Shown piece after piece: positions 1 to 64,000 of a stretch of DNA of 64,000 nucleotides (the first letter of the stretch is position 1; every line of letters begins with the position of its first letter). Below the pieces are notes generated by a model, which saw only the letters and a program-made list of their open reading frames with translations, was not told the origin of the DNA and did not search any database. Source of the DNA: Xylanimonas protaetiae (GTDB taxonomy: Bacteria > Actinomycetota > Actinomycetes > Actinomycetales > Cellulomonadaceae); the NCBI RefSeq assembly GCF_004135385.1, contig NZ_CP035493.1, forward strand, positions 3,229,440-3,293,439. The letters are read 5' to 3'. A program made the translations under genes and the position numbers.

Positions 1-2
1 CG

Positions 3-704
3 ATCGACGTCGGCGACGACGTCCACGACCCGATGCGCGCCGACGACGTCGTCGAGCAGCACGAGGGCGCCCCGGACCGCGGGGACCGGCACGTCGGCCT
101 GCTCAGCTTCGGGTCGCAGGTGCGCGCGTACTTCGGACGGTTCTTCCCCGAGCTGTTCGGGCCCGCGACGCTCGGCACCCGCCCGTGCACGGGCCCTGCC
201 TGGCGCGGGGACCCCTGGGCTCGCCAGACGACGACCACCGCCGTCGACCACGAGCCTCCTCCCGCCTCGCTCGCCGACGTGCTCGCGGGCGGCCCGGGCC
301 TGCCCGCGTGGGTCAACCTCTGGCGACGCACCGACGTGCTGGGCTTCCCGGTCGACTCCTACGCCGGGAGCCCCATCGACCGCGGGGCGGAGGAGGTCGA
401 CCGCGGCTCGTACCTGCTCGACGTCGACGGTCACAGCACCTACTGGCGCGCGCTGGCGTACGACCGGGGCTTCGCGGAGGTGCTGAGCCGGCTCGCGCCC
501 GTCCCGCCGCTCCCCCCGGCCCCTGCCGCCCCTCCTGCGGACGACGGGAACCACGTCCGCCAGGACGGCCGGCCGGCCCGCTGGCGCGCGTTCGCGGTCG
601 GGGGCGTGGCGGGCCTGCTCCTCGCCGGCGTCGGCGCGCGCTTGCCCCGGCGCGACGCCGTCCGGCGGTCCGCGCCGCGCCACGCGACCGCGGCGGACGC
701 CTAG
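3..704 (+). CDS. C-terminal part of an unrecognised membrane-anchored protein (5' truncated)
   Basis: The reading frame is already open at the left edge (from base 3), so the ATG at 33 is probably internal and the true start lies outside the window. The visible 230 or so residues have a soluble part rich in Trp and Tyr (a WVNLWRRTDVLGFPV stretch around residue 100), a Pro/Ala-rich linker, one hydrophobic segment near the C-terminus (FAVGGVAGLLLAGVGA) and a basic tail. The pattern recalls large actinobacterial membrane proteins with a hydrolase-like domain, but I do not recognise a named family and assign no function. It is followed by DUF1304 about 50 bp downstream on the same strand. Confidence 0.6.
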   Translation: MDVGDDVHDPMRADDVVEQHEGAPDRGDRHVGLLSFGSQVRAYFGRFFPELFGPATLGTRPCTGPAWRGDPWARQTTTTAVDHEPPPASLADVLAGGPGLPAWVNLWRRTDVLGFPVDSYAGSPIDRGAEEVDRGSYLLDVDGHSTYWRALAYDRGFAEVLSRLAPVPPLPPAPAAPPADDGNHVRQDGRPARWRAFAVGGVAGLLLAGVGARLPRRDAVRRSAPRHATAADA

Positions 705-757
705 GTCCGCCCGCAGGTGCGGTGGCGGGCGGGCGGTCCGTCCGCGACGATCGGGAC

Positions 758-1147
758 GTGCTCGCCCTCCTCGTCGTCGCGGCCCTGGTCGCCGCGCTGG
801 TCCACGTCTACATCTTCGTGCTCGAGACCCTGCGCTGGGAGGCCGAGGCGACCCGGCGGGTCTTCGGCACCACGGCGCAGGAGGCAGCCACGACCCGGCC
901 GCTCGCCGCGAACCAGGGTGTGTACAACCTCCTGCTGGCGCTCGTCGCCGCGGTCGGCGTCGTGCTGCTCCTGGCCGTGCGCGACGGCGACGCGGGTCCC
1001 GCGCTGGTCCTGGCGGCGTGCGGGTCGATGCTCGTCGCCGCGACCTACCTGGTCGCGACCGACCGCACGAAGGTGCGCGCGGCGGCCGTCCAGGGCACCG
1101 CACCGCTCGTCGCGGTGGTCGCGACGCTCGTGTGGCTGGCGGCCTGA
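758..1147 (+). CDS. DUF1304 family small membrane protein
   Basis: About 129 residues with four predicted membrane segments. The family hallmarks are visible: HVYIFVLETLRW in the first helix, a VFGTTAQEAATT stretch, LAANQGVYNLLLA in the middle, and a last helix ending LVWLAA. Length and order match DUF1304 proteins (about 120 residues, function unknown, inner membrane). The GTG at 758 was chosen because it places the first helix at the N-terminus as in the family; the longer frame upstream is Arg/Pro-rich shadow translation. It runs towards the dehydratase gene, leaving a 10-bp gap between convergent stops. Confidence 0.8.
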   Translation: MLALLVVAALVAALVHVYIFVLETLRWEAEATRRVFGTTAQEAATTRPLAANQGVYNLLLALVAAVGVVLLLAVRDGDAGPALVLAACGSMLVAATYLVATDRTKVRAAAVQGTAPLVAVVATLVWLAA

Positions 1148-1157
1148 CGGGCGACCG

Positions 1158-2789
1158 TCAGGTCACCGCCCCGACGTGCCACGGGATGAACTCCTCCGTG
1201 CCGATCGTCAGGCCGGCGATCTGGAGCTCCTCGGACACCGGGCGGCGGCCCGAGGCGACGTCGAGGATCAGGTCGAAGATCTCCCGGCCCACCTGCTCCA
1301 GGGTGGCGGTCCCGTCGACGATGCGGCCCGCGTTCACGTCCATGTCCTCGGACATCACGCTGTACATCGCGGTGTTGGTCGCGACCTTGATCGACGGCGT
1401 CGGGCGGCACCCGAACACCGACCCGCGGCCCGTCGTGAACACGACGACGTTGGCGCCGCCCGCCACCAGGCCCGTGACGGACACCGGGTCGTACCCGGGC
1501 GTGTCCATGAACACGAACCCCTCGTGCGGGGCCATGCGCTCCGCGTACTCGTACACGGCGGCCAGGTCGGCGCGCCCGCCCTTGGCGACCGCACCGAGCG
1601 ACTTCTCCAGGATGGTGGTCAGCCCGCCCGCCTTGTTGCCGGGCGAGGGGTTGTTGTCCATGCTGCCGCCGCCCGCGGCCGTGTACTGCTTCCACCATTC
1701 GATCCGGTCCAGGAGCCGCTCGGCGACGGCGGGGTCCGTGGCCCGGCGCGTCAGGAGGTGCTCGGCGCCGAACACCTCGGGCGTCTCGGCCAGCGCCGAC
1801 GTCGCCCCGTAGGCGACCAGGCGGTCGGAGGCCCAGCCGAGGGCCGGGTTCGCGGTGATGCCCGAGTACCCGTCCGAGCCGCCGCAGTTGAGCGCGAGCA
1901 CGAGCTCGGAGACGTCGCACTCGGTGCGCCGGCGCTCGTCGACCACGGGAAGCATGCGCTGGATCGCGGCCACCCCGGCGGCGACGGCGGCGCGCACGCC
2001 GCCCGACTCCTGGATCGTGAGCGACTCGACGAGCGTGTCGGCCGGGATGTCCGCGAGCACCGGGTCGACGGGCGGCGGCGGGGTGCCGACGCCCGGCATG
2101 CCGACGAACACGCCCTCGCGCGTCGTGAGCTGCTCGGTCAGCACCATCTCGCAGCCCAGGCCCAGCACCAGCAGCCCGGCGACGTTCGGGTGGGCGGCGT
2201 ACCCGCGCAGCGTGCGCAGCAGCAGCCGGCCGCCCTCGCTCGACGGCACCAGGCCGCACCCCGACTGGTGGGTCAGCGCGACGACGCCGTCGACGTTCGG
2301 GTAGGCGGCCAGCACCTGGGGCGTGAACTGCGCCGCGATCATCTTGGCCGTCGACGCCGAGCAGTTGACCGACGTCAGGATGGCGACGTAGCTGCGCGTG
2401 CCCACGCGCCCGTCGGCACGCCGGTACCCCTGGAACGTGGGCCGGGGCCCGTCGGGCACCGGCAGCTCGGTGTGCGAGCCGCCCAGCTCGTGGTCGCGGT
2501 GCCCCTCCTCGAACCCGAGGTTGTGGCCGTGCACGTGCTCGCCCGCCCGGATGGGCACGGTCGCCCTGCCGATGACCTGGCCGTACTTGTGCACGTCCGC
2601 CCCCGCGGCGACGTCGGTGAGCGCGACCTTGTGGCCGCGCGGCACCGCGCCGCGGATCGTCACGTCCTGGCCGTCGGCGGAGAGCACCTCGCCCGCCTGG
2701 AGGTCACGCGTCGCCACCGCGACGTCGTCGCCGTGGTGGAGCGCGAGCAGGCCGCCCTGGGACAGCGTGCGCGGCACGTCGATGGTCAC
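1158..2789 (-). CDS. UxaA/GarD-family sugar-acid dehydratase (altronate or galactarate dehydratase type)
   Basis: 543 residues, about the size of altronate dehydratase. An N-terminal SAF-like domain (residues about 1-95, with HHGDDVAVATRDL and GHKVALTDVAAG) is joined to the UxaA catalytic domain (GVVALTHQSGCG near residue 205, LALNCGGSDGYSG near 335, DNNPSPGNKAGGLTTI near 420). The family dehydrates hexaric/hexonic acids to 2-keto-3-deoxy acids with a metal cofactor in the cytoplasm. With the GH115 alpha-glucuronidase 2 kb away it fits hexuronate catabolism, but altronate versus galactarate cannot be settled by eye. A LacI-type palindrome sits 26-39 bp upstream of the ATG. Confidence 0.85.
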   Translation of the reverse strand: MTIDVPRTLSQGGLLALHHGDDVAVATRDLQAGEVLSADGQDVTIRGAVPRGHKVALTDVAAGADVHKYGQVIGRATVPIRAGEHVHGHNLGFEEGHRDHELGGSHTELPVPDGPRPTFQGYRRADGRVGTRSYVAILTSVNCSASTAKMIAAQFTPQVLAAYPNVDGVVALTHQSGCGLVPSSEGGRLLLRTLRGYAAHPNVAGLLVLGLGCEMVLTEQLTTREGVFVGMPGVGTPPPPVDPVLADIPADTLVESLTIQESGGVRAAVAAGVAAIQRMLPVVDERRRTECDVSELVLALNCGGSDGYSGITANPALGWASDRLVAYGATSALAETPEVFGAEHLLTRRATDPAVAERLLDRIEWWKQYTAAGGGSMDNNPSPGNKAGGLTTILEKSLGAVAKGGRADLAAVYEYAERMAPHEGFVFMDTPGYDPVSVTGLVAGGANVVVFTTGRGSVFGCRPTPSIKVATNTAMYSVMSEDMDVNAGRIVDGTATLEQVGREIFDLILDVASGRRPVSEELQIAGLTIGTEEFIPWHVGAVT

Positions 2790-2814
2790 GGTCGATCTTC
2801 CCCTGCGTCAGACA

Positions 2815-2828
2815 TGGAAACGTTTTCA
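2815..2828. promoter_or_regulatory. LacI-family operator-like palindrome upstream of the UxaA gene
   Basis: TGGAAACGTTTTCA is a near-perfect 14-bp palindrome with a central CG, the hallmark of LacI/GalR-family operators (one mismatch between the arms). It lies 26 bp upstream of the dehydratase ATG, well placed for repression. No classical LacI regulator is encoded nearby; the only regulator with a LacI-type sensor here (22.9-24.0 kb) has a DeoR DNA-binding domain. Confidence 0.6.
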
Positions 2829-2881
2829 CCCTCCACGCTATCGCACCCGGAGGCCCCGCGCGGAAGCCTCTGGCCGCCGTC

Positions 2882-3982
2882 GTGGTTGCGCACGTCGTGC
2901 ACACGTTCCCGCCCGCCGCCGACGTCGTCGTCATCGGCGCCGGTCAGGCCGGGCTCTCGGCGGGCTTCCACCTGCTGCGCCGCGGGTTCGCGCCCGCGGC
3001 CACCGCGCCTCCGGGCGCCCGCACGTTCCTCATGCTCGACGGCGAGGACGGTCCCGGCGGCGCCTGGCGGCACCGCTGGCGGTCGCTGCGCATGAGCACG
3101 GTGAACGACATCTACGACCTGCCCGGCATCGAGCAGCGGGACGTCGACCCGGAGTCGCCGAGCGTCGACGTCCTGCCCGCCTACTTCGCCGACTACGAGC
3201 GCGAGCTCGGCCTCGCCGTCGTCCGCCCGGCCCGGGTGCGGCAGGTCCGCTGGGACGACGACGGCGAGCACGTCGTCGTCGAGACCGCGGGCGGCCCGAG
3301 CGTGCGCGCCCGGGCGGTCGTCAACGCGACGGGCACCTGGTCGAAGCCGTTCTGGCCGCACTACCCCGGCCAGGAGACCTTCCGCGGCCGCCAGCTCCAC
3401 ACGGCGGACTACGTCCGCGCCGAGGACTTCGCCGGGCAGCGCGTCGGCGTCGTCGGGGGCGGGATCAGCGCGCTCCAGCTCATGGAGGAGATCAGCCACG
3501 TGGGCTCGACGACGTGGTTCACGCGCCGCGAGCCCGTGTTCGTCGACGGCGAGTTCGGCCCCCGGTCCGGGCACGACGCCGTCGCGCGCGTCGAGGAGCG
3601 GGTGCGCGCCGGGCTGCCGCCGCTGTCGGTCGTCGCCGCGACGGGGCTCGTCAAGACCCCGTACGTCCGCGCCCTCGAGGACCGCGGGCTCCTGGTGCGC
3701 CACCCCATGTTCGCGCGCATCGTGCCGGACGGCGTCGTCATGCCCGACGGCACGACGGTCGGCCTGGACGTCCTCTTCTGGAACACGGGCTTCCGCGCGG
3801 CGCTCGACCACCTGCGCCCCCTGCGCCTGCGCGAGCCCGGCGGCGGCATCCGCATGGACGGCACGCAGGTCGCGGGCGAGCCGCGCGTGCACCTCGTCGG
3901 GTACGGGCCGTCGTCGTCGACCGTGGGCGCGAACCGCGCCGGGCGCGACGCCGTCAACGCCCTGGTGCGCCACCTCGCGTGA
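2882..3982 (+). CDS. FAD/NAD(P)-binding flavoprotein monooxygenase-like protein (CzcO/TrkA type)
   Basis: 366 residues. An FAD-binding GxGxxG sits at the N-terminus (VVIGAGQAGLSAG, about residues 16-28), then GGAWRHRWRSLRM near 60, a typical feature of class B flavin monooxygenase-like proteins. A second dinucleotide motif (VGVVGGGISALQL) falls near 190 and the C-terminal segment is VGYGPSSSTVGANRAGR. The family oxidises small molecules with NAD(P)H, FAD and O2; the substrate is unknown. The GTG start at 2882 is the first plausible one and has only a weak ribosome-binding site. It is divergent from the dehydratase gene. Confidence 0.75.
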   Translation: MVAHVVHTFPPAADVVVIGAGQAGLSAGFHLLRRGFAPAATAPPGARTFLMLDGEDGPGGAWRHRWRSLRMSTVNDIYDLPGIEQRDVDPESPSVDVLPAYFADYERELGLAVVRPARVRQVRWDDDGEHVVVETAGGPSVRARAVVNATGTWSKPFWPHYPGQETFRGRQLHTADYVRAEDFAGQRVGVVGGGISALQLMEEISHVGSTTWFTRREPVFVDGEFGPRSGHDAVARVEERVRAGLPPLSVVAATGLVKTPYVRALEDRGLLVRHPMFARIVPDGVVMPDGTTVGLDVLFWNTGFRAALDHLRPLRLREPGGGIRMDGTQVAGEPRVHLVGYGPSSSTVGANRAGRDAVNALVRHLA

Positions 3983-4011
3983 CGGCCCTCGGCCGGTGGC
4001 CGCACGGAGGG

Positions 4012-4734
4012 TCAGACGGTGGCGGGCACCGGCGTCCCGGGGAACAGCGCGCGGTACTGCGTGGCGTACTGCCGCCTGCCGACCAGCCGGTACAGGAGCC
4101 GGACCGGCCGCGGCAGCGCCGCGAAGAACGCGGCCCGGTCGGCGGGCGAGGAGCTCGCCAGCAGCATCCCGAGCTGCGGCATCATGCGCGACCGCGGGAT
4201 CGCGTCCATGCCGTGCTCGGCGAGCGCCTCCCACTCGCGCTGCGTGAACACGCGCTCGACGACGGGGACCACCTCGACCACCTCCCGGCGCAGGTGGACC
4301 TTGAGCACGTCGAGCGTGCGGGCGTAGGCGTCGGCGAGCTGCTCGCCGAGCGCCGGGTCGGCCGTGGTGCGCCAGGCCGCGAGCAGCGGGCCGGCCTCGT
4401 GCAGGAGCCCCTGCACCTGGGCGTGGTGCGCGCGCATCTGGGCGACGTGGAGGGCGCACGCGGGGGCGCGCTTCTCCAGCTTGTCCCACATGAGCTCGTC
4501 CTCGCCCTCGTGGTGGACGTGGAGCGTGGCGTCGAGGTCGGCGAGCCAGGACCCCACGAACGCGCTGCGCGCCGTGTCCCCCGCGCGGACCCCGCGCACG
4601 AGCGGCGGCGCCTGCTCGTACGCCCAGAGGAACGCGTTGTGCACGATCCGCATGTCGTCGCCCTGGCACAGGCGCGGTCCGGCAGGAACAGGGGGGACGG
4701 TCTCTCCGGGCGCGGAGACGTAGAAGTCGCTCAC
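4012..4734 (-). CDS. Hemerythrin HHE-domain protein
   Basis: 240 residues, mostly helical. Metal-ligand features of hemerythrin-like cation-binding domains are visible: an early His (RIVHNAFLWA), HVHHEGEDELMWDKL with the HxxxE pattern (about residues 72-86), HVAQMRAHHAQV near 100, and KVHLRREVVEVVPVVERVF near 145, i.e. paired His/Glu ligands on an antiparallel bundle. Such proteins bind a di-iron centre and are linked to O2/NO sensing or oxidative-stress handling. The C-terminal 80 residues (RSRMMPQLGMLLAS, YRLVGRRQYATQYRALFPG) are an actinobacterial extension without an obvious motif. Confidence 0.85.
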   Translation of the reverse strand: MSDFYVSAPGETVPPVPAGPRLCQGDDMRIVHNAFLWAYEQAPPLVRGVRAGDTARSAFVGSWLADLDATLHVHHEGEDELMWDKLEKRAPACALHVAQMRAHHAQVQGLLHEAGPLLAAWRTTADPALGEQLADAYARTLDVLKVHLRREVVEVVPVVERVFTQREWEALAEHGMDAIPRSRMMPQLGMLLASSSPADRAAFFAALPRPVRLLYRLVGRRQYATQYRALFPGTPVPATV

Positions 4735-4929
4735 GCGGGGAAGGGACGGGCGGGCACGGCGTCTGATACGTCGGCTGGCGCCGTCGGGCGACCTCCGGCA
4801 CGGTGGCCGGGACGGTCACCCCGAGCGATCCATGCCGATCACTGCGCCCCAGCCCGCCGCCGGTGTGACTCCCCCACGCTGGAGCCCTAGTCTCGCCACG
4901 TCACCCCAGTCCTCGAAGGAGAGCCCCCC

Positions 4930-7824
4930 ATGCGCACGACCAGCGCCGTCAGCCACAGCGCTATCCGTCCGGTGTCGATCGTCGTCGAGCCGTCGGCGTT
5001 CGAGGGCGTCACGGTCGTCGCCGCGAAGGTGGCCGCCGACCTCGAGCGCATCACCGGCACGGCCCCCGCCGTCGTCGACGCCCCGCGCGCCGCCGCGACG
5101 CCGACCGTGGTGCTCGCCGCGACGCTCGGCCGCTCCCCGCTGGTCGACGAGCTCGTCGCCGCGGGCCGCCTCGACGTCGCCGACGTCGCAGGCAGGCGCG
5201 AGGTCTACGCCGTGACGCTCGTCGAGTCGCCCTTCGCCGACGCCCCCGACGTCGAGCGCGCGCTCGTCGTCGTCGGCTCCGACAAGCGCGGGACGATCTA
5301 CGGGCTCTTCTCCCTCTCCGAGCAGGCGGGCGTGTCGCCGCTGCACTACTGGGGCGACGTGGCGCCGCAGGCGCGCGAGCTCGTCGAGCTGGGCGAGACG
5401 ACGGCCACGCGCGAGCCGTCCGTGAAGTTCCGCGGCCTGTTCATCAACGACGAGTGGCCGTGCTTCGGCACCTGGACGTCTCAGCACTTCGGCGGGTTCA
5501 CGGCCGACATGTACGACCACGTCTTCGAGCTGATCCTGCGCCTCAAGGGCAACTACCTGTGGCCGGCGATGTGGACGTCGAGCTTCGCGCTCGACGGGCC
5601 CGGGTCGCTCAACGAGGAGCTCGCCGACATGTACGGCATCGTCGTCGGCGCCTCGCACCACGAGCCGTGCCTGCGCGCGTCGGAGGAGTGGGACATCGTC
5701 CGCGGCCCGGACACGCCCTACGGGAACGAGTGGAACTACCTCACCAACCGCGAGGGCCTGCTGCGCTACTGGGAGGACGGCCTCAAGCGCTCGGGGCGCT
5801 ACGAGAAGATCGTCATGCTCGGCATGCGCGGCGAGCGCGACTCCGAGCTGCTCGGCGAGGACGCCGGCCTCCAGGCGAACATCGACCTGCTCAAGGACGC
5901 GATCACCGAGCAGCGCCGGCTCGTGGCCCAGCACGCCCCGGGCGCCACCGAGATGCTCGCCCTCTACAAGGAGGTCGAGGAGTACTACTACGGCTCCGAC
6001 ACCGTGCCCGGCCTGCGCGGCTGGGAGGGGCTCGACGGCGTGACGCTCATGTTCTGCGAGGACAACTTCGGCTTCATGCGCTCGCTGCCTGCGACCGACG
6101 CCGAGCGTCGCAGCGCCGGCATGTACTACCACTTCGACTACCACGGCGGCCCCGTGAGCTACGAGTGGATGCCGTCGACGTCGTTCGAGCGCACGCACGA
6201 CCAGATGTCGCTCGCGTTCGACCACGGCGTGCGCGACGTGTGGGTGGTCAACCTGGGCGACCTCAAGTTCAACGAGGTGCCCTTCGCGTTCTTCATGGCC
6301 ATGGCGTACGACATGGACGCGTACGGCAACGGCACCCGGACGGCCGCGGCCGACTTCACGGCGTCCTGGCTGGACGCGACCTTCCCTGCCGCGGCGCCGG
6401 ACGTGCGCGCCACGATCGGCGAGGTGCTGCACGGCTACCTGCGTCTCAACGCGATGCGCCGCCCCGAGGCCCTCAACGAGCACGTCTACGCGGCCGCCCA
6501 CTTCCAGGAGGCGGACCGCATGCTCGCGCGCGCCGACGCCGTCGACGCCGCGAACGCCGCGGTGGTCGCCGCGCTCGAGGCGCTCGACGACGACGGCCGC
6601 ACCCTGCTGGCCTACACCTCCCTCGTGGGGCTCCCGGCGCGCGCCTCGCTCAACCTGCTGCGCCTGCACGTCAACGCCGCGAAGAACGCCCACTACGCCC
6701 GCCAGGCCAAGCCCGTCGCCAACGCCTACGCCGGCCGGGTCACCGAGGCCGTCGCGACCGACCGCGCGATCGGCGACGAGATCCGCGAGCTCGCCGGCGG
6801 CAAGTGGACGGGCCACGAGCAGGAGGCGCACGTCGGCTTCACCGGCTGGAACGAGGACGGGTCGCGCTACCCGGTCCGCCACGTCGTCGAGCCCATGGGG
6901 CACGAGCCGCGGCTCTCCGTCTCCCGTGCCGACGCCGTCCCGACGTACCACCGCCAGTACGGCCGCCCCATGGAGGTCGTCGTCGACGACTTCTGCGTCG
7001 CCGGCGAGACGGCGGTCGCGATCGAGATCGCGAACGACGGCGTCGGGTCGCTCGCGTGGACGCTCGAGGGCGGCGAGGACGTCCCCTGGCTCGGCGTGTC
7101 CGCGCGCTCCGGCTCCGCGGTCGCCCAGGACGTCGTCGTGCTCACGTGCGACCGCGCGCTGCTATCCGCGACGACGCAGACCGTGCGCCTGCTGGTCCGC
7201 GTCGGCGCGGCCCAGCCGCACCAGGTCTCGACCGTCGCGGTCGTCGTCTCCGGGCGCGCCGTCGACACGGCCGGCCTGCCGGCGGGCACGTTCCTGCCCG
7301 GCCGTGACGGCGTCGTCGCGATCGACGCCCAGCACGCGGCCGCGTCGACGTCCGTCGACGGCGCCGCGTTCGTCGAGCTGCCGCGCGGCGGCCGCGACGG
7401 CTCGGCGATGCGCGTCCTGCCGACGACGGCGCCCGCGTTCGAGGTCGGCGCGCCCGCGCCGACGCTGACGTACCGGTTCCTGGCCGAGACGACCGGCGAG
7501 TACGACGTCGACGTGTGGCAGGTGCCCACGGGCGTCGTCGTGCGCGGCACGTCGCTGCGGTACACGCTGGGCGGCGCGGTGGTCGAGGCGGTCGCCGCCG
7601 ACGTCAACGCCGGCGAGCCGGGCGACGCCCGCTGGGCGCGCCCCGTGGTCGAGAACATCCGCGTGACCACCTCGCGGACGCGCTTCGAGGCCGGGGTCGC
7701 CGAGCTGACGCTGGGCGCGCTGGACCCGAACCTCGTCGTCGAGCGGATCGTCGTGCGGCCCGCAGGCGTCGTGCTGCCGGCGTCGGCGCTGGGGCCGCGC
7801 GAGAGCGCCCGCGTCCAGGCCTGA
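4930..7824 (+). CDS. Glycoside hydrolase family 115 (xylan alpha-1,2-glucuronidase)
   Basis: 964 residues, matching GH115 enzymes, which remove (4-O-methyl)glucuronic acid from xylan. Recognisable family blocks: YGLFSLSEQAGVSPLHYWGD near 120, KFRGLFINDEWPCFG near 165, RLKGNYLWPAMWTSSF near 205, GMRGERDSELLGED near 298, MFCEDNFGFMRSLP near 375, YHFDYHGGPVSYEWM near 400 and VWVVNLGDLKFNEVPFAFF near 440. The last third is a beta-rich Gylcosyl_hydro_115 C-terminal region. No signal peptide is seen, suggesting intracellular action on imported oligosaccharides. The ATG at 4930 has a good AAGGAG ribosome-binding site 9 nt upstream. Confidence 0.92.
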   Translation: MRTTSAVSHSAIRPVSIVVEPSAFEGVTVVAAKVAADLERITGTAPAVVDAPRAAATPTVVLAATLGRSPLVDELVAAGRLDVADVAGRREVYAVTLVESPFADAPDVERALVVVGSDKRGTIYGLFSLSEQAGVSPLHYWGDVAPQARELVELGETTATREPSVKFRGLFINDEWPCFGTWTSQHFGGFTADMYDHVFELILRLKGNYLWPAMWTSSFALDGPGSLNEELADMYGIVVGASHHEPCLRASEEWDIVRGPDTPYGNEWNYLTNREGLLRYWEDGLKRSGRYEKIVMLGMRGERDSELLGEDAGLQANIDLLKDAITEQRRLVAQHAPGATEMLALYKEVEEYYYGSDTVPGLRGWEGLDGVTLMFCEDNFGFMRSLPATDAERRSAGMYYHFDYHGGPVSYEWMPSTSFERTHDQMSLAFDHGVRDVWVVNLGDLKFNEVPFAFFMAMAYDMDAYGNGTRTAAADFTASWLDATFPAAAPDVRATIGEVLHGYLRLNAMRRPEALNEHVYAAAHFQEADRMLARADAVDAANAAVVAALEALDDDGRTLLAYTSLVGLPARASLNLLRLHVNAAKNAHYARQAKPVANAYAGRVTEAVATDRAIGDEIRELAGGKWTGHEQEAHVGFTGWNEDGSRYPVRHVVEPMGHEPRLSVSRADAVPTYHRQYGRPMEVVVDDFCVAGETAVAIEIANDGVGSLAWTLEGGEDVPWLGVSARSGSAVAQDVVVLTCDRALLSATTQTVRLLVRVGAAQPHQVSTVAVVVSGRAVDTAGLPAGTFLPGRDGVVAIDAQHAAASTSVDGAAFVELPRGGRDGSAMRVLPTTAPAFEVGAPAPTLTYRFLAETTGEYDVDVWQVPTGVVVRGTSLRYTLGGAVVEAVAADVNAGEPGDARWARPVVENIRVTTSRTRFEAGVAELTLGALDPNLVVERIVVRPAGVVLPASALGPRESARVQA

Positions 7825-7827
7825 GCG

Positions 7828-7861
7828 CCGCCGGGAGGTCGCCGCGGCGGCCTCCCGGCGG
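7828..7861. terminator. Bidirectional terminator-like hairpin between convergent genes
   Basis: An 11-bp perfect stem, CCGCCGGGAGG (7828-7838) with CCTCCCGGCGG (7851-7861), and a 12-nt loop. It sits just after the GH115 stop and just before the end of the convergent 89-residue gene. There is no strong T tract on either strand. Confidence 0.6.
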
Positions 7862-7867
7862 AGCCGG

Positions 7868-8137
7868 TCAGTGGTTCCGCAGGGCGCTGACGAGCTCGCC
7901 CTTCCTCATCGTCGAGCGGCCCGCGATGCCCACCTCGGAGGCCTTCTTGCGCAGGTCCGCCACCGTCCAGTCCTCGTAGCTGCCGGACCTGCCGCCCTTG
8001 CGGCCCACCGACGACCTGCCGCGGGCCGCGGCGGCGTTCGCGATCCGCGCGGACTTCTCCTTGCTGTTGCCCTCCGCGCGGAGCTCCTCGTACAGCTCCT
8101 CGTCCTTGACGCTGGGGCCTGGGCTACGTCGCGGCAT
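7868..8137 (-). CDS. Small basic protein with Rho-N/SAP-like C-terminal motif (DUF7218-type)
   Basis: 89 residues. The N-terminal half has KDEELYEELRAEGNSKEKSARIANAAA, as in small actinobacterial stress-associated proteins; then comes a Gly/Lys/Ser linker; the C-terminal WTVADLRKKASEVGI and MRKGELVSALRNH form a helix-extended-helix of the Rho N-terminal/SAP type, which binds nucleic acid. Function is unknown; a nucleoid- or RNA-associated role is inferred only from the motif. The ATG is preceded by GAGGAGG. Confidence 0.75.
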   Translation of the reverse strand: MPRRSPGPSVKDEELYEELRAEGNSKEKSARIANAAAARGRSSVGRKGGRSGSYEDWTVADLRKKASEVGIAGRSTMRKGELVSALRNH

Positions 8138-8222
8138 GGTGCCCTCCTCGTGATCGGTTGCGTCTCTCCACCGTCACGCGACCGCCGGGCACTCGCACGC
8201 CCGCGAGCGCCGGCCGCGGCCC

Positions 8223-8669
8223 TCAGCCGGCCGGCTCCAGGAGGAAGATCGGTATCAGGCGCTCGGTCTTCGCCTGGTACACGGCGTACTGCGCCCAGGT
8301 CTCGACCGCGTACTGCCACCACTGCGCCCGCTCGTCCCCGGACAGCTCGCGTGCGACGTACGCCGTGCGGTGCGCGCCGTCCTGGAGCTCCACCTCGGGG
8401 TGGGCGCGCAGGTTGTGCACCCACTGCGGGTGCGTGGGCGCTCCGCCGCGCGACCCGACGACGAGGTACCTGCCGTCCTTCTCGACGCGCATGAGCGGCG
8501 TCTTGCGGATCTTGCCGGACCGCGCACCGCGGTTCGTGACGACGATGATCGGGTCGTTCGTGCCCCGCAGGACGTTCGCGTCCGCGCCGTCCGAGGCCTC
8601 GAACGCCTCGACCTGGTCGCGGACCCAGCCCCGCGTGCTCGGGACGTACTCCCCTTCGAGATTGCTCAT
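8223..8669 (-). CDS. Nitroreductase-family deazaflavin (F420)-dependent oxidoreductase
   Basis: 148 residues, the size of Ddn-type F420H2-dependent reductases with a split beta-barrel fold. Family features: NDPIIVVTNRGARSGKIRKTPLMRVEKDGRYLVVGSRGG (in pieces around residues 38-75), HPQWVHNLRAHPEVELQDG, and YAVYQAKTERLIPIFLLEP at the end. These enzymes transfer hydride from F420H2 to quinones or nitro compounds. The start is placed at MSNLEGEY; a Met three codons upstream is also possible. Confidence 0.85.
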   Translation of the reverse strand: MSNLEGEYVPSTRGWVRDQVEAFEASDGADANVLRGTNDPIIVVTNRGARSGKIRKTPLMRVEKDGRYLVVGSRGGAPTHPQWVHNLRAHPEVELQDGAHRTAYVARELSGDERAQWWQYAVETWAQYAVYQAKTERLIPIFLLEPAG

Positions 8670-8762
8670 GCCACGCACGCTACCGGGAGGCGGCGGCCGC
8701 GAGGCCGGGTCTCCGGCGCCGGCGCGCGAGACGGGCCCGGCGCCCGTGGCGGACCGGCCCGG

Positions 8763-9971
8763 CTACGACGCGCGCCGCGCCCCCAGCAGGACGCCCGCGA
8801 GGCCCGCGACGACGAACCCCGGCACCACGAGGAAGGCCGCGTGCACGCCGACGAGGTCAGCGAGCGCACCGAGCGCGAAGGGCACGACGCCGATCGCGAC
8901 GCCGGCGGCGACGGTCACGACGGAGGCCGCGGAGTCGGCCGGGCCGCGCGCGGCCGCCAGGAAGAGGGCGCTGCCCAGCGGGAAGAGCAGGCCGACGCCG
9001 AGGCCGCAGACCACCAGCCCGGCGATGGCGACGACGGGCGTGCCGGCCGTCCAGAGCACGGCCCACCCGATCCCGGCGACGCCGAACGCGACCGCCACGA
9101 GGGGTGCGGCGCCCCAGCGGCGGGTGGCGGGCCCGGACGTCAGGCGGCTCACCGCCATGCCCGCGACGAGGCCCGCGGTGCTGCCGGCGGCGACGCCTGC
9201 CGAGGCGCCGGTGGACTCGCGCAGCAGCGACGCCGCCCAGAACGTCGTCGCGAACTCGATGGCCGTGCCCGAGACGGTCGCGAGGAGCATCAGCCAGGCG
9301 TCGGCGCCGAGCGCCAGGCGGCCGTGGGCGCCGTCGTGACGGCCGCCGGCACCCCGCGGCGCGGGCTCGCGCGGGACGGTGCGCGACCACAGCACGGCGG
9401 CCGCCGCCGCGAGCGGGACGGACGTGACCAGCGCGGCCCGCCACCCGAACCCGATCCCGACGGCGGCGCCGAGGGCGAGCGGCCCGACGACGCCGGCGAC
9501 CGTGCCGAGCCCGTTCCCGGTGGCGAGCGCGGTGGCCGCGCCGCGCGGGCCGAGGTGCAGCACCAGCCCGGCGGTGCCGGCGCCGAGGGCGAGGCTGCCG
9601 CCGACCGACATGACGACGACGGCGGCGAGCCCCAGCACGAACGAGGGCGACACGACGAACACGCTGAGGCCCACGGCGATGAGCGCGGCGCTGAGCAGGA
9701 GGGTGCGCCGGCGTCCGACGGCGGGCACGAGGCGCGGCATCACGAGCCCCGCGATCACGGTGCCGACGGCCATGGCCGTGCCGTGCAGGCCGGTCAGCGT
9801 GTCCGTCAGGCCGCGCTCGGTGCCGAGCAGCTGGCTGGCGGGGCCGAACATGTAGAGCACCCAGCCCCACAGGGCGTAGGTCGCGAACATCGACCACGTG
9901 AAGGTGTCGGCTCCGCGCGGACGGGCGGCGTCGTCCTGCGGGCGCGGCGGGGTGGGGTGGTCGAGGGGCAC
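8763..9971 (-). CDS. MFS transporter
   Basis: About 402 residues with 12 hydrophobic segments, beginning WSMFATYALWGWVLYMFGP near residue 28. An MFS loop (MPRLVPAVGRRRTLLL) follows the second helix. The N-half and C-half are separated by a Gly/His-rich loop (GGRHDGAHGRLALG). Substrate is unknown. The GTG start at 9971 has AAGGA 7 nt upstream; the longer frame upstream is Arg/Pro-rich and unlikely to be coding. It is divergent from the hypothetical gene at 10139. Confidence 0.8.
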   Translation of the reverse strand: MPLDHPTPPRPQDDAARPRGADTFTWSMFATYALWGWVLYMFGPASQLLGTERGLTDTLTGLHGTAMAVGTVIAGLVMPRLVPAVGRRRTLLLSAALIAVGLSVFVVSPSFVLGLAAVVVMSVGGSLALGAGTAGLVLHLGPRGAATALATGNGLGTVAGVVGPLALGAAVGIGFGWRAALVTSVPLAAAAAVLWSRTVPREPAPRGAGGRHDGAHGRLALGADAWLMLLATVSGTAIEFATTFWAASLLRESTGASAGVAAGSTAGLVAGMAVSRLTSGPATRRWGAAPLVAVAFGVAGIGWAVLWTAGTPVVAIAGLVVCGLGVGLLFPLGSALFLAAARGPADSAASVVTVAAGVAIGVVPFALGALADLVGVHAAFLVVPGFVVAGLAGVLLGARRAS

Positions 9972-10138
9972 GGAGGTCCTTGCGCGGGGTGTCGGGGTGA
10001 TGCGCGCGACGTGCCGCACCGGCCCCAGGATCGCGCGGCGGGCGGGGATGGGCAACGCGCCGTCGCGCCGCGTCCGTCGCTGGTGCAGGCGTGGCGCGAC
10101 CTGTTGTCCTGGCACCGCCCGTGCGCCACCCTGGGCGC

Positions 10139-10765
10139 ATGCGCATCGCGGGGCAGCCGTCCTGGAGGTTGTCGGTCAGCGACAGCCAGTCGCTCGAGGT
10201 CGCCCTGTACGTGCGGGACGCGGCCGGGATCGTGGTCGCGGGCGACGACGTCCCGCCGCCGCTCACCGCCCCGCCGCCCCGCTCGGACGTCCTCGACGGC
10301 GCGGACCCGGCCCCGGTGGCGGCGCAGTGGCTCGCGTGGTGGCGGACGCTGGTCGCGCTGGACCTTGAGCTGCAGAAGGCGCCCACGCTGGACGGCGCGG
10401 CGTGGCAGGCGTGGGCCAGGGAGCACGCAGCGCGCCGGGACGCGGCCGGAACCCCGACCGACGACTTCGCGGGCCTCGCCCACGCGCCCGCCCTGCGCCA
10501 GGCGTGCGTCGCGCTGGCCCACGACGCGTACGGCGCCGCCCGCCGGAACCCGGAGCTGGACCGGGCGCCGTGGGCGCAGACGAAGCAGGTCGTCGACGAC
10601 GTCGCGCAGGCGCACGGGGTGGACCCGGACGTGCTGTCCGGGGTCGTGATCCAGGTGCCGACGACGGGCGGCTGGTGGCGCGTGGTCGAGCCGGGGGCCG
10701 TCCTCGCGTCGACCGCCGCGCCGTACGACGCCGTGGTGCGGGCCGCGTTCGAGTCAGCCCTCTGA
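10139..10765 (+). CDS. Hypothetical actinobacterial protein
   Basis: 208 residues, no membrane segment or signal. It opens MRIAGQPSWRLSVSDSQSLEVAL and contains a Trp-rich segment (WLAWWRTLVALDLEL near residue 62) and a C-terminal GGWWRVVEPGAVLAS. I do not recognise a family. Codon use is typical of the window and the frame is uninterrupted. Its end overlaps the convergent AI-2E-family gene by 12 bp. Confidence 0.6.
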   Translation: MRIAGQPSWRLSVSDSQSLEVALYVRDAAGIVVAGDDVPPPLTAPPPRSDVLDGADPAPVAAQWLAWWRTLVALDLELQKAPTLDGAAWQAWAREHAARRDAAGTPTDDFAGLAHAPALRQACVALAHDAYGAARRNPELDRAPWAQTKQVVDDVAQAHGVDPDVLSGVVIQVPTTGGWWRVVEPGAVLASTAAPYDAVVRAAFESAL

Positions 10766-11887
10766 GCGCGGCGCCCCGTCGCGCGCCGGGGCCTGGTCCG
10801 GCGGGTCCGACGGCGCGTCGGCCCCGCTCGGCCCCGGTGCGTCGTCGTGGTCGGGGCGGCGTCTCAGGTGCCCGACGACGTCGCGCAGCATGACCGTCAC
10901 GGGCGCGGAGAGCATGGCCCCGAGGAGGCCGGCGAGCACGGTGCCGACGACCGTCGAGCCCAGGTTGACGATCGGGTGCAGGCGCAGCCGGTCCGAGGAC
11001 AGCTTGGTGAGCACGAGCGTCTGGACGACGTTCTGCATCACGAGGATGACGCCGAGCAGGACGAGCGCCTCCGTGGGCCCGCGCGACCCCAGCGCGATGA
11101 GCACCGCGAACGCGCCCGAGAAGATCGCGCCGAGGAACGGCACGTACGACGTCACGAACGTCACGAGCGCGATCGAGACCGCGAGCGGCACCCCGAGCAC
11201 GACGGCGGCGACCGCGATGAGGGCCGCCGCCAGCAGGTTCGACACCGACATCGCGCCGAAGTACCGCCGCAGGGTCGTGGTGGCCTGGTCGACGACGTCG
11301 CGCCCCGACGTCGCGCCGAGGGACGCGTACCGGGCGACGAACGCCTCGATCCGGGGCCAGTCGGCCATGACGTAGAAGAGGAAGAAGACGGCGACGAACG
11401 TCCCGACGAGGAACGCCGCCGCGCTGGAGAACACGCTGCCGAACAGGCTCGCGAGGCCGCCGCTCAGGGCGGACGTCGCACTCCCCAGGTCGATGCCGGA
11501 CACGTCCAGCGACGTGCCGGCGAGCTCCTCCTGGAGGGTCGCGAGCCCGCGGGTCAGCCGGTCGGCGATCTCCGTGGACTGCTCGACGACGCCGACCACC
11601 GTCACCCACACGGCGACGCCCAGCACGGCCGCCAGCACCACCAGCACGGCCGCCGCCCCCAGGCCGCGCCGCAGCCCGGCCCGCTCCAGGCGGTCGACGG
11701 CGGGCTGCAGCAGGATGCCGAGCACCGCCGCGACGACGAGCGGCACCACCACGCCGCTGAGCGTGGAGGCGGCGGTGTAGACGACCAGGCCGGCGGCCGC
11801 GATGCCGACGACGGCCCACGCGATCCGGCCGAGGCGGAGCACGCGGTCGCCCAGAGGCCTGGCGGTCTCGGGAACGTGGTCGGGCAC
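10754..11887 (-). CDS. AI-2E family transporter (PerM/TqsA-like)
   Basis: 377 residues with about eight membrane helices in the usual layout: two near the N-terminus (IAWAVVGIAAAGLVVYTAAS, VVVPLVVAAVLGILLQP), a soluble loop, then a helical C-half with VTSYVPFLGAIFSGAFAVLIAL and GVILVMQNVVQTLVL, the family signature region. Members export autoinducer-2 or act in ion/pH homeostasis; the substrate is not predictable. The GTG at 11887 was chosen for its GAGGAG ribosome-binding site; the Met pair at 11914-11917 has no such site. A charged, disordered tail ends the protein. Confidence 0.85.
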   Translation of the reverse strand: MPDHVPETARPLGDRVLRLGRIAWAVVGIAAAGLVVYTAASTLSGVVVPLVVAAVLGILLQPAVDRLERAGLRRGLGAAAVLVVLAAVLGVAVWVTVVGVVEQSTEIADRLTRGLATLQEELAGTSLDVSGIDLGSATSALSGGLASLFGSVFSSAAAFLVGTFVAVFFLFYVMADWPRIEAFVARYASLGATSGRDVVDQATTTLRRYFGAMSVSNLLAAALIAVAAVVLGVPLAVSIALVTFVTSYVPFLGAIFSGAFAVLIALGSRGPTEALVLLGVILVMQNVVQTLVLTKLSSDRLRLHPIVNLGSTVVGTVLAGLLGAMLSAPVTVMLRDVVGHLRRRPDHDDAPGPSGADAPSDPPDQAPARDGAPRSEG

Positions 11888-12068
11888 GGCTCTCCTCGGG
11901 TCGGTGGGGAGCATCATCCCGCGCGGGCACCGGGAGCGCGCGCCCGTCGGGGCGCGATGCAGTGGCCCGCGGCGCGGTCGGGACGGTGCCGCCCGGCAGA
12001 GGTGCCGGCGACCGGGCGCGGGCGCGTCCGCCGTTGCGAGCGGTCGGCCCTCCGGCGAGGGTGGCAGC

Positions 12069-13418
12069 GTGGCCCAGCCCGCGAGCAGCACCCCAGGGAC
12101 GGCCGGTGCGGAGCACCGCTCCGGCAGACGCGCGAACCCGGTCGCGAGGTTCCTCAAGGCGCTCGGGCCGGGGCTCGTGACCGGCGCGGCCGACGACGAC
12201 CCGTCCGGCGTCGCGACGTATGCGCAGGCCGGAGCGACCTTCGGGAACGCGATGCTGTGGACGGTGCCGTTCACGCTGCCGCTGATGATGGCCGTCCAGG
12301 AGATCTGCGACCGGATGGCGCTGGCGTCCGGCGACAGCCTGGGAATGCTGATCCGTCGCAGGTTCCGCGGCGGGGCCCGCACCGCCATCGTCGTCCTCAT
12401 GGCCGCCCTCATCGTCGCGAACTGCCTGAACCTCGCGGCAGACCTCATGGCCATCGGCCAGGGCGTGCAGCTGCTCGGCGCGGGACCGGCCCCCGTGTGG
12501 TCGGCGGTCGCGGGCGTGGGCATCGTCGTCGCGCTGGTGCTCGGGTCGTTCGACTGGATCGGGCGCATCTTCAAGTGGCTCTGCCTCGTCCTGCTGGTCT
12601 ACGTCGGCGTCCTCTTCGCCGCCGACGTGGACTGGGCCGACGTCGGCGCCGGGCTGCTCGGGACCCAGGTCCACCTCACGCCCGACTACGTCGGCCTGAC
12701 CGTCGGCGTCCTCGGCACCACCATCAGCCCGTACATGTTCTTCTGGCAGACCGCGCAGCGCGTCGAGGAGCTGCGCGAGGAACCGCTGGGCGGGGACGGC
12801 ACCGCCGCGCTGGATCAGCGGAGCGTCGGCGAGGCGCGGCGCCGCCTGCGCACGGGCCGCCTGGACGTGTTCACGGGCATGGTCTTCAGCGTCCTGATCA
12901 TGTTCGCGATCATCGCCGCGACGGCCGCCACGCTCGGCACACGCCACCAGACGGTCACGAGCGCCGCGCAGGCGGCGCAGGCCCTCGAACCGATCGCCGG
13001 CACCTACGCCGGGGCGCTCTTCGCCATCGGGTTCATCGGCTCCGGCATCCTGGCCGTCCCCGTGCTTGCCGCGTCCGGGGCGGCCGGCATGGCCGCGCTC
13101 CTCGACAAGCGGTGGGGGCTGGAGAAGAGCCCGCGCAAGGCGCCCGTCTTCTATCTCCTGCTCGGCGTCGGCGTCGTCGCCGGAACGCTGCTGTCGGTGT
13201 TCCTCAGCAACCCCATCCGGCTGCTGGTGCTCTCCGCCGTCGTCAACGGGATCGCGGCCGGACCGTTCGTCGTGATCATGATGCTCATCTCCCACGACCG
13301 CACCATCATGCACCGGTACCGCAACGGCGCGCTCTCCCGGACCCTCGGCTGGGCTGCCGCGGTGATCATGTGCGTCGGGGGCGTCTACGGCGTCTGGTAC
13401 ACGGTCGCGGGCGGCTGA
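12069..13418 (+). CDS. NRAMP-related divalent metal transporter (variant binding site)
   Basis: 449 residues, 11 predicted helices, SLC11/NRAMP fold. TM1 carries D44-P45-S46-G47 where classical NRAMPs have Asp-Pro-Gly-Asn. TM6 carries TTISPYMFFWQT (S220-P221-Y222) where classical proteins have a Met-Pro-His core. The soft Met ligand used for Mn/Fe is therefore absent, as in NRAMP-related magnesium transporters. Located in the cytoplasmic membrane; likely H+-independent or weakly coupled uptake of Mg2+ or another hard cation (inference). GTG start at 12069; divergent from the AI-2E-family gene. Confidence 0.85.
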   Translation: MAQPASSTPGTAGAEHRSGRRANPVARFLKALGPGLVTGAADDDPSGVATYAQAGATFGNAMLWTVPFTLPLMMAVQEICDRMALASGDSLGMLIRRRFRGGARTAIVVLMAALIVANCLNLAADLMAIGQGVQLLGAGPAPVWSAVAGVGIVVALVLGSFDWIGRIFKWLCLVLLVYVGVLFAADVDWADVGAGLLGTQVHLTPDYVGLTVGVLGTTISPYMFFWQTAQRVEELREEPLGGDGTAALDQRSVGEARRRLRTGRLDVFTGMVFSVLIMFAIIAATAATLGTRHQTVTSAAQAAQALEPIAGTYAGALFAIGFIGSGILAVPVLAASGAAGMAALLDKRWGLEKSPRKAPVFYLLLGVGVVAGTLLSVFLSNPIRLLVLSAVVNGIAAGPFVVIMMLISHDRTIMHRYRNGALSRTLGWAAAVIMCVGGVYGVWYTVAGG

Positions 13419-13439
13419 CCGGCCAGAACCGGTCCTCGC

Positions 13440-13471
13440 GGTGCGCTCGCCCGCCGGTGCGCTCGCCCGCC
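13440..13471. repeat. Exact 16-bp tandem duplication
   Basis: The 16-mer GGTGCGCTCGCCCGCC occurs twice back to back (13440-13455, 13456-13471) in the short gap between the NRAMP-like gene and the TMEM175-type gene. It probably arose by slippage; it may lie in the promoter or leader of the downstream gene. Confidence 0.8.
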
Positions 13472-13511
13472 TGCCGGGCGCATCGCACACCGCACCTCCA
13501 CACTGGGCATC

Positions 13512-14186
13512 ATGAGCGAGCCGGTGGCCGCGCGGCCGGGCCTGGGTACCTTCCGTCGCCTCGAGTTCTTCACCGACGGCGTCTTCGCCATCGTGATGAC
13601 GATCATGGTCCTGGAGGTGGACGTCCCGCGCGGGCCCGCCGGCGAGCTGTGGGCGCAGATCGGCGAGCGCGTGCCCGAGCTCGCCACCTACGCGCTCGCG
13701 TTCGTCACGCTCGGCGCGCTGTGGTTCGGCAACCGCACGCAGGGCGAGCAGCTCGAGCGCGCAGACCATCCCCTGACCTGGCTCGTGCTCACGCTGCTGC
13801 TCACCGTGGCGCTCGTGCCCTTCTCCGCCGCGATGCTCGGGCACGAGCCGACGGCGCGCCCCGCCGTCGTGTTCTTCGGCGCGCACCTGACCGTGGTGTA
13901 CGTGGTGCACGCGCTGGTGTGGACGTACGCGTCCGGGCGCGCCCACCTGCTACGGCCCGGCCTGCCGGACGGGTACCGGCGGCGGTCCCGGCGGTACTCC
14001 TGGCTCCCCGCGGGCGGGTACGCGGCGGCGACGCTGCTCGGCCTGGCGGCCCCCGTCGTCGGGCTGGTGGGCTTCCTGCTCGTGCCCGCCTGGCTCGTCA
14101 GCGGGCTCTTCTACCGCGGGCTCGGCCGCCTGCACGACCACGAGGCGCGGGCGTCCCGGGCCGTCGCGGGCCAGGAAGCCCGGTAG
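13512..14186 (+). CDS. TMEM175-family (DUF1211) potassium channel-like protein
   Basis: 224 residues, six hydrophobic segments. The first helix shows the family signature as RLEFFTDGVFAIVMTIMVLEV (residues about 16-36), the FSDGVFAI-type selectivity-filter helix of bacterial TMEM175. Helices 2-6 follow (YALAFVTLGALWFGN; LVLTLLLTVALVPFSAAML; LTVVYVVHALVWTYA; two after the RRRSRR loop). Bacterial members form tetrameric K+ leak channels. Its end converges with the methyltransferase gene. Confidence 0.85.
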   Translation: MSEPVAARPGLGTFRRLEFFTDGVFAIVMTIMVLEVDVPRGPAGELWAQIGERVPELATYALAFVTLGALWFGNRTQGEQLERADHPLTWLVLTLLLTVALVPFSAAMLGHEPTARPAVVFFGAHLTVVYVVHALVWTYASGRAHLLRPGLPDGYRRRSRRYSWLPAGGYAAATLLGLAAPVVGLVGFLLVPAWLVSGLFYRGLGRLHDHEARASRAVAGQEAR

Positions 14187-14190
14187 CCCC

Positions 14191-14219
14191 GGCCCGGCGA
14201 CGCTCAGCGACGCCGGGCC
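14191..14219. terminator. Hairpin between convergent genes
   Basis: GGCCCGGCG (14191-14199) pairs perfectly with CGCCGGGCC (14211-14219) across an 11-nt loop. It begins just after the channel gene stop (14186) and overlaps the last codons of the convergent methyltransferase gene. Confidence 0.6.
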
Positions 14220-14962
14220 AGGTGCACGGTGAGGTCGGCGTCGAGCGTCACCCGGTCGGGCAGCACGGCGAGCACGGCGGCGAGGGCCCGCTCGCGGACC
14301 GCGCCGGGCAGCGCGAGGTAGGCGGAGACCGTCGCGAGATGGCCGACGTAGTCCCGGGCGGGCACCGTGGGCCGCCGCGCGACCTCCACCTGGCGCACGT
14401 CCGTGAACGCGTCCGCCCTGACCAGCTCCGTCCCCGGCCACTGCAGCGTGGCGTCCTCCGGCGTCCCGTCGGGTGCCGGCACCTCGTCGTCGGCCAGGAA
14501 CGGCGCGCGGGCGGACCGGACCGCCTCCGCGAGGGCCGGGTCGGCCAGCCGCAGCGGCGCGCCGAACGAGGCGAACACCCCGCCCGGCTCGAGGAGGGCG
14601 GCCACCCGCTCCCAGCGCCCGGCCGGTGCGGTCCAGTGCAGCGACGCCGCCGCGAAGACGAGCTCGTAGGTCTGCGCCGGAGCGAGGTCCTCGAACGCCG
14701 CCCGGACGACGGTGACCTCGGCCGGGACCTGGCGGCGCAGCTCGGCGAGCATGTCCGCGTCCGGGTCCGTCGCGGTGACCCGGATCCCCCGGCCCGCGAA
14801 GAGCCGCGTGGCCTTGCCCGTCCCGGCGCCGACCTCGAGGGCCGTGCGCACCGGCCGGCCGGCGTAGGCGAGCACCGTGTCGGCGAGCTCGTCGGGGTAG
14901 CCGGGCCGGTACCGCTCGTACGCGGCGGCGGCCGCGCCGAAGGTCAGAGCGCGCGCTGTCAT
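14204..14962 (-). CDS. Class I SAM-dependent methyltransferase
   Basis: 252 residues. Motif I is EVGAGTGKATRLFAGRG (about residues 38-54); motif II-like ATDPDADMLAEL follows near 60; then TYELVFAAASLHWTAP near 95, typical of UbiE/Tam-like methyltransferases. N-terminal FGAAAAAYERYRPGYPDEL is the family's usual opening. The methyl acceptor is unknown. Start at MTARALTFG; the C-terminus is degenerate in a way common to these proteins. Confidence 0.85.
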   Translation of the reverse strand: MTARALTFGAAAAAYERYRPGYPDELADTVLAYAGRPVRTALEVGAGTGKATRLFAGRGIRVTATDPDADMLAELRRQVPAEVTVVRAAFEDLAPAQTYELVFAAASLHWTAPAGRWERVAALLEPGGVFASFGAPLRLADPALAEAVRSARAPFLADDEVPAPDGTPEDATLQWPGTELVRADAFTDVRQVEVARRPTVPARDYVGHLATVSAYLALPGAVRERALAAVLAVLPDRVTLDADLTVHLARRR

Positions 14963-15038
14963 GGGGGCGAGTGTGCCGCGCGGGGGCCGACGCGCCCAGC
15001 CCTTTACGGCGGTGGCCGCCTCGCAGGTGCCCGCTACG

Positions 15039-15656
15039 TCAACGGGTCAGCAGCGGCATGACGACGTCGTCGACGATCTCCTCGATGACCTCGGGCGACA
15101 CCGGTCGCAGCGTCATGAGCAGCTCGCCGCGCATCAGGTCGAACGCGAGCGACCTGGCGCGCGGCGTGAGGTTCTCCTCCTTGACCTCGCCGCGGGCGAC
15201 GGCGCGGCGGTAGAACGCCTCGGTGCTCGGCTCGCGGCCGCCGACGAACACCTCGCGCAGGTCGCTCAGCGCGGTGCCCGTCTCGGCGAAGTACCCGGTC
15301 AGCCGGTGGAACGCCGTCAGTCCCACGCGCACGCGGGCGCGGTTCGCCCACGTCAGGAGCGCGAGCAGGTCGCCGCGCAGGCTGCCCGTGTCGATCGGCT
15401 CGTACGTCTCCGCCCTGGCACCGTGCACCACGACGGCGCGGACGAGGTCGGGCTTGCTCGGCCAGCGCCGGTAGACGACGGCCCGGCTCGTCCCCGCGCG
15501 CGCGGCGACGCCCTCGTAGGTGAGGGCGTCGTAGCCCTTCTCGACGAGCTCTGCCCACGCGGCCTCGAGCAGCGCGGTCTCCAGCTCGGCGCCGCGGCGC
15601 CGGCGGGCGGGTGCGCTCCCGGTGACGTCCGGCCCGGAGGCGGCGTTAAGAGACAT
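15039..15656 (-). CDS. TetR-family transcriptional regulator
   Basis: 205 residues. The N-terminal HTH is complete: ELETALLEAAWAELVEKGYDALTYEGVAARAGTSRAVVYRRWPSK (in pieces, residues about 23-67), i.e. TetR helices 1-3 ending in the recognition-helix YRRW. The C-terminal two thirds are the variable ligand domain. It is divergent from an EmrB/QacA-type efflux pump with a 69-bp gap, so it most likely represses the pump and itself; ligand unknown. Confidence 0.9.
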   Translation of the reverse strand: MSLNAASGPDVTGSAPARRRRGAELETALLEAAWAELVEKGYDALTYEGVAARAGTSRAVVYRRWPSKPDLVRAVVVHGARAETYEPIDTGSLRGDLLALLTWANRARVRVGLTAFHRLTGYFAETGTALSDLREVFVGGREPSTEAFYRRAVARGEVKEENLTPRARSLAFDLMRGELLMTLRPVSPEVIEEIVDDVVMPLLTR

Positions 15657-15668
15657 GGTGTTCCCTAT

Positions 15669-15701
15669 CTCGCGAGTGAGGCGTACTCTCCACGGAAGAG
15701 T
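15669..15701. promoter_or_regulatory. Candidate TetR operators in the regulator/efflux intergenic region
   Basis: Two palindromes lie in the 69-bp divergent gap: CTCGCGAG (15669-15676) and ACTCT-N7-AGAGT (15685-15701). Both lie where a TetR dimer would block transcription in both directions. The efflux gene has a strong AAGGAGA ribosome-binding site at 15714-15720. Confidence 0.5.
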
Positions 15702-15725
15702 CACAGTGTATCTAAGGAGAGTTGC

Positions 15726-17189
15726 ATGGCCGAGAAGCCCGAGCGCGGCGACGACCACCTGGACCCCGCCGTCAGACGCGTCGTGTGGACCGTGCTGGTG
15801 GGCGGCATGGCGGTCCTGTTCGACACCACCATCGTCGCCGTCGGCATCCGCACCCTCGCCACCGAGCTGGACGTGAGCCTCTCCACCATCCAGTGGGTGA
15901 GCACCTCGTACCTCCTCGCGCTGGGCGTCGCCGTCCCGCTGGTCGGCTGGGCGCAGCGGGTGCTCGGCGGCAGGCGCCTGTGGATGCTCGCGCTCGCCGT
16001 GTTCCTGGCCGGCTCGATCCTGTGCTCGCTCTCGTGGGACGCCGGCAGCCTCATCGCGTTCCGCACGGTCCAGGGCCTGGGCGGCGGCATGCTCATGCCG
16101 CTCATGACCACGATGGTCATGCAGGCCGCGCGGGGGCAGAACCTCGGCAAGCTGGCCGCGACGATCGGGCTGCCGATCGCGCTCGGCCCGATCGTCGGCC
16201 CCGTGATCGGCGGCCTCATCCTGCACAACCTGCACTGGTCGTGGATGTTCTGGGTCAACGTGCCGTTCTGCGTCGTCGGCCTGGTCCTCGCCGGGCGCTT
16301 CCTGCCCCGGGACGCCGCGCCCCGGATGCTGCCGCTCGACGTCGTCGGGCTGCTGCTGCTCGCACCCGGCCTCGTGGGCCTGCTGTTCGGCCTGAGCAAC
16401 GTCTCCAAGGACGGCGGCTTCGGCCGCACGGACGTGTGGCTGCCCGCCGCGGCCGGCGTCGTCCTGGTCTCCGGGTTCTGCCTGTGGGCCCTGCCGCGCG
16501 GCCGCCGCGCGCTGGTGGACATCCGGCTCCTGAGGCACAAGCCGCTCTGGACGTCGTCGGCGCTCATGTTCCTCTCGGGCTTCGGGCTGTTCGGCGCGAT
16601 GTTCCTGCTGCCGCTGTACTTCCTGGAGCTGCGCGGGCACGACGTCCTGGGGGCCGCGCTCCTGCTCATCCCGCAGGGGGTGGGCGCCCTGCTCAGCCGG
16701 CTCGTCCTCAGCCGGTTCATCGACAGGGTCGGGCCGCGCTGGATCTCGCTCGCGTCGTTCCTCGTCGCGGCGCTCGCCACCGTGCCGTTCGCCGTGGCCG
16801 GGGCGCAGACCAGCCAGTGGTGGCTCGGCGGCGTGCTCCTGGTCCGCGGCCTCGGCCTCGGCTCCGCGCTCATCCCGCTCATGGCGCACGCCTTCTCCGG
16901 CCTGGCGCACGACGACGTCCCGGACGCCAGCATCGTGTCCCGCCTGCTGCAGCAGCTCGGCGGCTCGTTCGGCACGGCGGTGCTGGCCACGGTGCTCGCC
17001 TCCGGCACCACGCACGCCGTGACGCTCGCCGACGGCGCGGTCGCCTTCGACCACGCCTTCTGGTGGGCGGTCGGCTTCACCGGCCTGGCCGTCGTCCTGT
17101 CGTTCCTGCTGCCCGCGCACCGCGCACAGGAACCGGGCGCGACGCCGGAGCCGCCGAGGACCGCGGCGCGGAGCCTCAGCCGCCGGTGA
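15726..17189 (+). CDS. DHA2-family (EmrB/QacA-type) multidrug MFS transporter
   Basis: 487 residues with 14 predicted helices. Helix 1 shows the DHA2 motif FDTTIVAVGIRTL and helix 2 IQWVSTSYLLALGVAVPL; motif A-like WAQRVLGGRRLWML follows; motif C-like ATIGLPIALGPIVGPVIGG lies in helix 5 (antiporter signature). Likely a proton-driven drug or lipid exporter in the cytoplasmic membrane, regulated by the divergent TetR gene. Convergent with tatA, with overlap of the ThuA-frame tail. Confidence 0.9.
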   Translation: MAEKPERGDDHLDPAVRRVVWTVLVGGMAVLFDTTIVAVGIRTLATELDVSLSTIQWVSTSYLLALGVAVPLVGWAQRVLGGRRLWMLALAVFLAGSILCSLSWDAGSLIAFRTVQGLGGGMLMPLMTTMVMQAARGQNLGKLAATIGLPIALGPIVGPVIGGLILHNLHWSWMFWVNVPFCVVGLVLAGRFLPRDAAPRMLPLDVVGLLLLAPGLVGLLFGLSNVSKDGGFGRTDVWLPAAAGVVLVSGFCLWALPRGRRALVDIRLLRHKPLWTSSALMFLSGFGLFGAMFLLPLYFLELRGHDVLGAALLLIPQGVGALLSRLVLSRFIDRVGPRWISLASFLVAALATVPFAVAGAQTSQWWLGGVLLVRGLGLGSALIPLMAHAFSGLAHDDVPDASIVSRLLQQLGGSFGTAVLATVLASGTTHAVTLADGAVAFDHAFWWAVGFTGLAVVLSFLLPAHRAQEPGATPEPPRTAARSLSRR

Positions 17190-18078
17190 GCATCAGCGGG
17201 CCGCGTCGCCGGCGTCCGGCGGCTCCGGCGCGCGGGGGTCGACGTCGTCGCGCAGCTCCTTGACCTCCTTGCGGAAGACCTTCAGCGACTGCCCGACGCT
17301 CTGGGCCAGGTCGGGAAGCCGGCGCGCGCCGAACAGCAGCAGGAGGACCACCACCAGGATCAGGATGTGGACCGGTCGTAGTGCACCCATGGTGACTCCT
17401 CGTCGTCGAGAACCTGCGGTAGGGGAGCCGGGCGGCCCAGCGGGCGAGCCGGCGGAGGAGCACGGCGTGCTCCGGCGAGTCGTAGGAGCGCAGGTCGTGG
17501 CCGAGCGCGTCGTACGCGACGCGTGCCGGCCCGTGCTCGCGGACCCAGACGAGCGGGTGGACGACGTCGTCGTGGACGTGCGTGGCGAGCACGGTCCGCG
17601 CGCCGACCGGCTGGAGGAGGCTGTACCGCTCGTCGACCACCGTCAGGCCGCCGAGCCCGGCGGTGAGCGCGTGCTCCTCGAGCCGCACCGTGGTCGGCCC
17701 GAGCTCGGGGTGCATCGACGCCCCCGGCACCCAGACCGCGCCGAGCAGCTCCGGCCAGACGGGGTAGTCACGCAAGCTCGCGGCGGCCGCGTGCAGCCCG
17801 AGGACCCCGATGCCGCGGGCGGCGGCCGCGGCCAGGCCGTCGGTCGCCGCCCGCGGCGCCGTGAAGAACGACCGCTCGCCCTGACCCCAGGGGTCGCCCG
17901 CCGCGACGACGAGCAGCTCCGCGTCGTCGAGCCGTGTCATGGCGCCGTCGACGTCGTCGTCGACCTCGACGGACCAGCCGTCCTCCGCGAGGAGGCGAGC
18001 CACGCGCTCGCCCACCGCCTCGAAGGGGTGCCACGGGTCCGCGTAGCGGCCCGTGCCGGCGACGACGAGCGCCCTCAT
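17176..18078 (-). CDS. ThuA-like domain protein with a tail overlapping tatA
   Basis: The ThuA-like domain covers roughly residues 1-225: MRALVVAGTGRYADPWHPF, LLVVAAGDPWGQGERSFF, GIGVLGLHAAAASLRDYPVW, MHPELGPTTVRLEEHALTAG and ALGHDLRSYDSPEHAVLLRR, a class I glutamine-amidotransferase-like fold found in sugar clusters. The remaining 75 or so residues are Pro/Arg-rich and are the out-of-frame reading of tatA, so either the genes overlap or a frameshift has removed the normal stop near 17400. The ATG overlaps the upstream permease stop (ATGA), indicating translational coupling. Biochemical role unknown. Confidence 0.75.
   Translation of the reverse strand: MRALVVAGTGRYADPWHPFEAVGERVARLLAEDGWSVEVDDDVDGAMTRLDDAELLVVAAGDPWGQGERSFFTAPRAATDGLAAAAARGIGVLGLHAAAASLRDYPVWPELLGAVWVPGASMHPELGPTTVRLEEHALTAGLGGLTVVDERYSLLQPVGARTVLATHVHDDVVHPLVWVREHGPARVAYDALGHDLRSYDSPEHAVLLRRLARWAARLPYRRFSTTRSHHGCTTTGPHPDPGGGPPAAVRRAPASRPGPERRAVAEGLPQGGQGAARRRRPPRAGAAGRRRRGPLMLTGG
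17193..17390 (-). CDS. tatA: Twin-arginine translocase subunit TatA/TatE
   Basis: 65 residues: one short N-terminal membrane helix (VHILILVVVLLLLFG), the conserved FGARRLPDLAQSVGQSLKVF hinge plus amphipathic helix, and a short acidic tail, as in TatA/E. TatA oligomers form the transient passage for folded twin-arginine substrates. A GAGGAG ribosome-binding site lies 7 nt upstream of the ATG. It is unusual here because it is the last gene of a sugar-uptake locus whose binding protein has a Tat lipoprotein signal, and because it lies inside the 3' end of the ThuA-like frame. Confidence 0.85.
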   Translation of the reverse strand: MGALRPVHILILVVVLLLLFGARRLPDLAQSVGQSLKVFRKEVKELRDDVDPRAPEPPDAGDAAR

Positions 18079-18986
18079 CCCTTCACCGCCCCGGTCAGCA
18101 CGCCCTTGGTGAAGTACCGCTGGGCGAACGGGTAGACGAGCAAGATCGGGATGGTCGCCACGACGATGACGGCCATCTGGATGGTCTGCCCGGGCGGCGG
18201 CGGCTGGTCGGGAGCCTGGAGCGTGGACAGCGCGGTGCCCTGGACGACGTACTGGTTGAGCACCACCTGGATGGGCCACTTCGCCGTGTCGTTGAGGTAG
18301 ATCATCGCGTTGAAGAACGAGTTCCAGTACCCGACGGCGTAGAACAGCGCGATGACGGCGAGCACCGCCTTCGACAGCGGCAGCACGATCTGCAGGAAGA
18401 TCCGCCACTCGCTCGCCCCGTCGAGGCGTGCGGACTCGAGCAGCTCCTCGGGCAGGCCCATGAAGAAGTTGCGGACCACCACCATGTTGAACGCCGAGAT
18501 GAGCCCCGGGACGACGAGCGACCAGTAGGAGTCGAGCATCCCGAGAGAGCGCACCAGCAGGTAGTTCGGGATGATCCCGGCCCCGAAGAGCATCGTGCAC
18601 AGCACCAGGACGAGCACGGTCCGCGAGCCGGGCACGCGCCGCGTCCGGGTCAGCCCGTACGCCAGCGTCGTCGTGAACAGCATCGACAGCGCGGTGCCCA
18701 CCACGGTCACGAGGGCGGTCACGACGAGGGACCGGGTGACCACCCCTCCCCCGATGATCGAGCGGTACGCGTCGAGCGAGTACGACGTCGGGAAGGCGCT
18801 GCCGGACGCCTGGGCCTCCCGGGACGCGAAGCTCATCGCGATGACGTACACGAACGGGTACAGCATCACCAGGACGATCAGGGCGATGACCAGCGCCTTG
18901 AGGGACTGCGAGGCCCGGGAGGGCTGGCCCATCCACACGGGGCGGGCGTTGCGGCGGCGCACCGGGGGTGCGGTCAAGGTCGTCAT
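18075..18986 (-). CDS. Carbohydrate ABC transporter permease, LplC/aldouronate type
   Basis: 303 residues, six helices. The binding-protein-dependent permease EAA loop is visible as EELLESARLDGASEWRIFLQIVLPLS (in pieces near residue 195). The opening SLKALVIALIVLVMLYPFVYV and the C-terminal YPFAQRYFTKGVLTGAVKG are typical of LplC-like CUT1 permeases. It pairs with the LplB-like gene directly upstream (stop and start share one base) to form the membrane channel of an oligosaccharide importer; no ATPase gene is in the locus, so a shared MsiK-type ATPase is likely. Confidence 0.9.
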   Translation of the reverse strand: MTTLTAPPVRRRNARPVWMGQPSRASQSLKALVIALIVLVMLYPFVYVIAMSFASREAQASGSAFPTSYSLDAYRSIIGGGVVTRSLVVTALVTVVGTALSMLFTTTLAYGLTRTRRVPGSRTVLVLVLCTMLFGAGIIPNYLLVRSLGMLDSYWSLVVPGLISAFNMVVVRNFFMGLPEELLESARLDGASEWRIFLQIVLPLSKAVLAVIALFYAVGYWNSFFNAMIYLNDTAKWPIQVVLNQYVVQGTALSTLQAPDQPPPPGQTIQMAVIVVATIPILLVYPFAQRYFTKGVLTGAVKG

Positions 18987-19972
18987 CAGAACAGTCCTTC
19001 CGTGCCGAGCCGCTTCGCGAACCGGTTCGCCGCGACGACGAGGATCGTGCCGATCACGCCCTTGAACAGGCCGGCGGCCGTCGACAGGCCCCAGTCGCCG
19101 CCGGAGATGCCGCGGAAGTACACGAAGGTGTCGAGCACCTGGGCGGCGTCGGCGCCGACCGCGGGCTGCTGGAGCAGGAGCTGCTCGAAGCCGACGGTCA
19201 GCACGCTGCCGATCGTGAGGATCAGCAGGAGCGTGATCACGGGCACGAGCCCGGGCAGCGTCACGTGCCACGTGCGGCGCCACGACCCGGCGCCGTCGAC
19301 GGCGGCGGCCTCGTACAGCTCGTCAGGGATCGCGCTGATGGCGGCGAAGAAGATGATCGTCCCCCAGCCGACGTTCTTCCAGATCACCTGGGAGGTGACG
19401 AGCGCCTTGAACGTGTCCGGGTCCGCCATGACGTTGACGTCGTGGATCCCGATGGTGCTGAACAGGTCGGCGATCGGGCCCGCACCACCGAGCACCTGCT
19501 GCCAGATCGCGATGACGATCACCCACGAGATGAAGTGGGGCAGGTAGACGATCGTCTGGACGACCCGCTTGACGCGGTCCGAGACGAGCGAGTTGAGCAG
19601 CAGCGCGAGCAGGATGGGTGCCGGGAACGCGAAGACGATCTGCAGGAACGAGATGATCAGCGTGTTCGTCAGCGCCCGCACGAACTGCGGGTCGCCGAAC
19701 ATCGCGGCGAAGTTGTCGAGGCCCACCCAGGTCGACCCCGTGATGCCCCAGTACGGGGAGTAGTCCTGGAACGCGACGACGTTGCCGAGCAGCGGCAGGT
19801 AGGCGAACACCAGGAAGAACACGAGGCCGGGCAGGATGAACGTGTACATCCACCGCTCGCGCCGCACGCGCTCCCACACCGACGTCGTCGGCCGGTCCCT
19901 GCGCGCGGCGCGGTCCCGGCCCGGCCGCCCCGGGACCGCCTTCGCGGCCCCGGGACGTTCCAGCACGGCCAT
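18986..19972 (-). CDS. Carbohydrate ABC transporter permease, LplB type
   Basis: 328 residues, six helices: WMYTFILPGLVFFLVFAYLP first, then FQDYSPYWGITGSTWVGLDNF, the typical first periplasmic loop of LplB-like permeases, NTLIISFLQIVFAFPAPILLALLLN, and an EAA loop ELYEAAAVDGAGSWRRTWHV near residue 215. It forms the heterodimeric channel with the LplC-type partner. The ATG at 19972 follows the binding-protein stop by 2 bp. Confidence 0.9.
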   Translation of the reverse strand: MAVLERPGAAKAVPGRPGRDRAARRDRPTTSVWERVRRERWMYTFILPGLVFFLVFAYLPLLGNVVAFQDYSPYWGITGSTWVGLDNFAAMFGDPQFVRALTNTLIISFLQIVFAFPAPILLALLLNSLVSDRVKRVVQTIVYLPHFISWVIVIAIWQQVLGGAGPIADLFSTIGIHDVNVMADPDTFKALVTSQVIWKNVGWGTIIFFAAISAIPDELYEAAAVDGAGSWRRTWHVTLPGLVPVITLLLILTIGSVLTVGFEQLLLQQPAVGADAAQVLDTFVYFRGISGGDWGLSTAAGLFKGVIGTILVVAANRFAKRLGTEGLF

Positions 19973-19974
19973 CG

Positions 19975-21683
19975 TCAGGACGCCTTGTCGAGGGCGGCCT
20001 GGTACTCGGCGCGCACGGCGTCGCCGCCGGCCTTGCGCCACGCGTCGCGGTACTCGTCGATGGCTGTGAGCGGCATGCGGCCCGAGGCGATGCCGGCGCG
20101 GTAGTCCGTGTCGATCTCCGACATCCGGGCGCCGTTCGACGTGTTCGTCTCGCTATACAGGCCGACGACGGGGCTCGGCACGGTGGCGGCCATGAGCGGC
20201 TCGACGGACTCGCGGAAGTTGTCGACGAACCCCATCGACTTCTGCGGCACCACGAACGACGGCGACTTGAACGCGCCCAGCCACTGGATCCCCGCGCGGT
20301 CGGCGTTGGCCGCCTTGTCGCCCAGGTCGGTCACGACGTGGTTCTCGCCGAACTCCCAGTTGAAGCCCTCCTTGCCGCTGTGGATGAACAGCGCCTCGGA
20401 GGAGCCGTCGGGCGCCCGCCAGTAGTTGATGACGTTGAGCAGCTCCTCGAGCCGCTTCGGGTCCTGGGCCGCCTTCGCGGAGATCGCGACGATGCCCCAG
20501 TACCCCGTGTCGCGCTCGATGACGAGCTTGCCGCCGTCGACGGCCGGCGGGACGAACAGGCGCGGGTCGGCGCCCGTCGTCAGCTCGGCGGTGTTGGCCA
20601 GGATGCTCGACCCGAAGTACCCGTTGAACGCGTCGACCGTGATCGCGGCCTGGCCGTTCTTGAACAGCTCGGACGCCTTGGCCCCTGCGTCGCCAGCGCG
20701 AGGGCGTCGGGGTGGTAGACGCCGGCCTTGAAGAGGTCGTTGTGGTACTTGAGCGCGTCCGCATAGGCGTCCGTCTCGATCATGTGGACGAGCTTGCCCT
20801 TGTCGTCGAGCTGCCAGGTGGTGCCCACCTGGTGCATCCAGCTCACGACCGACTGCCACTTGCCGTCGAAGGCGGGGATGCCCCACACCTCCTTGCCGAG
20901 GGCGCTGCCCAGGCCCGCGATCGCAGTCATCATCTCCAGGAAGCCGGCCGCGTCCTTGGGCAGGGCGTCGAACCCGGCCGCCTGCACGAGGTCCCAGCGG
21001 ATGGCCGGGAAGTTGGTCAGGTACGGGTTCTCGTTCGGGACGCCGAAGATGCGCCCGTTCTTCGCCGACGCCTTCCAGGCGTTCGTGCCCACGTTGGCCA
21101 GGTTGGGCCACTGCAGGATCTTGTCGCCCGCGAGCACCTCGGACAGGTCGGCGAAGACGCCGTCGCCGATCGCCTTCGCCGCGACGGCGGTGGCGTCCTG
21201 GACGAAGGAGAGGTCGGGGATGCTCCCGGAGGCGATCGTCGTCGCCATCTTCTCGTTGTACGTGTCGCTCGCGACCAGCGTCGGCGTGTACTCGCCGCCG
21301 AGGCGCTCGTTGAGGTCGGCCCAGTACTGGTTGTCCGGGACCTTGCGCGGCGGGGCGCCCCACAGCACCTGGAACGTGGTCACGGAGCCGCCCGTCAGCG
21401 GCTTCGACGTCACCGAGTCGAAGTACTTCTGGATGGGCTGCGTGTAGATCGCGGGCATCCCCTCGACCTTGCTGACGATGCCGCCCTCGAGCGCCGGGGG
21501 CGCGACGTACGTCGGCAGCTGCAGCTTCACGGTCTCGCTCAGGTTGGCGCGCCGGGCGCCGGCGGCGGCGCCGCTCGGCGAGCAGGCGGCGAGGGCGACG
21601 GCGGCCGCCCCCAGCCCGGCCAGCCCGAGGAAGTGCCGCCGGCTGAGCGGCAGGGTGGTCAACGGCGGGTTCGTGGTGCTCAT
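19975..21683 (-). CDS. Extracellular solute-binding lipoprotein (LplA/YtcQ type), frameshifted in this sequence
   Basis: The N-terminal two thirds and C-terminal third lie in different frames and together give about 569 residues, normal for this family. The signal LSRRHFLGLAGLG...LAAC combines a twin-arginine motif with a lipobox, so the protein is predicted to be Tat-exported and lipid-anchored. N-half blocks include VLWGAPPRKVPDNQYWADLN and SIPDLSFVQDA; the C-half has YWGIVAISAKAAQDPKRLEE. The break is at a C run on the plus strand (20682-20685): one extra base there restores ATQGAKASELFKNGQ. Sequencing error or recent mutation are both possible. It is the binding component of the LplB/LplC importer. 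Confidence 0.85.
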
Positions 21684-21724
21684 CTCTTCTCCCTTGAAGG
21701 TCAGGCGGGTAGGTCGGTGGGGCG

Positions 21725-22756
21725 TCAGGCCGAGCGCGCCAGCGTGGCGTGGTCGACCCGGTGCGCGAGCGGGACACCGCTCACCAGGCGTGCGAGCTCG
21801 TCGACGACGCCTTGGGCGAGGCGGCGCAGCTCGGTGCCCTTGGACCCCGCGACGTGCGGCGTGACCAGCACGCGGGGGTCGGACAGGAGGGGTGACGTCG
21901 GCGGCAGCGGGTCGGGCTCCGTCACGTCGAGGACGACGGTCAGGCCGCGCCCGTCGTCGGCGCGACGGGCGAGCTCCGCCTCCAGCGCGGCCGTGTCCAC
22001 GAGGCTGCCGCGCGACGTGTTGACCAGGACGGCGCCGTCGCGCAGCGTCGCGAGCCGGCGGGCGTCGAGCTGGTGGTAGGTCTCGGGCGTCGCCGGGGCG
22101 TGGACGGTGACGACGTCGCTCGTGGCGACGAGCTCGTCGAGCCCGAGCGGCGCGACGCCGAGCAGGTCGGCGGCGGCCGGCGAGAGGTACGGGTCGTAGA
22201 CGACGACCTCGAGGTCGTGGCGCCGCAGCGCCTCGACGACCCGCCGCCCCGTGCGGGACGCCCCGACGACGCCGACGCGCTTGCCGTAGTTGCCGACGCC
22301 GGCGACCGTGCCGTGGCTGCCGACGCCGGCGCCCTGACGGGTCTCGTCGTAGCCCGGGTACGGGGTGGTCGCCGGCACCAGCACGCCCTTGTTGGCGAGC
22401 AGGACGACGGCGAGCGTGAACTCCGCGACGGGGATCGCGTTGGCCTCGGCCTGGGTCGAGACGAGGATGCCGCGCTCGTGCACGACGTCGTCGACGATGC
22501 CGCGCACCGTGCCGGCCGAGTGCAGGACGGCCCGCAGCCGCGGCATCCGGTCGACGACGGCGGCGTCGACCAGCGGCGTGCCCCACCCGGTGACGAGCAC
22601 CTCGGTGCGCGCCAGGACGTCGTCGGCCCCGGTGAAGTCGGCCAGGACCGTCACCTCGCCCGCCAGGGCTCGCAGCGCGCCGAGCATGCGCTCGTCGAAC
22701 AGCCGCCGGCGCGTGCTCTCCTCGAGCACGCAGGTGACCACAGGTCCGCTCTCCAT
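21725..22756 (-). CDS. D-isomer-specific 2-hydroxyacid dehydrogenase family protein
   Basis: 343 residues. The NAD-binding Rossmann motif appears as VGVVGASRTGRRVVEAL (about residues 160-176; the usual third Gly region is changed). ATSDVVTVHAPATPETYH and LRDGAVLVNTSRGSLVDTAAL follow, then VLDVTEPDPLPPTSPLLSDPRV and TPHVAGSKGTELRR containing the catalytic His. The usual catalytic Arg falls in NTSRGS. It probably reduces or oxidises a sugar-derived 2-keto/hydroxy acid. It is the first gene of the uptake operon, 41 bp before the binding protein. Confidence 0.85.
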   Translation of the reverse strand: MESGPVVTCVLEESTRRRLFDERMLGALRALAGEVTVLADFTGADDVLARTEVLVTGWGTPLVDAAVVDRMPRLRAVLHSAGTVRGIVDDVVHERGILVSTQAEANAIPVAEFTLAVVLLANKGVLVPATTPYPGYDETRQGAGVGSHGTVAGVGNYGKRVGVVGASRTGRRVVEALRRHDLEVVVYDPYLSPAAADLLGVAPLGLDELVATSDVVTVHAPATPETYHQLDARRLATLRDGAVLVNTSRGSLVDTAALEAELARRADDGRGLTVVLDVTEPDPLPPTSPLLSDPRVLVTPHVAGSKGTELRRLAQGVVDELARLVSGVPLAHRVDHATLARSA

Positions 22757-22837
22757 CGGTTCGCTCCTCCTCGTCGCGGTGCGGGCGGAGCACAGGCAAG
22801 CGCCGGACGCGGACGCGGGTCAACCAGAGCGACAGAT

Positions 22838-22855
22838 TTCGCTCACATTCGCTCA
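22838..22855. promoter_or_regulatory. Direct-repeat operator candidate (TTCGCTCA x2, 10-bp phase)
   Basis: TTCGCTCA occurs at 22838-22845 and 22848-22855 (TGAGCGAA on the minus strand), one helical turn apart, between the regulator gene (its stop overlaps the second copy) and the uptake operon. DeoR-family regulators bind such phased direct repeats. A third TGAGCGAA copy lies upstream of the regulator itself. Confidence 0.6.
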
Positions 22856-23962
22856 GTCGACGCTCGGCCTCGGGTCGGCCGGTCCGGTGGACTCCCGGAC
22901 CACGAGCTCGGGCAGGAGCGTCGTGAGCTGCGGGCTCGACCCCCGGCTGCGGCCGCCGCCCAGCACCCGGTCGACGACGAGGCGCACGGCCTCGCGCCCG
23001 ACGTCGTGCTTCGGGGGCGAGACGGCCGTCAGCGGCGGCGCGCCGAGCTCCGCGACCTCGTCGTCGTAGGCCACCACGGAGAGCCCGCCGGGCACCGCGA
23101 CGCCCCGCAGGGCGGCAAGGTCGGCGAGCGCCATCGCGTACTCGTCCGGGTGGGCGACCACGGCCGTGATCCCCTCGGCGGCGCAGCGGTCGAGCAGCGC
23201 GTCGAGGGCCGCGCCGAGCACGGGCGCGGGGCTGCCGAGCCGCGGGAGCCGCACGACCCGCTCGGCGTGACCGGGCGCGAACCGGGCGGCCGCGGCCGTG
23301 AAGCCCTCCACGAGCCACGTGGCCGTCACGCTCAGCGGGTTCACGGCGACGGCCACGCGCTCGTGCCCCAGGGCGGCGAGGTGACCGAGGGCCCGCTGGA
23401 TCCCCGCCGCGTGGTCGGAGCGGACGTGGTCGAGGGCCGGGCCGACGGTCAGGTCGAGCGACCCGCGCTCCACGATCACGACGGGCACGTCGACGGCGCG
23501 GAGCATCGCGTACGTGTGCGGGTCCCGCTCCTCGACGTCGGCCGGCGCGACGAGCAGCCCGTCGACGCCGAGGGCGAGCGTGCGCCGCACGTGCTCGCGC
23601 TCCAGGTCGCCGTCGTAGTCGCTCACGCCGAGCACCAGGCGGACGCCCAGCTCGGCGGCGGCCTCGCGCATGCCCTGCAGCACGCGGTCGAAGTAGTAGC
23701 GCGCCTGCGGCACGACGACGCCGAGCGCGGCGACGGCGGCGAGCGACGACGGCGCGCCCGGCCCGCCGTCACCGGCCGGACGCTGCACGGCGGCGGCGCC
23801 GCCGTGGACGCGCTCGACGAGCCCCTCGTCCGCGAGCTCCGTCACGTCTCGGCGCAACGTGGCGACCGAGACGCCGAGCCGGCGCGAGAGGTCCGAGATC
23901 CGTACGGTCCCGCGCAGGCGCAGCTCGCGCAGGATGGCGTCGCGGCGTTGGGTGGCAAGCAT
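22853..23962 (-). CDS. Hybrid regulator: DeoR-type HTH fused to LacI/periplasmic-binding-type sensor
   Basis: 369 residues. The N-terminal 60 are a DeoR HTH: RRDAILRELRLRGTVRISDL, GVSVATLRRDVTELADEGLVERVHGGA in pieces, including the LRRDV recognition helix and the ERVHGG wing. From residue about 80 a LacI/GalR-type sugar-binding domain follows (YYFDRVLQGMREAAAELGVR, VDGLLVAPADVEE, DVPVVIVERGS, HLAALGHERVAVAVNP, GLSVVAYDDEVAELG, PPLTAVSPPKHDVGREAVRLV). It should respond to a sugar ligand and control the flanking operon and DUF2264 gene. GGAGG precedes the ATG. Confidence 0.9.
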   Translation of the reverse strand: MLATQRRDAILRELRLRGTVRISDLSRRLGVSVATLRRDVTELADEGLVERVHGGAAAVQRPAGDGGPGAPSSLAAVAALGVVVPQARYYFDRVLQGMREAAAELGVRLVLGVSDYDGDLEREHVRRTLALGVDGLLVAPADVEERDPHTYAMLRAVDVPVVIVERGSLDLTVGPALDHVRSDHAAGIQRALGHLAALGHERVAVAVNPLSVTATWLVEGFTAAAARFAPGHAERVVRLPRLGSPAPVLGAALDALLDRCAAEGITAVVAHPDEYAMALADLAALRGVAVPGGLSVVAYDDEVAELGAPPLTAVSPPKHDVGREAVRLVVDRVLGGGRSRGSSPQLTTLLPELVVRESTGPADPRPSVD

Positions 23963-23978
23963 GGTCCTCCTCGGTCGA

Positions 23979-24000
23979 TGAGCGAAACCTAGCGTTTCAC
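23979..24000. promoter_or_regulatory. Operator candidate between the hybrid regulator and DUF2264 gene
   Basis: TGAGCGAAA (23979-23987) overlaps an inverted repeat GAAAC-N5-GTTTC (23984-23998). The site lies in the 83-bp divergent gap, so a bound repressor could control both the regulator and the DUF2264 gene. It shares the TGAGCGAA core with the pair at 22838-22855. Confidence 0.6.
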
Positions 24001-24045
24001 AAGAGCGACCTTGACGCGTACGACCACGCTCCCGACGCTGGGGAC

Positions 24046-26016
24046 GTGCCGACGACGACGTCCCTCGCCCTGCCGCCCCTCGACCTCGACCTCAGCCCGG
24101 TGACCGGCTGGACCCGCGCGCACCACGTCGCCGTCCTCGAACGGGTCCTCGACGCGTGCCGCCGGCACGCGAGCGCGTCGGGCGCCCGGATCACGTTCGA
24201 CGGCCGGTCCTCGCGGGCGGGCGCCGACTCCGACGGCCTGGAGGGCTTTGCCCGCAGCTTCCTGGGTGCAGCGTTCCGCGTGGCCGGCGAGCCCGAGGCG
24301 GCGGGCGGGTCGCTGTCCTGGTACGCCGACGGGTTCGCCGCGGGCACCGACCCGGCCCACCCCGACGCCTGGCCGCTGCCCGCGGACCGGTACCAGCCGA
24401 TCGTCGAGTCCGCCGCGCTCGCCCTCGGGCTCGGCCTGACGCGGGACACGTTCTGGGACCGGCTCCCGGAGCCGACCCGGGCGAGCACGGCCCGCTACCT
24501 GGGCCACGCCACCGGCGCGCGCACGCACGACAACAACTGGACGCTGTTCACCACCGTCGTCGACGAGGTGCTGCTCCACCTCGACGATGACGCCTCGGAC
24601 GCGCTGCGCCGGCGCCGGGCCGACGAGGTCGAGGCGACGCTCGCGCGCATCGAGCGCTGGTACCGCGGGGACGGCTGGTACTCCGACGGCGACGGGCAGC
24701 GGTTCGACCACTACGCCGGCTGGGCGATGCACTTCTACCCGCTGTGGTGGGCGCGCCTGGCCGCCGACCGCGCGCCCGACCTCGCCGCCGAGCTCGGCGC
24801 CCGCTACGCCGCGCGGGCGCGCCGCTTCCTCGAGCAGCTCGTCGAGACGTTCGGCGCGGAGGGGCGCCCGCTGCACCAGGGCCGCTCGCTCACCTACCGC
24901 TTCGCCGCGCTCGCCCCGTTCTGGACGGCCGCGCTCCACGACGCCGTGCCGTTGCGCCCCGGGCAGCTGCGCACGCTCGGCTCGTCGACCGTCCGGCACT
25001 TCGTCGACGGCGGTGCGCTCGCCCCGGACGGGCACCTCACGACGGGCTGGCTGTCTGAGTACCCGCCGATCGCCCAGCCCTACTCGGGCCCCGGGTCGCC
25101 GATGTGGGCGTCGAAGGGTTTCGCTGGCCTCGCCCTGCCCGCCGGCCACCCCGTGTGGACGGCGACCGAGGAGCGGCTCCCCGACGACGAGCGGGCGGTC
25201 GCGCTCCCGGTGCCCGGGCTCGCCCTGACCCGGACGCGGCGCGGCGTCGTGCGCGCGGCGAACCACGGCAGCGACCACTACCCCACGCTCACGGGGTTCG
25301 ACGACCCGTACTACTCCCGGCTCGCGTACACGACCCACACCGGCCCCGTCCCTGAGCCCGACGACGCCGTCGAGGAGCACCTCGCGCTCGTCCGCGACGA
25401 CGGCGTCCCGTCCCGTCGCGTGCAGATCCTGCGCGGCGCCCCTGTCGCGGCCGACGGCACGACCGTCCGCGGCACCTCGACGCACCGCCCGTCCTGGCAG
25501 CCTGACGACGTCGAGCGCCCCGACGGGTGGCAGGTGACGACCGTGACGGCGGCCGCGCCCGGCGTGGAGGTGCGCCTCCACCGCGTGACCGGGACGGCGT
25601 CCGGCCGCCCCGTCGTCGGCTCCCGCGAGGGCGGCCCGTGCGTCGCCGGGCGCGCACCCGCCCACGGGGCGGCGTCCAGCGGACCGCGCCCGGCCGCCTG
25701 GGCACGCTCCGGCGACCTCACGGCGTGGACCGTCGGCCTCCACGGCTGGACGACCGCGCGCCTCCACACCACGGCACGCACCGCGTTCGGGAACGACGCG
25801 CTCGTCCCCGTGCTCGAGGCCGCCGGCACCCCGGCGCTGCTCGTGAGCGTCGTCGGCCTCGACGCCGTCGCCGAGCCGCTGCCCGGCGTCGTGCCGGACG
25901 TCGACGCCCGGTGGCTTCCCGGTGACGGCGGTCTCGAGGTCACGGTCGCCCCGTGGCGCGACGGCGAGAGCATCCCGACGGTGATCGTGCTTCCCGTCGA
26001 CGGTGCGGTGGGGTGA
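24046..26016 (+). CDS. DUF2264 domain-containing protein
   Basis: 656 residues. The N-terminal two thirds match DUF2264, an all-helical toroid related to unsaturated glucuronyl hydrolases: WYADGFAAGTDPAHPDAW, GARTHDNNWTLFTTVVDEV near 160, RWYRGDGWYSDGDGQRFDHY near 205, GRSLTYRFAALAPFWTAAL, LSEYPPIAQPYSGPGSPMW near 340. The C-terminal third is beta-rich. Members occur in polysaccharide loci; an uronate-linked glycosidase or lyase activity is only inferred. No signal peptide, so intracellular. GTG start at 24046, divergent from the hybrid regulator. Confidence 0.85.
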   Translation: MPTTTSLALPPLDLDLSPVTGWTRAHHVAVLERVLDACRRHASASGARITFDGRSSRAGADSDGLEGFARSFLGAAFRVAGEPEAAGGSLSWYADGFAAGTDPAHPDAWPLPADRYQPIVESAALALGLGLTRDTFWDRLPEPTRASTARYLGHATGARTHDNNWTLFTTVVDEVLLHLDDDASDALRRRRADEVEATLARIERWYRGDGWYSDGDGQRFDHYAGWAMHFYPLWWARLAADRAPDLAAELGARYAARARRFLEQLVETFGAEGRPLHQGRSLTYRFAALAPFWTAALHDAVPLRPGQLRTLGSSTVRHFVDGGALAPDGHLTTGWLSEYPPIAQPYSGPGSPMWASKGFAGLALPAGHPVWTATEERLPDDERAVALPVPGLALTRTRRGVVRAANHGSDHYPTLTGFDDPYYSRLAYTTHTGPVPEPDDAVEEHLALVRDDGVPSRRVQILRGAPVAADGTTVRGTSTHRPSWQPDDVERPDGWQVTTVTAAAPGVEVRLHRVTGTASGRPVVGSREGGPCVAGRAPAHGAASSGPRPAAWARSGDLTAWTVGLHGWTTARLHTTARTAFGNDALVPVLEAAGTPALLVSVVGLDAVAEPLPGVVPDVDARWLPGDGGLEVTVAPWRDGESIPTVIVLPVDGAVG

Positions 26017-26037
26017 GCGCCGCGGCGCCACGCTCAC
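26013..26037. terminator. Hairpin spanning two convergent stop codons
   Basis: GTGAGCG (26013-26019) pairs with CGCTCAC (26031-26037) across CCGCGGCGCCA, which can itself fold. It covers the stops of the DUF2264 gene and of the convergent CHAT gene, so it may end both transcripts. Confidence 0.5.
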
Positions 26038-28337
26038 GCGAACTGCACGTTGCTCGGCCCGAAGATCGCGTACATCAGCGGGAAGTAGTTGCCCTGTCTC
26101 ACCCCCGCGTCGATGACCGTCCGCAGGGCGTCCCGCAGCGACCTCCGCTCGGAGTAGATCGCCGTGAGCAGAGCCTGCCCGACGCCGTCGGCCATGGCAG
26201 CGTGGACGCTCCAGTCGGTGCCGATGAAGGCCTGAGCCCGCCACGTCCGGGTGAAGAAGTCGACGAACGGCGCCCCGAAGATCGCGTCCGCCTGGCCGGA
26301 GGCGCAGGCGTTGAGGATGACGACCGGGTTGCTGTCGCGCGGCCTGCCCCACCACGTGCCCAGGTCCTCGAGCGTGACCCGGGATGGGTCGTCCTCCGCG
26401 ACGCCGAAGCCGAGCACGCTGTCCTCCGTGCCCGTCCCGAGCGCGGTGACGGGGTTCGCGGGCACCGCGTGGCAGAACAGGTAGAGCAGGTCGCTCGCGT
26501 CGCCGCTCTCGGCCCACGTGCGCAGGTCGTCCGGCATCGTCGCGACGTCCTGCACCGTGGACGACGACGACGCGCGGCCCCGGAGCACACCGACGAAGTC
26601 CCGCTGCTGGTCGCCGCGCGGCACGTGCTCCCCGACGACGGGCTTGAGCGCGCAGGCGGCGCCGCGATGCACGCTGCGACCGTGGGCCTGGGGCACGACG
26701 TCGCGGTAGATGTCGAAGCGCACGCCCCAGAAGCCCTGTGGGTCGACGTCGTCGGGGCCAGGGTCGTCCGGCAGCTCCTTGTCGTACAGCAGCCCCCACG
26801 GCAGCGGATAGGTGCCGGCGATGACCTGGAGCTGGCGTGGCGGCGAGCTCGCCGGGGTCTCGCGGACCACGTCGGCCAGCTCGGTGAGCTCGACCGGCGG
26901 AGCCCCCTTCGCCCAGGTCGCGAACACGCTCCGGTGGAGCCGCGACCCGATCCTCGCGAGCTCGACGGCCGACCGTCCGGCGTCGTCGCCCAGGAGCGCG
27001 AGGTCCGCACCCGCGGGGAAGCGCTGGGACAGGGCCCGCAGCCCCTGGTAGGCGTAGTGGGCGCCACCGGCGACGAAGGTCGTCAGGTCGCGCTCCCACT
27101 CCACCCGGTGCTGCAGCACGTTGCCCACGTGCAGCGACGCCGTCCGGTCGGTCAGCTCCAGGCGCAGGTCCGCACCGGTCCGGTCGGTGATCGACGTCAT
27201 CGGGATCACGACCGGTGCCTCGGTGCCGGGCGCGGCGCCCGGACCGGACCCGGCCCCGGCTCCGGCCCCGGCCCCGGCTCCGGCCCCGGCCCCGACCCCG
27301 ACGACGTCGAGGTCGACGACCTGTTCCGCGACCGACCCGCCGTCGACCAGGAGCGCCACGGTGATCCGGGCCGGTCCGGCCTCGCCCGCCGTGAACGAGA
27401 CCCGGTACGGCGGCGTCCCGTCCTCGGCGCAGTCGACCGGCGCGGAGCCGACGACGGCGTGCGTCGCACCGTCGGCGTCGGTGAACCGTCCGTTGCGCGC
27501 CCGCAGCACGAAGGCGACCTTCCGCCCGAGCACCGCCGTGGCGTCGAGGGCCTGGCTGAGCGCCGCCTCCCGAACGGCCCGTTCGAGCGCCGTCTCGAAC
27601 GGGTACGTCCCGCCGGCCGAGACCAGGTGCGGCCGGTTCCGCAGGATCCCGGCGTCCTCCGGGAACCGGACGTTCCAGAACAGCTCCCCCGACGGCGCCC
27701 CGCCCGCCTCGTCGAGCGTCGCCTCCAGCACCCGCTCGACGTCGGGCGCCGCCTCGGTCGCGGCGGCACCGCCCACCACGCTCGCCATCGCCTGCTCGAC
27801 GAGCTCGTTGAGCGTCGTCGCCGAGGTGGCCGACCCGGCACCCGTCTGGATCGCGTCGAGCAGCACGTGCGGCGTCGAGCCGTACCGGGCGAGCACCGGC
27901 GTGAGCAGGTCCGACATCCTGGCCAGGGGCTTCCTGGCGGGCCGCAGCACGTGCTCGACGACGGCCTCGATCCCCTCGGCGGCGGTCGTGGCGTAGGTGT
28001 CGGCGCCCGCGAGGATCGCCCGCAAAGGGGTCCACGAGCGCCGCCGCGCGCCCTGGACGACGATCAGGCCCGTCGCCGAACGGGCCTGGGCGATCAGCTC
28101 CTCGAGGTCGTCGGGCTCGTCGTCGTCCTGGAGCAGGAGCACGTCGTAGCGGCGCGCTCCGATCCGGGTGTACGCCTCGGCGCGCGTGCCGACGACGTCG
28201 ACGGTGACGTTGGCGAGCGAGCCCAGGTCCACGATCCCGCCGGTCTCCAGGCCGGGCGTGGTGCCGGCACGGTCGGTGACGGACAGGATCGAGAACGCCT
28301 CGTCCCCGAGGGCGCTCTGCAGGGCGTCGAGATCCAT
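26034..28337 (-). CDS. CHAT-domain (caspase-like) protease with receiver-like N-terminus
   Basis: 767 residues. Residues about 14-132 resemble a receiver fold (RYDVLLLQDDDEPDDLEELI, TGLIVVQGARRRSW, ILAGADTYATTAAEGIEAVV). A middle beta-rich region follows, then an Ala-Gly repeat linker (about 350-372). The C-terminal 300 residues are a CHAT domain: LPWGLLYDKELPDDP near 520, the catalytic His in LLYLFCHAVPAN (H623) and the catalytic Cys in VVILNACASGQAD (C678), with AQAFIGTDWSVHAAMAD after it. CHAT proteases act in prokaryotic immunity and cell-death modules. It is the second gene of a pair, 19 bp after the 246-residue protein, which is the obvious substrate candidate. Confidence 0.85.
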   Translation of the reverse strand: MDLDALQSALGDEAFSILSVTDRAGTTPGLETGGIVDLGSLANVTVDVVGTRAEAYTRIGARRYDVLLLQDDDEPDDLEELIAQARSATGLIVVQGARRRSWTPLRAILAGADTYATTAAEGIEAVVEHVLRPARKPLARMSDLLTPVLARYGSTPHVLLDAIQTGAGSATSATTLNELVEQAMASVVGGAAATEAAPDVERVLEATLDEAGGAPSGELFWNVRFPEDAGILRNRPHLVSAGGTYPFETALERAVREAALSQALDATAVLGRKVAFVLRARNGRFTDADGATHAVVGSAPVDCAEDGTPPYRVSFTAGEAGPARITVALLVDGGSVAEQVVDLDVVGVGAGAGAGAGAGAGAGSGPGAAPGTEAPVVIPMTSITDRTGADLRLELTDRTASLHVGNVLQHRVEWERDLTTFVAGGAHYAYQGLRALSQRFPAGADLALLGDDAGRSAVELARIGSRLHRSVFATWAKGAPPVELTELADVVRETPASSPPRQLQVIAGTYPLPWGLLYDKELPDDPGPDDVDPQGFWGVRFDIYRDVVPQAHGRSVHRGAACALKPVVGEHVPRGDQQRDFVGVLRGRASSSSTVQDVATMPDDLRTWAESGDASDLLYLFCHAVPANPVTALGTGTEDSVLGFGVAEDDPSRVTLEDLGTWWGRPRDSNPVVILNACASGQADAIFGAPFVDFFTRTWRAQAFIGTDWSVHAAMADGVGQALLTAIYSERRSLRDALRTVIDAGVRQGNYFPLMYAIFGPSNVQFA

Positions 28338-28356
28338 CGCGGGCTCCGGCGGCAGG

Positions 28357-29097
28357 TCACTCGAACGGGTCGTCGGTGAACACGTCGGCCAGGTCCTCGG
28401 GCCCGAGGATCTCCGTGGTGAGGCGCCCGAACAGTCCCCTTCTCACCTTGACGCAGTGGAACAGCGGCGTGCCCTTCGCGCAGAGCGACGTGTACCCGCT
28501 GCCTCTCCAGTTCGAGGCGCTCCACCCCAGCCTCGCGTCCGCGATGGCGACGTCCTTGAGGGGCTCGGGCAGGTCGGTGTTCGCCTTCAGGTCGACGGAC
28601 GACCCGCTCTCGCGGCTGACGACGAGGGTCGCGGACTCGGCCTCGATCACCTCGACGACCAGGATCCACCTCTCGTTCCACCCGCCGGTCCGGGCGAGCT
28701 CCTTGATCCGCCGCTGCACCGGCGGGATCTCGCGGACGCGGGTGCGCGTCGCCCCCTCGTAGGCGAGGGCGAACCCGCTCTCGCGCGTGAAGGTCAACGA
28801 CGCCGTCGCCTGCACGCTCACGCCGGGCGCGGCGGGTATGGCGGCCTTGGCACCGGCCCCGACGTCGGTGACGCGCCTGCAGCCGTCGTAGTACGTCTCC
28901 GACCCGGGGACCGGCTCGCTCTCGACCGGCACGGCGTCCCGCCACCCCGGCCAGTCGAGCACGTTCCCGAGCTTGACCAGCACGCCCTCGTCGTTCTGGT
29001 CGAAGTAGTCCCCCACGTGCACCGGGACGATCTGGGGGTACGCGCCGAGGAAGCCCGTGGCTCCCCGGACCAGCCTGCTGAAGTCCCTCGCCGACAT
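28357..29097 (-). CDS. CHAT-linked protein, possibly gasdermin-like pore former
   Basis: 246 residues, no signal peptide, mixed alpha/beta. Pattern by eye: amphipathic N-terminal helix then IVPVHVGDYF; VLVKLGNVLDW near 45; a Gly/Ala-rich strand pair (VGAGAKAAIPAAPGVSVQA and ASLTFTRESGFALAYEGA); a helix with PPVQRRIKELAR; then a long strand ERWILVVEVIEAESATLVVS. The order of strand, LGxVL, hairpin-forming strands, helix and VVxxI-type strand recalls gasdermin N-domains, and bacterial gasdermins of about this size sit beside proteases. This is a structural guess, not a homology call. A ribosome-binding site GGGAG precedes the ATG. The C-terminal 20-30 residues (DLADVFTDDPFE) could be the cleavable tail. 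Confidence 0.55.
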   Translation of the reverse strand: MSARDFSRLVRGATGFLGAYPQIVPVHVGDYFDQNDEGVLVKLGNVLDWPGWRDAVPVESEPVPGSETYYDGCRRVTDVGAGAKAAIPAAPGVSVQATASLTFTRESGFALAYEGATRTRVREIPPVQRRIKELARTGGWNERWILVVEVIEAESATLVVSRESGSSVDLKANTDLPEPLKDVAIADARLGWSASNWRGSGYTSLCAKGTPLFHCVKVRRGLFGRLTTEILGPEDLADVFTDDPFE

Positions 29098-29361
29098 CGC
29101 CGACTCCCGTCTGGACGAGACGCCACGCTGCGTGTGCGTCGCAGTGCTCTCAGCATGGGTCGGCCCACGGCATCGCGCCCGGTCGGCAGCGGGTGATTGT
29201 GCGGCGGCTGAGCGGCTCGAAGGGTTTCGGAAAGTCGTTGTGGACGACTACCTCGCACGCCTCGTCGACGAGCCGCGATGCCGGCGCGGGCGAGCGCCGC
29301 GGCGGACGGTGCGACACCGTCCTCGGAACGCGGATCGATCGCACGCGAGCCGTCGATGTGC

Positions 29362-32300
29362 TCAGTCGCTCCCGGCCTCCGCTCGGCTCGCGACGAGCTC
29401 GGCGTCCCGGAAGACGCGGTCGGCCGCCTTCCTGCCCAGGTCGAGCAGGGCGACGATCTCCGCCTTGCCCATGCTGGTGGTCGCTCGGAGCTCCGCGGCC
29501 CGGCGCGCGAGCGCGAGCCGCTCGGGCTGCCCCTCGGGCGACTCGTAGAACCGCGCGTCGGAGAGCAAGTCGCTGACGGTGGACGGCGACTTGCCGAGCA
29601 CCGCAGCGATGTCATCGAGCGTGCGCCCGTCGCGCTGGAGCGCGAGGGCCTCGGCCGCCTCGACGGCGCGAGGTCGGCGGGCCCGCGCAGGCATTGTTGC
29701 CGCTCGGACGATCGGTTCCGTCGGGGGCACCGGGTCGGTGGCGCCGTCGAAGGCCGTGGGCTGCGGGGGACGCGTTCGCGTGGGTGGCGGCACCACGGGT
29801 GGGTCGCCGGGGACCGCTGCGAGGAAGTCGGCGACCGAGATCACCGGCTTGCCGTACTCGGCTGCCTTGCGTGCCTTGCCGGACTGGGTGCCGAGCTCGG
29901 CGACGACGAGGAGGTCGCACCGCGTCTTGGTGACGTTGTTCACCGGAGCGAGTCCGATGCGTTCGGCGTGCTCGTTCATCTCCGCGCGTGAGAGCGGGGA
30001 ACCGTCGGGGCCGATGGCGTCGCCCGTGAAGCAGACGCGCGCACCGCGATACACCGCCGATGCGGCATCGGCACCGCCCGCCCACGCGAGCTCGGCGCCG
30101 AGGTCCGTCCCGAGCATCGGCATGAGCAGGCTCAGCCGCTCGACGAGGGTGGGCGACAGCCCCGCGGACTTCTGCGCCACGGACGTGAGCCGGGCCGTGA
30201 CGACCTGCCGGATCATCTCGTTGCCCGCCGCCGACTCCGGTGGAGCGGGGACGCCGTGGAGGATGGCGTCGCTGACGGTGCGGCTCGCGCTGATGAGCGA
30301 CGCCAGCGCCGGCCCGGCGTCGGGCACGGTCACCGTGTCCCGCGTCAGGACGTACGACGCCTGGTCCTCAGCGTTCGCCGGTTCGAAGGCAGCCCCGCCC
30401 TCCCCGCCGTCACGGCGGAAGATGGCCAGGGCGGCCCGCGCGCGGCGCAGCGCCGACGGCGCGGCGAGCTCCGCCGCCTCGTCACCCTTGGCGTGGCTGG
30501 GGTCGACGACAACACCGGGCGGGAACGGACGGACGACCCCGAGCCGCTTGAGCTCCCAGTCGACGTAGCCGAGCGTGCGGTCGACGTCGACGCCCACCGC
30601 CACGGCGCCGTCGAGGAGCCTGGCCAGGACCGACCACGCCTGGGCGAGGTTCGGCGCCAGGGTGATGTCGTCGACCCCGAGGTCGAAGGCCTCCCGCGCT
30701 CCGGTCAGGTCCCGCTCGGGGTTGACGAGCGTCGAGAACTCGGTCCCGTCGTCGAAGGCGAGTGCGATCTCGACCGGCCTCGGCTTCGAGCGGACGTCGT
30801 CGGCTCCGACGAGCAGGGCAGCGACCGCCACGTGGCCGCGCGCCTGCGCCCCCGAGGCCGCCGCGAGGAAGCGGACGACCCGCCGGTCGGTCTGGAGGTG
30901 GCGGGCCTCCACCGGGCGATGGAGCACCAGACCCTGCATCGAGGTGCACCGGCTCAGCGCGACGTACGCCTGCCCGAACGCGAAGGTGCCCCCGGACAGG
31001 TCGACGACCAGCCGGTCAAGCGTGAGTCCCTGGCACTTGTGGATCGTGACGGCCCAGGCGAGCTTGAACGGCAGCTGCGTGTACCCGCCGACCACCTCGC
31101 GCGACATCGCACCGTCGACGAAACGCGGCTCCGTCACCTCCCACGTGTGCGCGGTGACCTCGACGACGTCGCCGCCGTTGAGACGCACGACGACGGCGTC
31201 CCCGTCGACCTTCTCGACGCGCCCGATCGTGCCGTTGACCCAGCGGTCGGCCGTGTCGTTGTTGAGCAGCATGATCTGCGCCCCGACCTTGAACACCACC
31301 ACGTCCTCGACGGGGCTGTCGAAGTTCGAGGTGTCACCCCACGTCGTCGCCGCGCGGTGGAACGCTTCTCCAGGCAGGCGCTCGAGTGCGGCGCGGTTGC
31401 GGGACGTCACGATGGAGTTCGTCGGGGCGACCGTCAGCCAGAACTCGTCGGCCGGCGGCTCGAACGCGCCGTCGGCGCGGGTGTTGAGGTCGGCCCGCAT
31501 CTCGTCGGCGAGCAGCCCCTCGCGGACCGCGTTGAGCAGGCCGGTCAGGCGATCGTCGCCGAGCTGGCGGAACACCTTGGTGAGCGCCACCGTCGGGAAC
31601 CGATCACGCGAGAAGGCGCGCGCGGAGAAGAAGTACTCCGTCTCGTACCGCGACGCGAGCCACGCCTTCTCCCGCTCAGGCACGACGGGCGGCAGCTGGA
31701 ACAGGTCGCCCACGAGCACGACCTGCACGCCTCCGAACGGCTTGCCCGGGTGCGGCCCATAGCGGCGCAGCGCGACCTCGATCTGGTCGAGCAGGTCCGC
31801 CCGCACCATCGACGCCTCGTCGATGATCAGGGTGTCCATCCCCCGGATCTCGCGCGCGAACCTCCTCGGCCGGTAGTCGCCCGTCTCGACGTCGTCGAGC
31901 GTGGTGCTCGCCCCGAACGAGAACAGGCGGTGGAGGGTCAGGCCGTCGACGTTCAGCGCGGCGATCCCCGTGGGGGCCGCGACGACGACGCGACGCCGGG
32001 TCGACTCCATGAAGTGCCGGATCAGCGTCGACTTGCCCGTCCCCGCCTTCCCTGTCAGGAACATCGAACCGCCCGAGGCGAGGATCCCCAGCGCTGCCTC
32101 GAACTCCTCGGTCAGCTCGATGCGCTTCGCCGGGGACACTGACACCACCGCGTCGTCTGCCGTCGGCGGAGGCGAAGCCTGCGCGACGACGTCGATGACG
32201 TTGCCAGGCAGAAGCTCGACGACGTCGCGCACGGGTCCGTCATATCCATGGCGCCCGAAGCCCACGACGACGACCGCACGTCCGGCATCATCGATGCCGA

Positions 32301-32772
32301 CGTCACCCACCCGCGGCCGCGTCGCCGGTCGCCACGCGAACGCGTACCCCCGCCGGTCGTCCTGCGGCGCAAGATCGACGACCCACGCGGGGAGGTCGGC
32401 TGCGGGGACCGGGTACGACGACGTCGCGGCGAGGTACTCCACCTGGACGACGACAGGCTCGGAGACGCTCGGTGCCGAGCCGACGCGTGTGCGCGCGGCT
32501 TCGACGGTGCGAAGGAGTGCCTCTGCGGCTCCGGTCTGCTTCCTGCGGAAGTGAAGCTGCACCGCGGGACCGTCCCGCTCGATGGTGATCACGCCGTTGA
32601 CCAGGCGCGTCGCCGCCTTGAAGCGCACCTGGCCGATCCGGTCGAGCGGGATCACGACCTCACGTGCACCGAGCGCACCACGACCGAGCACGTTGGTCGC
32701 GCTGACCGCCACCGAGCCCTCGTCGACGGACACCCGCACGCAGTACAGGTCGAAGATGCTGGACTCCGTCAA
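29362..32772 (-). CDS. PIF1-type helicase fused to degenerate exonuclease, BRCT and HTH segments
   Basis: 1136 residues from a TTG start with an AGGGAG ribosome-binding site. Residues 1-200 are an uncharacterised beta-rich N-region. The superfamily 1 PIF1/RecD-like core runs from about 225 to 640: Walker A FLTGKAGTGKST (K247), Walker B IIDEASMV (D318-E319), GVQVVLVGDLFQLPPV, LTKVFRQ, and motif VI region AWAVTIHKCQGLTLD...YVALSRC. Residues about 670-760 look like a DEDD exonuclease (FSTLVNPERDLTGAREAFDL) lacking the acidic residues. A BRCT domain lies at about 908-985 (GARVCFTGDAIG, NNVTKTRCDLLVVAELG). The C-terminal 100 residues hold an HTH (TLDDIAAVLGKSPSTVSDLL). Probable DNA repair or defence helicase. 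Confidence 0.85.
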   Translation of the reverse strand: MTESSIFDLYCVRVSVDEGSVAVSATNVLGRGALGAREVVIPLDRIGQVRFKAATRLVNGVITIERDGPAVQLHFRRKQTGAAEALLRTVEAARTRVGSAPSVSEPVVVQVEYLAATSSYPVPAADLPAWVVDLAPQDDRRGYAFAWRPATRPRVGDVGIDDAGRAVVVVGFGRHGYDGPVRDVVELLPGNVIDVVAQASPPPTADDAVVSVSPAKRIELTEEFEAALGILASGGSMFLTGKAGTGKSTLIRHFMESTRRRVVVAAPTGIAALNVDGLTLHRLFSFGASTTLDDVETGDYRPRRFAREIRGMDTLIIDEASMVRADLLDQIEVALRRYGPHPGKPFGGVQVVLVGDLFQLPPVVPEREKAWLASRYETEYFFSARAFSRDRFPTVALTKVFRQLGDDRLTGLLNAVREGLLADEMRADLNTRADGAFEPPADEFWLTVAPTNSIVTSRNRAALERLPGEAFHRAATTWGDTSNFDSPVEDVVVFKVGAQIMLLNNDTADRWVNGTIGRVEKVDGDAVVVRLNGGDVVEVTAHTWEVTEPRFVDGAMSREVVGGYTQLPFKLAWAVTIHKCQGLTLDRLVVDLSGGTFAFGQAYVALSRCTSMQGLVLHRPVEARHLQTDRRVVRFLAAASGAQARGHVAVAALLVGADDVRSKPRPVEIALAFDDGTEFSTLVNPERDLTGAREAFDLGVDDITLAPNLAQAWSVLARLLDGAVAVGVDVDRTLGYVDWELKRLGVVRPFPPGVVVDPSHAKGDEAAELAAPSALRRARAALAIFRRDGGEGGAAFEPANAEDQASYVLTRDTVTVPDAGPALASLISASRTVSDAILHGVPAPPESAAGNEMIRQVVTARLTSVAQKSAGLSPTLVERLSLLMPMLGTDLGAELAWAGGADAASAVYRGARVCFTGDAIGPDGSPLSRAEMNEHAERIGLAPVNNVTKTRCDLLVVAELGTQSGKARKAAEYGKPVISVADFLAAVPGDPPVVPPPTRTRPPQPTAFDGATDPVPPTEPIVRAATMPARARRPRAVEAAEALALQRDGRTLDDIAAVLGKSPSTVSDLLSDARFYESPEGQPERLALARRAAELRATTSMGKAEIVALLDLGRKAADRVFRDAELVASRAEAGSD

Positions 32773-33335
32773 CGCTCGTCTCCCTTGCTGTGCAGTCTGG
32801 CCGACGCCGAACGCGCGCCCTCGCCAACGTCGATCTGGCCGATGACGACAGCCGTGACCCGGGCCGCGTGGCGCCCCCAGATCAGGTCCTCGAACAGGTC
32901 GCCCATTCCCCGCCCTGTCCACATGGTCCGTCGACGGTCCGCGCCGACGAACCCCCTGCATCACCGGGATGATCCGGTCGGCGGCGTCGAGCTGGCGCGG
33001 GCGCGCCTCGAAGCCGAGTTGCCTGAGCACGTCGGCGGGACGAAACCTACCCGGCCCACGGCGCTCGGAGCCCGCAGAGGCGGATTGCGTCGCCCCGTAC
33101 GGCGACCGCCACCATGTGCCAACCGCCGCGCCGTCGCCGACCTGACCCCGTACACGGAAGTGCCCGCTGCTCAACGACGGGACCGCTCCAGCATCGCCGA
33201 CGACGGCACGTTCGTCCTGCCTGACCTGCACGGCTCCAGCTCGGACCCGTGCTCGCCCGCGGGCCCGTATCAAGAGCGCGCCCCCCACGCTCCCTCGGAC
33301 CAGAGAAAGTCCTCCGAGCCACACCGAGGTGCGCC
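32773..33335. other. 563-bp gap between divergent helicase and subtilase genes; no gene seen
   Basis: Only shadow frames with Arg/Pro-rich translations cross this stretch. It must carry the two divergent promoters. I see no clear sigma-70 pair, palindrome or RNA gene; a CCTCGG/CCGAGG-type inverted repeat near 33294-33329 (CCCTCGG...CCGAG) sits just before the subtilase start and might be regulatory. Confidence 0.4.
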
Positions 33336-35111
33336 ATGCCGGTCAAGGTCCCTCCCGCACCGTCGACGCAAGACGGCGCCACGTTGCCCGCCGCGTTCCG
33401 GGGCGAGGCCGAGCTCATCGTCGTGTCGACGCCGGCCGCCGGGCTGCGCGCCACCCTCGAGGGCCTGCAGTCGGTGCGGCGGGCACCGGTGGCCCCGCTG
33501 ACCACGCTGCTCGGGGAGTCGGCGGCGGAGCTGCGCCCGGTGTTCGGCCTCGAGGAGGTGGCCGCCGCCAAGGCGCGCAGGGCCACCGAGGTCAGCGGCA
33601 TCGAGGTGCCCGACCTGTCGCTGTTCTACCGCGTCCAGCTCCCGGACGGGACCCCGGCCGAGGCGCGGGACAGGGTGTTCGCCAGGCTGCTCGACCGGCT
33701 CGCCGGCGAGAAGGCGATCGACGGCGTGTACGTCAAGCCGCCGACCATCCCGCCCCTGTGGCGCCTCGACTACGCCGTCGACGTCGACAACCTCAAGCTG
33801 TTCGACGTCTTCGAGAGGTTCACCTCACGGCAGGGGTACCTCGACCCCGCCCCCGGCGGCGTCGACGCCCGCTGGGCATGGACGCAGACGGGCGGCCGCG
33901 GCGACGGCGTGCAGATCATCGACATCGAGGGCAACTGGCGGTTCACTCACGAGGACCTCACTGCCAACCAGGGCGGCGTCGTCGCCGGCACCCGGCTCGA
34001 CGACGTGATCGACTGGCGCAACCACGGCACCGCGGTGCTCGGGGAGATCAGCGGCGACCAGAACCTGTTCGGCATCACCGGCATCGCCCCGAACGCGAAC
34101 ATCCGGACGATCTCACACGGCGGGATCGGGTCGTCGTCGGCCATCCGACAGTCCGCCGACCTGCTCTCACCTGGTGACCTCATCCTCCTTGAGATGCACC
34201 GCCCCGGGCCGCTGCACGACTTCGCGTCGCGCAACGACCAGGACGGCTACATCGCCGTCGAGTGGTGGGAGGACGACTTCGCGGCAATCCGATACGCGGT
34301 CGCGCGGGGCATCGTCGTCGTCGAAGCCGCCGGGAACGGGGCACAGGACCTGGACGGCAGGCTGTACGAGACGCGACCCTCGGGCTTCCCGTCCGGCTGG
34401 ACCAACCCGTTCCGGCGGGCGAACCGGGACTCGGGCGCGATCGTCGTGGGTGCGGGTGCGCCACCGGTCGGGACGCACGGGTTCACCTGGGGAAACGACC
34501 GCTCCCGGTTGGGGTTCTCCAACTGGGGTGCGCTCGTCGACGCCCAGGGCTGGGGCGGTGGCGTCACGACCACCGGGTACGGCGACCTGCAGGGCGGCAC
34601 AGACGAGGACCGGTGGTACACCGACGACTTCGGAGGGACGTCCAGCGCCTCCCCGATCGTCACGGGCGCGCTCGCCGCGACACAGGGCGTCCTCAAGGCG
34701 CGCGGCCGGATCCCGCTGTCCCCGGCACGGGCGCGTGCGTTGCTGCGGTCCACCGGGTCGGCGCAGCAGGACGAGCCGAGCCGCCCCGCCACCCAGAGGA
34801 TCGGCAACCTTCCCGACCTCCGCTCGCTCGTCCCGGAGGCGCTGCGGACCGTCAACCACACGGGCACCCAGTTCACCGGCTCGCTCGCGGCCGGCCAGAC
34901 GGCCCGCTGGTTCACCTTCGGCTGGCCGGCCCACTGGCACGTCTACTGGACGGTGGTCCCCACCATCCCGCGCAACGGCGTCCGGCAGCTGCGGTGGAAG
35001 GTCCAGGTGGAGCGCGCCTCGGACGCGACGATCACCTACTGGATCGAGATCACGAACCTCACGTCCGCGTCCATCGACGTCGAAGCCCGCTTCGCGGTGC
35101 TCGGCCAGTAG
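33336..35111 (+). CDS. S8 subtilase without signal peptide, with FGWP-type C-terminal domain
   Basis: 591 residues. The N-terminal 150 form a propeptide-like alpha/beta region. The catalytic domain has Asp196 (VQIIDIEGNW), His230 (WRNHGTAVLGEISG), the oxyanion Asn334 (VEAAGNGAQD) and Ser436 (GGTSSASPIVTGALA), a complete subtilase set. After it comes an 85-residue beta-rich domain (TGTQFTGSLAAGQTARWFTF, GWP, VERASDATITYWIEITN). No N-terminal signal is seen, so an intracellular protease is inferred. It starts a three-gene plus-strand run with two small genes downstream. Confidence 0.88.
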   Translation: MPVKVPPAPSTQDGATLPAAFRGEAELIVVSTPAAGLRATLEGLQSVRRAPVAPLTTLLGESAAELRPVFGLEEVAAAKARRATEVSGIEVPDLSLFYRVQLPDGTPAEARDRVFARLLDRLAGEKAIDGVYVKPPTIPPLWRLDYAVDVDNLKLFDVFERFTSRQGYLDPAPGGVDARWAWTQTGGRGDGVQIIDIEGNWRFTHEDLTANQGGVVAGTRLDDVIDWRNHGTAVLGEISGDQNLFGITGIAPNANIRTISHGGIGSSSAIRQSADLLSPGDLILLEMHRPGPLHDFASRNDQDGYIAVEWWEDDFAAIRYAVARGIVVVEAAGNGAQDLDGRLYETRPSGFPSGWTNPFRRANRDSGAIVVGAGAPPVGTHGFTWGNDRSRLGFSNWGALVDAQGWGGGVTTTGYGDLQGGTDEDRWYTDDFGGTSSASPIVTGALAATQGVLKARGRIPLSPARARALLRSTGSAQQDEPSRPATQRIGNLPDLRSLVPEALRTVNHTGTQFTGSLAAGQTARWFTFGWPAHWHVYWTVVPTIPRNGVRQLRWKVQVERASDATITYWIEITNLTSASIDVEARFAVLGQ

Positions 35112-35137
35112 CCCGGCTCCATCAAGGAGGAACGACC

Positions 35138-35392
35138 ATGCACGTCGGAGTTCAGTTCACCGGCACCTTGCCCGCCAACGCGACCCAGCGCTGGTTCACC
35201 TTCGGCTGGCCCCAGCAGTCGCACGTCATCTGGAACGTCGTGTCCACGACCCCGCGAACCGGGGTCCGCCAGATCGAGTGGGACGTCGAGGTGGAGCGCG
35301 CGTCGGCCACCGCGATCACCTACTGGATCGTGATCCGGAACCTCTCCAACCAAGCCGTCAACATCGAGGCGCGCTACGCGGTCCTCAACTAA
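35138..35392 (+). CDS. Free-standing copy of the subtilase C-terminal domain
   Basis: 84 residues with a strong AAGGAGG site and no signal peptide. The whole protein aligns without gaps to the last 85 residues of the subtilase 26 bp upstream: shared QFTG, RWFTFGWP, GVRQ, VERAS, ITYWI, EARxAVL, roughly 60% identical by eye. I do not recognise the domain family. It probably arose by duplication. It may act as a competitor, inhibitor or target-binding partner of the protease (inference). Confidence 0.75.
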   Translation: MHVGVQFTGTLPANATQRWFTFGWPQQSHVIWNVVSTTPRTGVRQIEWDVEVERASATAITYWIVIRNLSNQAVNIEARYAVLN

Positions 35393-35402
35393 GGAGCACG
35401 CC

Positions 35403-35759
35403 ATGACCAGGATCATCATCGAGCTCGACGACGTCGCCTCCGTGTCCAGCGCCGTCGTCGCACGCGTGCACTCCGCCGATCCCGCCGCGGCAAGCGAGGT
35501 GGTCGACGGCGGGCTCGCCGACGGCACGCTCGATGGTCCCGCGGGTCTGGACGCCGCAGGTCCCGCTGCCGCAGGCCGCGCCGTCGACGCAGGTAGCCCG
35601 CCGTCGTGGCTGTTCGACGCCCTCACCGGGGGTTCCGCCGAGGCGCTCAAGGCCGAGGCGCTGGATGCGGTGGAGGCTCCCACACCAGCGCGTGACGTCG
35701 TCGAACACCTCGCCGACACCGCACCCGACACCGACGGCGGCCCGGCCCCCACGTTCTAG
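35403..35759 (+). CDS. Small acidic protein of the subtilase cluster, unknown
   Basis: 118 residues, Ala/Asp-rich, acidic, no membrane segment. It starts MTRIIIELDDVASVSSAVVA, a strand-then-helix opening, and has PPSWLFDALTGGSAEALKAE in the second half. Its ribosome-binding site overlaps the stop of the preceding gene, so it is co-transcribed with the subtilase. No recognised family; it could be an effector, a chaperone or a protease substrate. Confidence 0.6.
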   Translation: MTRIIIELDDVASVSSAVVARVHSADPAAASEVVDGGLADGTLDGPAGLDAAGPAAAGRAVDAGSPPSWLFDALTGGSAEALKAEALDAVEAPTPARDVVEHLADTAPDTDGGPAPTF

Positions 35760-36063
35760 CCGCGCCGTATCAGCCCTGACCTGAACCAGTGACATCTTCG
35801 GTGTGAGTCGAGTCGGACGTGCCCTGGAGCGCCCGGAGCGCTGAAGCACCCAGGCTCCGCGGCGCTAGGCAGCCACTGGAGCTCGATGAGTGCGTCGCCG
35901 GCCTCGATCCTGGTGCCTCCTCACGAGGCTCACGCGTTCGGTGAGCGCGAACCTCCCCGAGGAGGCGCCTTGTGCGTGGCGACGCCCGATCCCGGGTGGT
36001 CAGGCCGCTTGATGGTGCAGACCGCCGCCATCCCCAGGAATGGATTCCCGGTTTGGGGCAAAC
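35760..36063. other. 304-bp gap holding a tRNA-Val fragment; no gene seen
   Basis: Between the acidic protein and vapB. Besides the tRNA-derived segment at 35783-35806 only short shadow frames are present. Local base composition is less GC-extreme than the surroundings, consistent with acquired DNA. Confidence 0.5.
35783..35806. repeat. 24-bp tRNA-Val(CAC) fragment, candidate attachment-site scar
   Basis: This segment matches 37006-37029, inside the intact tRNA-Val(CAC), at 23 of 24 positions (GAACCAGTGACaTCTTCGGTGTGA here, a C in the tRNA). It spans the anticodon-to-T-arm part of the tRNA in the same orientation. The two copies bracket 1.2 kb with vapBC, downstream of the tRNA 3' end, which is where tRNA-integrating elements leave a direct repeat. 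No integrase is present. Confidence 0.65.
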
Positions 36064-36315
36064 ATGGATGCCATGAGCGCGGTTGCACGACGACGAATCC
36101 ATGTCACCGACAACCCGGAGATCACCGCGTTGATCGGGCGCAACGCCCTGCCCGGTGAGCCACGAGCCGCCACGCTCGTCCGCCTCGCTGAGCGCGGAGA
36201 CCGCGCCGGGGGCACCGCGCCGCCGGGACGGATGGTGTTCCCAGGCCCCGCGCGCGCCATCACGCGAGATGACGTCGACAACGCCCTGTACGGCGACGAC
36301 GAGGACTTCGAGTGA
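36064..36315 (+). CDS. VapB-like antitoxin
   Basis: 83 residues, basic N-terminus (AVARRRIHVTDNPEITALI) and an acidic C-terminus (RDDVDNALYGDDEDFE), the usual layout of a DNA-binding antitoxin with a toxin-neutralising tail. Its stop overlaps the toxin start (GTGA). The ATG at 36064 was preferred for the GGGG upstream; 36073 is possible. The DNA-binding fold is not clear by eye, so the call rests largely on the partner. Confidence 0.7.
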   Translation: MDAMSAVARRRIHVTDNPEITALIGRNALPGEPRAATLVRLAERGDRAGGTAPPGRMVFPGPARAITRDDVDNALYGDDEDFE

Positions 36316-36743
36316 CCCGCCCCGCCATCTTTCTTCCAGACGTCAACGTCCTGGTCGCAGCTCACATCCAGTCGAGCAAGCACCACGTCGTCGCCTCACA
36401 GTGGTTCGACTCGCGCCCGGTGTTCGCGACCTGCGCCCTGACCGAGACCGGCATGGTCCGCGCCCTGTCCAGCACCGCCGTCAACCCGACGGGAAACGTG
36501 CTCCTAGCGCTGACGGCGCTGTCCCGTCTGCGCATGGAGCCGGGCGCGATCTTCTGGCCCGACGACTCCACCCTCACGGCACCCTTCATCGACACGACCA
36601 AGATGGCCGGGACCAGACAGGTGCCCGACTTCCATCTGCTCAACCTCGCAGCGTCCCGCGGCGCAGTCCTGGTCACCACCGACGCCCGGATCGAGACGTC
36701 CATCGCTTCATCCGACCGCAAGCATCTGCTGGTGCTGCGATAG
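36312..36743 (+). CDS. VapC-like PIN-domain toxin
   Basis: 143 residues, PIN domain. Four acidic positions of the Mg2+-dependent RNase site are visible: D in FLPDVNVLVAAH, E in ALTETGMVRAL, D in VPDFHLLNLA and D in VTTDARIE. VapC toxins cleave tRNA or rRNA when the antitoxin is lost. It starts with GTG overlapping the antitoxin stop. It lies between a tRNA fragment and the intact tRNA, so it may be cargo of a small integrated element. Confidence 0.88.
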   Translation: MTRPAIFLPDVNVLVAAHIQSSKHHVVASQWFDSRPVFATCALTETGMVRALSSTAVNPTGNVLLALTALSRLRMEPGAIFWPDDSTLTAPFIDTTKMAGTRQVPDFHLLNLAASRGAVLVTTDARIETSIASSDRKHLLVLR

Positions 36744-36942
36744 GCAGACTCCCGTCGGTTACGCGACCCGTGCTTCAGGACGGCGCAACCTTCATGGACA
36801 AGTTCGCCCCGGTCGCCGCCGTCGGCCGGACTGGCACATGGAGCCCCTGTTCCAGATACCCAACGAAGGGGTCAGTCCAGGCGCGTGATGAAGCAGTTGA
36901 TGAAGCACCGCGACCGGCGGGCGCCTTCGGACAAGCGAAAGA

Positions 36943-36976
36943 CCCTCCGGTCCCAGCGTTCCCGCTGGTCGGAGGG
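36943..36976. terminator. Hairpin terminator downstream of tRNA-Val(CAC)
   Basis: CCCTCCG (36943-36949) pairs with CGGAGGG (36970-36976); an inner CAGCG/CGCTG stem closes a TTCC loop. On the minus strand it lies just past the tRNA 3' end and is followed by TCTTTC; on the plus strand it is followed by CCCTTTCTC, so it may act in both directions. Confidence 0.7.
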
Positions 36977-36988
36977 CCCTTTCTCGGG

Positions 36989-37060
36989 TGGGCGATACTG
37001 GGTTCGAACCAGTGACCTCTTCGGTGTGAACGAAGCGCGCTACCACTGCGCCAATCGCCC
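36989..37060 (-). tRNA. tRNA-Val(CAC)
   Basis: Full cloverleaf on the minus strand: GGGCGAT/ATCGCCC acceptor, GCGC D stem, CTTCG-TTCACAC-CGAAG anticodon arm (anticodon CAC, Val GTG codons) and ACTGG-TTCGAAC-CCAGT T arm. CCA is not encoded. Confidence 0.95.
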
Positions 37061-37128
37061 CGGTGGTGCGTGGAAGACCTTAGCAACGATCCGGGCCTGC
37101 TCCAAACCCGTTGCGGTCGCGCGCCAGG

Positions 37129-37980
37129 TCAGGGGTCCAGCCGCTCCCGGTGCAGCCGGTCGAACAGCTCGCGGGCGGCCAGGGACAGAGGCCCGGCGGC
37201 GACAGGGACCCCGTCGAGCCAGGTCACGGGCTGGACGTTCCGCCCCGACGACGTCACGACCAGGTGCGCCTCCCCGGCGGTCACCTGGTCGAGCACGGCG
37301 AAGGGCAGCACCGCCTCGCGCACGGGAAGCCCCGCCTCCGTCCCCCACTCGAGCGCCAGCTCGCGCGTGATCCCGGCGAGGCACCCAGAGTCGAGCGGCG
37401 GCGTCAGCAGCTCTCCGCCCACCTCGACGAACACGTTGGACCCGGTCCCCTCGCACAGCTCCCCGCGGGTGTTCGCGAGCAGGGCTTCGTCTCCCCCGCG
37501 GGCGACGGCGTCCGCGAGCGCCACGACGTTCTCGGCGTACGAGGTGGTCTTGAGCCCGACGACGGCGGAGCGCTCGTTGCGGGTCCACGGCGAGCGCACG
37601 GACCGTCCTTCGGCGGCCATGACGCCGGCCTGCGCGGCGACCACCACGGTGAACGAGGAGGGTGCCCGCCCGGATCCCATCGGCCCGACGCCGGACGTGA
37701 CGGTGATGCGCAGCCGCCCGTCGACGGCTCCGGCGGCGGCGCGCACGGCCTCGACGCCGGCCCGGACGCGCGCCTCGTCGTCGGGCGTCAGGTCGAGGCC
37801 CAGGCCCTGCAGCGACCGGCGTAGCCGGGCGACGTGCCGCGTGAGCGCGAACACGTCGCCGCCGACGAGCGTGCACGTCTCGAACGCCCCGTCGCCCACG
37901 GTGATGCCGTGGTCGAGCGCGCTCAGCGTGCCCTCGGACTCGCCGACCAGCCGACCGTTGACCCACACCACCGTCTTCAT
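37129..37980 (-). CDS. pabC: Aminodeoxychorismate lyase / class IV aminotransferase (PabC-like)
   Basis: 283 residues, PLP fold type IV. Signature segments: MKTVVWVNGRLVGES, SALDHGITVGDGAFETCTLV near 20-40, RHVARLRRSLQGLGLDL, the PLP-lysine region VGLKTTSYAENVVALADA near 140, ANTRGELCEGTGSNVFVEV, and TPPLDSGCLAGITREL. The family includes PabC (4-amino-4-deoxychorismate to p-aminobenzoate and pyruvate) and branched-chain aminotransferases. pabB lies two genes upstream on the same strand, which favours PabC and folate synthesis. Confidence 0.8.
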   Translation of the reverse strand: MKTVVWVNGRLVGESEGTLSALDHGITVGDGAFETCTLVGGDVFALTRHVARLRRSLQGLGLDLTPDDEARVRAGVEAVRAAAGAVDGRLRITVTSGVGPMGSGRAPSSFTVVVAAQAGVMAAEGRSVRSPWTRNERSAVVGLKTTSYAENVVALADAVARGGDEALLANTRGELCEGTGSNVFVEVGGELLTPPLDSGCLAGITRELALEWGTEAGLPVREAVLPFAVLDQVTAGEAHLVVTSSGRNVQPVTWLDGVPVAAGPLSLAARELFDRLHRERLDP

Positions 37981-38003
37981 ACGGGCCAGTCTGCCCGAGC
38001 GGT

Positions 38004-38606
38004 TCAGCGCCGGTACACCAGGTGCGTCACCTCGGGCGTCCAGCGCCCGCTGACGGCGCTCCAGGCGATGGGCCCTACGCCGTCGAAGAGCCGCGGCGCG
38101 CCGGTGAGCCCGGCGGCGTACGGCACGACGTGCAGCCGCAGCTCGTCGATCTCGCCGGCGGCAAGGTACGCGTTGACGGTGGTCGCTCCCCCGGCGACGG
38201 AGACGCGCCCCTCCGCCCCGGCCACCTCGCGCGCCTGCGCGAGCGCGGTCGCGGGCCCGTCGGTGACGAAGTGGAACGTGGTCCCGCCGTCGAGAGGGAT
38301 GGGGTCGTGCGGGTGGTGCGTCAGCACGAACACGGGCGCCCGGTAGGGCGGCTCGGCGCCCCACCACCCGATCCAGTCGTCGGGCCACGGGCCGGGCGCC
38401 TTGGGCGAGAACATGTTGCGGCCCATGACGTAGGCGTCGGCGCCGACGATGGCGTCGTGCTCGGCCTGGTGCCGGTCGACGAGCTCGAGGTGCCAGGCGT
38501 GCAGGGTCATGGTGTCGATCTCGCCGAACGGCCGCTCGGACGTCTGGGACGGGCCGGCGGCGTAGCCGTCGAGGGTGACGGCGAGGTCGCAGGTGACGTG
38601 GGTCAT
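38004..38606 (-). CDS. Dihydrofolate reductase-like (RibD C-terminal fold) protein
   Basis: 200 residues: VTCDLAVTLDGYAAGPSQ start, DAIVGADAYVMGRNMFSP, PVFVLTHHPHDPIPLDGG, GGATTVNAYLAAGEIDELRLHVVP. This is the YwjB/RibD-C group of NADPH-binding reductases, not a classical FolA. It sits between pabC and pabB, but a direct folate role is unproven. Confidence 0.8.
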   Translation of the reverse strand: MTHVTCDLAVTLDGYAAGPSQTSERPFGEIDTMTLHAWHLELVDRHQAEHDAIVGADAYVMGRNMFSPKAPGPWPDDWIGWWGAEPPYRAPVFVLTHHPHDPIPLDGGTTFHFVTDGPATALAQAREVAGAEGRVSVAGGATTVNAYLAAGEIDELRLHVVPYAAGLTGAPRLFDGVGPIAWSAVSGRWTPEVTHLVYRR

Positions 38607-38635
38607 GCCCGTCCGACGACGCCGGGGCGCCCGAC

Positions 38636-39724
38636 TCATCGCGCAGCGGAGGCCAGCCCCACGAGCCGTGCGGCCTTGAGCTCCGTCTCGCGCCACTCGG
38701 CCGCCGGGTCGCTCCCCCAGGTGATCCCGGCCCCGGTGCCGAACCGCAGCACGCCGTCGTCCCACCAGAACGTCCGGATCCCGACGTTGAGCTCCGCCGT
38801 CCCGGCGTCCCCGTCCACCCAGCCGACGGCTCCGCAGTACGGCCCGCGAGCCACGGGTTCGAGCGCCCGGATGATCCGCAGCGCCGACGACTTCGGCGCC
38901 CCCGACACCGACCCGGGCGGGAACGTCCCGGCCAGCACCTGCGCCCACAGGTCGGGCGCGTCGGGCGCGCGCAGCAGGCCGCGCACGCGCGAGACCAGGT
39001 GCACCAGCCCGGGATGGTGCTCGACGGCGAGCAGGTCGGTCACCTCGACGGTGCCGGGCAGGCACACGTGCTGAAGGTCGTTGCGCACCAGGTCGGTGAT
39101 CATGACGTTCTCGGCGCGGTCCTTGGCGCCGAGCCCGTCGGGCGTGCGCGCCGTGCCCTTGATGGGTCCCGTGGCGAGCACGCCGCCGGAGAGCGACAGG
39201 TAGAGCTCCGGCGACGCCGACACCACCCAGACGGGCTCGACGTCGCCCCCGGCCGGCACGTGGATCGCGGCGGCGTACGGGGCGGGGTTGCTCGCCCCGA
39301 GCACGCGGGCGAGGGCCGCGGCGTTCGGCTCCGCGCCGTCGTCGGCCGCGGGCAGCGGGGCGGACAGCACCCGGCAGACGTTGGCCTGGTACACGTCCCC
39401 CTCGAGCACGTGCTCGCGCACGTGCTCGACGGCGGCCTCGTAGCCGGCGCGGTCCATCGAGCTCGTCCAGGCGTCCGACGCCGGCCCGGTCCAGGCGCCC
39501 TCCGTCGCGTCGTCGGGCGCCTCCTGGTGCACGGACGCGAAGCGCCACGCACGCGCCCGACCAGGGCGTCCGGTGGTCCCGCCCCCCAGGTCCGCCTCGA
39601 AGTCGACGACGACGAACCACAGCCCGGAGCGCAGCCGTTCGGGCTCGCGCGCGACGTCGACGCACTCGACGACGTCGACGGCGAGCCGGCCCGCGAACCG
39701 GGCCCAGGACGGGGAGATGGGCAC
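38636..39724 (-). CDS. pabB: Aminodeoxychorismate synthase component I (PabB-like)
   Basis: 362 residues, chorismate-binding enzyme family. Core motifs: LEGDVYQANVCRVLS near 108, SPELYLSLSGGVLATGPIKGTARTP in pieces near 170 (the PIKGTxxR block), DLVRNDLQHVC, AGTFPPGSVSGAPKSSALRII near 268 and GAVGWVDGDAGTAELNVGIRT. It makes 4-amino-4-deoxychorismate from chorismate with ammonia from a PabA partner not encoded here. Folate pathway, cytoplasm. The short N-terminal region is less conserved. Confidence 0.87.
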   Translation of the reverse strand: MPISPSWARFAGRLAVDVVECVDVAREPERLRSGLWFVVVDFEADLGGGTTGRPGRARAWRFASVHQEAPDDATEGAWTGPASDAWTSSMDRAGYEAAVEHVREHVLEGDVYQANVCRVLSAPLPAADDGAEPNAAALARVLGASNPAPYAAAIHVPAGGDVEPVWVVSASPELYLSLSGGVLATGPIKGTARTPDGLGAKDRAENVMITDLVRNDLQHVCLPGTVEVTDLLAVEHHPGLVHLVSRVRGLLRAPDAPDLWAQVLAGTFPPGSVSGAPKSSALRIIRALEPVARGPYCGAVGWVDGDAGTAELNVGIRTFWWDDGVLRFGTGAGITWGSDPAAEWRETELKAARLVGLASAAR

Positions 39725-39762
39725 GGGAGAACGCTAACGATCCCCCGGGCTGGAGGCGGCGA

Positions 39763-39793
39763 TTGGACGTTCCCGCCGCCGGTCAACTAATGT
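39763..39793 (+). promoter_or_regulatory. Candidate promoter of the first tRNA block
   Basis: TTGGAC (39763-39768), 19-bp spacer, TAATGT (39788-39793), about 37 bp before tRNA-Gly. The same TTGGAC-19-TAnnnT layout precedes the second block. Confidence 0.5.
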
Positions 39794-39829
39794 TCGGGAT
39801 GCGCCGGACGCCCCAGGGTGAACGGCCGC

Positions 39830-39902
39830 GCGGATGTGGCTCAGTTGGTAGAGCATCACCTTGCCAAGGTGAGGGTCGCGGGTTCGAGTCCCGTCATCCG
39901 CT
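39830..39902 (+). tRNA. tRNA-Gly(GCC), copy 1
   Basis: Acceptor GCGGATG/CATCCGC, anticodon arm TCACC-TTGCCAA-GGTGA (GCC), T arm GCGGG-TTCGAGT-CCCGT, discriminator T. Identical to the copy at 40856. Confidence 0.96.
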
Positions 39903-39912
39903 CGGAGGCCCA

Positions 39913-39933
39913 CTCCTCGAGTCTCTCGAGGAG
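39913..39933. repeat. Perfect 9-bp stem hairpin between tRNA-Gly and tRNA-Cys
   Basis: CTCCTCGAG-TCT-CTCGAGGAG. No T tract follows, so it is more likely a processing or RNase-recognition hairpin in the tRNA precursor than a terminator. Confidence 0.6.
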
Positions 39934-39945
39934 AGCACGTCTCAA

Positions 39946-40016
39946 GGTGGGTTGGCCGAGAGGCGAGGCAGCGGCCTGCAAAGCCGTACACACGGGTTCG
40001 AATCCCGTACCCACCT
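39946..40016 (+). tRNA. tRNA-Cys(GCA)
   Basis: Acceptor GGTGGGT/ACCCACC, anticodon loop CTGCAAA (GCA), T loop TTCGAAT. Single copy here, in the first block only. Confidence 0.95.
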
Positions 40017-40065
40017 CGCACCCTGAGAAGCGATGCGCCCCGAGAGGGGAAGCAGGCTCAGGTAC

Positions 40066-40140
40066 GGGCGATTGGCGCAGCGGTAGCGCGCTTCCCTGAC
40101 ACGGAAGAGGTCACTGGTTCGATCCCAGTATCGCCCACCA
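40066..40140 (+). tRNA. tRNA-Val(GAC), copy 1, CCA encoded
   Basis: Acceptor GGGCGAT/ATCGCCC, anticodon arm CTTCC-CTGACAC-GGAAG (GAC), T arm ACTGG-TTCGATC-CCAGT. Mature body ends at A40137; CCA follows in the DNA. Identical to the copy at 40975. Confidence 0.96.
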
Positions 40141-40157
40141 GCATTGCAGCAGGTCAG

Positions 40158-40190
40158 AGGCCGTCTCGGAGCAATCCGGGACGGCCTTTC
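40158..40190 (+). terminator. Rho-independent terminator after the first tRNA block
   Basis: AGGCCGTC (40158-40165) pairs with GACGGCCT (40180-40187); an inner CGGA-GCAA-TCCG stem has a GNRA loop; followed by TTTC. Confidence 0.8.
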
Positions 40191-40271
40191 GACGTATCCG
40201 GGCCAGGATCGGGGCGGCGCCACCACACGAGGAGCGCGCCCCCCCGGGCCCACGCCCCTAGCCTCGAGACC

Positions 40272-40712
40272 ATGCTGGAGATCCCCGAGGCCGCGACCCT
40301 CGCCGCCGGGCCCGCGAGACACTCGTCGGCCGCGAGACTGTCTCGGCCGTCGCCGGGTCCAGCCCGCACGGCTTCGCTGTCGACGCCAGGGACGCGGCCA
40401 CGCACGGGGCGCGCCTGACCGGCCAGCGGATCACGGGTGCCGAGTCCTTCGCCGGCCACGTCGAGATCGAGACGGACGACCGGCGCCTCGCCTTCGTCGA
40501 CGGCGCGCGCGTCCGGCTCCTCGACACCGGCGCCCTCCGCCCCGCGAAGCACCAGTTCCTCGCCGAGCTCGACGACGGCCGGGCGCTCGGCGGGTACGCG
40601 ACCGTCGGCGAAGACCCGCGACGAGGCGTGCCCGCAGTGCGGCGGCGGCATCGTCCGCTCGGCGTTCCTGGGCGGCAACGTGTACTTCTGCCCCATCTGC
40701 CAACCGTTGTGA
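40272..40712 (+). pseudogene. Decayed Fpg/Nei-family DNA glycosylase gene
   Basis: Three frame pieces of one protein are visible. The first opens MLEIPEAATLA, the N-terminus of Fpg/Nei-like glycosylases. The second frame carries ETLVGRETVSAVAGSSPHGF to ELDDGRALGGYATVG. The third has the C-terminal zinc finger DEACPQCGGGIVRSAFLGG then VYFCPICQ (C-x2-C-x16-C-x2-C). Lesions: a shift near 40300-40316, an internal deletion joining DDGRAL to GGYATV that removes the middle helical domain (about 110 residues in intact members), and a shift near 40610-40620. Intact members excise damaged bases; this copy cannot. It lies between the two tRNA blocks. Confidence 0.8.
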
Positions 40713-40777
40713 CGCGGCGTGCAGCGCGTTCCCGGGCGGCGCGGATCGTCCCAGAGAGCCTGGTCACAGCGGTGTGA

Positions 40778-40808
40778 TTGGACCTCACGGCCCTTGGTCG
40801 TCTAGAGT
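40778..40808 (+). promoter_or_regulatory. Candidate promoter of the second tRNA block
   Basis: TTGGAC (40778-40783), 19-bp spacer, TAGAGT (40803-40808), about 48 bp before the second tRNA-Gly. Same layout as the first block's promoter. Confidence 0.5.
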
Positions 40809-40855
40809 TCCGGAGGTGCCGGACGCCGAGGAGAGATCCTCGAGCAGAGGGTTCT

Positions 40856-40928
40856 GCGGATGTGGCTCAGTTGGTAGAGCATCACCTTGCCAAGGTGAGG
40901 GTCGCGGGTTCGAGTCCCGTCATCCGCT
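40856..40928 (+). tRNA. tRNA-Gly(GCC), copy 2
   Basis: Sequence identical to the gene at 39830-39902, including the discriminator T and the following C. Anticodon GCC. Confidence 0.96.
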
Positions 40929-40974
40929 CTCGGTTCGCCTCGAATCGGTCCTCGGACCTTCAGGGCAGGCCTTC

Positions 40975-41049
40975 GGGCGATTGGCGCAGCGGTAGCGCGC
41001 TTCCCTGACACGGAAGAGGTCACTGGTTCGATCCCAGTATCGCCCACCA
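40975..41049 (+). tRNA. tRNA-Val(GAC), copy 2, CCA encoded
   Basis: Identical to the gene at 40066-40140; body ends at A41046, then CCA. Anticodon GAC. Confidence 0.96.
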
Positions 41050-41056
41050 CCGAAAC

Positions 41057-41096
41057 ACCCCCGTCGACCAGCGGCAACGCGGTCTGCGGGGGTTTT
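41057..41096 (+). terminator. Rho-independent terminator after the second tRNA block
   Basis: CCCCCG (41058-41063) pairs with CGGGGG (41087-41092), an inner GACC/GGTC pair extends it, and TTTT follows: the clearest intrinsic terminator in the window. Confidence 0.85.
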
Positions 41097-41147
41097 CTGC
41101 GTCTGCGACCAGGATCACACAGGCTCGTGCGCGGTAGCGTCGGGAGC

Positions 41148-41474
41148 ATGTGCCGGAACATCACCACCCTGCGCGGGCTCGAGCCGCCCGCGACCGACGA
41201 GGAGATCCGCGCCGCCGCGGAGCAGTTCGTCCGCAAGGTGACCGGGGTGCAGCGCAGCGCCGCCGCGGCGTCCCGGGAGCCGTGCGAGCGGGCCACCACG
41301 GAGATCGCCGCGATCGTCGACGCGCTGCTCGCCGAGCTGCCGGAGCGCAAGGTGCCGCCGAAGAACCTGCCCCCGCTGCGCCGCGAGGAGGTCAAGGCTC
41401 GCATCGCCGCGCGCATGCGCGAACGTGAGGAGCACGAGCGCCTGCACGAGCTCGGCATAGCCCACACGCACTGA
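41148..41474 (+). CDS. DUF2277 family protein
   Basis: 108 residues opening MCRNITTLRGLEPPATDEEI and containing EQFVRKVTGVQRSAA, the hallmark of DUF2277 (small proteins, function unknown). The start MCRN is the conserved family N-terminus, so the upstream in-frame Met is rejected. A C-terminal RREEVKARIAARMREREEHE helix is charged. Confidence 0.85.
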   Translation: MCRNITTLRGLEPPATDEEIRAAAEQFVRKVTGVQRSAAAASREPCERATTEIAAIVDALLAELPERKVPPKNLPPLRREEVKARIAARMREREEHERLHELGIAHTH

Positions 41475-41527
41475 TCGGCGGCGCCCCACGCACCGGCACG
41501 CCGCGCGGCGCGGTTAGGCTCGCGGGC

Positions 41528-41806
41528 GTGGACCTGAACGAGCCCGCCGTCTCCGTGACCATGCACCGCGCCAAGGCCGCGGCCCGTGCCTCGCACACGA
41601 CCGTGGGCGACCTGCGCCGGCTGCCCGGCGACGTCGTCGAGATCGACTGCTCGTGCGGGATGGTGCTCACCAACGGGCCGGAGTGGTCGCTCGACGAGCA
41701 CATCCGGCTGCATCGCGCCGAGGCGCGCTACCTCGCCGTGAGCGAGGTGGCACCGGCCGGCATGCCGCGACTCATCCCCGTCGCCGTGGACCGCCGGCCG
41801 CGCTGA
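41528..41806 (+). CDS. Small hypothetical protein with a Cys pair
   Basis: 92 residues from GTG. A central VVEIDCSCGMVLTNGPEW segment (CxC) and SLDEHIRLHRAEARYL (His residues spaced after it) could form a metal site. No named family recognised. Codon use is normal for the window. Confidence 0.6.
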   Translation: MDLNEPAVSVTMHRAKAAARASHTTVGDLRRLPGDVVEIDCSCGMVLTNGPEWSLDEHIRLHRAEARYLAVSEVAPAGMPRLIPVAVDRRPR

Positions 41807-41833
41807 GCGGGCTCGGCGGACGCAGCGGCGCGG

Positions 41834-42079
41834 TCAGAGCTCGTCGGGGTCGTCCCAGGACTTGCCCGACGAGTCGCCCTCGATGGGGTGCAGCTCGACG
41901 GCCGAGAGCGACGTCGGCGCCTTGGAGGCGTCGCCACCGGAGCGGGGGTCGGAGTCCGGGTTGCGGCTCGGCGCGGCCAGGGCGATCCGCCCCGCGGACG
42001 CCATCGACTCCTGGAGGAGCCGCTGCACGCGGTTCTCCTGCTCGGTGGTGCTCGGGGTGCTCACGCCGCCGTCGCTCAT
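41834..42079 (-). CDS. Small acidic hypothetical protein
   Basis: 81 residues: MSDGGVSTPSTTEQENRVQR start, a helix RVQRLLQESMASAGRIALAA, then a disordered acidic tail (SSGKSWDDPDEL). Unknown function; conserved-looking in layout with short actinobacterial proteins but not identified. Confidence 0.55.
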   Translation of the reverse strand: MSDGGVSTPSTTEQENRVQRLLQESMASAGRIALAAPSRNPDSDPRSGGDASKAPTSLSAVELHPIEGDSSGKSWDDPDEL

Positions 42080-42229
42080 GCCCCCATTCTGGCGCACACC
42101 GCCGCCCTCGTGCTCGCGCCGCGTCGTCCGTGGCCGAACGCGGCGCGTCGCCGCAGGCGGGAGGCCGCGCGTGGCCGTCCTCGCACGGACCCCGACGGCG
42201 CGCCGGGTCGCGCCCGCGGCGCCGTTCTC

Positions 42230-43804
42230 ATGACACACCACTACGGTGACGTGGTGAGCACCGGGGCACGGCCTGCCCAGCCCGGGCCGATGATCTCGTG
42301 GCCCGGGACACGCCCGATCGTATGGGCTCCGCACGCCCGGACCGTCGACGTCGTCGTCGTGGGTCCCGGCGTGCCGGAGCGGCACGCCCTGCGCCTGGTC
42401 GGGGCCCACAAGCCCGGCTACTGGGGCGGCGACACCGAGATGGCGTACGGCACCGAGTTCGGCTGGTCGATCGACGGCGGCACCCCGCTGGCGGACCCGA
42501 CCGGGACGTGGTTCCCCGACGGGGTGACCGGGCTGTCCCGGGTGCTCGAGCCGCTCGCCGGCTGGACCGACGACGCCTGGCACCCGCCCGACGTCCGCAC
42601 CGGGGTGCTGCTGCACCTCGACGTCGCGACGGCGACGCCCGCGGGGACGTTCGACGCGGCCGTCGGCCTGCTGCCGCGCGTCGCCGCGGCGGGCGTCCGC
42701 GGCGTCGAGCTCGCCCCCGTGTGCGCGTACGACGACGTCGCAGGGCCGGAGGCCGGTGTCCGCCTGTTCGCGGTGCACGAGCCGCTCGGCGGGGTGGTGG
42801 GGCTCGCGCGGTTCGTCGACGCCGCCCACGCGCACGGGCTGGCCGTCGTCCTCACCCCGCCGCACCGCTGGGCGGCCGGGTCGCGGCTGGGGCTCGACCG
42901 GTTCGGCCCGTACGCCGTCGACGGGCGGCTCAACCTCGCGGGCAGCGGCAACGGCGGGGTGCGGGACTGGCTCACCGCCGACGCCGACCGGTGGTTCCGC
43001 GAGCTGCACGTCGACGGTCTCTCCCTCGACGCCGACGCGCTCGCCGGCCGCTCCGGGGTGCCGTACGTCGCGGAGCTCGCCGCGGCGACGGTCGGCGTCT
43101 CCACCGACCTCGGCCGGCCGCTGACGCTCTTCGTCGACGGCCCGGGCCGGTCGGACCGCCTGACGCGGGCCGTGCACCGGCTGCTCTCCCCCGACGGCCC
43201 GCCGGACCCCACGGCGGTCGACGACCTGCGGCAGCTCTCGGTGCTGCTCACGCCCGCCGGGCGGCTGTCGGTGCGCGACGACCGGCGGGGACGCCCGGGG
43301 CGGCACACCGCGCAGCACGCCACGGGCACGGTGGGGACGATCACCCGCCTGCCCGGCGCGCGCCGCGGCATGCCGTGGGCGACTCCGGGCGAGGACGCGC
43401 CCCCGCCGGACCTGGACGCCCGCGCGAGCCTGCTCGCGTTCGCCATGCTCGCGGGCACCCCGCTCGTCCTCGACGTCGACCACCTGCCCGTCGCCGACGA
43501 GTCCGCCGACGCCGCCCGGCTCCGCGCCTGGTGCGCGACGCTCGCCAGGGCGCGGGCCGTCGCCCTGGCCGACCTGGCGCTCGGTCTCGACCTGCGCAGC
43601 CACGGCACCACGCTCCTCGCACGGCGCGGGGCGAGCGTCCTCGCGCTCGCGTGGACGGCGGCGCCGGCGTCCGTCCCGCTCGACGAGGTGCTGCCCGGAC
43701 GGGCCTGGCAGCTGCGCGCGGCGTGGTCCCCGCAGGCACGGGTCGTCGGGAACCGGCTGCAGCTTCCTGGCCGGACGACGGCGGTGCTTCGCGCGCGGGG
43801 GTGA
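42230..43804 (+). CDS. GH13/TreZ-like protein with altered catalytic motifs
   Basis: 524 residues resembling maltooligosyltrehalose trehalohydrolase: a CBM48-like start (RPIVWAPHARTVDVVVV), GTEFGWSIDGGTPLADP, then a GH13 barrel (GTFDAAVGLLPRVAAAGVRGVELAPV, LARFVDAAHAHGLAVVLTPP). Region II reads ELHVDGLSLDADALAG, keeping the nucleophile Asp267 but with Ser where the conserved Arg should be. The region expected to hold the acid/base Glu reads TLFVDGPGRSDR. A catalytically weak or non-enzymatic role is therefore possible. GTG at 42254 is an alternative start. No treY/treX neighbours. Confidence 0.7.
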   Translation: MTHHYGDVVSTGARPAQPGPMISWPGTRPIVWAPHARTVDVVVVGPGVPERHALRLVGAHKPGYWGGDTEMAYGTEFGWSIDGGTPLADPTGTWFPDGVTGLSRVLEPLAGWTDDAWHPPDVRTGVLLHLDVATATPAGTFDAAVGLLPRVAAAGVRGVELAPVCAYDDVAGPEAGVRLFAVHEPLGGVVGLARFVDAAHAHGLAVVLTPPHRWAAGSRLGLDRFGPYAVDGRLNLAGSGNGGVRDWLTADADRWFRELHVDGLSLDADALAGRSGVPYVAELAAATVGVSTDLGRPLTLFVDGPGRSDRLTRAVHRLLSPDGPPDPTAVDDLRQLSVLLTPAGRLSVRDDRRGRPGRHTAQHATGTVGTITRLPGARRGMPWATPGEDAPPPDLDARASLLAFAMLAGTPLVLDVDHLPVADESADAARLRAWCATLARARAVALADLALGLDLRSHGTTLLARRGASVLALAWTAAPASVPLDEVLPGRAWQLRAAWSPQARVVGNRLQLPGRTTAVLRARG

Positions 43805-43866
43805 ACACCCGGCGTTACGCTCCGGCCCATACGACCGACGTGCCTGGTGAGGAGCGGCAAGGACCC

Positions 43867-44778
43867 ATGAGCGGACGTCACAGCAAGCACGACCTGGAGT
43901 CCACGCGCGACGACGACGCGCTGCGCGACCTCGAGAAGAAGTGGACCGACTCCCCTGCCCGCGCGCTGCGGTGGCACAAGGACCTCGACGTGCGCGGGCT
44001 CGACTGCAACTCCGCGCCGGGCTACGACGGCGACAAGAGCGACGGCGAGGAGCTCGTGGCGGCGCACGCCGACGAGCTCAGCGAGCTCCAGGAGCGGCTC
44101 TTCGCCGACGGCCGCTCCGGCGGCACCCGGTCGGTGCTGCTGATCCTCCAGGGCCTCGACACGGCGGGCAAGGGCGGCATCGTGCGGCACGTCGTCGGGC
44201 TCGTGGACCCGCAGGGCGTCATGCACCGCGCGTTCGGCGTGCCGACGGCGGAGGAGGCGTCGCACGGCTACCTGTGGCGCATCCGCAACGCGCTGCCCCG
44301 GCCCGGGTACATCGGCGTGTTCGACCGGTCGCACTACGAGCAGGTGCTCGTCGTGCGCGTCGACGGCCTCGAGCCGGAGGAGACGTGGCGGGCCCACTAC
44401 GACGAGATCAACGCCTTCGAGTCCGAGCTCGCCGCGGCGGGGACCACGATCGTCAAGGTCGCGATGTTCGTCTCCAAGGACGAGCAGAAGGCCCGCCTGG
44501 CCGAGCGGCTCGACCGGCCCGACAAGTACTGGAAGTACAACCCCGGCGACCTGAAGACGCGGGCCCGGTTCGGCGACTACCTGGACGCGTACCAGGAGAT
44601 GCTGGAGAGGACGTCCACCGACGTCGCGCCCTGGCACGTCGTTCCCGCCGACAAGAAGTGGTTCGCCCGCCTCGCGGTCACCGAGCTGCTGCTCGGCGCC
44701 CTGCGCGCGCTCGACCTGGGCTGGCCGCCGGCGGACTTCGACGTCGAGGAGCAGAAGACGCTGCTCGCGGAGTCCTGA
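43867..44778 (+). CDS. ppk2: PPK2-family polyphosphate kinase
   Basis: 303 residues. Walker A LQGLDTAGKGGIVRHVV near residue 97, lid region ASHGYLWRIRNALPRPGYIG, Walker B GVFDRSHYEQVLVVRV near 157, and RLDRPDKYWKYNPGDLKTRARF, all typical of class I PPK2. These enzymes transfer phosphate between polyphosphate and nucleoside (di)phosphates. Cytoplasmic. 62 bp after the TreZ-like gene on the same strand, possibly co-transcribed. Confidence 0.92.
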   Translation: MSGRHSKHDLESTRDDDALRDLEKKWTDSPARALRWHKDLDVRGLDCNSAPGYDGDKSDGEELVAAHADELSELQERLFADGRSGGTRSVLLILQGLDTAGKGGIVRHVVGLVDPQGVMHRAFGVPTAEEASHGYLWRIRNALPRPGYIGVFDRSHYEQVLVVRVDGLEPEETWRAHYDEINAFESELAAAGTTIVKVAMFVSKDEQKARLAERLDRPDKYWKYNPGDLKTRARFGDYLDAYQEMLERTSTDVAPWHVVPADKKWFARLAVTELLLGALRALDLGWPPADFDVEEQKTLLAES

Positions 44779-44838
44779 GGGCGGCGCCCGACACCGGGCG
44801 GAGCACCGCAGCGGCCGCCGCCGTCGCTCCGTGCGGCG

Positions 44839-45906
44839 TCAGGCCGCGGAGGCGAGCGCCCGGCCGTCCTCGGCCAGCGCCCCGAGCCGCGACAGCGCCC
44901 GGAAGTACTTCTTGCGGTACCCGCCGCGCAGCATCTCGGGCGTGAAGAGCGCGTCCTCGCCGCCGCCCGCGAGCAGTACCGGCACGTCGTTGTCGTACAG
45001 CCGGTCCACGAGCACGACGAGCCGCAGCGCGACCTCGACGCGCGTCACCGGCGCGACGTCCGTGAGCGCCACGAGCCCGACGCCGTCGAGCAGCGCCCCG
45101 TAGCGGCTCGGGTGCACCGTGGCGAGGTGGTCGAGCAGGTCGCCGAACCGGTCGCACGTGGCGTCGGGGCGTGCGGCGGCGTAGGCCTCGACGACGTCGG
45201 CGGGCAGCGGGCGGGAGTCGGTGACGACGGCGCGGTGCCGGAAGTCGTCGCCGTCCACGCGCAGCACCTCGAAGCGCGCGGCGAGCGCCTGGATCTCGCG
45301 CAGGAAGTCCTCGGCGGCGAACCGGCCCTCCCCCAGCGCCTCGGGCAGCGTGTTGCTCGTGGCCGCGAGCGCCACGCCGCGGTCGGTGAGCTCGCGCAGC
45401 AGGCGGCTCATGAGGGTGGTGTCGCCGGCGTCGTCGAGCTCGAACTCGTCGATGCAGACGAGCTTCTTGGCGGCGAGGGCGGCGACGGTGTTCTGGAAGC
45501 CGAGCGCGCCCACGAGGTTGGTGTACTCGACGAAGGTGCCGTACGCGGTGTGCTCGACGCCGACCGCGTGGGCGAGCGAGGCGAGCAGGTGCGTCTTGCC
45601 AACGCCGAAGCCGCCGTCGAGATAGACGGCGGGAGCGGTGGGCGTCTTGCGGGCGAAGAGGCCGCGGCGGGGCGGGGCGGCGACGGCGTCGGCCACCTCG
45701 CGCAGCCGGGCGAGCGTGGCGCCCTGGCTGGGGAACGCGGGGTTGGCGCGGTAGGTGTCGAAGCGCGCGTCGGTGAAGTGCCGCGGGGGTACGAGGTCGG
45801 CCAGGAGGCGCTGCGGGGAGGCCGCCGGCCGGACTGCCGTGAGGGACGCCGGGCCGTGCACGTCGGTGTCGGCGGGGTCGATCGTGGCGCTCGTCACGGG
45901 CGTCAA
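44839..45906 (-). CDS. zapE: ZapE/AFG1-family ATPase
   Basis: 355 residues. Walker A VYLDGGFGVGKTHLLASL near 95-112, Walker B KKLVCIDEFELDDAGDT near 147, then a sensor TSNTLPEALGEGRFAAEDF near 185. FVEYTNLVGALGF between them is a family block. ZapE interacts with the division machinery in E. coli; in actinobacteria it is a general AFG1-like ATPase. Start is either TTG at 45906 or GTG at 45897. Divergent from the RibD-like gene with about 50 bp between. Confidence 0.9.
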   Translation of the reverse strand: MTPVTSATIDPADTDVHGPASLTAVRPAASPQRLLADLVPPRHFTDARFDTYRANPAFPSQGATLARLREVADAVAAPPRRGLFARKTPTAPAVYLDGGFGVGKTHLLASLAHAVGVEHTAYGTFVEYTNLVGALGFQNTVAALAAKKLVCIDEFELDDAGDTTLMSRLLRELTDRGVALAATSNTLPEALGEGRFAAEDFLREIQALAARFEVLRVDGDDFRHRAVVTDSRPLPADVVEAYAAARPDATCDRFGDLLDHLATVHPSRYGALLDGVGLVALTDVAPVTRVEVALRLVVLVDRLYDNDVPVLLAGGGEDALFTPEMLRGGYRKKYFRALSRLGALAEDGRALASAA

Positions 45907-45956
45907 GACTACGCGCTGTCAGCACGTGCCCGGGTGTGAGGTGGGACACTGCCCCC

Positions 45957-46757
45957 ATGCCCCTGCCCGCGCTGACCCTGCTGGTCCCGCAGTCCCGCCC
46001 GGTGCCGCCCGACGACGCCGAGGCCGACCTGCTCGCCCTCTACGCGCACGCGCCCGGCGTCGTGCGGGCGAACATGATCGCGTCGGTGGACGGCGGCGCG
46101 TGGGGTCCGGACCACGTCTCGGGGTCGATCAACGACGCCGCCGACTGGCGGGTGTTCCGCGTGCTGCGGGCGCTGGCCGACGTCGTCGTCGTCGGGGCGG
46201 GGACGGCCCGGGCCGAGCAGTACACCCAGCTCGGGCGCCCGGACGGGCTGGAGCACCTGCGGGAGGCGCCGCTGGAGCTGGCGCTGGTCACGCGCAGCGG
46301 CGACGTGCCGCCCGTGCTCGCGCAGGCGGAGCGGCCGCCGTTCGTCATCACGGGGGCGCGCGGCGCGGCGGCGGCGCACGCGGCGCTGCCACCGGAGCGG
46401 GTGATCGTCGTCCCGACGGCCGGTGACACCTCCGACGCCGCGGGCCCGCACGCGGGGGCCGCCCCGCCGCACGCCTCGGACGTCGACGTCGCCGCGGGCC
46501 TGGCGGCGCTCGCCGAGCACGGGCTGGCACGCGTGCTGTGCGAGGGCGGCCCGCACCTCCTGGCCGACCTGCTGGCCGCCGGGCGGGTCGACGAGCTGTG
46601 CGTGACGACGGCGCCGCTGCTCGTGGGACCCGGCGCGAGCAGGATCGTCGCGGGCGAGGCGCCCGCCGCCACGCCGCCGCAGGCACGCCTCGGGCACCTG
46701 CTCCACGCCCCCGGCACGGGGACGCTCCTGGCCCGCTGGCTCGTGCCACGCGCCTGA
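45957..46757 (+). CDS. Pyrimidine reductase / RibD C-terminal-domain protein
   Basis: 266 residues with the RibD-C/DHFR-like fold: VVRANMIASVDGGAWGPDHV near 36 (substrate-loop motif), FRVLRALADVVVVGAGTARAEQ near 68, then RVLCEGGPHLLADLLAAGRVDEL near 190 and APLLVGPG. Stand-alone copies are common in actinobacteria and may reduce riboflavin precursors; the deaminase domain is missing. An exact role in riboflavin synthesis is not certain. Confidence 0.85.
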   Translation: MPLPALTLLVPQSRPVPPDDAEADLLALYAHAPGVVRANMIASVDGGAWGPDHVSGSINDAADWRVFRVLRALADVVVVGAGTARAEQYTQLGRPDGLEHLREAPLELALVTRSGDVPPVLAQAERPPFVITGARGAAAAHAALPPERVIVVPTAGDTSDAAGPHAGAAPPHASDVDVAAGLAALAEHGLARVLCEGGPHLLADLLAAGRVDELCVTTAPLLVGPGASRIVAGEAPAATPPQARLGHLLHAPGTGTLLARWLVPRA

Positions 46758-46805
46758 GCGCCACACGCCCGTGCCGGGACGCCCCGCCCGCGTTAGGTTC
46801 GCGGC

Positions 46806-47327
46806 ATGAGCACCGAAGCCTCGTCCGACGTCGTCCTGGTCCTGACCGAGGCCGCGCTGAGCGCCGCCGACGTCGAGCACGTGCTCGACATCTACCGGGA
46901 CCCGGACGGTGACGGCATCCCCGACCCGGTCGCGTTCCGGGTGCTCGTCCCGGCGGAGACGGAGCGGCACCTGCTGACGTCGCTCCTGGAGCACGTCGGC
47001 ACGGGCGAGCTGCGCAAGGCGTGGGCCGACCTGACGGGCGGCCGGCCCGACCCCCAGCTCGCCGCCGCGTCGGCGTCCCAGAAGCTCGAGACGTCGCTGG
47101 CGGGGCTGCACGCGGCCGGGATGGCCGCCGAGGGCGTCGTCACGGACGACGACCCGGTGCCCGCGCTGCGGGCGGCGGTGGCGTCCGGCGAGGTGCGCGA
47201 GGTCGTCGTCGTGACGTACCCGCACGCGTACGCGGACACGTTCCACGCGGACTGGGCGTCGCGGGCGCGCGACGCCCTCAAGGTGCCCGTGCTGCACCTG
47301 TACGCCGGGACGTCCGAGATCGGCTGA
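46806..47327 (+). CDS. Conserved actinobacterial hypothetical protein
   Basis: 173 residues, alpha/beta: VVLVLTEAALSAADVEHVL at the start, AFRVLVPAETERHLLTSLL, then VREVVVVTYPHAYADTFHAD and a C-terminal VPVLHLYAGTS. The alternating strand and helix pattern resembles a universal-stress/HUP-like fold, but no nucleotide-binding motif is evident. Function unknown. Confidence 0.65.
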   Translation: MSTEASSDVVLVLTEAALSAADVEHVLDIYRDPDGDGIPDPVAFRVLVPAETERHLLTSLLEHVGTGELRKAWADLTGGRPDPQLAAASASQKLETSLAGLHAAGMAAEGVVTDDDPVPALRAAVASGEVREVVVVTYPHAYADTFHADWASRARDALKVPVLHLYAGTSEIG

Positions 47328-47342
47328 GGCCGCTGCGGCGTC

Positions 47343-48083
47343 TCAGCCCTGCTCGGCCCGGGGCCGCACCTGGTGGCCGGCGCGCACGACGGTCGCCCGC
47401 ACGAGCTCGTCCATGGAGTCCAGGAACGGCGCCTCGTCGAGCAGGTCGTGGTCCACCGCCGCGACGGACAGCTCCGTGCACCCCAGCACGACGACGCCGG
47501 CGCCGCGCTCCACGAGCCGCGCGGCCACGGCCCGCAGCGCGTCGACGTCGGCGGGCAGGCCCGCCTTGACCTGGTCGTAGATGATCGAGTTGATCATCGT
47601 CTGGTCGCCCGCGGTGTCATTGCCGTCGGGCGTGAGCACCTCGACGCCGCGCGCGGCGAACGCGTCGTGGTACACCCGTGACGCGACCGTGCCCGCGGTG
47701 GCGAGCAGGCCGACGGCGCCGAGCCCCGGCGCCCGCTCGAGCGCCGCGGCCACCGTCACGTCGATGATCGACACGAACGGCACCGTGATCGCCTCGAGCA
47801 CCTGCTGCGTGAAGTAGTGCGCGGTGTTGCACGGCATGACCAGGAAGTCGACGCCGAACCCCTCCAGGCGGCGCGCGTCCGCCGCGAGCACCGGGCCCGG
47901 GTCCTCGGGCGAGGCGCCGAGCACGAACGCCGTGCGGTCCGGGATGGTCGCGTGGTTGAGCACCAGCAGGTCGACGTGGTCCTGGTCGCGCTCCGCCTGC
48001 GTCGAGACGACGACGCGCTGGAGGAAGTACGCGGTGGCGAGCGGCCCGACGCCGCCGAGCACGCCCACCAGCGGCTGGCTCAT
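47343..48083 (-). CDS. Aspartate/glutamate racemase family protein
   Basis: 246 residues, cofactor-independent racemase. Both catalytic cysteines are present: DFLVMPCNTAHYFTQQV (about residue 84) and VVVLGCTELSVAAV (about 196). The start GVLGGVGPLATAYFLQRVV is typical of aspartate racemases. It overlaps the ligase gene by 4 bp (ATGA), so it most likely supplies D-aspartate (or D-glutamate) to the ATP-grasp ligases for peptidoglycan bridges. Confidence 0.88.
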   Translation of the reverse strand: MSQPLVGVLGGVGPLATAYFLQRVVVSTQAERDQDHVDLLVLNHATIPDRTAFVLGASPEDPGPVLAADARRLEGFGVDFLVMPCNTAHYFTQQVLEAITVPFVSIIDVTVAAALERAPGLGAVGLLATAGTVASRVYHDAFAARGVEVLTPDGNDTAGDQTMINSIIYDQVKAGLPADVDALRAVAARLVERGAGVVVLGCTELSVAAVDHDLLDEAPFLDSMDELVRATVVRAGHQVRPRAEQG

Positions 48084-49423
48084 CGGCCGGCCTCCCACCG
48101 GGCGCGCGCCTCGGCCACCGGGTAGTGGCGGCCGTACTTGCGGAAGTGGTTGAGCTGCGCGACCAGCAGGTACGCCACGCGCTTCGGGTGCCACTCGGCG
48201 CGGTACCACAGCGGGTTGGTGGCCTTGCGGGTCAGCAGCAGGCGCCGCGTGCGGGCCTTGAGGCGCGGGTCGAACAGGTAGCGCAGCAGCAGCGCGCCCG
48301 GCAGCACCGTGTACAGGTGCTCGCGGTCGAGGGCGCCGTCGCCGTTCACCGGCGCGTTCGTGCCGAGCACCGCGCGTGGCTCCGGGTCCAGCCCGCGCAG
48401 GCGGTCGTGGACGTAGAACCGCACCGCGTTCGTGCCCGCTGCCGTGATGTAGAACTGCGAGCGCCCGAGCCGCGGGTTGAGCTCGAAGAACACGTAGCGG
48501 CCGTCGCGCGGGTCGTACTTGAGGTCGAAGTTCGCGAACCCGGTCCAGCCGACGTGCTCGAGCAGCCGGGTGGCCTGCGCGACCACCTCGGGGTTGAGCT
48601 GCGTGATGATGCCCGCCGGGTTGCCGAGCGCACCGGGGGCGTGCTCCTCGAGCAGCACGTGCCCGAACGCGGAGAACCGCACCTTGCCGTGCTGGTCGGA
48701 GTAGCACGTGAGGATGCGCATCCCGGAGTCGTCGCCCGGGATGTAGTCCTGGATGATGAACGCGCCCTGGTACCCGGCGTCGCGGACCCTGCCGAGCAGG
48801 TCGAGCAGCTCCTCGCGCGTGTCGACCGCGTGGACCTTCCTCTTGCCCGCGTACTCGACGTCGTGGAACGCCGCCGAGCTCGCCGCCTTCGCGATGACGG
48901 GGAAGACGAGCCCGCTCGTGTCGGGCTCCCCGCCGCCCTCCGTCATCGAGGCGACGTCGTGCACGACCGTGGTGGGGTGCGCGATGCCGAGCTCCGCGCA
49001 CAGGGCCCCGAACTCCTCCTTGTCGGTGAGCCGCTCGAAGAGCGGCAGGTCGACGTAGGGCACCACGTAGCGGTCGGTCAGCCGGTCCTTGTTGGCCACG
49101 AGCGTGCCGACCAGCCAGTCGGCCGAGGCGACGACGACGAGGTCGGCGTCGGCGTGCTCGTCGGCGACCTGGCGCAGCCGCGCGACGATCGCCTCCGGGT
49201 CGTCGATGCCGGGCTCGACCACGTGGGTGAGGATGCGCGAGTGGCGCACCAGCCCCGTCGACGCGCCGGAGATGACCAGCGAGCGCACCCCGAACGCCTC
49301 GTGGAACGCGCGGGCGAGCGAGTAGGCGCCGATGTCGCCGCCGAGGACGACGGGCTGCAGGCGCCGGGCGCCGGCACCGCTCCGCCGGGTGGACGGTGCG
49401 ACGTGCTGCGGACGGCGGGTCAT
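48080..49423 (-). CDS. ATP-grasp ligase, Asl (D-aspartate ligase)-like
   Basis: 447 residues. It follows the layout of Enterococcus Asl D-aspartate ligase as I know it: VVLGGDIGAYSLARAFHEAFG start, VVASADWLVGTLVANKD, LFERLTDKEEFGALCAELGI, FPVIAKAASSAAFHDVEYAG, AFIIQDYIPGDDSGMRILT, GHVLLEEHAPGALGNPAGII, FANFDLKYDPRDGRYVFFEL-NPR (metal ligands). Such ligases add beta-D-Asp to the third residue of the stem peptide. The pairing with a racemase and a second ligase argues for a two-residue or alternative bridge. Start and stop overlap both neighbours by 4 bp. Confidence 0.82.
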   Translation of the reverse strand: MTRRPQHVAPSTRRSGAGARRLQPVVLGGDIGAYSLARAFHEAFGVRSLVISGASTGLVRHSRILTHVVEPGIDDPEAIVARLRQVADEHADADLVVVASADWLVGTLVANKDRLTDRYVVPYVDLPLFERLTDKEEFGALCAELGIAHPTTVVHDVASMTEGGGEPDTSGLVFPVIAKAASSAAFHDVEYAGKRKVHAVDTREELLDLLGRVRDAGYQGAFIIQDYIPGDDSGMRILTCYSDQHGKVRFSAFGHVLLEEHAPGALGNPAGIITQLNPEVVAQATRLLEHVGWTGFANFDLKYDPRDGRYVFFELNPRLGRSQFYITAAGTNAVRFYVHDRLRGLDPEPRAVLGTNAPVNGDGALDREHLYTVLPGALLLRYLFDPRLKARTRRLLLTRKATNPLWYRAEWHPKRVAYLLVAQLNHFRKYGRHYPVAEARARWEAGR

Positions 49424-50742
49424 GCCTTCCTCTCCGAGACGGGCGTCGGCGCATTGGCCGCGTAGTTCTTGCGCAGGGCCTCGAGCGGGTAGAACTCGCG
49501 GTACTTGCGCACGTGGTTGACCAGGGCGGTGAGCACGTACAGGCGGCGGCGCCAGCCCGCGTCGGCCTGGTAGCGCAGCGGGTGCACGACCCGGCCCGAC
49601 TTCATGAGGCGGACGATGCGGGCGCTGAGAACCGGGTTCAGCACGTAGCGCTTGAGCAGCGAGCGCGGCACCACGCAGTACAGGACCTCGCGCTCGGCCG
49701 TGACGGGCGCGCGGCGGATCCCGAGCACGACGTCGTCGACCAGCACCTCGGTGGGGTTCTGCCCGCCGGCGGTGAGGTAGTAGTTGTTGCGCCCGATGCG
49801 CGGGTTCTGCTCGAAGAACTTGAAGACGCCGTCGCGCGGGTCAAGCTTGACGTCGAAGTTCGCGAACCCGCGCCAGCCCGTGTGCTCGAGGAGCCGCTGG
49901 GCGGCGTCGAGGATCGGGTCGATGCGCTCGACGATCATGGCCGAGGGGTTGCCGCGCGCCGCCGGGGTGCGCTCCTCGAGCAGCACGCGCGCGCTGCAGC
50001 GCAGCGTGACGCGGCCCGACGTGTCCGCGTAGGCGGTCACGGAGCGCATCTGGGTGTCGTCGCCCGGGATCATCTCCTGGACCAGGAACCGGCCCCGGAA
50101 GCCCGCGCCCCGCAGGCTCGCGTAGAGCCGCTCCAGCTCGTCGGGCGTCGCGATCTCGAAGATCTTCTTCTTCCCCGCGAACCGCACGTCGTGGTAGTCC
50201 GCGCTGCTGGCGGGCTTCGCGATCACGGGGAACGCGAAGCCCACCGGCAGGGGCTGCCACGCCGGGTCGGCGGCGTGGGCGAAGTCCTGGACCACCGTCG
50301 CGGGCACAGGGATGCCCAGCTCGGTGCAGGCGGCCATGAACTCGGCCTTGTCGCTGATCCGGTCGATGAGCGCGGAGTCCGCGAAGGGCACGACGTACCC
50401 GGCGGCCTCGAGCTCGGCGCGGTGGTGCGCCAGGATGACGACCACCCAGTCCATGTTCGTCAGCGCGATCAGGGTCTCGGTGCGACCCGCCGCCTTGTGC
50501 TGCTCGGCGACCCGCGTCAGCGCGGCGACGATCTCCTGCGCGCCCGTCCCGCACAGGACGAGGTCGATGATCGCCGAGCCCGCGATGGGGCCCGGCTCGG
50601 CGAACGCGGCGACCGTGGTGCGCACCCCGTAGCGCTCGTGGAACGAGCGCGCCAGGGCGTACACGCCGATGTCGGAGCCGACGATGACGGGGCGCACGGC
50701 CGCCGCGGGAGAGGTCACGGGGTGCGACACGGACTCGTTCAC
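49420..50742 (-). CDS. Second ATP-grasp ligase, Asl-like paralogue
   Basis: 440 residues, a clear paralogue of the downstream ligase: VIVGSDIGVYALARSFHERYG, NMDWVVVILAHHRAELEAAG, LIDRISDKAEFMAACTELGI, FPVIAKPASSADYHDVRFAG, FLVQEMIPGDDTQMRSVTA, ARVLLEERTPAARGNPSAMI, FANFDVKLDPRDGVFKFFEQ-NPR. The shared PGDD and NPR blocks keep the ATP/Mg site. The GTG start at 50742 overlaps the gnd stop (GTGA). The substrate may be a different amino acid (for example D-Glu) or the second residue of the bridge; this is inference. Confidence 0.8.
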   Translation of the reverse strand: MNESVSHPVTSPAAAVRPVIVGSDIGVYALARSFHERYGVRTTVAAFAEPGPIAGSAIIDLVLCGTGAQEIVAALTRVAEQHKAAGRTETLIALTNMDWVVVILAHHRAELEAAGYVVPFADSALIDRISDKAEFMAACTELGIPVPATVVQDFAHAADPAWQPLPVGFAFPVIAKPASSADYHDVRFAGKKKIFEIATPDELERLYASLRGAGFRGRFLVQEMIPGDDTQMRSVTAYADTSGRVTLRCSARVLLEERTPAARGNPSAMIVERIDPILDAAQRLLEHTGWRGFANFDVKLDPRDGVFKFFEQNPRIGRNNYYLTAGGQNPTEVLVDDVVLGIRRAPVTAEREVLYCVVPRSLLKRYVLNPVLSARIVRLMKSGRVVHPLRYQADAGWRRRLYVLTALVNHVRKYREFYPLEALRKNYAANAPTPVSERKA

Positions 50743-52190
50743 TGCTCCGTTTCCGTGCGGTCGCCGGACCACTCGGTGTGGAACGTGCCGTCCTTGTCGA
50801 CGCGGCGGTAGGTGTGCGCGCCGAAGAAGTCGCGCTGCGCCTGGATCAGCGCGGCGGGCAGACGCTCGGCCCGGACGCCGTCGTAGTACGCGAGCGACGA
50901 GGAGAACGCCGGGACCGGCACGCCGTGCGTGGCCGCGGCGGCCACGACGCGGCGCCAGGCCGCGACGCCCTGGGCGACCGCGTCGGCGAAGTACGGGTCG
51001 GCGAGCAGCAGCGGCAGCTCCGGGTTGCGCTCGTACGCCTCGGTGATGCGGTTGAGGAACCGGGCGCGGATGATGCAGCCGCCGCGCCAGATGCGGGCCA
51101 TGGCCCCGCGGTCGATGTCCCAGCCGTTCTCGGCCGACGCCGCGGCGATCTGGTCGAAGCCCTGCGAGTAGGCGACCACCTTCGAGGCGTACAGGGCCAG
51201 GCGGACGTCCTCGACGAACGCCTCCTTGTCCGCCACGTCCCACGCGGCGGCGTCGGCGGTCAGGGCCGCGCGGCCGGCCTCGCGCTGCGGGACGGAGCCC
51301 GAGAGGGCGCGGGCGAACGTCGCCTCGGCGATGCCGGTGATCGGCACGCCCAGGTCGAGCGCGTTCTGCACCGTCCAGCGGCCGGTGCCCTTCTGCTCGG
51401 CCTGGTCGAGGATGACGTCGACGAACGCGCTGCCCGTCTCGGCGTCGACGTGCTGGAGCACGTCGGCGGTGATCTCGATGAGGAACGACTCGAGGTCGCC
51501 CGCGTTCCACGCCTCGAACGTCGTGCCGATCTGCGCGGCAGACGCGCCGGTCGCCTGGCGGATGAGGTCGTACGCCTCGGCGATGAGCTGCATGTCGGCG
51601 TACTCGATGCCGTTGTGCACCATCTTGACGAAGTGGCCGGCGCCGTCGGGGCCGACGTACGTGCAGCAGGGGACGCCGTCGACCTTGGCCGAGATGTCCT
51701 CGAGGATCGGGCCGAGCCACTTGTACGACTCGGCGGTGCCGCCGGGCATGATCGACGGGCCGTTGAGCGCACCCTCCTCGCCGCCCGAGACGCCGGTGCC
51801 CACGAAGTGCAGGCCGTGCTCGCGCAGCGCCCGCTCGCGACGGATCGTGTCGGGGAAGTGGGCGTTGCCGGCGTCGATGACGATGTCGCCCTCCTCCAGG
51901 AGCGGGACGAGCTCCTCGATGACGGCGTCGGTCGGGCCGCCGGCCTTGACCATGACGACGACCTTGCGCGGGCGCTCGAGCGAGGCGACGAAGTCGGCCA
52001 TCGACTCGGACGGCACGAAGGCGCCCTCGTGGCCCGCCTCGTCGACCAGGGACTGCGTCTTGGCGAAGCTGCGGTTGTGCACGGCCACGGTGTACCCGTG
52101 GCGGGCGAAGTTGCGGGCCAGGTTGCGGCCCATGACCGCCAGGCCGGTGACACCGATCTGCGCGGTGCCCGTCGTCGTGGTCTCGCTCAT
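50739..52190 (-). CDS. gnd: 6-phosphogluconate dehydrogenase (NADP+-dependent, decarboxylating)
   Basis: 483 residues, full length for the long Gnd form. N-terminal Rossmann IGVTGLAVMGRNLARNFARHG with the NRSFAKTQSLVDE NADP site, then FVGTGVSGGEEGALNGPSIM, PDGAGHFVKMVHNGIEYADMQ with the catalytic Lys/Asn block, and the C-terminal GCIIRARFLNRITEAY and RRDFFGAHTYRRVDKDGTFH-TEW. Third step of the oxidative pentose phosphate pathway. First gene of the ligase/racemase operon, with 4-bp overlap. Confidence 0.95.
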   Translation of the reverse strand: MSETTTTGTAQIGVTGLAVMGRNLARNFARHGYTVAVHNRSFAKTQSLVDEAGHEGAFVPSESMADFVASLERPRKVVVMVKAGGPTDAVIEELVPLLEEGDIVIDAGNAHFPDTIRRERALREHGLHFVGTGVSGGEEGALNGPSIMPGGTAESYKWLGPILEDISAKVDGVPCCTYVGPDGAGHFVKMVHNGIEYADMQLIAEAYDLIRQATGASAAQIGTTFEAWNAGDLESFLIEITADVLQHVDAETGSAFVDVILDQAEQKGTGRWTVQNALDLGVPITGIAEATFARALSGSVPQREAGRAALTADAAAWDVADKEAFVEDVRLALYASKVVAYSQGFDQIAAASAENGWDIDRGAMARIWRGGCIIRARFLNRITEAYERNPELPLLLADPYFADAVAQGVAAWRRVVAAAATHGVPVPAFSSSLAYYDGVRAERLPAALIQAQRDFFGAHTYRRVDKDGTFHTEWSGDRTETEQ

Positions 52191-52400
52191 CGTTTCGTCG
52201 GCTCCCTTGTGCTGCGTGCTACTGCGGTCGTCGCGTCTCGGCGGCGCCCGGCGACGTCGAGGGCGCGGGCGGCGCAACCTGACCCAGCCTAGTGGGGCGC
52301 GCGGGCGCGCCGACGCCCCAGGTCACGATCCGGGCGCGACGTCGCGGTCAGTGCGGCGAGGCGGCCCGCCGGCGCCCGTGGCGCGGCCTACCGTGGACCC

Positions 52401-52979
52401 GTGACCTCGGACAGACGGGAGATCCCCGACCGGTTCGCGGCCGCGCTGCAGTCGATGCGCAGGCCGCGGCTCCGCCCTGAGGTGCATCTCGAGGAGGTGC
52501 CCGGACCGGGGCGGGTCGCGCCGTGGAGCGCGGCGCTGGAGGGCGAGGTGGTGGTCAGCGGGCTCGAGCTCGCGACGGGCCGCTTCGTCGTCCTGCACGA
52601 CCCTGCCGGCCAGGAGACCTGGCAGGGCGACTTCCGCGTGGTCACGCTGGTCCGCGCGACGCTGGAGCCCGAGATGGCCGCCGACCCGCTGCTCGGCGAC
52701 GTCGCGTGGAGCTGGGTCACCGAGACGTTCGACGACGCCGGCGTCCAGGTGCTCGCGCTCGGCGGCACGGTCACGCGCGTCCTGTCCACGAGCTTCGGCG
52801 CCCTGTCCGGCACGCCCGACGCCGTCGACCTCGAGCTGCGCGCCTCGTGGACGCCGACGGACACGGACCTGGGCACGCACCTGCACCTGTGGGTCGACCT
52901 CATGGCCACGGCGGGCGGGCTGCCGCCCCTGCCGGACGGCGTCACGGCGCTGACCTCCCGGCGAACCGGCATACGGTAG
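52401..52979 (+). CDS. DUF3000 family protein
   Basis: 192 residues. Typical DUF3000 start (IPDRFAAALQSMRRPRLRPE) and QETWQGDFRVVTLVRATLEP, WSWVTETFDDAGVQV, GALSGTPDAVDLELRASWTP. Found next to rnd in many actinobacteria, as here (4 bp before it). Function unknown. Confidence 0.88.
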   Translation: MTSDRREIPDRFAAALQSMRRPRLRPEVHLEEVPGPGRVAPWSAALEGEVVVSGLELATGRFVVLHDPAGQETWQGDFRVVTLVRATLEPEMAADPLLGDVAWSWVTETFDDAGVQVLALGGTVTRVLSTSFGALSGTPDAVDLELRASWTPTDTDLGTHLHLWVDLMATAGGLPPLPDGVTALTSRRTGIR

Positions 52980-52983
52980 GTCC

Positions 52984-54210
52984 GTGACCCTGCCGCCCGA
53001 GACTCCCGAGGTCGTCCCCCTGCGCGAGCCCGCCGGCGGCGTGCCCGAGGTGGTGGACACGCCCGCGGGGCTGGCCAAGGTGGTCGCCGCGCTCGCCGGC
53101 GGGACGGGCCCTGTCGCGGCCGACTGCGAGCGCGCGTCGGGCTACCGCTACGGGCAGTCGACGTTCCTGGTGCAGCTGCGCCGCGAGGGCGCGGGCACCG
53201 CGCTGCTCGACCCGGTGCCGCTGCCCGACCTGTCGGCGGTCGGCGCCGCGCTGGGCGACGTCGAGTGGGTGCTGCACGCGGCCTCCCAGGACCTGCCCGG
53301 CCTCCACGAGCACGGCCTGTTCCCGGCGAAGGTGTTCGACACCGAGCTCGCCGCGCGCCTCCTGGGGCTCGAGCGCGTGGGCCTGGCGGCCGTCGTCGCC
53401 GACACCCTGGGGCTGGGGCTGGCCAAGGAGCACTCGGCGGTGGACTGGTCCACGCGGCCGCTGCCCGTGGACTGGCTGCGGTACGCCGCGCTCGATGTCG
53501 AGGTGCTCGTGGACGTCCGCGACGTGCTCGCCGACCGGCTCGCCGACGCCGGCAAGGACGCGTGGGCCGCGCAGGAGTTCGAGGCCGTGCGCCTCGCTCC
53601 CCCGCCGGCGCCGCGCGTCGACCCGTGGCGCCGTGTCTCGGGCACGCACCTGCTGCGCGACCGCCGCAAGCTCGCCGTCGTCCGGGCGCTGTGGGAGGCG
53701 CGCGACGCCTCCGCGCGGGCGCGGGACATCGCGCCGGGCCGCGTGCTGCCGGACCGCGCGATCGTCGCCGCCGCGCAGGCGCTCCCGCGCACCGCGGGCC
53801 AGCTCGTGACGATCGGCGAGTTCGCGGGCAAGGGCCAGCGGCGTCGGGCCGCGTACTGGCAGCGCGCGGTCGACCAGGCGATGGCCCTGCCGGAGACGGC
53901 GCTGCCGAGCCTGCGCGGGCCGTCGTCGGACGGGCCGCCGCAGCCGCGCCTGTGGGCGGACCGCGACCCGCAGGCGGCCCACCGCCTCGGCGCCGCCCGC
54001 GAGGTGGTGGCCGCACTGTCGGAGCAGCACCACGTGCCGGTCGAGAACGTGCTCCAGCCCGACGCGCTGCGCCGCCTGTGCTGGGCTCCCCCGGCGTCCG
54101 TCACCGCGGACTCCGTCTCAGAGTTCCTTCGCGGGCGCGGCGCCCGGGCGTGGCAGCTCGACCTCACGGCGGGACCGCTCGCCGCGGCGCTGACGTCGTC
54201 ACCTTCGTAG
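52984..54210 (+). CDS. rnd: Ribonuclease D (DEDD exonuclease + HRDC)
   Basis: 408 residues. Exonuclease motifs: Exo I VAADCERASGYRY (D-x-E, Cys in the usual Thr place), Exo II VLHAASQDLPGL with Asp, Exo III WLRYAALDVEVLVDV (Y-x3-D). An HRDC domain follows at about 215-295 (LAVVRALWEARDASARARD, ALPRTAGQLVTIGEF). RNase D trims tRNA and other RNA 3' ends. The C-terminal 100 residues are an actinobacterial extension. Confidence 0.9.
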   Translation: MTLPPETPEVVPLREPAGGVPEVVDTPAGLAKVVAALAGGTGPVAADCERASGYRYGQSTFLVQLRREGAGTALLDPVPLPDLSAVGAALGDVEWVLHAASQDLPGLHEHGLFPAKVFDTELAARLLGLERVGLAAVVADTLGLGLAKEHSAVDWSTRPLPVDWLRYAALDVEVLVDVRDVLADRLADAGKDAWAAQEFEAVRLAPPPAPRVDPWRRVSGTHLLRDRRKLAVVRALWEARDASARARDIAPGRVLPDRAIVAAAQALPRTAGQLVTIGEFAGKGQRRRAAYWQRAVDQAMALPETALPSLRGPSSDGPPQPRLWADRDPQAAHRLGAAREVVAALSEQHHVPVENVLQPDALRRLCWAPPASVTADSVSEFLRGRGARAWQLDLTAGPLAAALTSSPS

Positions 54211-54251
54211 ACACGCCCTTTCGGCGCCGGGACCATCGCTTTCCCGCGAAT

Positions 54252-54299
54252 GAGACCGAGTCTCTTGACTTACCTCGTACCGCGAGTAGCGTGTAGTTC
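54252..54299 (+). promoter_or_regulatory. Candidate promoter and hairpin upstream of a leaderless fadA
   Basis: A GAGAC-CGA-GTCTC inverted repeat (54252-54264) precedes TTGACT (54265-54270), a 16-bp spacer and TAGCGT (54287-54292). The start codon is at 54301 with no ribosome-binding site, so a transcript starting at about 54299 would be leaderless. CTCGTACCGCGAG inside the spacer is a possible TetR-type operator half-pair. Confidence 0.5.
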
Positions 54300-54300
54300 C

Positions 54301-55563
<1,263 letters not shown>

Positions 55564-55567
55564 GACC

Positions 55568-57735
55568 ATGACCGACACCGTCCGCACCGAGCCGGCCACG
55601 CGCGCGGAGCGCGTGACCCACTCCCTCGTCCGCGACGTCGCGCTGCCCGGCGGCGCCGGGACGCTCGCGCTCGTCACCCTCGACAACGGGCTCGACCACA
55701 CCAAGCCCAACACCCTCGGCCCGCTCGGCATGGCCGAGCTCACCGCGCGCCTCACCGAGCTGCGCGCCCGGGCCGCCGCCGGCGAGATCGCCGCGATCGC
55801 CGTCACCGGCAAGCCGTACATCCTCGCCGCGGGCGCCGACCTGCTCGGCGTCGGGACGGTCCGCACGCGCGAGGAGGCGCTCCAGCTCGGCCGCCTGGGC
55901 CACGCCGCATACGAGCTCTTGCACGACGTCCCCGGGGCCCCGCGGGTGCGCGCGTGCCCACGTTCGCGTTCGTCAACGGGCTGGCCCTGGGCGGCGGCCT
56001 CGAGGTCGCCCTCAACGCCGACTACCGCACGGTCTCGTCCGACGCCGCGGCCCTCGCGCTGCCCGAGACCGGCCTGGGCCTCGTGCCCGGCTGGGGCGGC
56101 GCGTACCTGGTGCCGCGCCTCGTCGGCATCGAGAAGGCCGTCGACGTCATCCTGCGCCGACCCGCGCAGAACAAGCCCTTCAAGCCCGCCGAGGCGCTCG
56201 CGATCGGCCTCGTCGACGCGCTGTTCGACGCGGCCGACTTCCTCGAGCAGTCCATCGCCTGGGCCGCCCGCGTCGTGCGCGGCGAGGTCACCGTCGCCCG
56301 GCGCGAGCTGGACCCCCAGCCCGTGTGGGACGCGGTCGTGGGCGGCACGCAGCGGTTCCTCGACGCCGTCGTGCACGGCTCCCGCCCCGCGCCCGCCCGG
56401 GCGCTCGCCCTGCTCGCCGCGGCCCGCAACGCCACCCGCGCGGAGGCGTTCGCCGCTGAGGACGAGGCGCTCGCCGACCTCGTCATGAGCGACGAGATGC
56501 GCTCGAGCGTGTACGCGTTCGGGCTGGTCTCCGGCGGGAAGAAGCCCGTCGGCGCCCCCGACCCGACCCTCGCCCGGCCCGTGACCCGCGTGGGCATCGT
56601 CGGCGCCGGCCTCATGGCTGCGCAGATCGCCCTGCTGGTCACGCAGCGGCTCGGCGTGCCCGTCGTCATGCGCGACCTCGACCAGGAGCGCGTCGACAAG
56701 GGCCTCGGCTACGTGCGCGCCACGGTCGAGAAGCTCGCCGGGCGCGGCAGCATCACGCCCGACGCCGCCGCCCGCATCGTCGCCTCCGTGCACGGCACGA
56801 CCGACCTGCACGAGTTCGCGCGCTGCGACGTCGTCGTCGAGGCCGTCACCGAGATCCTCTCGCTGAAGAAGAAGGTGTTCGCGGAGCTCGAGACGGTCGT
56901 CTCCCCCGAGACGATCCTGGCGACCAACACCTCTGCGCTGTCCGTGACCGAGATGGCCGCGGACCTCCAGCACCCCGAGCGCGTCGTGGGCGTGCACTTC
57001 TTCAACCCCGTGGCCCAGATGCCGCTCGTCGAGGTCGTGCAGGCCGAGCGGACGAGCCCCGAGGCGCTCGCGACCGCGTTCGCGATCACCAAGAAGCTGC
57101 GCAAGACGGCGGTGCTCGTCAAGGACCGGCCCGGCTTCGTGGTCAACCGCCTGCTGGTGCTCGTCATGGGCAAGGTCGTCGAGGCGATCGAGAACGGCAC
57201 GTCCGTCACGGTGGCCGACCGGGCGCTCGCCCCGCTCGGCTTCCCGATGCCGACGTTCGAGCTGTTCGACCTCGTGGGCCCCGCCGTCGGGCTGCACGTG
57301 CTCACCTCGCTGCGCGAGGACCTGGGCGACCGGTTCCCGGCGTCGCCCGGGCTCGAGAAGCTCGTGGCCGACGGCACCCGCGTGGTGCTCGACGCCCCCG
57401 CGGCCGGGCTGCCCAAGCCCGTCGACCCGGCCGTCCAGGCCGTGTTCGGCGAGGCGCTGCCCGCCGGCTCGACGGGCCGGCTGGGCACCCCGGTGCTCGA
57501 CGCCGCCGGCGTGCTCGACGCGACGCTCACGGCGCTGACCACCGAGATCGGGCACATGCTCGACGAGGGCGTCGTCGCCGGGCCGTCGCAGATCGACCTG
57601 TGCATGATCCTGGGCGCCGGCTGGGGCTTCCACACGGGCGGCATCACGCCGTACCTGGACCGCACCGGGTACGGCGAGCGCGTGCTGGGGCGGCGTCTGC
57701 TGCCCGTCGGCGTCGCGGACGTGGCGACGGCCTGA
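55568..57735 (+). CDS. fadB: FadB-type multifunctional 3-hydroxyacyl-CoA dehydrogenase/enoyl-CoA hydratase, frameshifted in this sequence
   Basis: The two frames join to about 722 residues, normal for FadB. The hydratase part starts in the first frame (LALVTLDNGLDHTKPNTLGP, YILAAGADLLGV) and continues in the second with VPTFAFVNGLALGGGLEVAL and GLGLVPGWGGAYLVPRLVG. The dehydrogenase part begins near residue 340 (RVGIVGAGLMAAQIALLV), with VVVEAVTEILSLKKKVF, TNTSALSVTEMA and VGVHFFNPVAQMPLVEVV. The break lies between about 55925 and 55955, in a CCCCGGGGCCCCGCGGG run; one missing base explains it. Sequencing error or mutation cannot be told apart here. Confidence 0.88.
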
Positions 57736-57751
57736 CCCCTCCCGGGTGCAG

Positions 57752-57790
57752 CAGCGCGGCCGGCGGTTCTGAGAACCGCCGGCCGCGCTG
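57752..57790. terminator. Perfect 19-bp palindromic terminator between fadB and pflA
   Basis: Arms 57752-57770 and 57772-57790 are exact complements (centre G57771): CAGCGCGGCCGGCGGTTCT and its reverse complement. It lies between two convergent genes and probably ends both, although no T run follows. Confidence 0.75.
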
Positions 57791-57839
57791 GGTTGCGACG
57801 TCTGGGCGCCGCCTCACCTGGAAACAGGGGTGAGAGATC

Positions 57840-58847
57840 TCAGTAGGTCGTCAGCCCCCGGGAGCGGAACTGCTCGCGCACCCGCTCGAGGAGCTCGGGC
57901 GTGGGGGGCGGCGTGTCCTTGAGCTCGTACTCGCGCCCGAGCGTCTCCCACTTGTCGACGCCCATGTTGTGGAACGCGAGCACCTCGACGCGGGTCACCG
58001 TGCCGGGCCGGATCTCGTTGAGCTCCGCCGCGTACCGCGCCACGATGTCGACGTTCTCGACGTCGTCGGTCAGGCCCGGGACCAGCACGAAGCGGACCCA
58101 CACCTCGACCGGGTCGTCGTGGTCGACACCGCCCGGCAGGCCGGACCGCGCGAGGCGGCGGCCGAAGTCGAGCGTCGGCTGGAGCTGACGCTTGGTGACC
58201 TTGAGGTAGGTGTCCGGGTCGCCCGACTTGATGTCGAGGAGCACCAGGTCGGTGTCCGCGATCATCTCGTCCGTCATCGCCGCCCCGAGGAACCCCGAGG
58301 TGTCGATGGCCGTGTGCACGCCCATCTCCTTGGCGCCGCGCAGCAGGCGCGCCGCGAAGGCGGGCTGCTGGAGCACCTCGCCGCCCGAGATCGTCAGGCC
58401 GCCCTGGGTGGCCGTGAACGCGGGCACGTACCGCTTGATGCGCGCGAGCAGGGCCTCGGCCGTGACCGGCTCGCCGTCCTTCATCTCGAGGGTGTCGGGG
58501 TTGTGGCAGTACAGGCAGCGCAGCGGGCAGCCGTTGAGGAACACCGTCATGCGGGTCCCGGGGCCGTCCACGGCGGTGACGAGCTCCCAGGAGTGCACCG
58601 AGCCGAGCTCGCCCGACCGCATCATCGCGAGCTTCTCGCTGCGGTCGAGCTCGGTGACCTCGAGCCCCGCCAGGCCGGCGCCGGTACGGCGCGTGGTGGC
58701 AGTCGGGACGTCGAGGCCGTCGGAGACGGGCTCCCCGTGGCGGGCGCGGACCTCGAGGAAGCTGGCCCGGCCGTCCGAGATGCCGAGGCCGGCGCCACCA
58801 CCGAGGGGAGGGTTGGTGGCGCCGACCACGGGGTTCGTGGAGGACAT
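57840..58847 (-). CDS. pflA: Pyruvate formate-lyase activating enzyme
   Basis: 335 residues, radical-SAM. The CxxxCxxC cluster motif is in MTVFLNGCPLRCLYCHNPDT (about 101-120), then GGLTISGGEVLQQPAF and DLVLLDIKSGDPDTYLKV. It installs the glycyl radical on PflB. The first 75 or so residues are longer than in E. coli PflA and low in complexity; a later start (around MMRSGELGSVHSWE) would give the usual length. Same strand, 27 bp after pflB. Confidence 0.92.
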   Translation of the reverse strand: MSSTNPVVGATNPPLGGGAGLGISDGRASFLEVRARHGEPVSDGLDVPTATTRRTGAGLAGLEVTELDRSEKLAMMRSGELGSVHSWELVTAVDGPGTRMTVFLNGCPLRCLYCHNPDTLEMKDGEPVTAEALLARIKRYVPAFTATQGGLTISGGEVLQQPAFAARLLRGAKEMGVHTAIDTSGFLGAAMTDEMIADTDLVLLDIKSGDPDTYLKVTKRQLQPTLDFGRRLARSGLPGGVDHDDPVEVWVRFVLVPGLTDDVENVDIVARYAAELNEIRPGTVTRVEVLAFHNMGVDKWETLGREYELKDTPPPTPELLERVREQFRSRGLTTY

Positions 58848-58874
58848 GTCAGTCCTTGCTCGTGAGCCTCAGGC

Positions 58875-61136
58875 TCACATCGAGCCGTGGAAGGTCCGGC
58901 TCAGCACGTCGAGCTGCTGCTCACGCGTGAGGCGGACGAAGTTCACGGCGTAGCCGGAGACGCGGATCGTCAGCTGCGGGTAGTTCTCGGGGTGCTCCAT
59001 GGCGTCCTCGAGGGTCTCCTTGACCAGCACGTTGACGTTCATGTGGTACCCGCTGCCGCCGACGGTCGCGTCGAGCAGGCCCGCGAGGTTCTTGACCTGC
59101 TCCCCGCGGTCCCGGCCGAGGCCCGAGGGCACGACCGTGTTGGTCAGCGAGATGCCGTCCTGCGACTCCTCGTACGGGAGCTTCGCGACCGACAGGGCGG
59201 AGGCGAGCATGCCGTGCGTGTCGCGGCCGTTCATCGGGTTGGCACCCGGGGAGAACGGCTCGCCGGCGCGGCGGCCGTCGGGCGTGTTGCCCGTGGCCTT
59301 GCCGTAGACGACGTTCGAGGTGATCGTCAGCACCGACTGCGTCGGGACCGCGTCGCGGTACATCTTGTGCTGGCGGATCTTCGCCATGAACGACTCGACG
59401 AGCTCGACGGCGATGTCGTCGGCGCGGTCGTCGTCGTTGCCGTAGGTCGGGAAGTCACCCTCCGTGACGTAGTCGACCACGATGCCGCGCTCGTCGAAGA
59501 CGGGCGTGACCTTCGCGTACTTGATGGCCGACAGCGAGTCGGTGGTCACGGCGAGGCCGGCGATGCCGCAGGCCATGGTCCGCAGGACCTCCTTGTCGTG
59601 GAGGGCCATCTCGATGCGCTCGTAGGCGTACTTGTCGTGCATGTAGTGGATGACGTTCAGCGCCTCGACGTAGGTGGCGGCCAGCCAGTCCATCGTCTTG
59701 TCGAAGCGGGCGCGGACGTCGTCGTAGTCGAGCGGCTTGCCCGCCTCGACGGGGGCGACGGCCGGGGAGACCTGCTTGCCCGTGACCTCGTCCTTGCCGC
59801 CGTTGATGGCGTAGAGCATGGTCTTGGCGAGGTTGACGCGGGCGCCGAAGAACTGCATCTGCTTGCCGACGGCCATCGGGGACACGCAGCACGCGATGGC
59901 CGCGTCGTCGCCCCAGTGGCTGCGGATCTGGTCGTCGGACTCGTACTGCACGGCCGAGGTGTCGATCGAGACCTTGGCGCAGTAGTCCTTGAAGCCCTGC
60001 GGGAGGGCGGCGGACCACAGCACGGTCATGTTCGGCTCCGGCGCCGGGCCCAGGTTGTACAGGGTCTGGAGCATGCGGAACGAGTTCTTGCTGACGAGCG
60101 GGCGGCCGTCCTCGCCCATGCCGGCGATCGACTCGGTGACCCACGTCGGGTCGCCGGAGAACAGCGCGTCGTACTCCGGGGTGCGCAGGAAGCGCACGAT
60201 CCGCAGCTTGATCACGAAGTCGTCCATGATCTCCTGCGCCTGCTCCTCGGTGAGGGTGCCGGCGGCGAGGTCACGCTCGAAGTAGATGTCGAGGAACGTC
60301 GAGACGCGGCCCAGCGACATGGCGGCGCCGTTCTGCTCCTTGACCGCGGCCAGGTAGCCGAAGTACAGCCACTGGACGGCCTCCTTGGCCGTGGTGGCCG
60401 GGCCGGAGATGTCGAAGCCGTACGAGGCGGCCATCTCCTTGAGCTCGGCGAGGGCGCGCAGCTGCTCGGCGTGCTCCTCGCGCTCGCGGACGACCTTCTC
60501 CGAGAAGACCTCAGTGTCGAGCGAGAGCTTGTCGAGCTTCTTGGCGGCGATGAGCTGGTCGACGCCGTAGAGCGCGACGCGGCGGTAGTCGCCGATGATG
60601 CGGCCGCGGCCGTAGGCGTCGGGCAGGCCGGTGATGACGTGCGACGAGCGGGCGGCGCGGACGTTCGGGGTGTACGCGTCGAAGACGCCGGCGTTGTGCG
60701 TCTTGCGGTACTTGGTGAAGGTCTCCTGCAGCGTCGGGTCGACGTCGTAGCCGTACGTCTTGAGCGACGTCTCGACCATGCGCCAGCCGCCGTTGGGGAT
60801 CATGGCGCGCTTGAGCGGGGCGTCGGTCTGGAGGCCGACGATGACCTCGTCGCCCTCGGAGATGTAGCCGGGGCCGTGCGAGGTGATCGCGCCGGGCACC
60901 ACGTTGTCGACGTCGTAGACGCCCTTCTCGCGCTCCTGCGGGAACATCGCCGCGATGGTCTCCCACACCTTCGTGGTGCGGGCCGTCGGGCCGGCGAGGA
61001 ACGCGTCGTCGCCCGCGTAGGGCGTGTAGTTCTTCTGGATGAAGTCGCGGACGTCGATCGCGTCCTGCCAGGGGCCGTTGGTGAAGCCCGTCCAGGCGGT
61101 CGTGATCGTGTCTGCGTGGGACTCAGTCGTCGTCAT
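58875..61136 (-). CDS. pflB: Formate acetyltransferase (pyruvate formate-lyase)
   Basis: 753 residues. Catalytic cysteines C416-C417 in [16 protein letters not shown] and the glycyl-radical site G728 in [14 protein letters not shown], both in family position; [20 protein letters not shown] near 175. Converts pyruvate and CoA to acetyl-CoA and formate under anaerobiosis. The ATG at 61136 was chosen because the family N-terminus starts there; AGGAGAGAAGG lies upstream. Two palindromic boxes lie 66-137 bp upstream. Confidence 0.95.
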
Positions 61137-61201
61137 CTTGGTGACCTTCTCTCCTTCGGGAGGGATCGTCCTCCCCCTGTTTCCACACATGACGTTACGC
61201 C

Positions 61202-61273
61202 CGTGGACAGACCACAACCACGCCAAACGGGCGCCAAACCCTGTCGCCTTCCTCACAGTGTGGTCTGACCACA
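61202..61273. promoter_or_regulatory. Two copies of a TGTGGTC-T-GACCACA-type box upstream of pflB
   Basis: 61259-61273 is a perfect palindrome, TGTGGTC-T-GACCACA. 61202-61216 (CGTGGACAGACCACA) matches the reverse complement of that box at 13 of 15 positions. The TGGTnnnACCA core is typical of GntR/FadR-subfamily operators. Centres are 57 bp apart, allowing cooperative control of pflB (and perhaps of the divergent GCS2 gene at 61420). Confidence 0.6.
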
Positions 61274-61419
61274 GCGTTCTCGCAGGTCACCACGGAAAAC
61301 CAGCCACCCGGACGCGCCAGGTCCGGGTGCGTTGCGCGCCTCACAGTCGCGGCTCCCACCGGGACCCGCGAGGACCGGTCCGCCCAGCGACCTCCCCTGC
61401 CGTCTGCGATGCTGCCAGG

Positions 61420-62514
61420 GTGACCGGGGAGCCGCGAACGGTAGGGGTCGAGGAGGAGCTGCTGCTGCTCACGCCGCAGGGCAGCCCCGCCCCGCGCGCC
61501 CGCGAGGTCCTCGAGACGGCGGCCCCGGGCGACGGCCCGCTCGAGCACGAGTTCATGGAGGAGCAGCTCGAGACGGCCACCCCGCCCGTACGCACGCTGG
61601 CCGACCTCGCCGACGCGCTGCGCGCCGGCCGGGCAGGCGCCCAGGACGCGGCCGGCGCGCACGACGCGCGCGTCGCCGCCCTGGCCACGTCCCCCGTCGC
61701 GTTCACCGGCACCACCGTGTCCCGCGTGCGCTACCTCAAGGCACGGTCGCACTTCGGCATCACCGCCTGGGAGCAGCTCACCAACGGGTGCCACGTCCAC
61801 GTCGCCGTGGCCGACGACGACGAGGGCGTCGCCGTCATCGACCGCATCGGCCCGTGGCTGGCGCCCCTGCTCGCGCTCTCCGCCAACTCGCCGTTCTGGC
61901 AGGGCGGCGCCACGGGCTACGAGAGCTTCCGCTCGCAGGTGTGGTCGCGCTGGCCCACGGCCGGGCCCACCCGCGTGTTCGGCTCCGCCGCGGCGTACCA
62001 CCAGGCCGTCGAGACGCTCGTGGCCACGGGGACGATCCTCGACGAGGCGATGGTCTACTTCGACGCCCGGCTCTCCGCCCGGTACCCCACCGTCGAGCTG
62101 CGCGTCGCCGACGTGTGCCTGGACGTCGACTCCGCGGTGCTCCTGGCCGCCCTGGCCCGCGCGCTGGTGGAGACGGCGGCCCGGGCGGCCGCGGCCGGCG
62201 AGCCGCCGCCCGACGCACCCCCGGAGCTGCTGCGGACCGCCCACTGGCGGGCCGGACGCTCCGGCCTCGACGGCGACCTGCTCGACCCCGCCACGTGGCG
62301 GCCCGCGCCGGCCCACGACGTCGTGGGGGCGCTCGTGGCGCACGTGCGCGACGCGCTGAGCGACGCCGGGGACCTCCAGGACGTCACCGACCTGCTGGGC
62401 GCCCTGTGGTCGCGCGGGAACGGCGCGGCCCGCCAGCGCGCGTGGGCGGCGGCGTCGGAGGGTGACCTGGCGGCCGTGGCGCTGCGCGCCGCGGACGGGC
62501 TCCTCGCGGGGTAG
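61420..62514 (+). CDS. GCS2/YbdK-family carboxylate-amine ligase (glutamate-cysteine ligase-like)
   Basis: 364 residues. Family start RTVGVEEELLLLTPQG with the Glu ligands, HEFMEEQLETATPPVRTL near 45, ITAWEQLTNGCHVHVAVAD near 110, LLALSANSPFWQGGATGYESFRSQVW in pieces near 150, and PTVELRVADVCLDVDSAVLLA near 223. Members include glutamate-cysteine ligase-like proteins (EgtA, YbdK); weak activity is known for YbdK. No other ergothioneine or mycothiol genes are nearby. GTG start at 61420. Confidence 0.87.
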   Translation: MTGEPRTVGVEEELLLLTPQGSPAPRAREVLETAAPGDGPLEHEFMEEQLETATPPVRTLADLADALRAGRAGAQDAAGAHDARVAALATSPVAFTGTTVSRVRYLKARSHFGITAWEQLTNGCHVHVAVADDDEGVAVIDRIGPWLAPLLALSANSPFWQGGATGYESFRSQVWSRWPTAGPTRVFGSAAAYHQAVETLVATGTILDEAMVYFDARLSARYPTVELRVADVCLDVDSAVLLAALARALVETAARAAAAGEPPPDAPPELLRTAHWRAGRSGLDGDLLDPATWRPAPAHDVVGALVAHVRDALSDAGDLQDVTDLLGALWSRGNGAARQRAWAAASEGDLAAVALRAADGLLAG

Positions 62515-62530
62515 CGGCGGCGCGGGAGCG

Positions 62531-64000
62531 CTACAGCAGCGCGAGGGCCGCGAGCACGTCGCGCGTCGCGTCGGCCGCGGTGAGGCGCGAGGCCTCGGTG
62601 ACCTGGTCGATGCTGGCGTGGTCGAGGAACTGCAGGGGGATGCCCAGGTGCACCTGGGGGGTGGTGACCCCCTGCTCGGAGGACCGCTGGGCGAGCATCG
62701 AGCCGACGCCGCCGTCGACGACGCCGTCCTCGATCGTCACGACGAGGTCGTGCGCGCCCGCGAGCTTGACCAGCGCGGCGGGCACGGGCAGCACCCAGGT
62801 GGGCGACGCGACCGTGACCTCCAGGCCGTGCGCCGCGAGCGCCTCGCCCGTCGCGACGGCGCAGCCGGCCATGGAGCCGACACCGACGACGAGGACGCGG
62901 CGGGCGGCGGCGCCGGGGCGGGCGGCGTGCCGGGCGACGACGTCGACGCCGTCGAGCTCGCTGACCGCGGGGATGCTCTCGACGAGCGCGCTCTTGGGGT
63001 AGCGGATCACGGTGGGGGCGTCGTCGACGTCGACGGCGGTGCGCAGGGCGGCGCGCAGCGTCACCTCGTCGCGCGGCGCCGCGAGGCGCAGGCCGGGGAC
63101 GATGCGCAGCATCGCCATGTCCCACATGCCGTTGTGGCTGGCGCCGTCGTCGCCCGTGAGGCCGGCGCGGTCCAGGACGAACGTGACGCCCGCCTTGTGC
63201 AGGGCGACGTCCATGAGCACCTGGTCGAACGCCCGGTTGAGGAACGTCGCGTAGACGGCGACGACGGGGTGCAGGCCCGCGAAGGCCATGCCGGCGGCCG
63301 ACGTCGCGGCGTGCTGCTCGGCGATGCCGACGTCGAACGTGCGCTCGGGGAACTCCTGGGCGAACGGGGCCAGGCCCACGGGGTGCAGCATGGCCGCGGT
63401 GATGGCCACGACGTCGCTGCGGCGGCGGCCGATCTTGACGATCTCGTCGGCGAACACGGACGTCCACCCGAAGCGCGACGGCGCGACGGGCAGGCCGGTC
63501 TCGGGGTGGATCTTGCCGACGGCGTGGAACCGGTCGGCGACGTCCTGCTCGGCGGGCGTGTAGCCGCGGCCCTTCTCGGTGATGGCGTGCACGATCACGG
63601 GGGCCTGGAACTCGCGGGCGCGCAGCAGGGCGCGCTCGAGCGCAGCCTCGTCGTGCCCGTCGACGGGGCCGATGTACTTGATGCCGAGGTCCTCGAACAT
63701 GCCCTGCGGGGCGACGACGTCCTTGAGGCCCTTCTTGAGCCCGTGCAACGCCGAGAAGGCGAACCGCCCGGGTGCCCCGGTGCGGTAGAGGGTGCGCTTG
63801 CCCCAGCCGAGGAACTGCTCGTACCCGCGCGTCGTGCGCAGCGTGTCGAGGTGGTGGGCGAGGCCGCCGATGGTCGGCGAGTACGAGCGGCCGTTGTCGT
63901 TGACGACGATGACGACGCGCCGGTCCTCGGACTCCGCGATGTTGTTGAGGGCCTCCCAGGCCATGCCGCCCGTCAGGGCGCCATCGCCGATGACGGCCAC
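62531..64000 (-). CDS. dxs: 1-deoxy-D-xylulose-5-phosphate synthase, C-terminal 489 residues (start beyond window)
   Basis: The frame runs off the right edge, so the N-terminal 150 or so residues (start) are missing. Visible: TPP motif [17 protein letters not shown] with [21 protein letters not shown], the catalytic Glu block [55 protein letters not shown], and the C-terminal transketolase domain. First step of the MEP isoprenoid pathway. Ends 16 bp from the convergent GCS2 gene. Confidence 0.96.

Follow-up and report, generated by a model that had tools for sequence, protein, structure and literature searches.

A recurrent gene pair in Xylanimonas protaetiae encodes a CHAT-type protease and a candidate gasdermin-like effector

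Two neighboring genes on the minus strand of the window (the whole 64,000-nucleotide stretch of Xylanimonas protaetiae DNA analyzed here) encode a 246-aa protein and a 767-aa CHAT-type protease with a His/Cys dyad, and this pairing recurs among distant homologs. We consider it likely that the pair is a protease-gated suicide module, made of a very divergent gasdermin-like pore former and its CHAT-type protease, and its role is probably abortive infection. Gasdermins punch holes in dying animal cells. The features of the locus, all on the minus strand, are as follows.

28357 to 29097, minus strand: gene for the 246-aa gasdermin-like effector (ORF, 15-member family, PDB profile match to 7N50, hhalign controls)
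26034 to 28337, minus strand: gene for the 767-aa CHAT-like (caspase-like) protease, second in the unit (ORF, tblastn, local CHAT profile)
28360 to 28422, minus strand: acidic C-terminal tail, residues 226 to 246, a candidate inhibitory cleavable peptide (tail comparison, 15 members)
26469 to 26471, minus strand: codon of the predicted catalytic His623 (CHAT profile alignment)
26304 to 26306, minus strand: codon of the predicted catalytic Cys678 (CHAT profile alignment)
27879 to 28337, minus strand: N-terminal domain, residues 1 to 153, possibly receiver-like, a putative sensor (PDB phmmer 8svz, E = 0.22; Pfam, none)
27222 to 27296, minus strand: Ala-Gly linker, about residues 348 to 372, at the boundary of the sensor and protease halves (sequence reading)
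28338 to 28356, minus strand: 19-bp intergenic gap; GGAG lies 6 bases 5' of the protease ATG (sequence reading)

The first-pass annotation of this DNA had described a two-gene minus-strand unit with 19-bp spacing, and the ORF calls reproduced both genes and the gap. Both ORFs (246 and 767 aa) display the codon-position GC bias typical of real genes. The 246-aa protein had also been said to lack a signal, in agreement with our by-eye reading, in which an N-terminal hydrophobic run was not obvious.

We then looked for relatives of the 246-aa protein. It had zero matches in Pfam, NCBIfam, and PADLOC, and its single-sequence AlphaFold model (mean pLDDT, 32.7) was too low in confidence for use. Iterative searching yielded a family of 15 members, 4 from plasmid records (Mesorhizobium, Gemmatirosa, Embleya, and Streptomyces) and 11 from genomes of one bacterial class, including the window's own. 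The proteins have 244 to 281 residues, with start codons chosen by us. Just two positions, G29 and V147, are invariant across the family; W20, D30, F103, W140, and P211 are nearly so. With the tail taken to start 15 residues past the conserved P211, C-terminal tails span 21 to 58 residues and are net negative in 14/15 members (net charge of -7 in the window protein, residues 226 to 246), and no member has a large C-terminal domain. A cysteine occurs within the first 10 residues in 2/15 members, the window protein not being one of them.

The family is present in 9/297 genomes of a single taxonomic family, after removal of one spurious match (G1361); the label Streptomycetaceae, like that of Actinomycetota, is inferred, the best DNA matches of a stretch from G952 being Streptomyces (81 to 84% over 11 to 23%) and those of a G1146 stretch and of the window likewise, at lower coverage. 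The candidates removed before counting were G335, G085, and G588 (20 to 22 bits) and G1361 (23 bits): the first lies antisense to a transporter-like gene, the second gave no match with the profile, the third was rejected on score alone, and the frame of the last resembles noncoding sequence. A match in Flavobacteriales (L002) was also discarded as fortuitous; it leaves a reading frame of outer-membrane type. Searches of phages and viral contigs found nothing.

Family profiles were run against 177,635 PDB sequences. The 5-member profile ranked 7N50, which we take to be a bacterial gasdermin, at the top (E = 0.08); the 7-member profile had 7N50 as its sole match (E = 0.0017, 21.2 bits, positions 23 to 170 on 25 to 183), and the 15-member profile again placed it first (E = 0.0021). 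As a yardstick, the 7N50 fragment alone reached 7N52, also named Gasdermin, at an E value of only 0.77. When aligned by hhalign, the 15-member profile and the 7N50 fragment scored 34.4 over 151 columns. None of 206 decoys, which were segments of other proteins predicted in the retrieved loci, exceeded 11.9; none of 150 shuffles exceeded 11.7, and the reverse gave -0.2. At the level of sequence profiles, the family shows statistically significant similarity to one gasdermin, 7N50. These searches picked 7N50 independently of the earlier suggestion that the 246-aa protein is kin to gasdermins, and they support it.

Other searches were less productive. The three-member profiles A1 and A6 did not find gasdermins, a profile with 7N50 added reached no further gasdermin, and plasmids searched with the 7N50 fragment returned nothing. 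A check against the bacterial gasdermin HMM had been advised; the curated NCBIfam model prok_gasdermin (NF051890) failed to match the window protein and touched 1/15 members, at 11.9 bits for a cutoff of 100. Its alignment to the Mesorhizobium member is colinear but weak (66 to 172 on 56 to 174 of 203, E = 0.14), and a better score, to the unrelated nucleoside-diphosphate kinase model (E = 0.014), was obtained for one member in that scan. The Pfam scan of the 15 members gave no gasdermin and three weak unrelated matches in one member each (E = 0.044 to 0.23), namely, nucleoside-diphosphate kinase, the C-terminal part of calcineurin-like phosphoesterase, and core protein P7. Pfam Gasdermin had no match in the window's own genome, and NF051890 had none in 396 genomes of its phylum, where the present family occurs; the controls were silent too in both searches, so that absence is unproven.

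The match is limited to one structure and might be accidental, the 246-aa protein then being some other protease-activated effector, for example, a pro-nuclease that its caspase sets free, as in the Canu loci. Passages of the Canu study (PMC12799240) describe caspase-family proteases coupled to pro-nucleases, an arrangement in which the protease activates an adjoining pro-effector, as we propose for the present pair. The Canu effector is a nuclease, however, whereas nuclease families matched no present member, the three weak Pfam matches being to non-nucleases. In addition, the conserved residues are unlike the usual catalytic set, and 7N50 stands far above the decoys in hhalign. We regard this explanation as unlikely.

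Evaluation of the gene neighborhoods, with our own ORF calls, revealed a CHAT gene as the direct neighbor in 12/15 loci and, in 1 more, at a distance of one gene. A caspase C14-FGE gene lies nearby in Mesorhizobium, and the locus of Gemmatirosa, where an adjoining CHAT or caspase gene is absent, encodes a possible transglutaminase-like protein (weak match, E = 0.021). Homologs consistently lacking a protease had been named as an observation that would speak against the module; what we found was CHAT adjacent or one gene off in 13/15 loci, a caspase in 1, and a possible cysteine protease in 1. The CHAT gene may lie upstream, downstream, or divergent, and the pairing persists as order and strand vary. 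Among the other genomes (own excluded), each of which holds 1 to 6 CHAT domains, 10/10 have one within 5 kb.

Could the two genes be unrelated neighbors, brought together by chance or by common ancestry of a gene block? The ten congeners searched have no match to the family, which makes the window's own genome the only positive one of 11. Against this stands the recurrence of the pairing, at 18 to 26% identity to the window's 246-aa protein, in all three arrangements, and in every one of the 10 other genomes, for which the chance product is about 3e-25 (a naive figure that ignores relatedness). We consider this explanation very improbable. Recurrent pairing is compatible with any obligate partner, and the 246-aa protein might instead serve the CHAT protease as an adaptor, inhibitor, or specificity subunit rather than being its executed substrate. 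This too seems improbable, though less so, as the family resembles a gasdermin (7N50) and also occurs near a caspase-FGE protein, a kind of partner that the review PMC9612521 names, in the part available, for known gasdermins.

We assigned the 767-aa protein as CHAT because it matched an annotated Rhodococcus opacus CHAT protein in tblastn (32.5% over residues 616 to 759, E = 5e-8) and because His623, within LFCHAVP, and Cys678, within LNACASG, align to the CHAT His and Cys columns. It falls below the threshold of Pfam CHAT (PF12770) and scored 13.8 bits with a local CHAT profile built from seven relatives, in whose dyad columns both residues sit; the dyad is intact, as had been proposed. Pfam CHAT was above cutoff in 7/9 neighbor proteins scanned, and both dyad residues are kept in 13/14 CHAT-like proteins examined, partner L027 having Tyr in the His column.

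The Ala-Gly hinge noted earlier is present, the repeat starting at residue 349. The description of the N-domain as receiver-like fared less well: phmmer against the PDB (up to E = 10) gave a single weak match, to response regulator 8svz (E = 0.22), and Pfam (up to E = 10) gave DUF1120 at 0.15 and no Response_reg. Relatives bear different accessory parts (TPR, NACHT/AAA, Clp_N, and caspase-FGE, many of the matches lying below Pfam cutoffs), and a receiver domain as the trigger sensor is unproven. If the family is read as a separate branch with exchanged sensor halves, these comprise receiver-like, TPR, NACHT/AAA, Clp_N, caspase-lectin, and TIR-transglutaminase types. The central idea of a CHAT protease and a putative gasdermin forming an abortive-infection module is supported in part, by the pairing and the 7N50 match.

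We propose that the protease-gated suicide module would work as follows. If the 246-aa protein has a gasdermin fold, as we infer, its pore-forming domain would be held inactive by the short acidic C-terminal tail. The N-terminal half of the CHAT protein would sense a trigger, most likely phage infection, upon which the protease would cut the tail; the freed domain would then assemble into pores in the membrane, and the cell would die or be arrested ahead of phage spread.

Several traits of the family are those of bacterial gasdermins (NF051890; 7N50 and 7N52): a length of about 250 residues, a short C-terminal tail with no large C-terminal domain, a gene beside that of a caspase-like protease, and the significant 7N50 profile match over about 150 residues. 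Unlike them, the family is recognized by neither NF051890 nor Pfam, and it mostly lacks the N-terminal cysteine, which passages of PMC9612521 describe as palmitoylated in the majority of bacterial gasdermins. In the Fig. 2 legend of that review, CHAT is one of the caspase-like proteases given for the operons of bacterial gasdermins, for which the partners named include caspases, CHAT, FGE-type lectins, and NACHT. A receiver-CHAT plus gasdermin arrangement had been called unusual; since the review lists CHAT among these proteases, CHAT plus gasdermin as such is not. The two-gene arrangement also resembles that of fungal gasdermins with TPR-CHAT partners (the Podospora two-gene cluster), but that system is fungal, and the PDB profile searches of our family listed no fungal gasdermin. 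Craspase TPR-CHAT (Csx29) of type III-E CRISPR likewise places a CHAT protease in bacterial defense, as stated in part of PMC9729208, but Craspase is a CRISPR-guided complex.

In the open literature, we found no work combining gasdermin with actinobacteria and CHAT, or bGSDM with Actinomycet-, and the gasdermin and Streptomyces matches listed deal, judging by title and opening of the abstract, with mammalian or human-cell work. The terms "CHAT" and "gasdermin" are absent from the main text of a survey of conflict systems in multicellular prokaryotes (PMC7159879), as far as that text was available, and the accessible portions of PMC13236601 and PMC10907252 do not describe the present family; a description may exist outside the open literature.

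On balance, we lean toward the view that the family is a separate, unnamed branch of the gasdermin superfamily, found in multicellular actinomycetes and on plasmids, in which one kind of pore former is combined with CHAT partners whose sensor halves are often swapped. If this reading is true, it suggests that gasdermins can manage without the N-terminal lipid-bearing cysteine, and gasdermin-type suicide would extend well past the proteins known to current models. The branch would be a pyroptosis-like executioner that current gasdermin models have missed in Streptomyces and its relatives, giving Streptomyces-like actinomycetes a candidate executioner with a ready protease partner, and its differing sensors would form a natural series for asking what triggers CHAT proteases.

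The candidate effector of 246 aa and a CHAT-like protein of 767 aa are encoded by a two-gene unit on the minus strand, with 19 bp between the genes, as the first-pass annotation had described and as the ORFs of the window bear out. Both genes show a strong third-position GC bias, and each is preceded, 6 bases before its start, by a GGAG/GGGAG motif. A helicase gene flanks the pair on one side and an oppositely oriented DUF2264 gene on the other.

28357-29097, minus strand: ORF of the 246-aa candidate gasdermin-like protein
26034-28337, minus strand: ORF of the 767-aa CHAT-like protein
29362-33324, minus strand: large protein resembling PIF1 helicases, encoded immediately upstream of the two genes

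Past the helicase, ∼4 kb from the pair, we found a subtilase (Peptidase_S8, E = 2e-12; 33249-35111, plus strand), which may represent another protease encoded by this island; subtilase-type proteases are the commonest partners of fungal gasdermins according to an excerpt of PMC10989679.

We then looked for relatives of the 246-aa protein. Its gene matched only itself in its own genome and had no match in the ten other genomes of the genus that were searched, four of which are <80% complete. Among plasmid records, tblastn retrieved relatives from Mesorhizobium sp. AR10 and from Gemmatirosa, and further iteration added Embleya and Streptomyces avidinii. When the 394 genomes of the class were searched with the resulting five-member profile, 3 gave a match (our own and two new ones). 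A profile of seven members was then run on the 297 genomes of the family to which one of these three belongs, and 10 matched (one known, eight new, and one, G1361, spurious and removed). We take this family to be Streptomycetaceae, since the best DNA matches of the stretch from one matched genome (G952) are Streptomyces records (81 to 84%). The final alignment of 15 members, several with starts of our choosing, shows 18 to 26% identity to the window protein, with G29 and V147 invariant and W20, D30, F103, W140, and P211 nearly invariant.

Searches of the PDB with family profiles pointed to one gasdermin. The gasdermin 7N50 was the top match of the five-member profile (E = 0.08), the sole match of the seven-member profile (E = 0.0017), and the top match of the fifteen-member profile (E = 0.0021; runner-up, an unrelated enzyme, 0.12); of two three-member profiles, one (A1) found no gasdermin and the other (A6) no match at all. 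The match to 7N50 is colinear and spans ∼150 residues; as a yardstick, the 7N50 fragment alone reaches 7N52, an entry also named Gasdermin, at E = 0.77 only. With hhalign, the fifteen-member profile aligned to the 7N50 fragment with probabilities of 67% and 79% in two setups, and the score was 34.4; the highest control scores were 11.9 among 206 segments taken from other predicted proteins and 11.7 among 150 shuffles. The gasdermin model of NCBIfam (prok_gasdermin), a check suggested by the first-pass annotation, weakly matched one member of 15 (Mesorhizobium, colinear, E = 0.14) and none of the other 14, window protein included; the same scan gave one member a nucleoside-diphosphate kinase model (0.014) and one an inclusion membrane protein model (0.37). 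Adding 7N50 to the profile reached no further gasdermin, and Pfam yielded no gasdermin among the members. Homology of the family to gasdermins is thus likely, judging from sequence profiles, but not proven.

A mostly basic segment starts at P211 (Pro in 14/15 members) and is followed in all 15 by a tail of 21 to 58 residues, net acidic in 14; that of the window protein has 21 residues and a charge of -7. Most known bacterial gasdermins are palmitoylated near the N-terminal ten-residue region (PMC9612521, in part); a Cys is found among the first ten residues of 2/15 members and is absent there from the window protein.

We then analyzed the 767-aa protein. The predicted dyad, His623 in LFCHAVP and Cys678 in LNACASG, is present in the sequence, as is the Ala-Gly linker, which starts at residue 349. 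Neither this protein nor the 246-aa protein matched Pfam, PADLOC, or NCBIfam at E values up to 1, so the former is not a Pfam CHAT, and the one CHAT match in the genome lies elsewhere than the pair. We call it CHAT-like because tblastn aligned residues 616 to 759 with a Rhodococcus opacus CHAT protein (32.5% identity, E = 5e-8) and both catalytic residues align to a CHAT profile of seven relatives (13.8 bits). Residues 1 to 153 could form a degenerate receiver; their single PDB match is a response regulator (E = 0.22), and Pfam detects no receiver there. Both dyad residues are kept in 13/14 CHAT-like proteins. The exception (L027:10216-11493, minus strand) keeps the Cys and has Tyr at the His column, indicating a degenerate or altered protease. 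Separately, a short CHAT gene (L048:6950-7528, 579 bp) that lies between IS elements of a plasmid from Rhodococcus opacus is apparently a remnant.

The pairing with a protease recurs among homologues, in line with the first-pass annotation: judging by annotation and the ORFs that we called, 12/15 loci (the window, L010, L011, L015, L016, L027, and L029 to L034) have a CHAT gene immediately beside the family gene, and L028 has one at a distance of one gene. The placement of the CHAT gene varies (upstream in L010, divergent in L011). In all ten genomes other than our own, a CHAT domain is encoded no more than 5 kb from the family gene; these genomes hold 1 to 6 CHAT matches each (36 in total, one under the cutoff), and the naive chance product, which ignores relatedness, is ∼3e-25. 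The Mesorhizobium and Gemmatirosa loci have other neighbors, a caspase gene and a gene for a possible cysteine protease, respectively.

L006:5382-6953, minus strand: Mesorhizobium plasmid, caspase C14 (Pfam, 4e-13) fused to FGE/SUMF1, one gene off; annotated SUMF1/EgtB/PvdO only
L007:6396-7706, plus strand: Gemmatirosa, TIR plus transglutaminase-like cysteine protease by our by-eye reading, upstream of the family gene (30-bp gap)

The Mesorhizobium locus also has a CHAT protein 2.5 kb off on the side opposite the caspase gene, and the transglutaminase-like part in Gemmatirosa has a weak Pfam match (DUF553, E = 0.021). TPR, NACHT/AAA, or Clp_N matches, mostly under Pfam cutoffs, occur in CHAT-bearing proteins or the next genes. 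Long proteins following the CHAT gene with weak NACHT/AAA matches (L016:12365-17623, L029:12319-17763, L031:2257-7866, and L032:2252-7906; weak TPR also in L016, L029, and L032) are candidate NLR-like sensors.

The first-pass annotation considered an arrangement of receiver-CHAT plus gasdermin unusual; however, CHAT already figures among the caspase-like proteases that the legend to Fig. 2 of PMC9612521 lists as partners of gasdermins in bacteria, and this kind of arrangement is therefore known. The effector family, missed by the models tried, is new, as is its occurrence in its phylum, which we infer to be Actinomycetota, although an earlier description of either outside the literature searched is possible. 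NF051890, the prok_gasdermin model, matched 0/396 genomes of this phylum; the controls were silent too, so this zero does not prove absence.

Bacterial gasdermins are cut by a neighboring protease ∼20 residues from the C terminus (PMC9079055; also excerpts of PMC9612521 and PMC10989679), and a TPR-CHAT protease activates a fungal gasdermin (PMC12881547, in part). By analogy with both, we propose that the CHAT protein should cleave the acidic tail of the 246-aa protein, which would free a putative pore former, and that the sensor input is probably phage infection.
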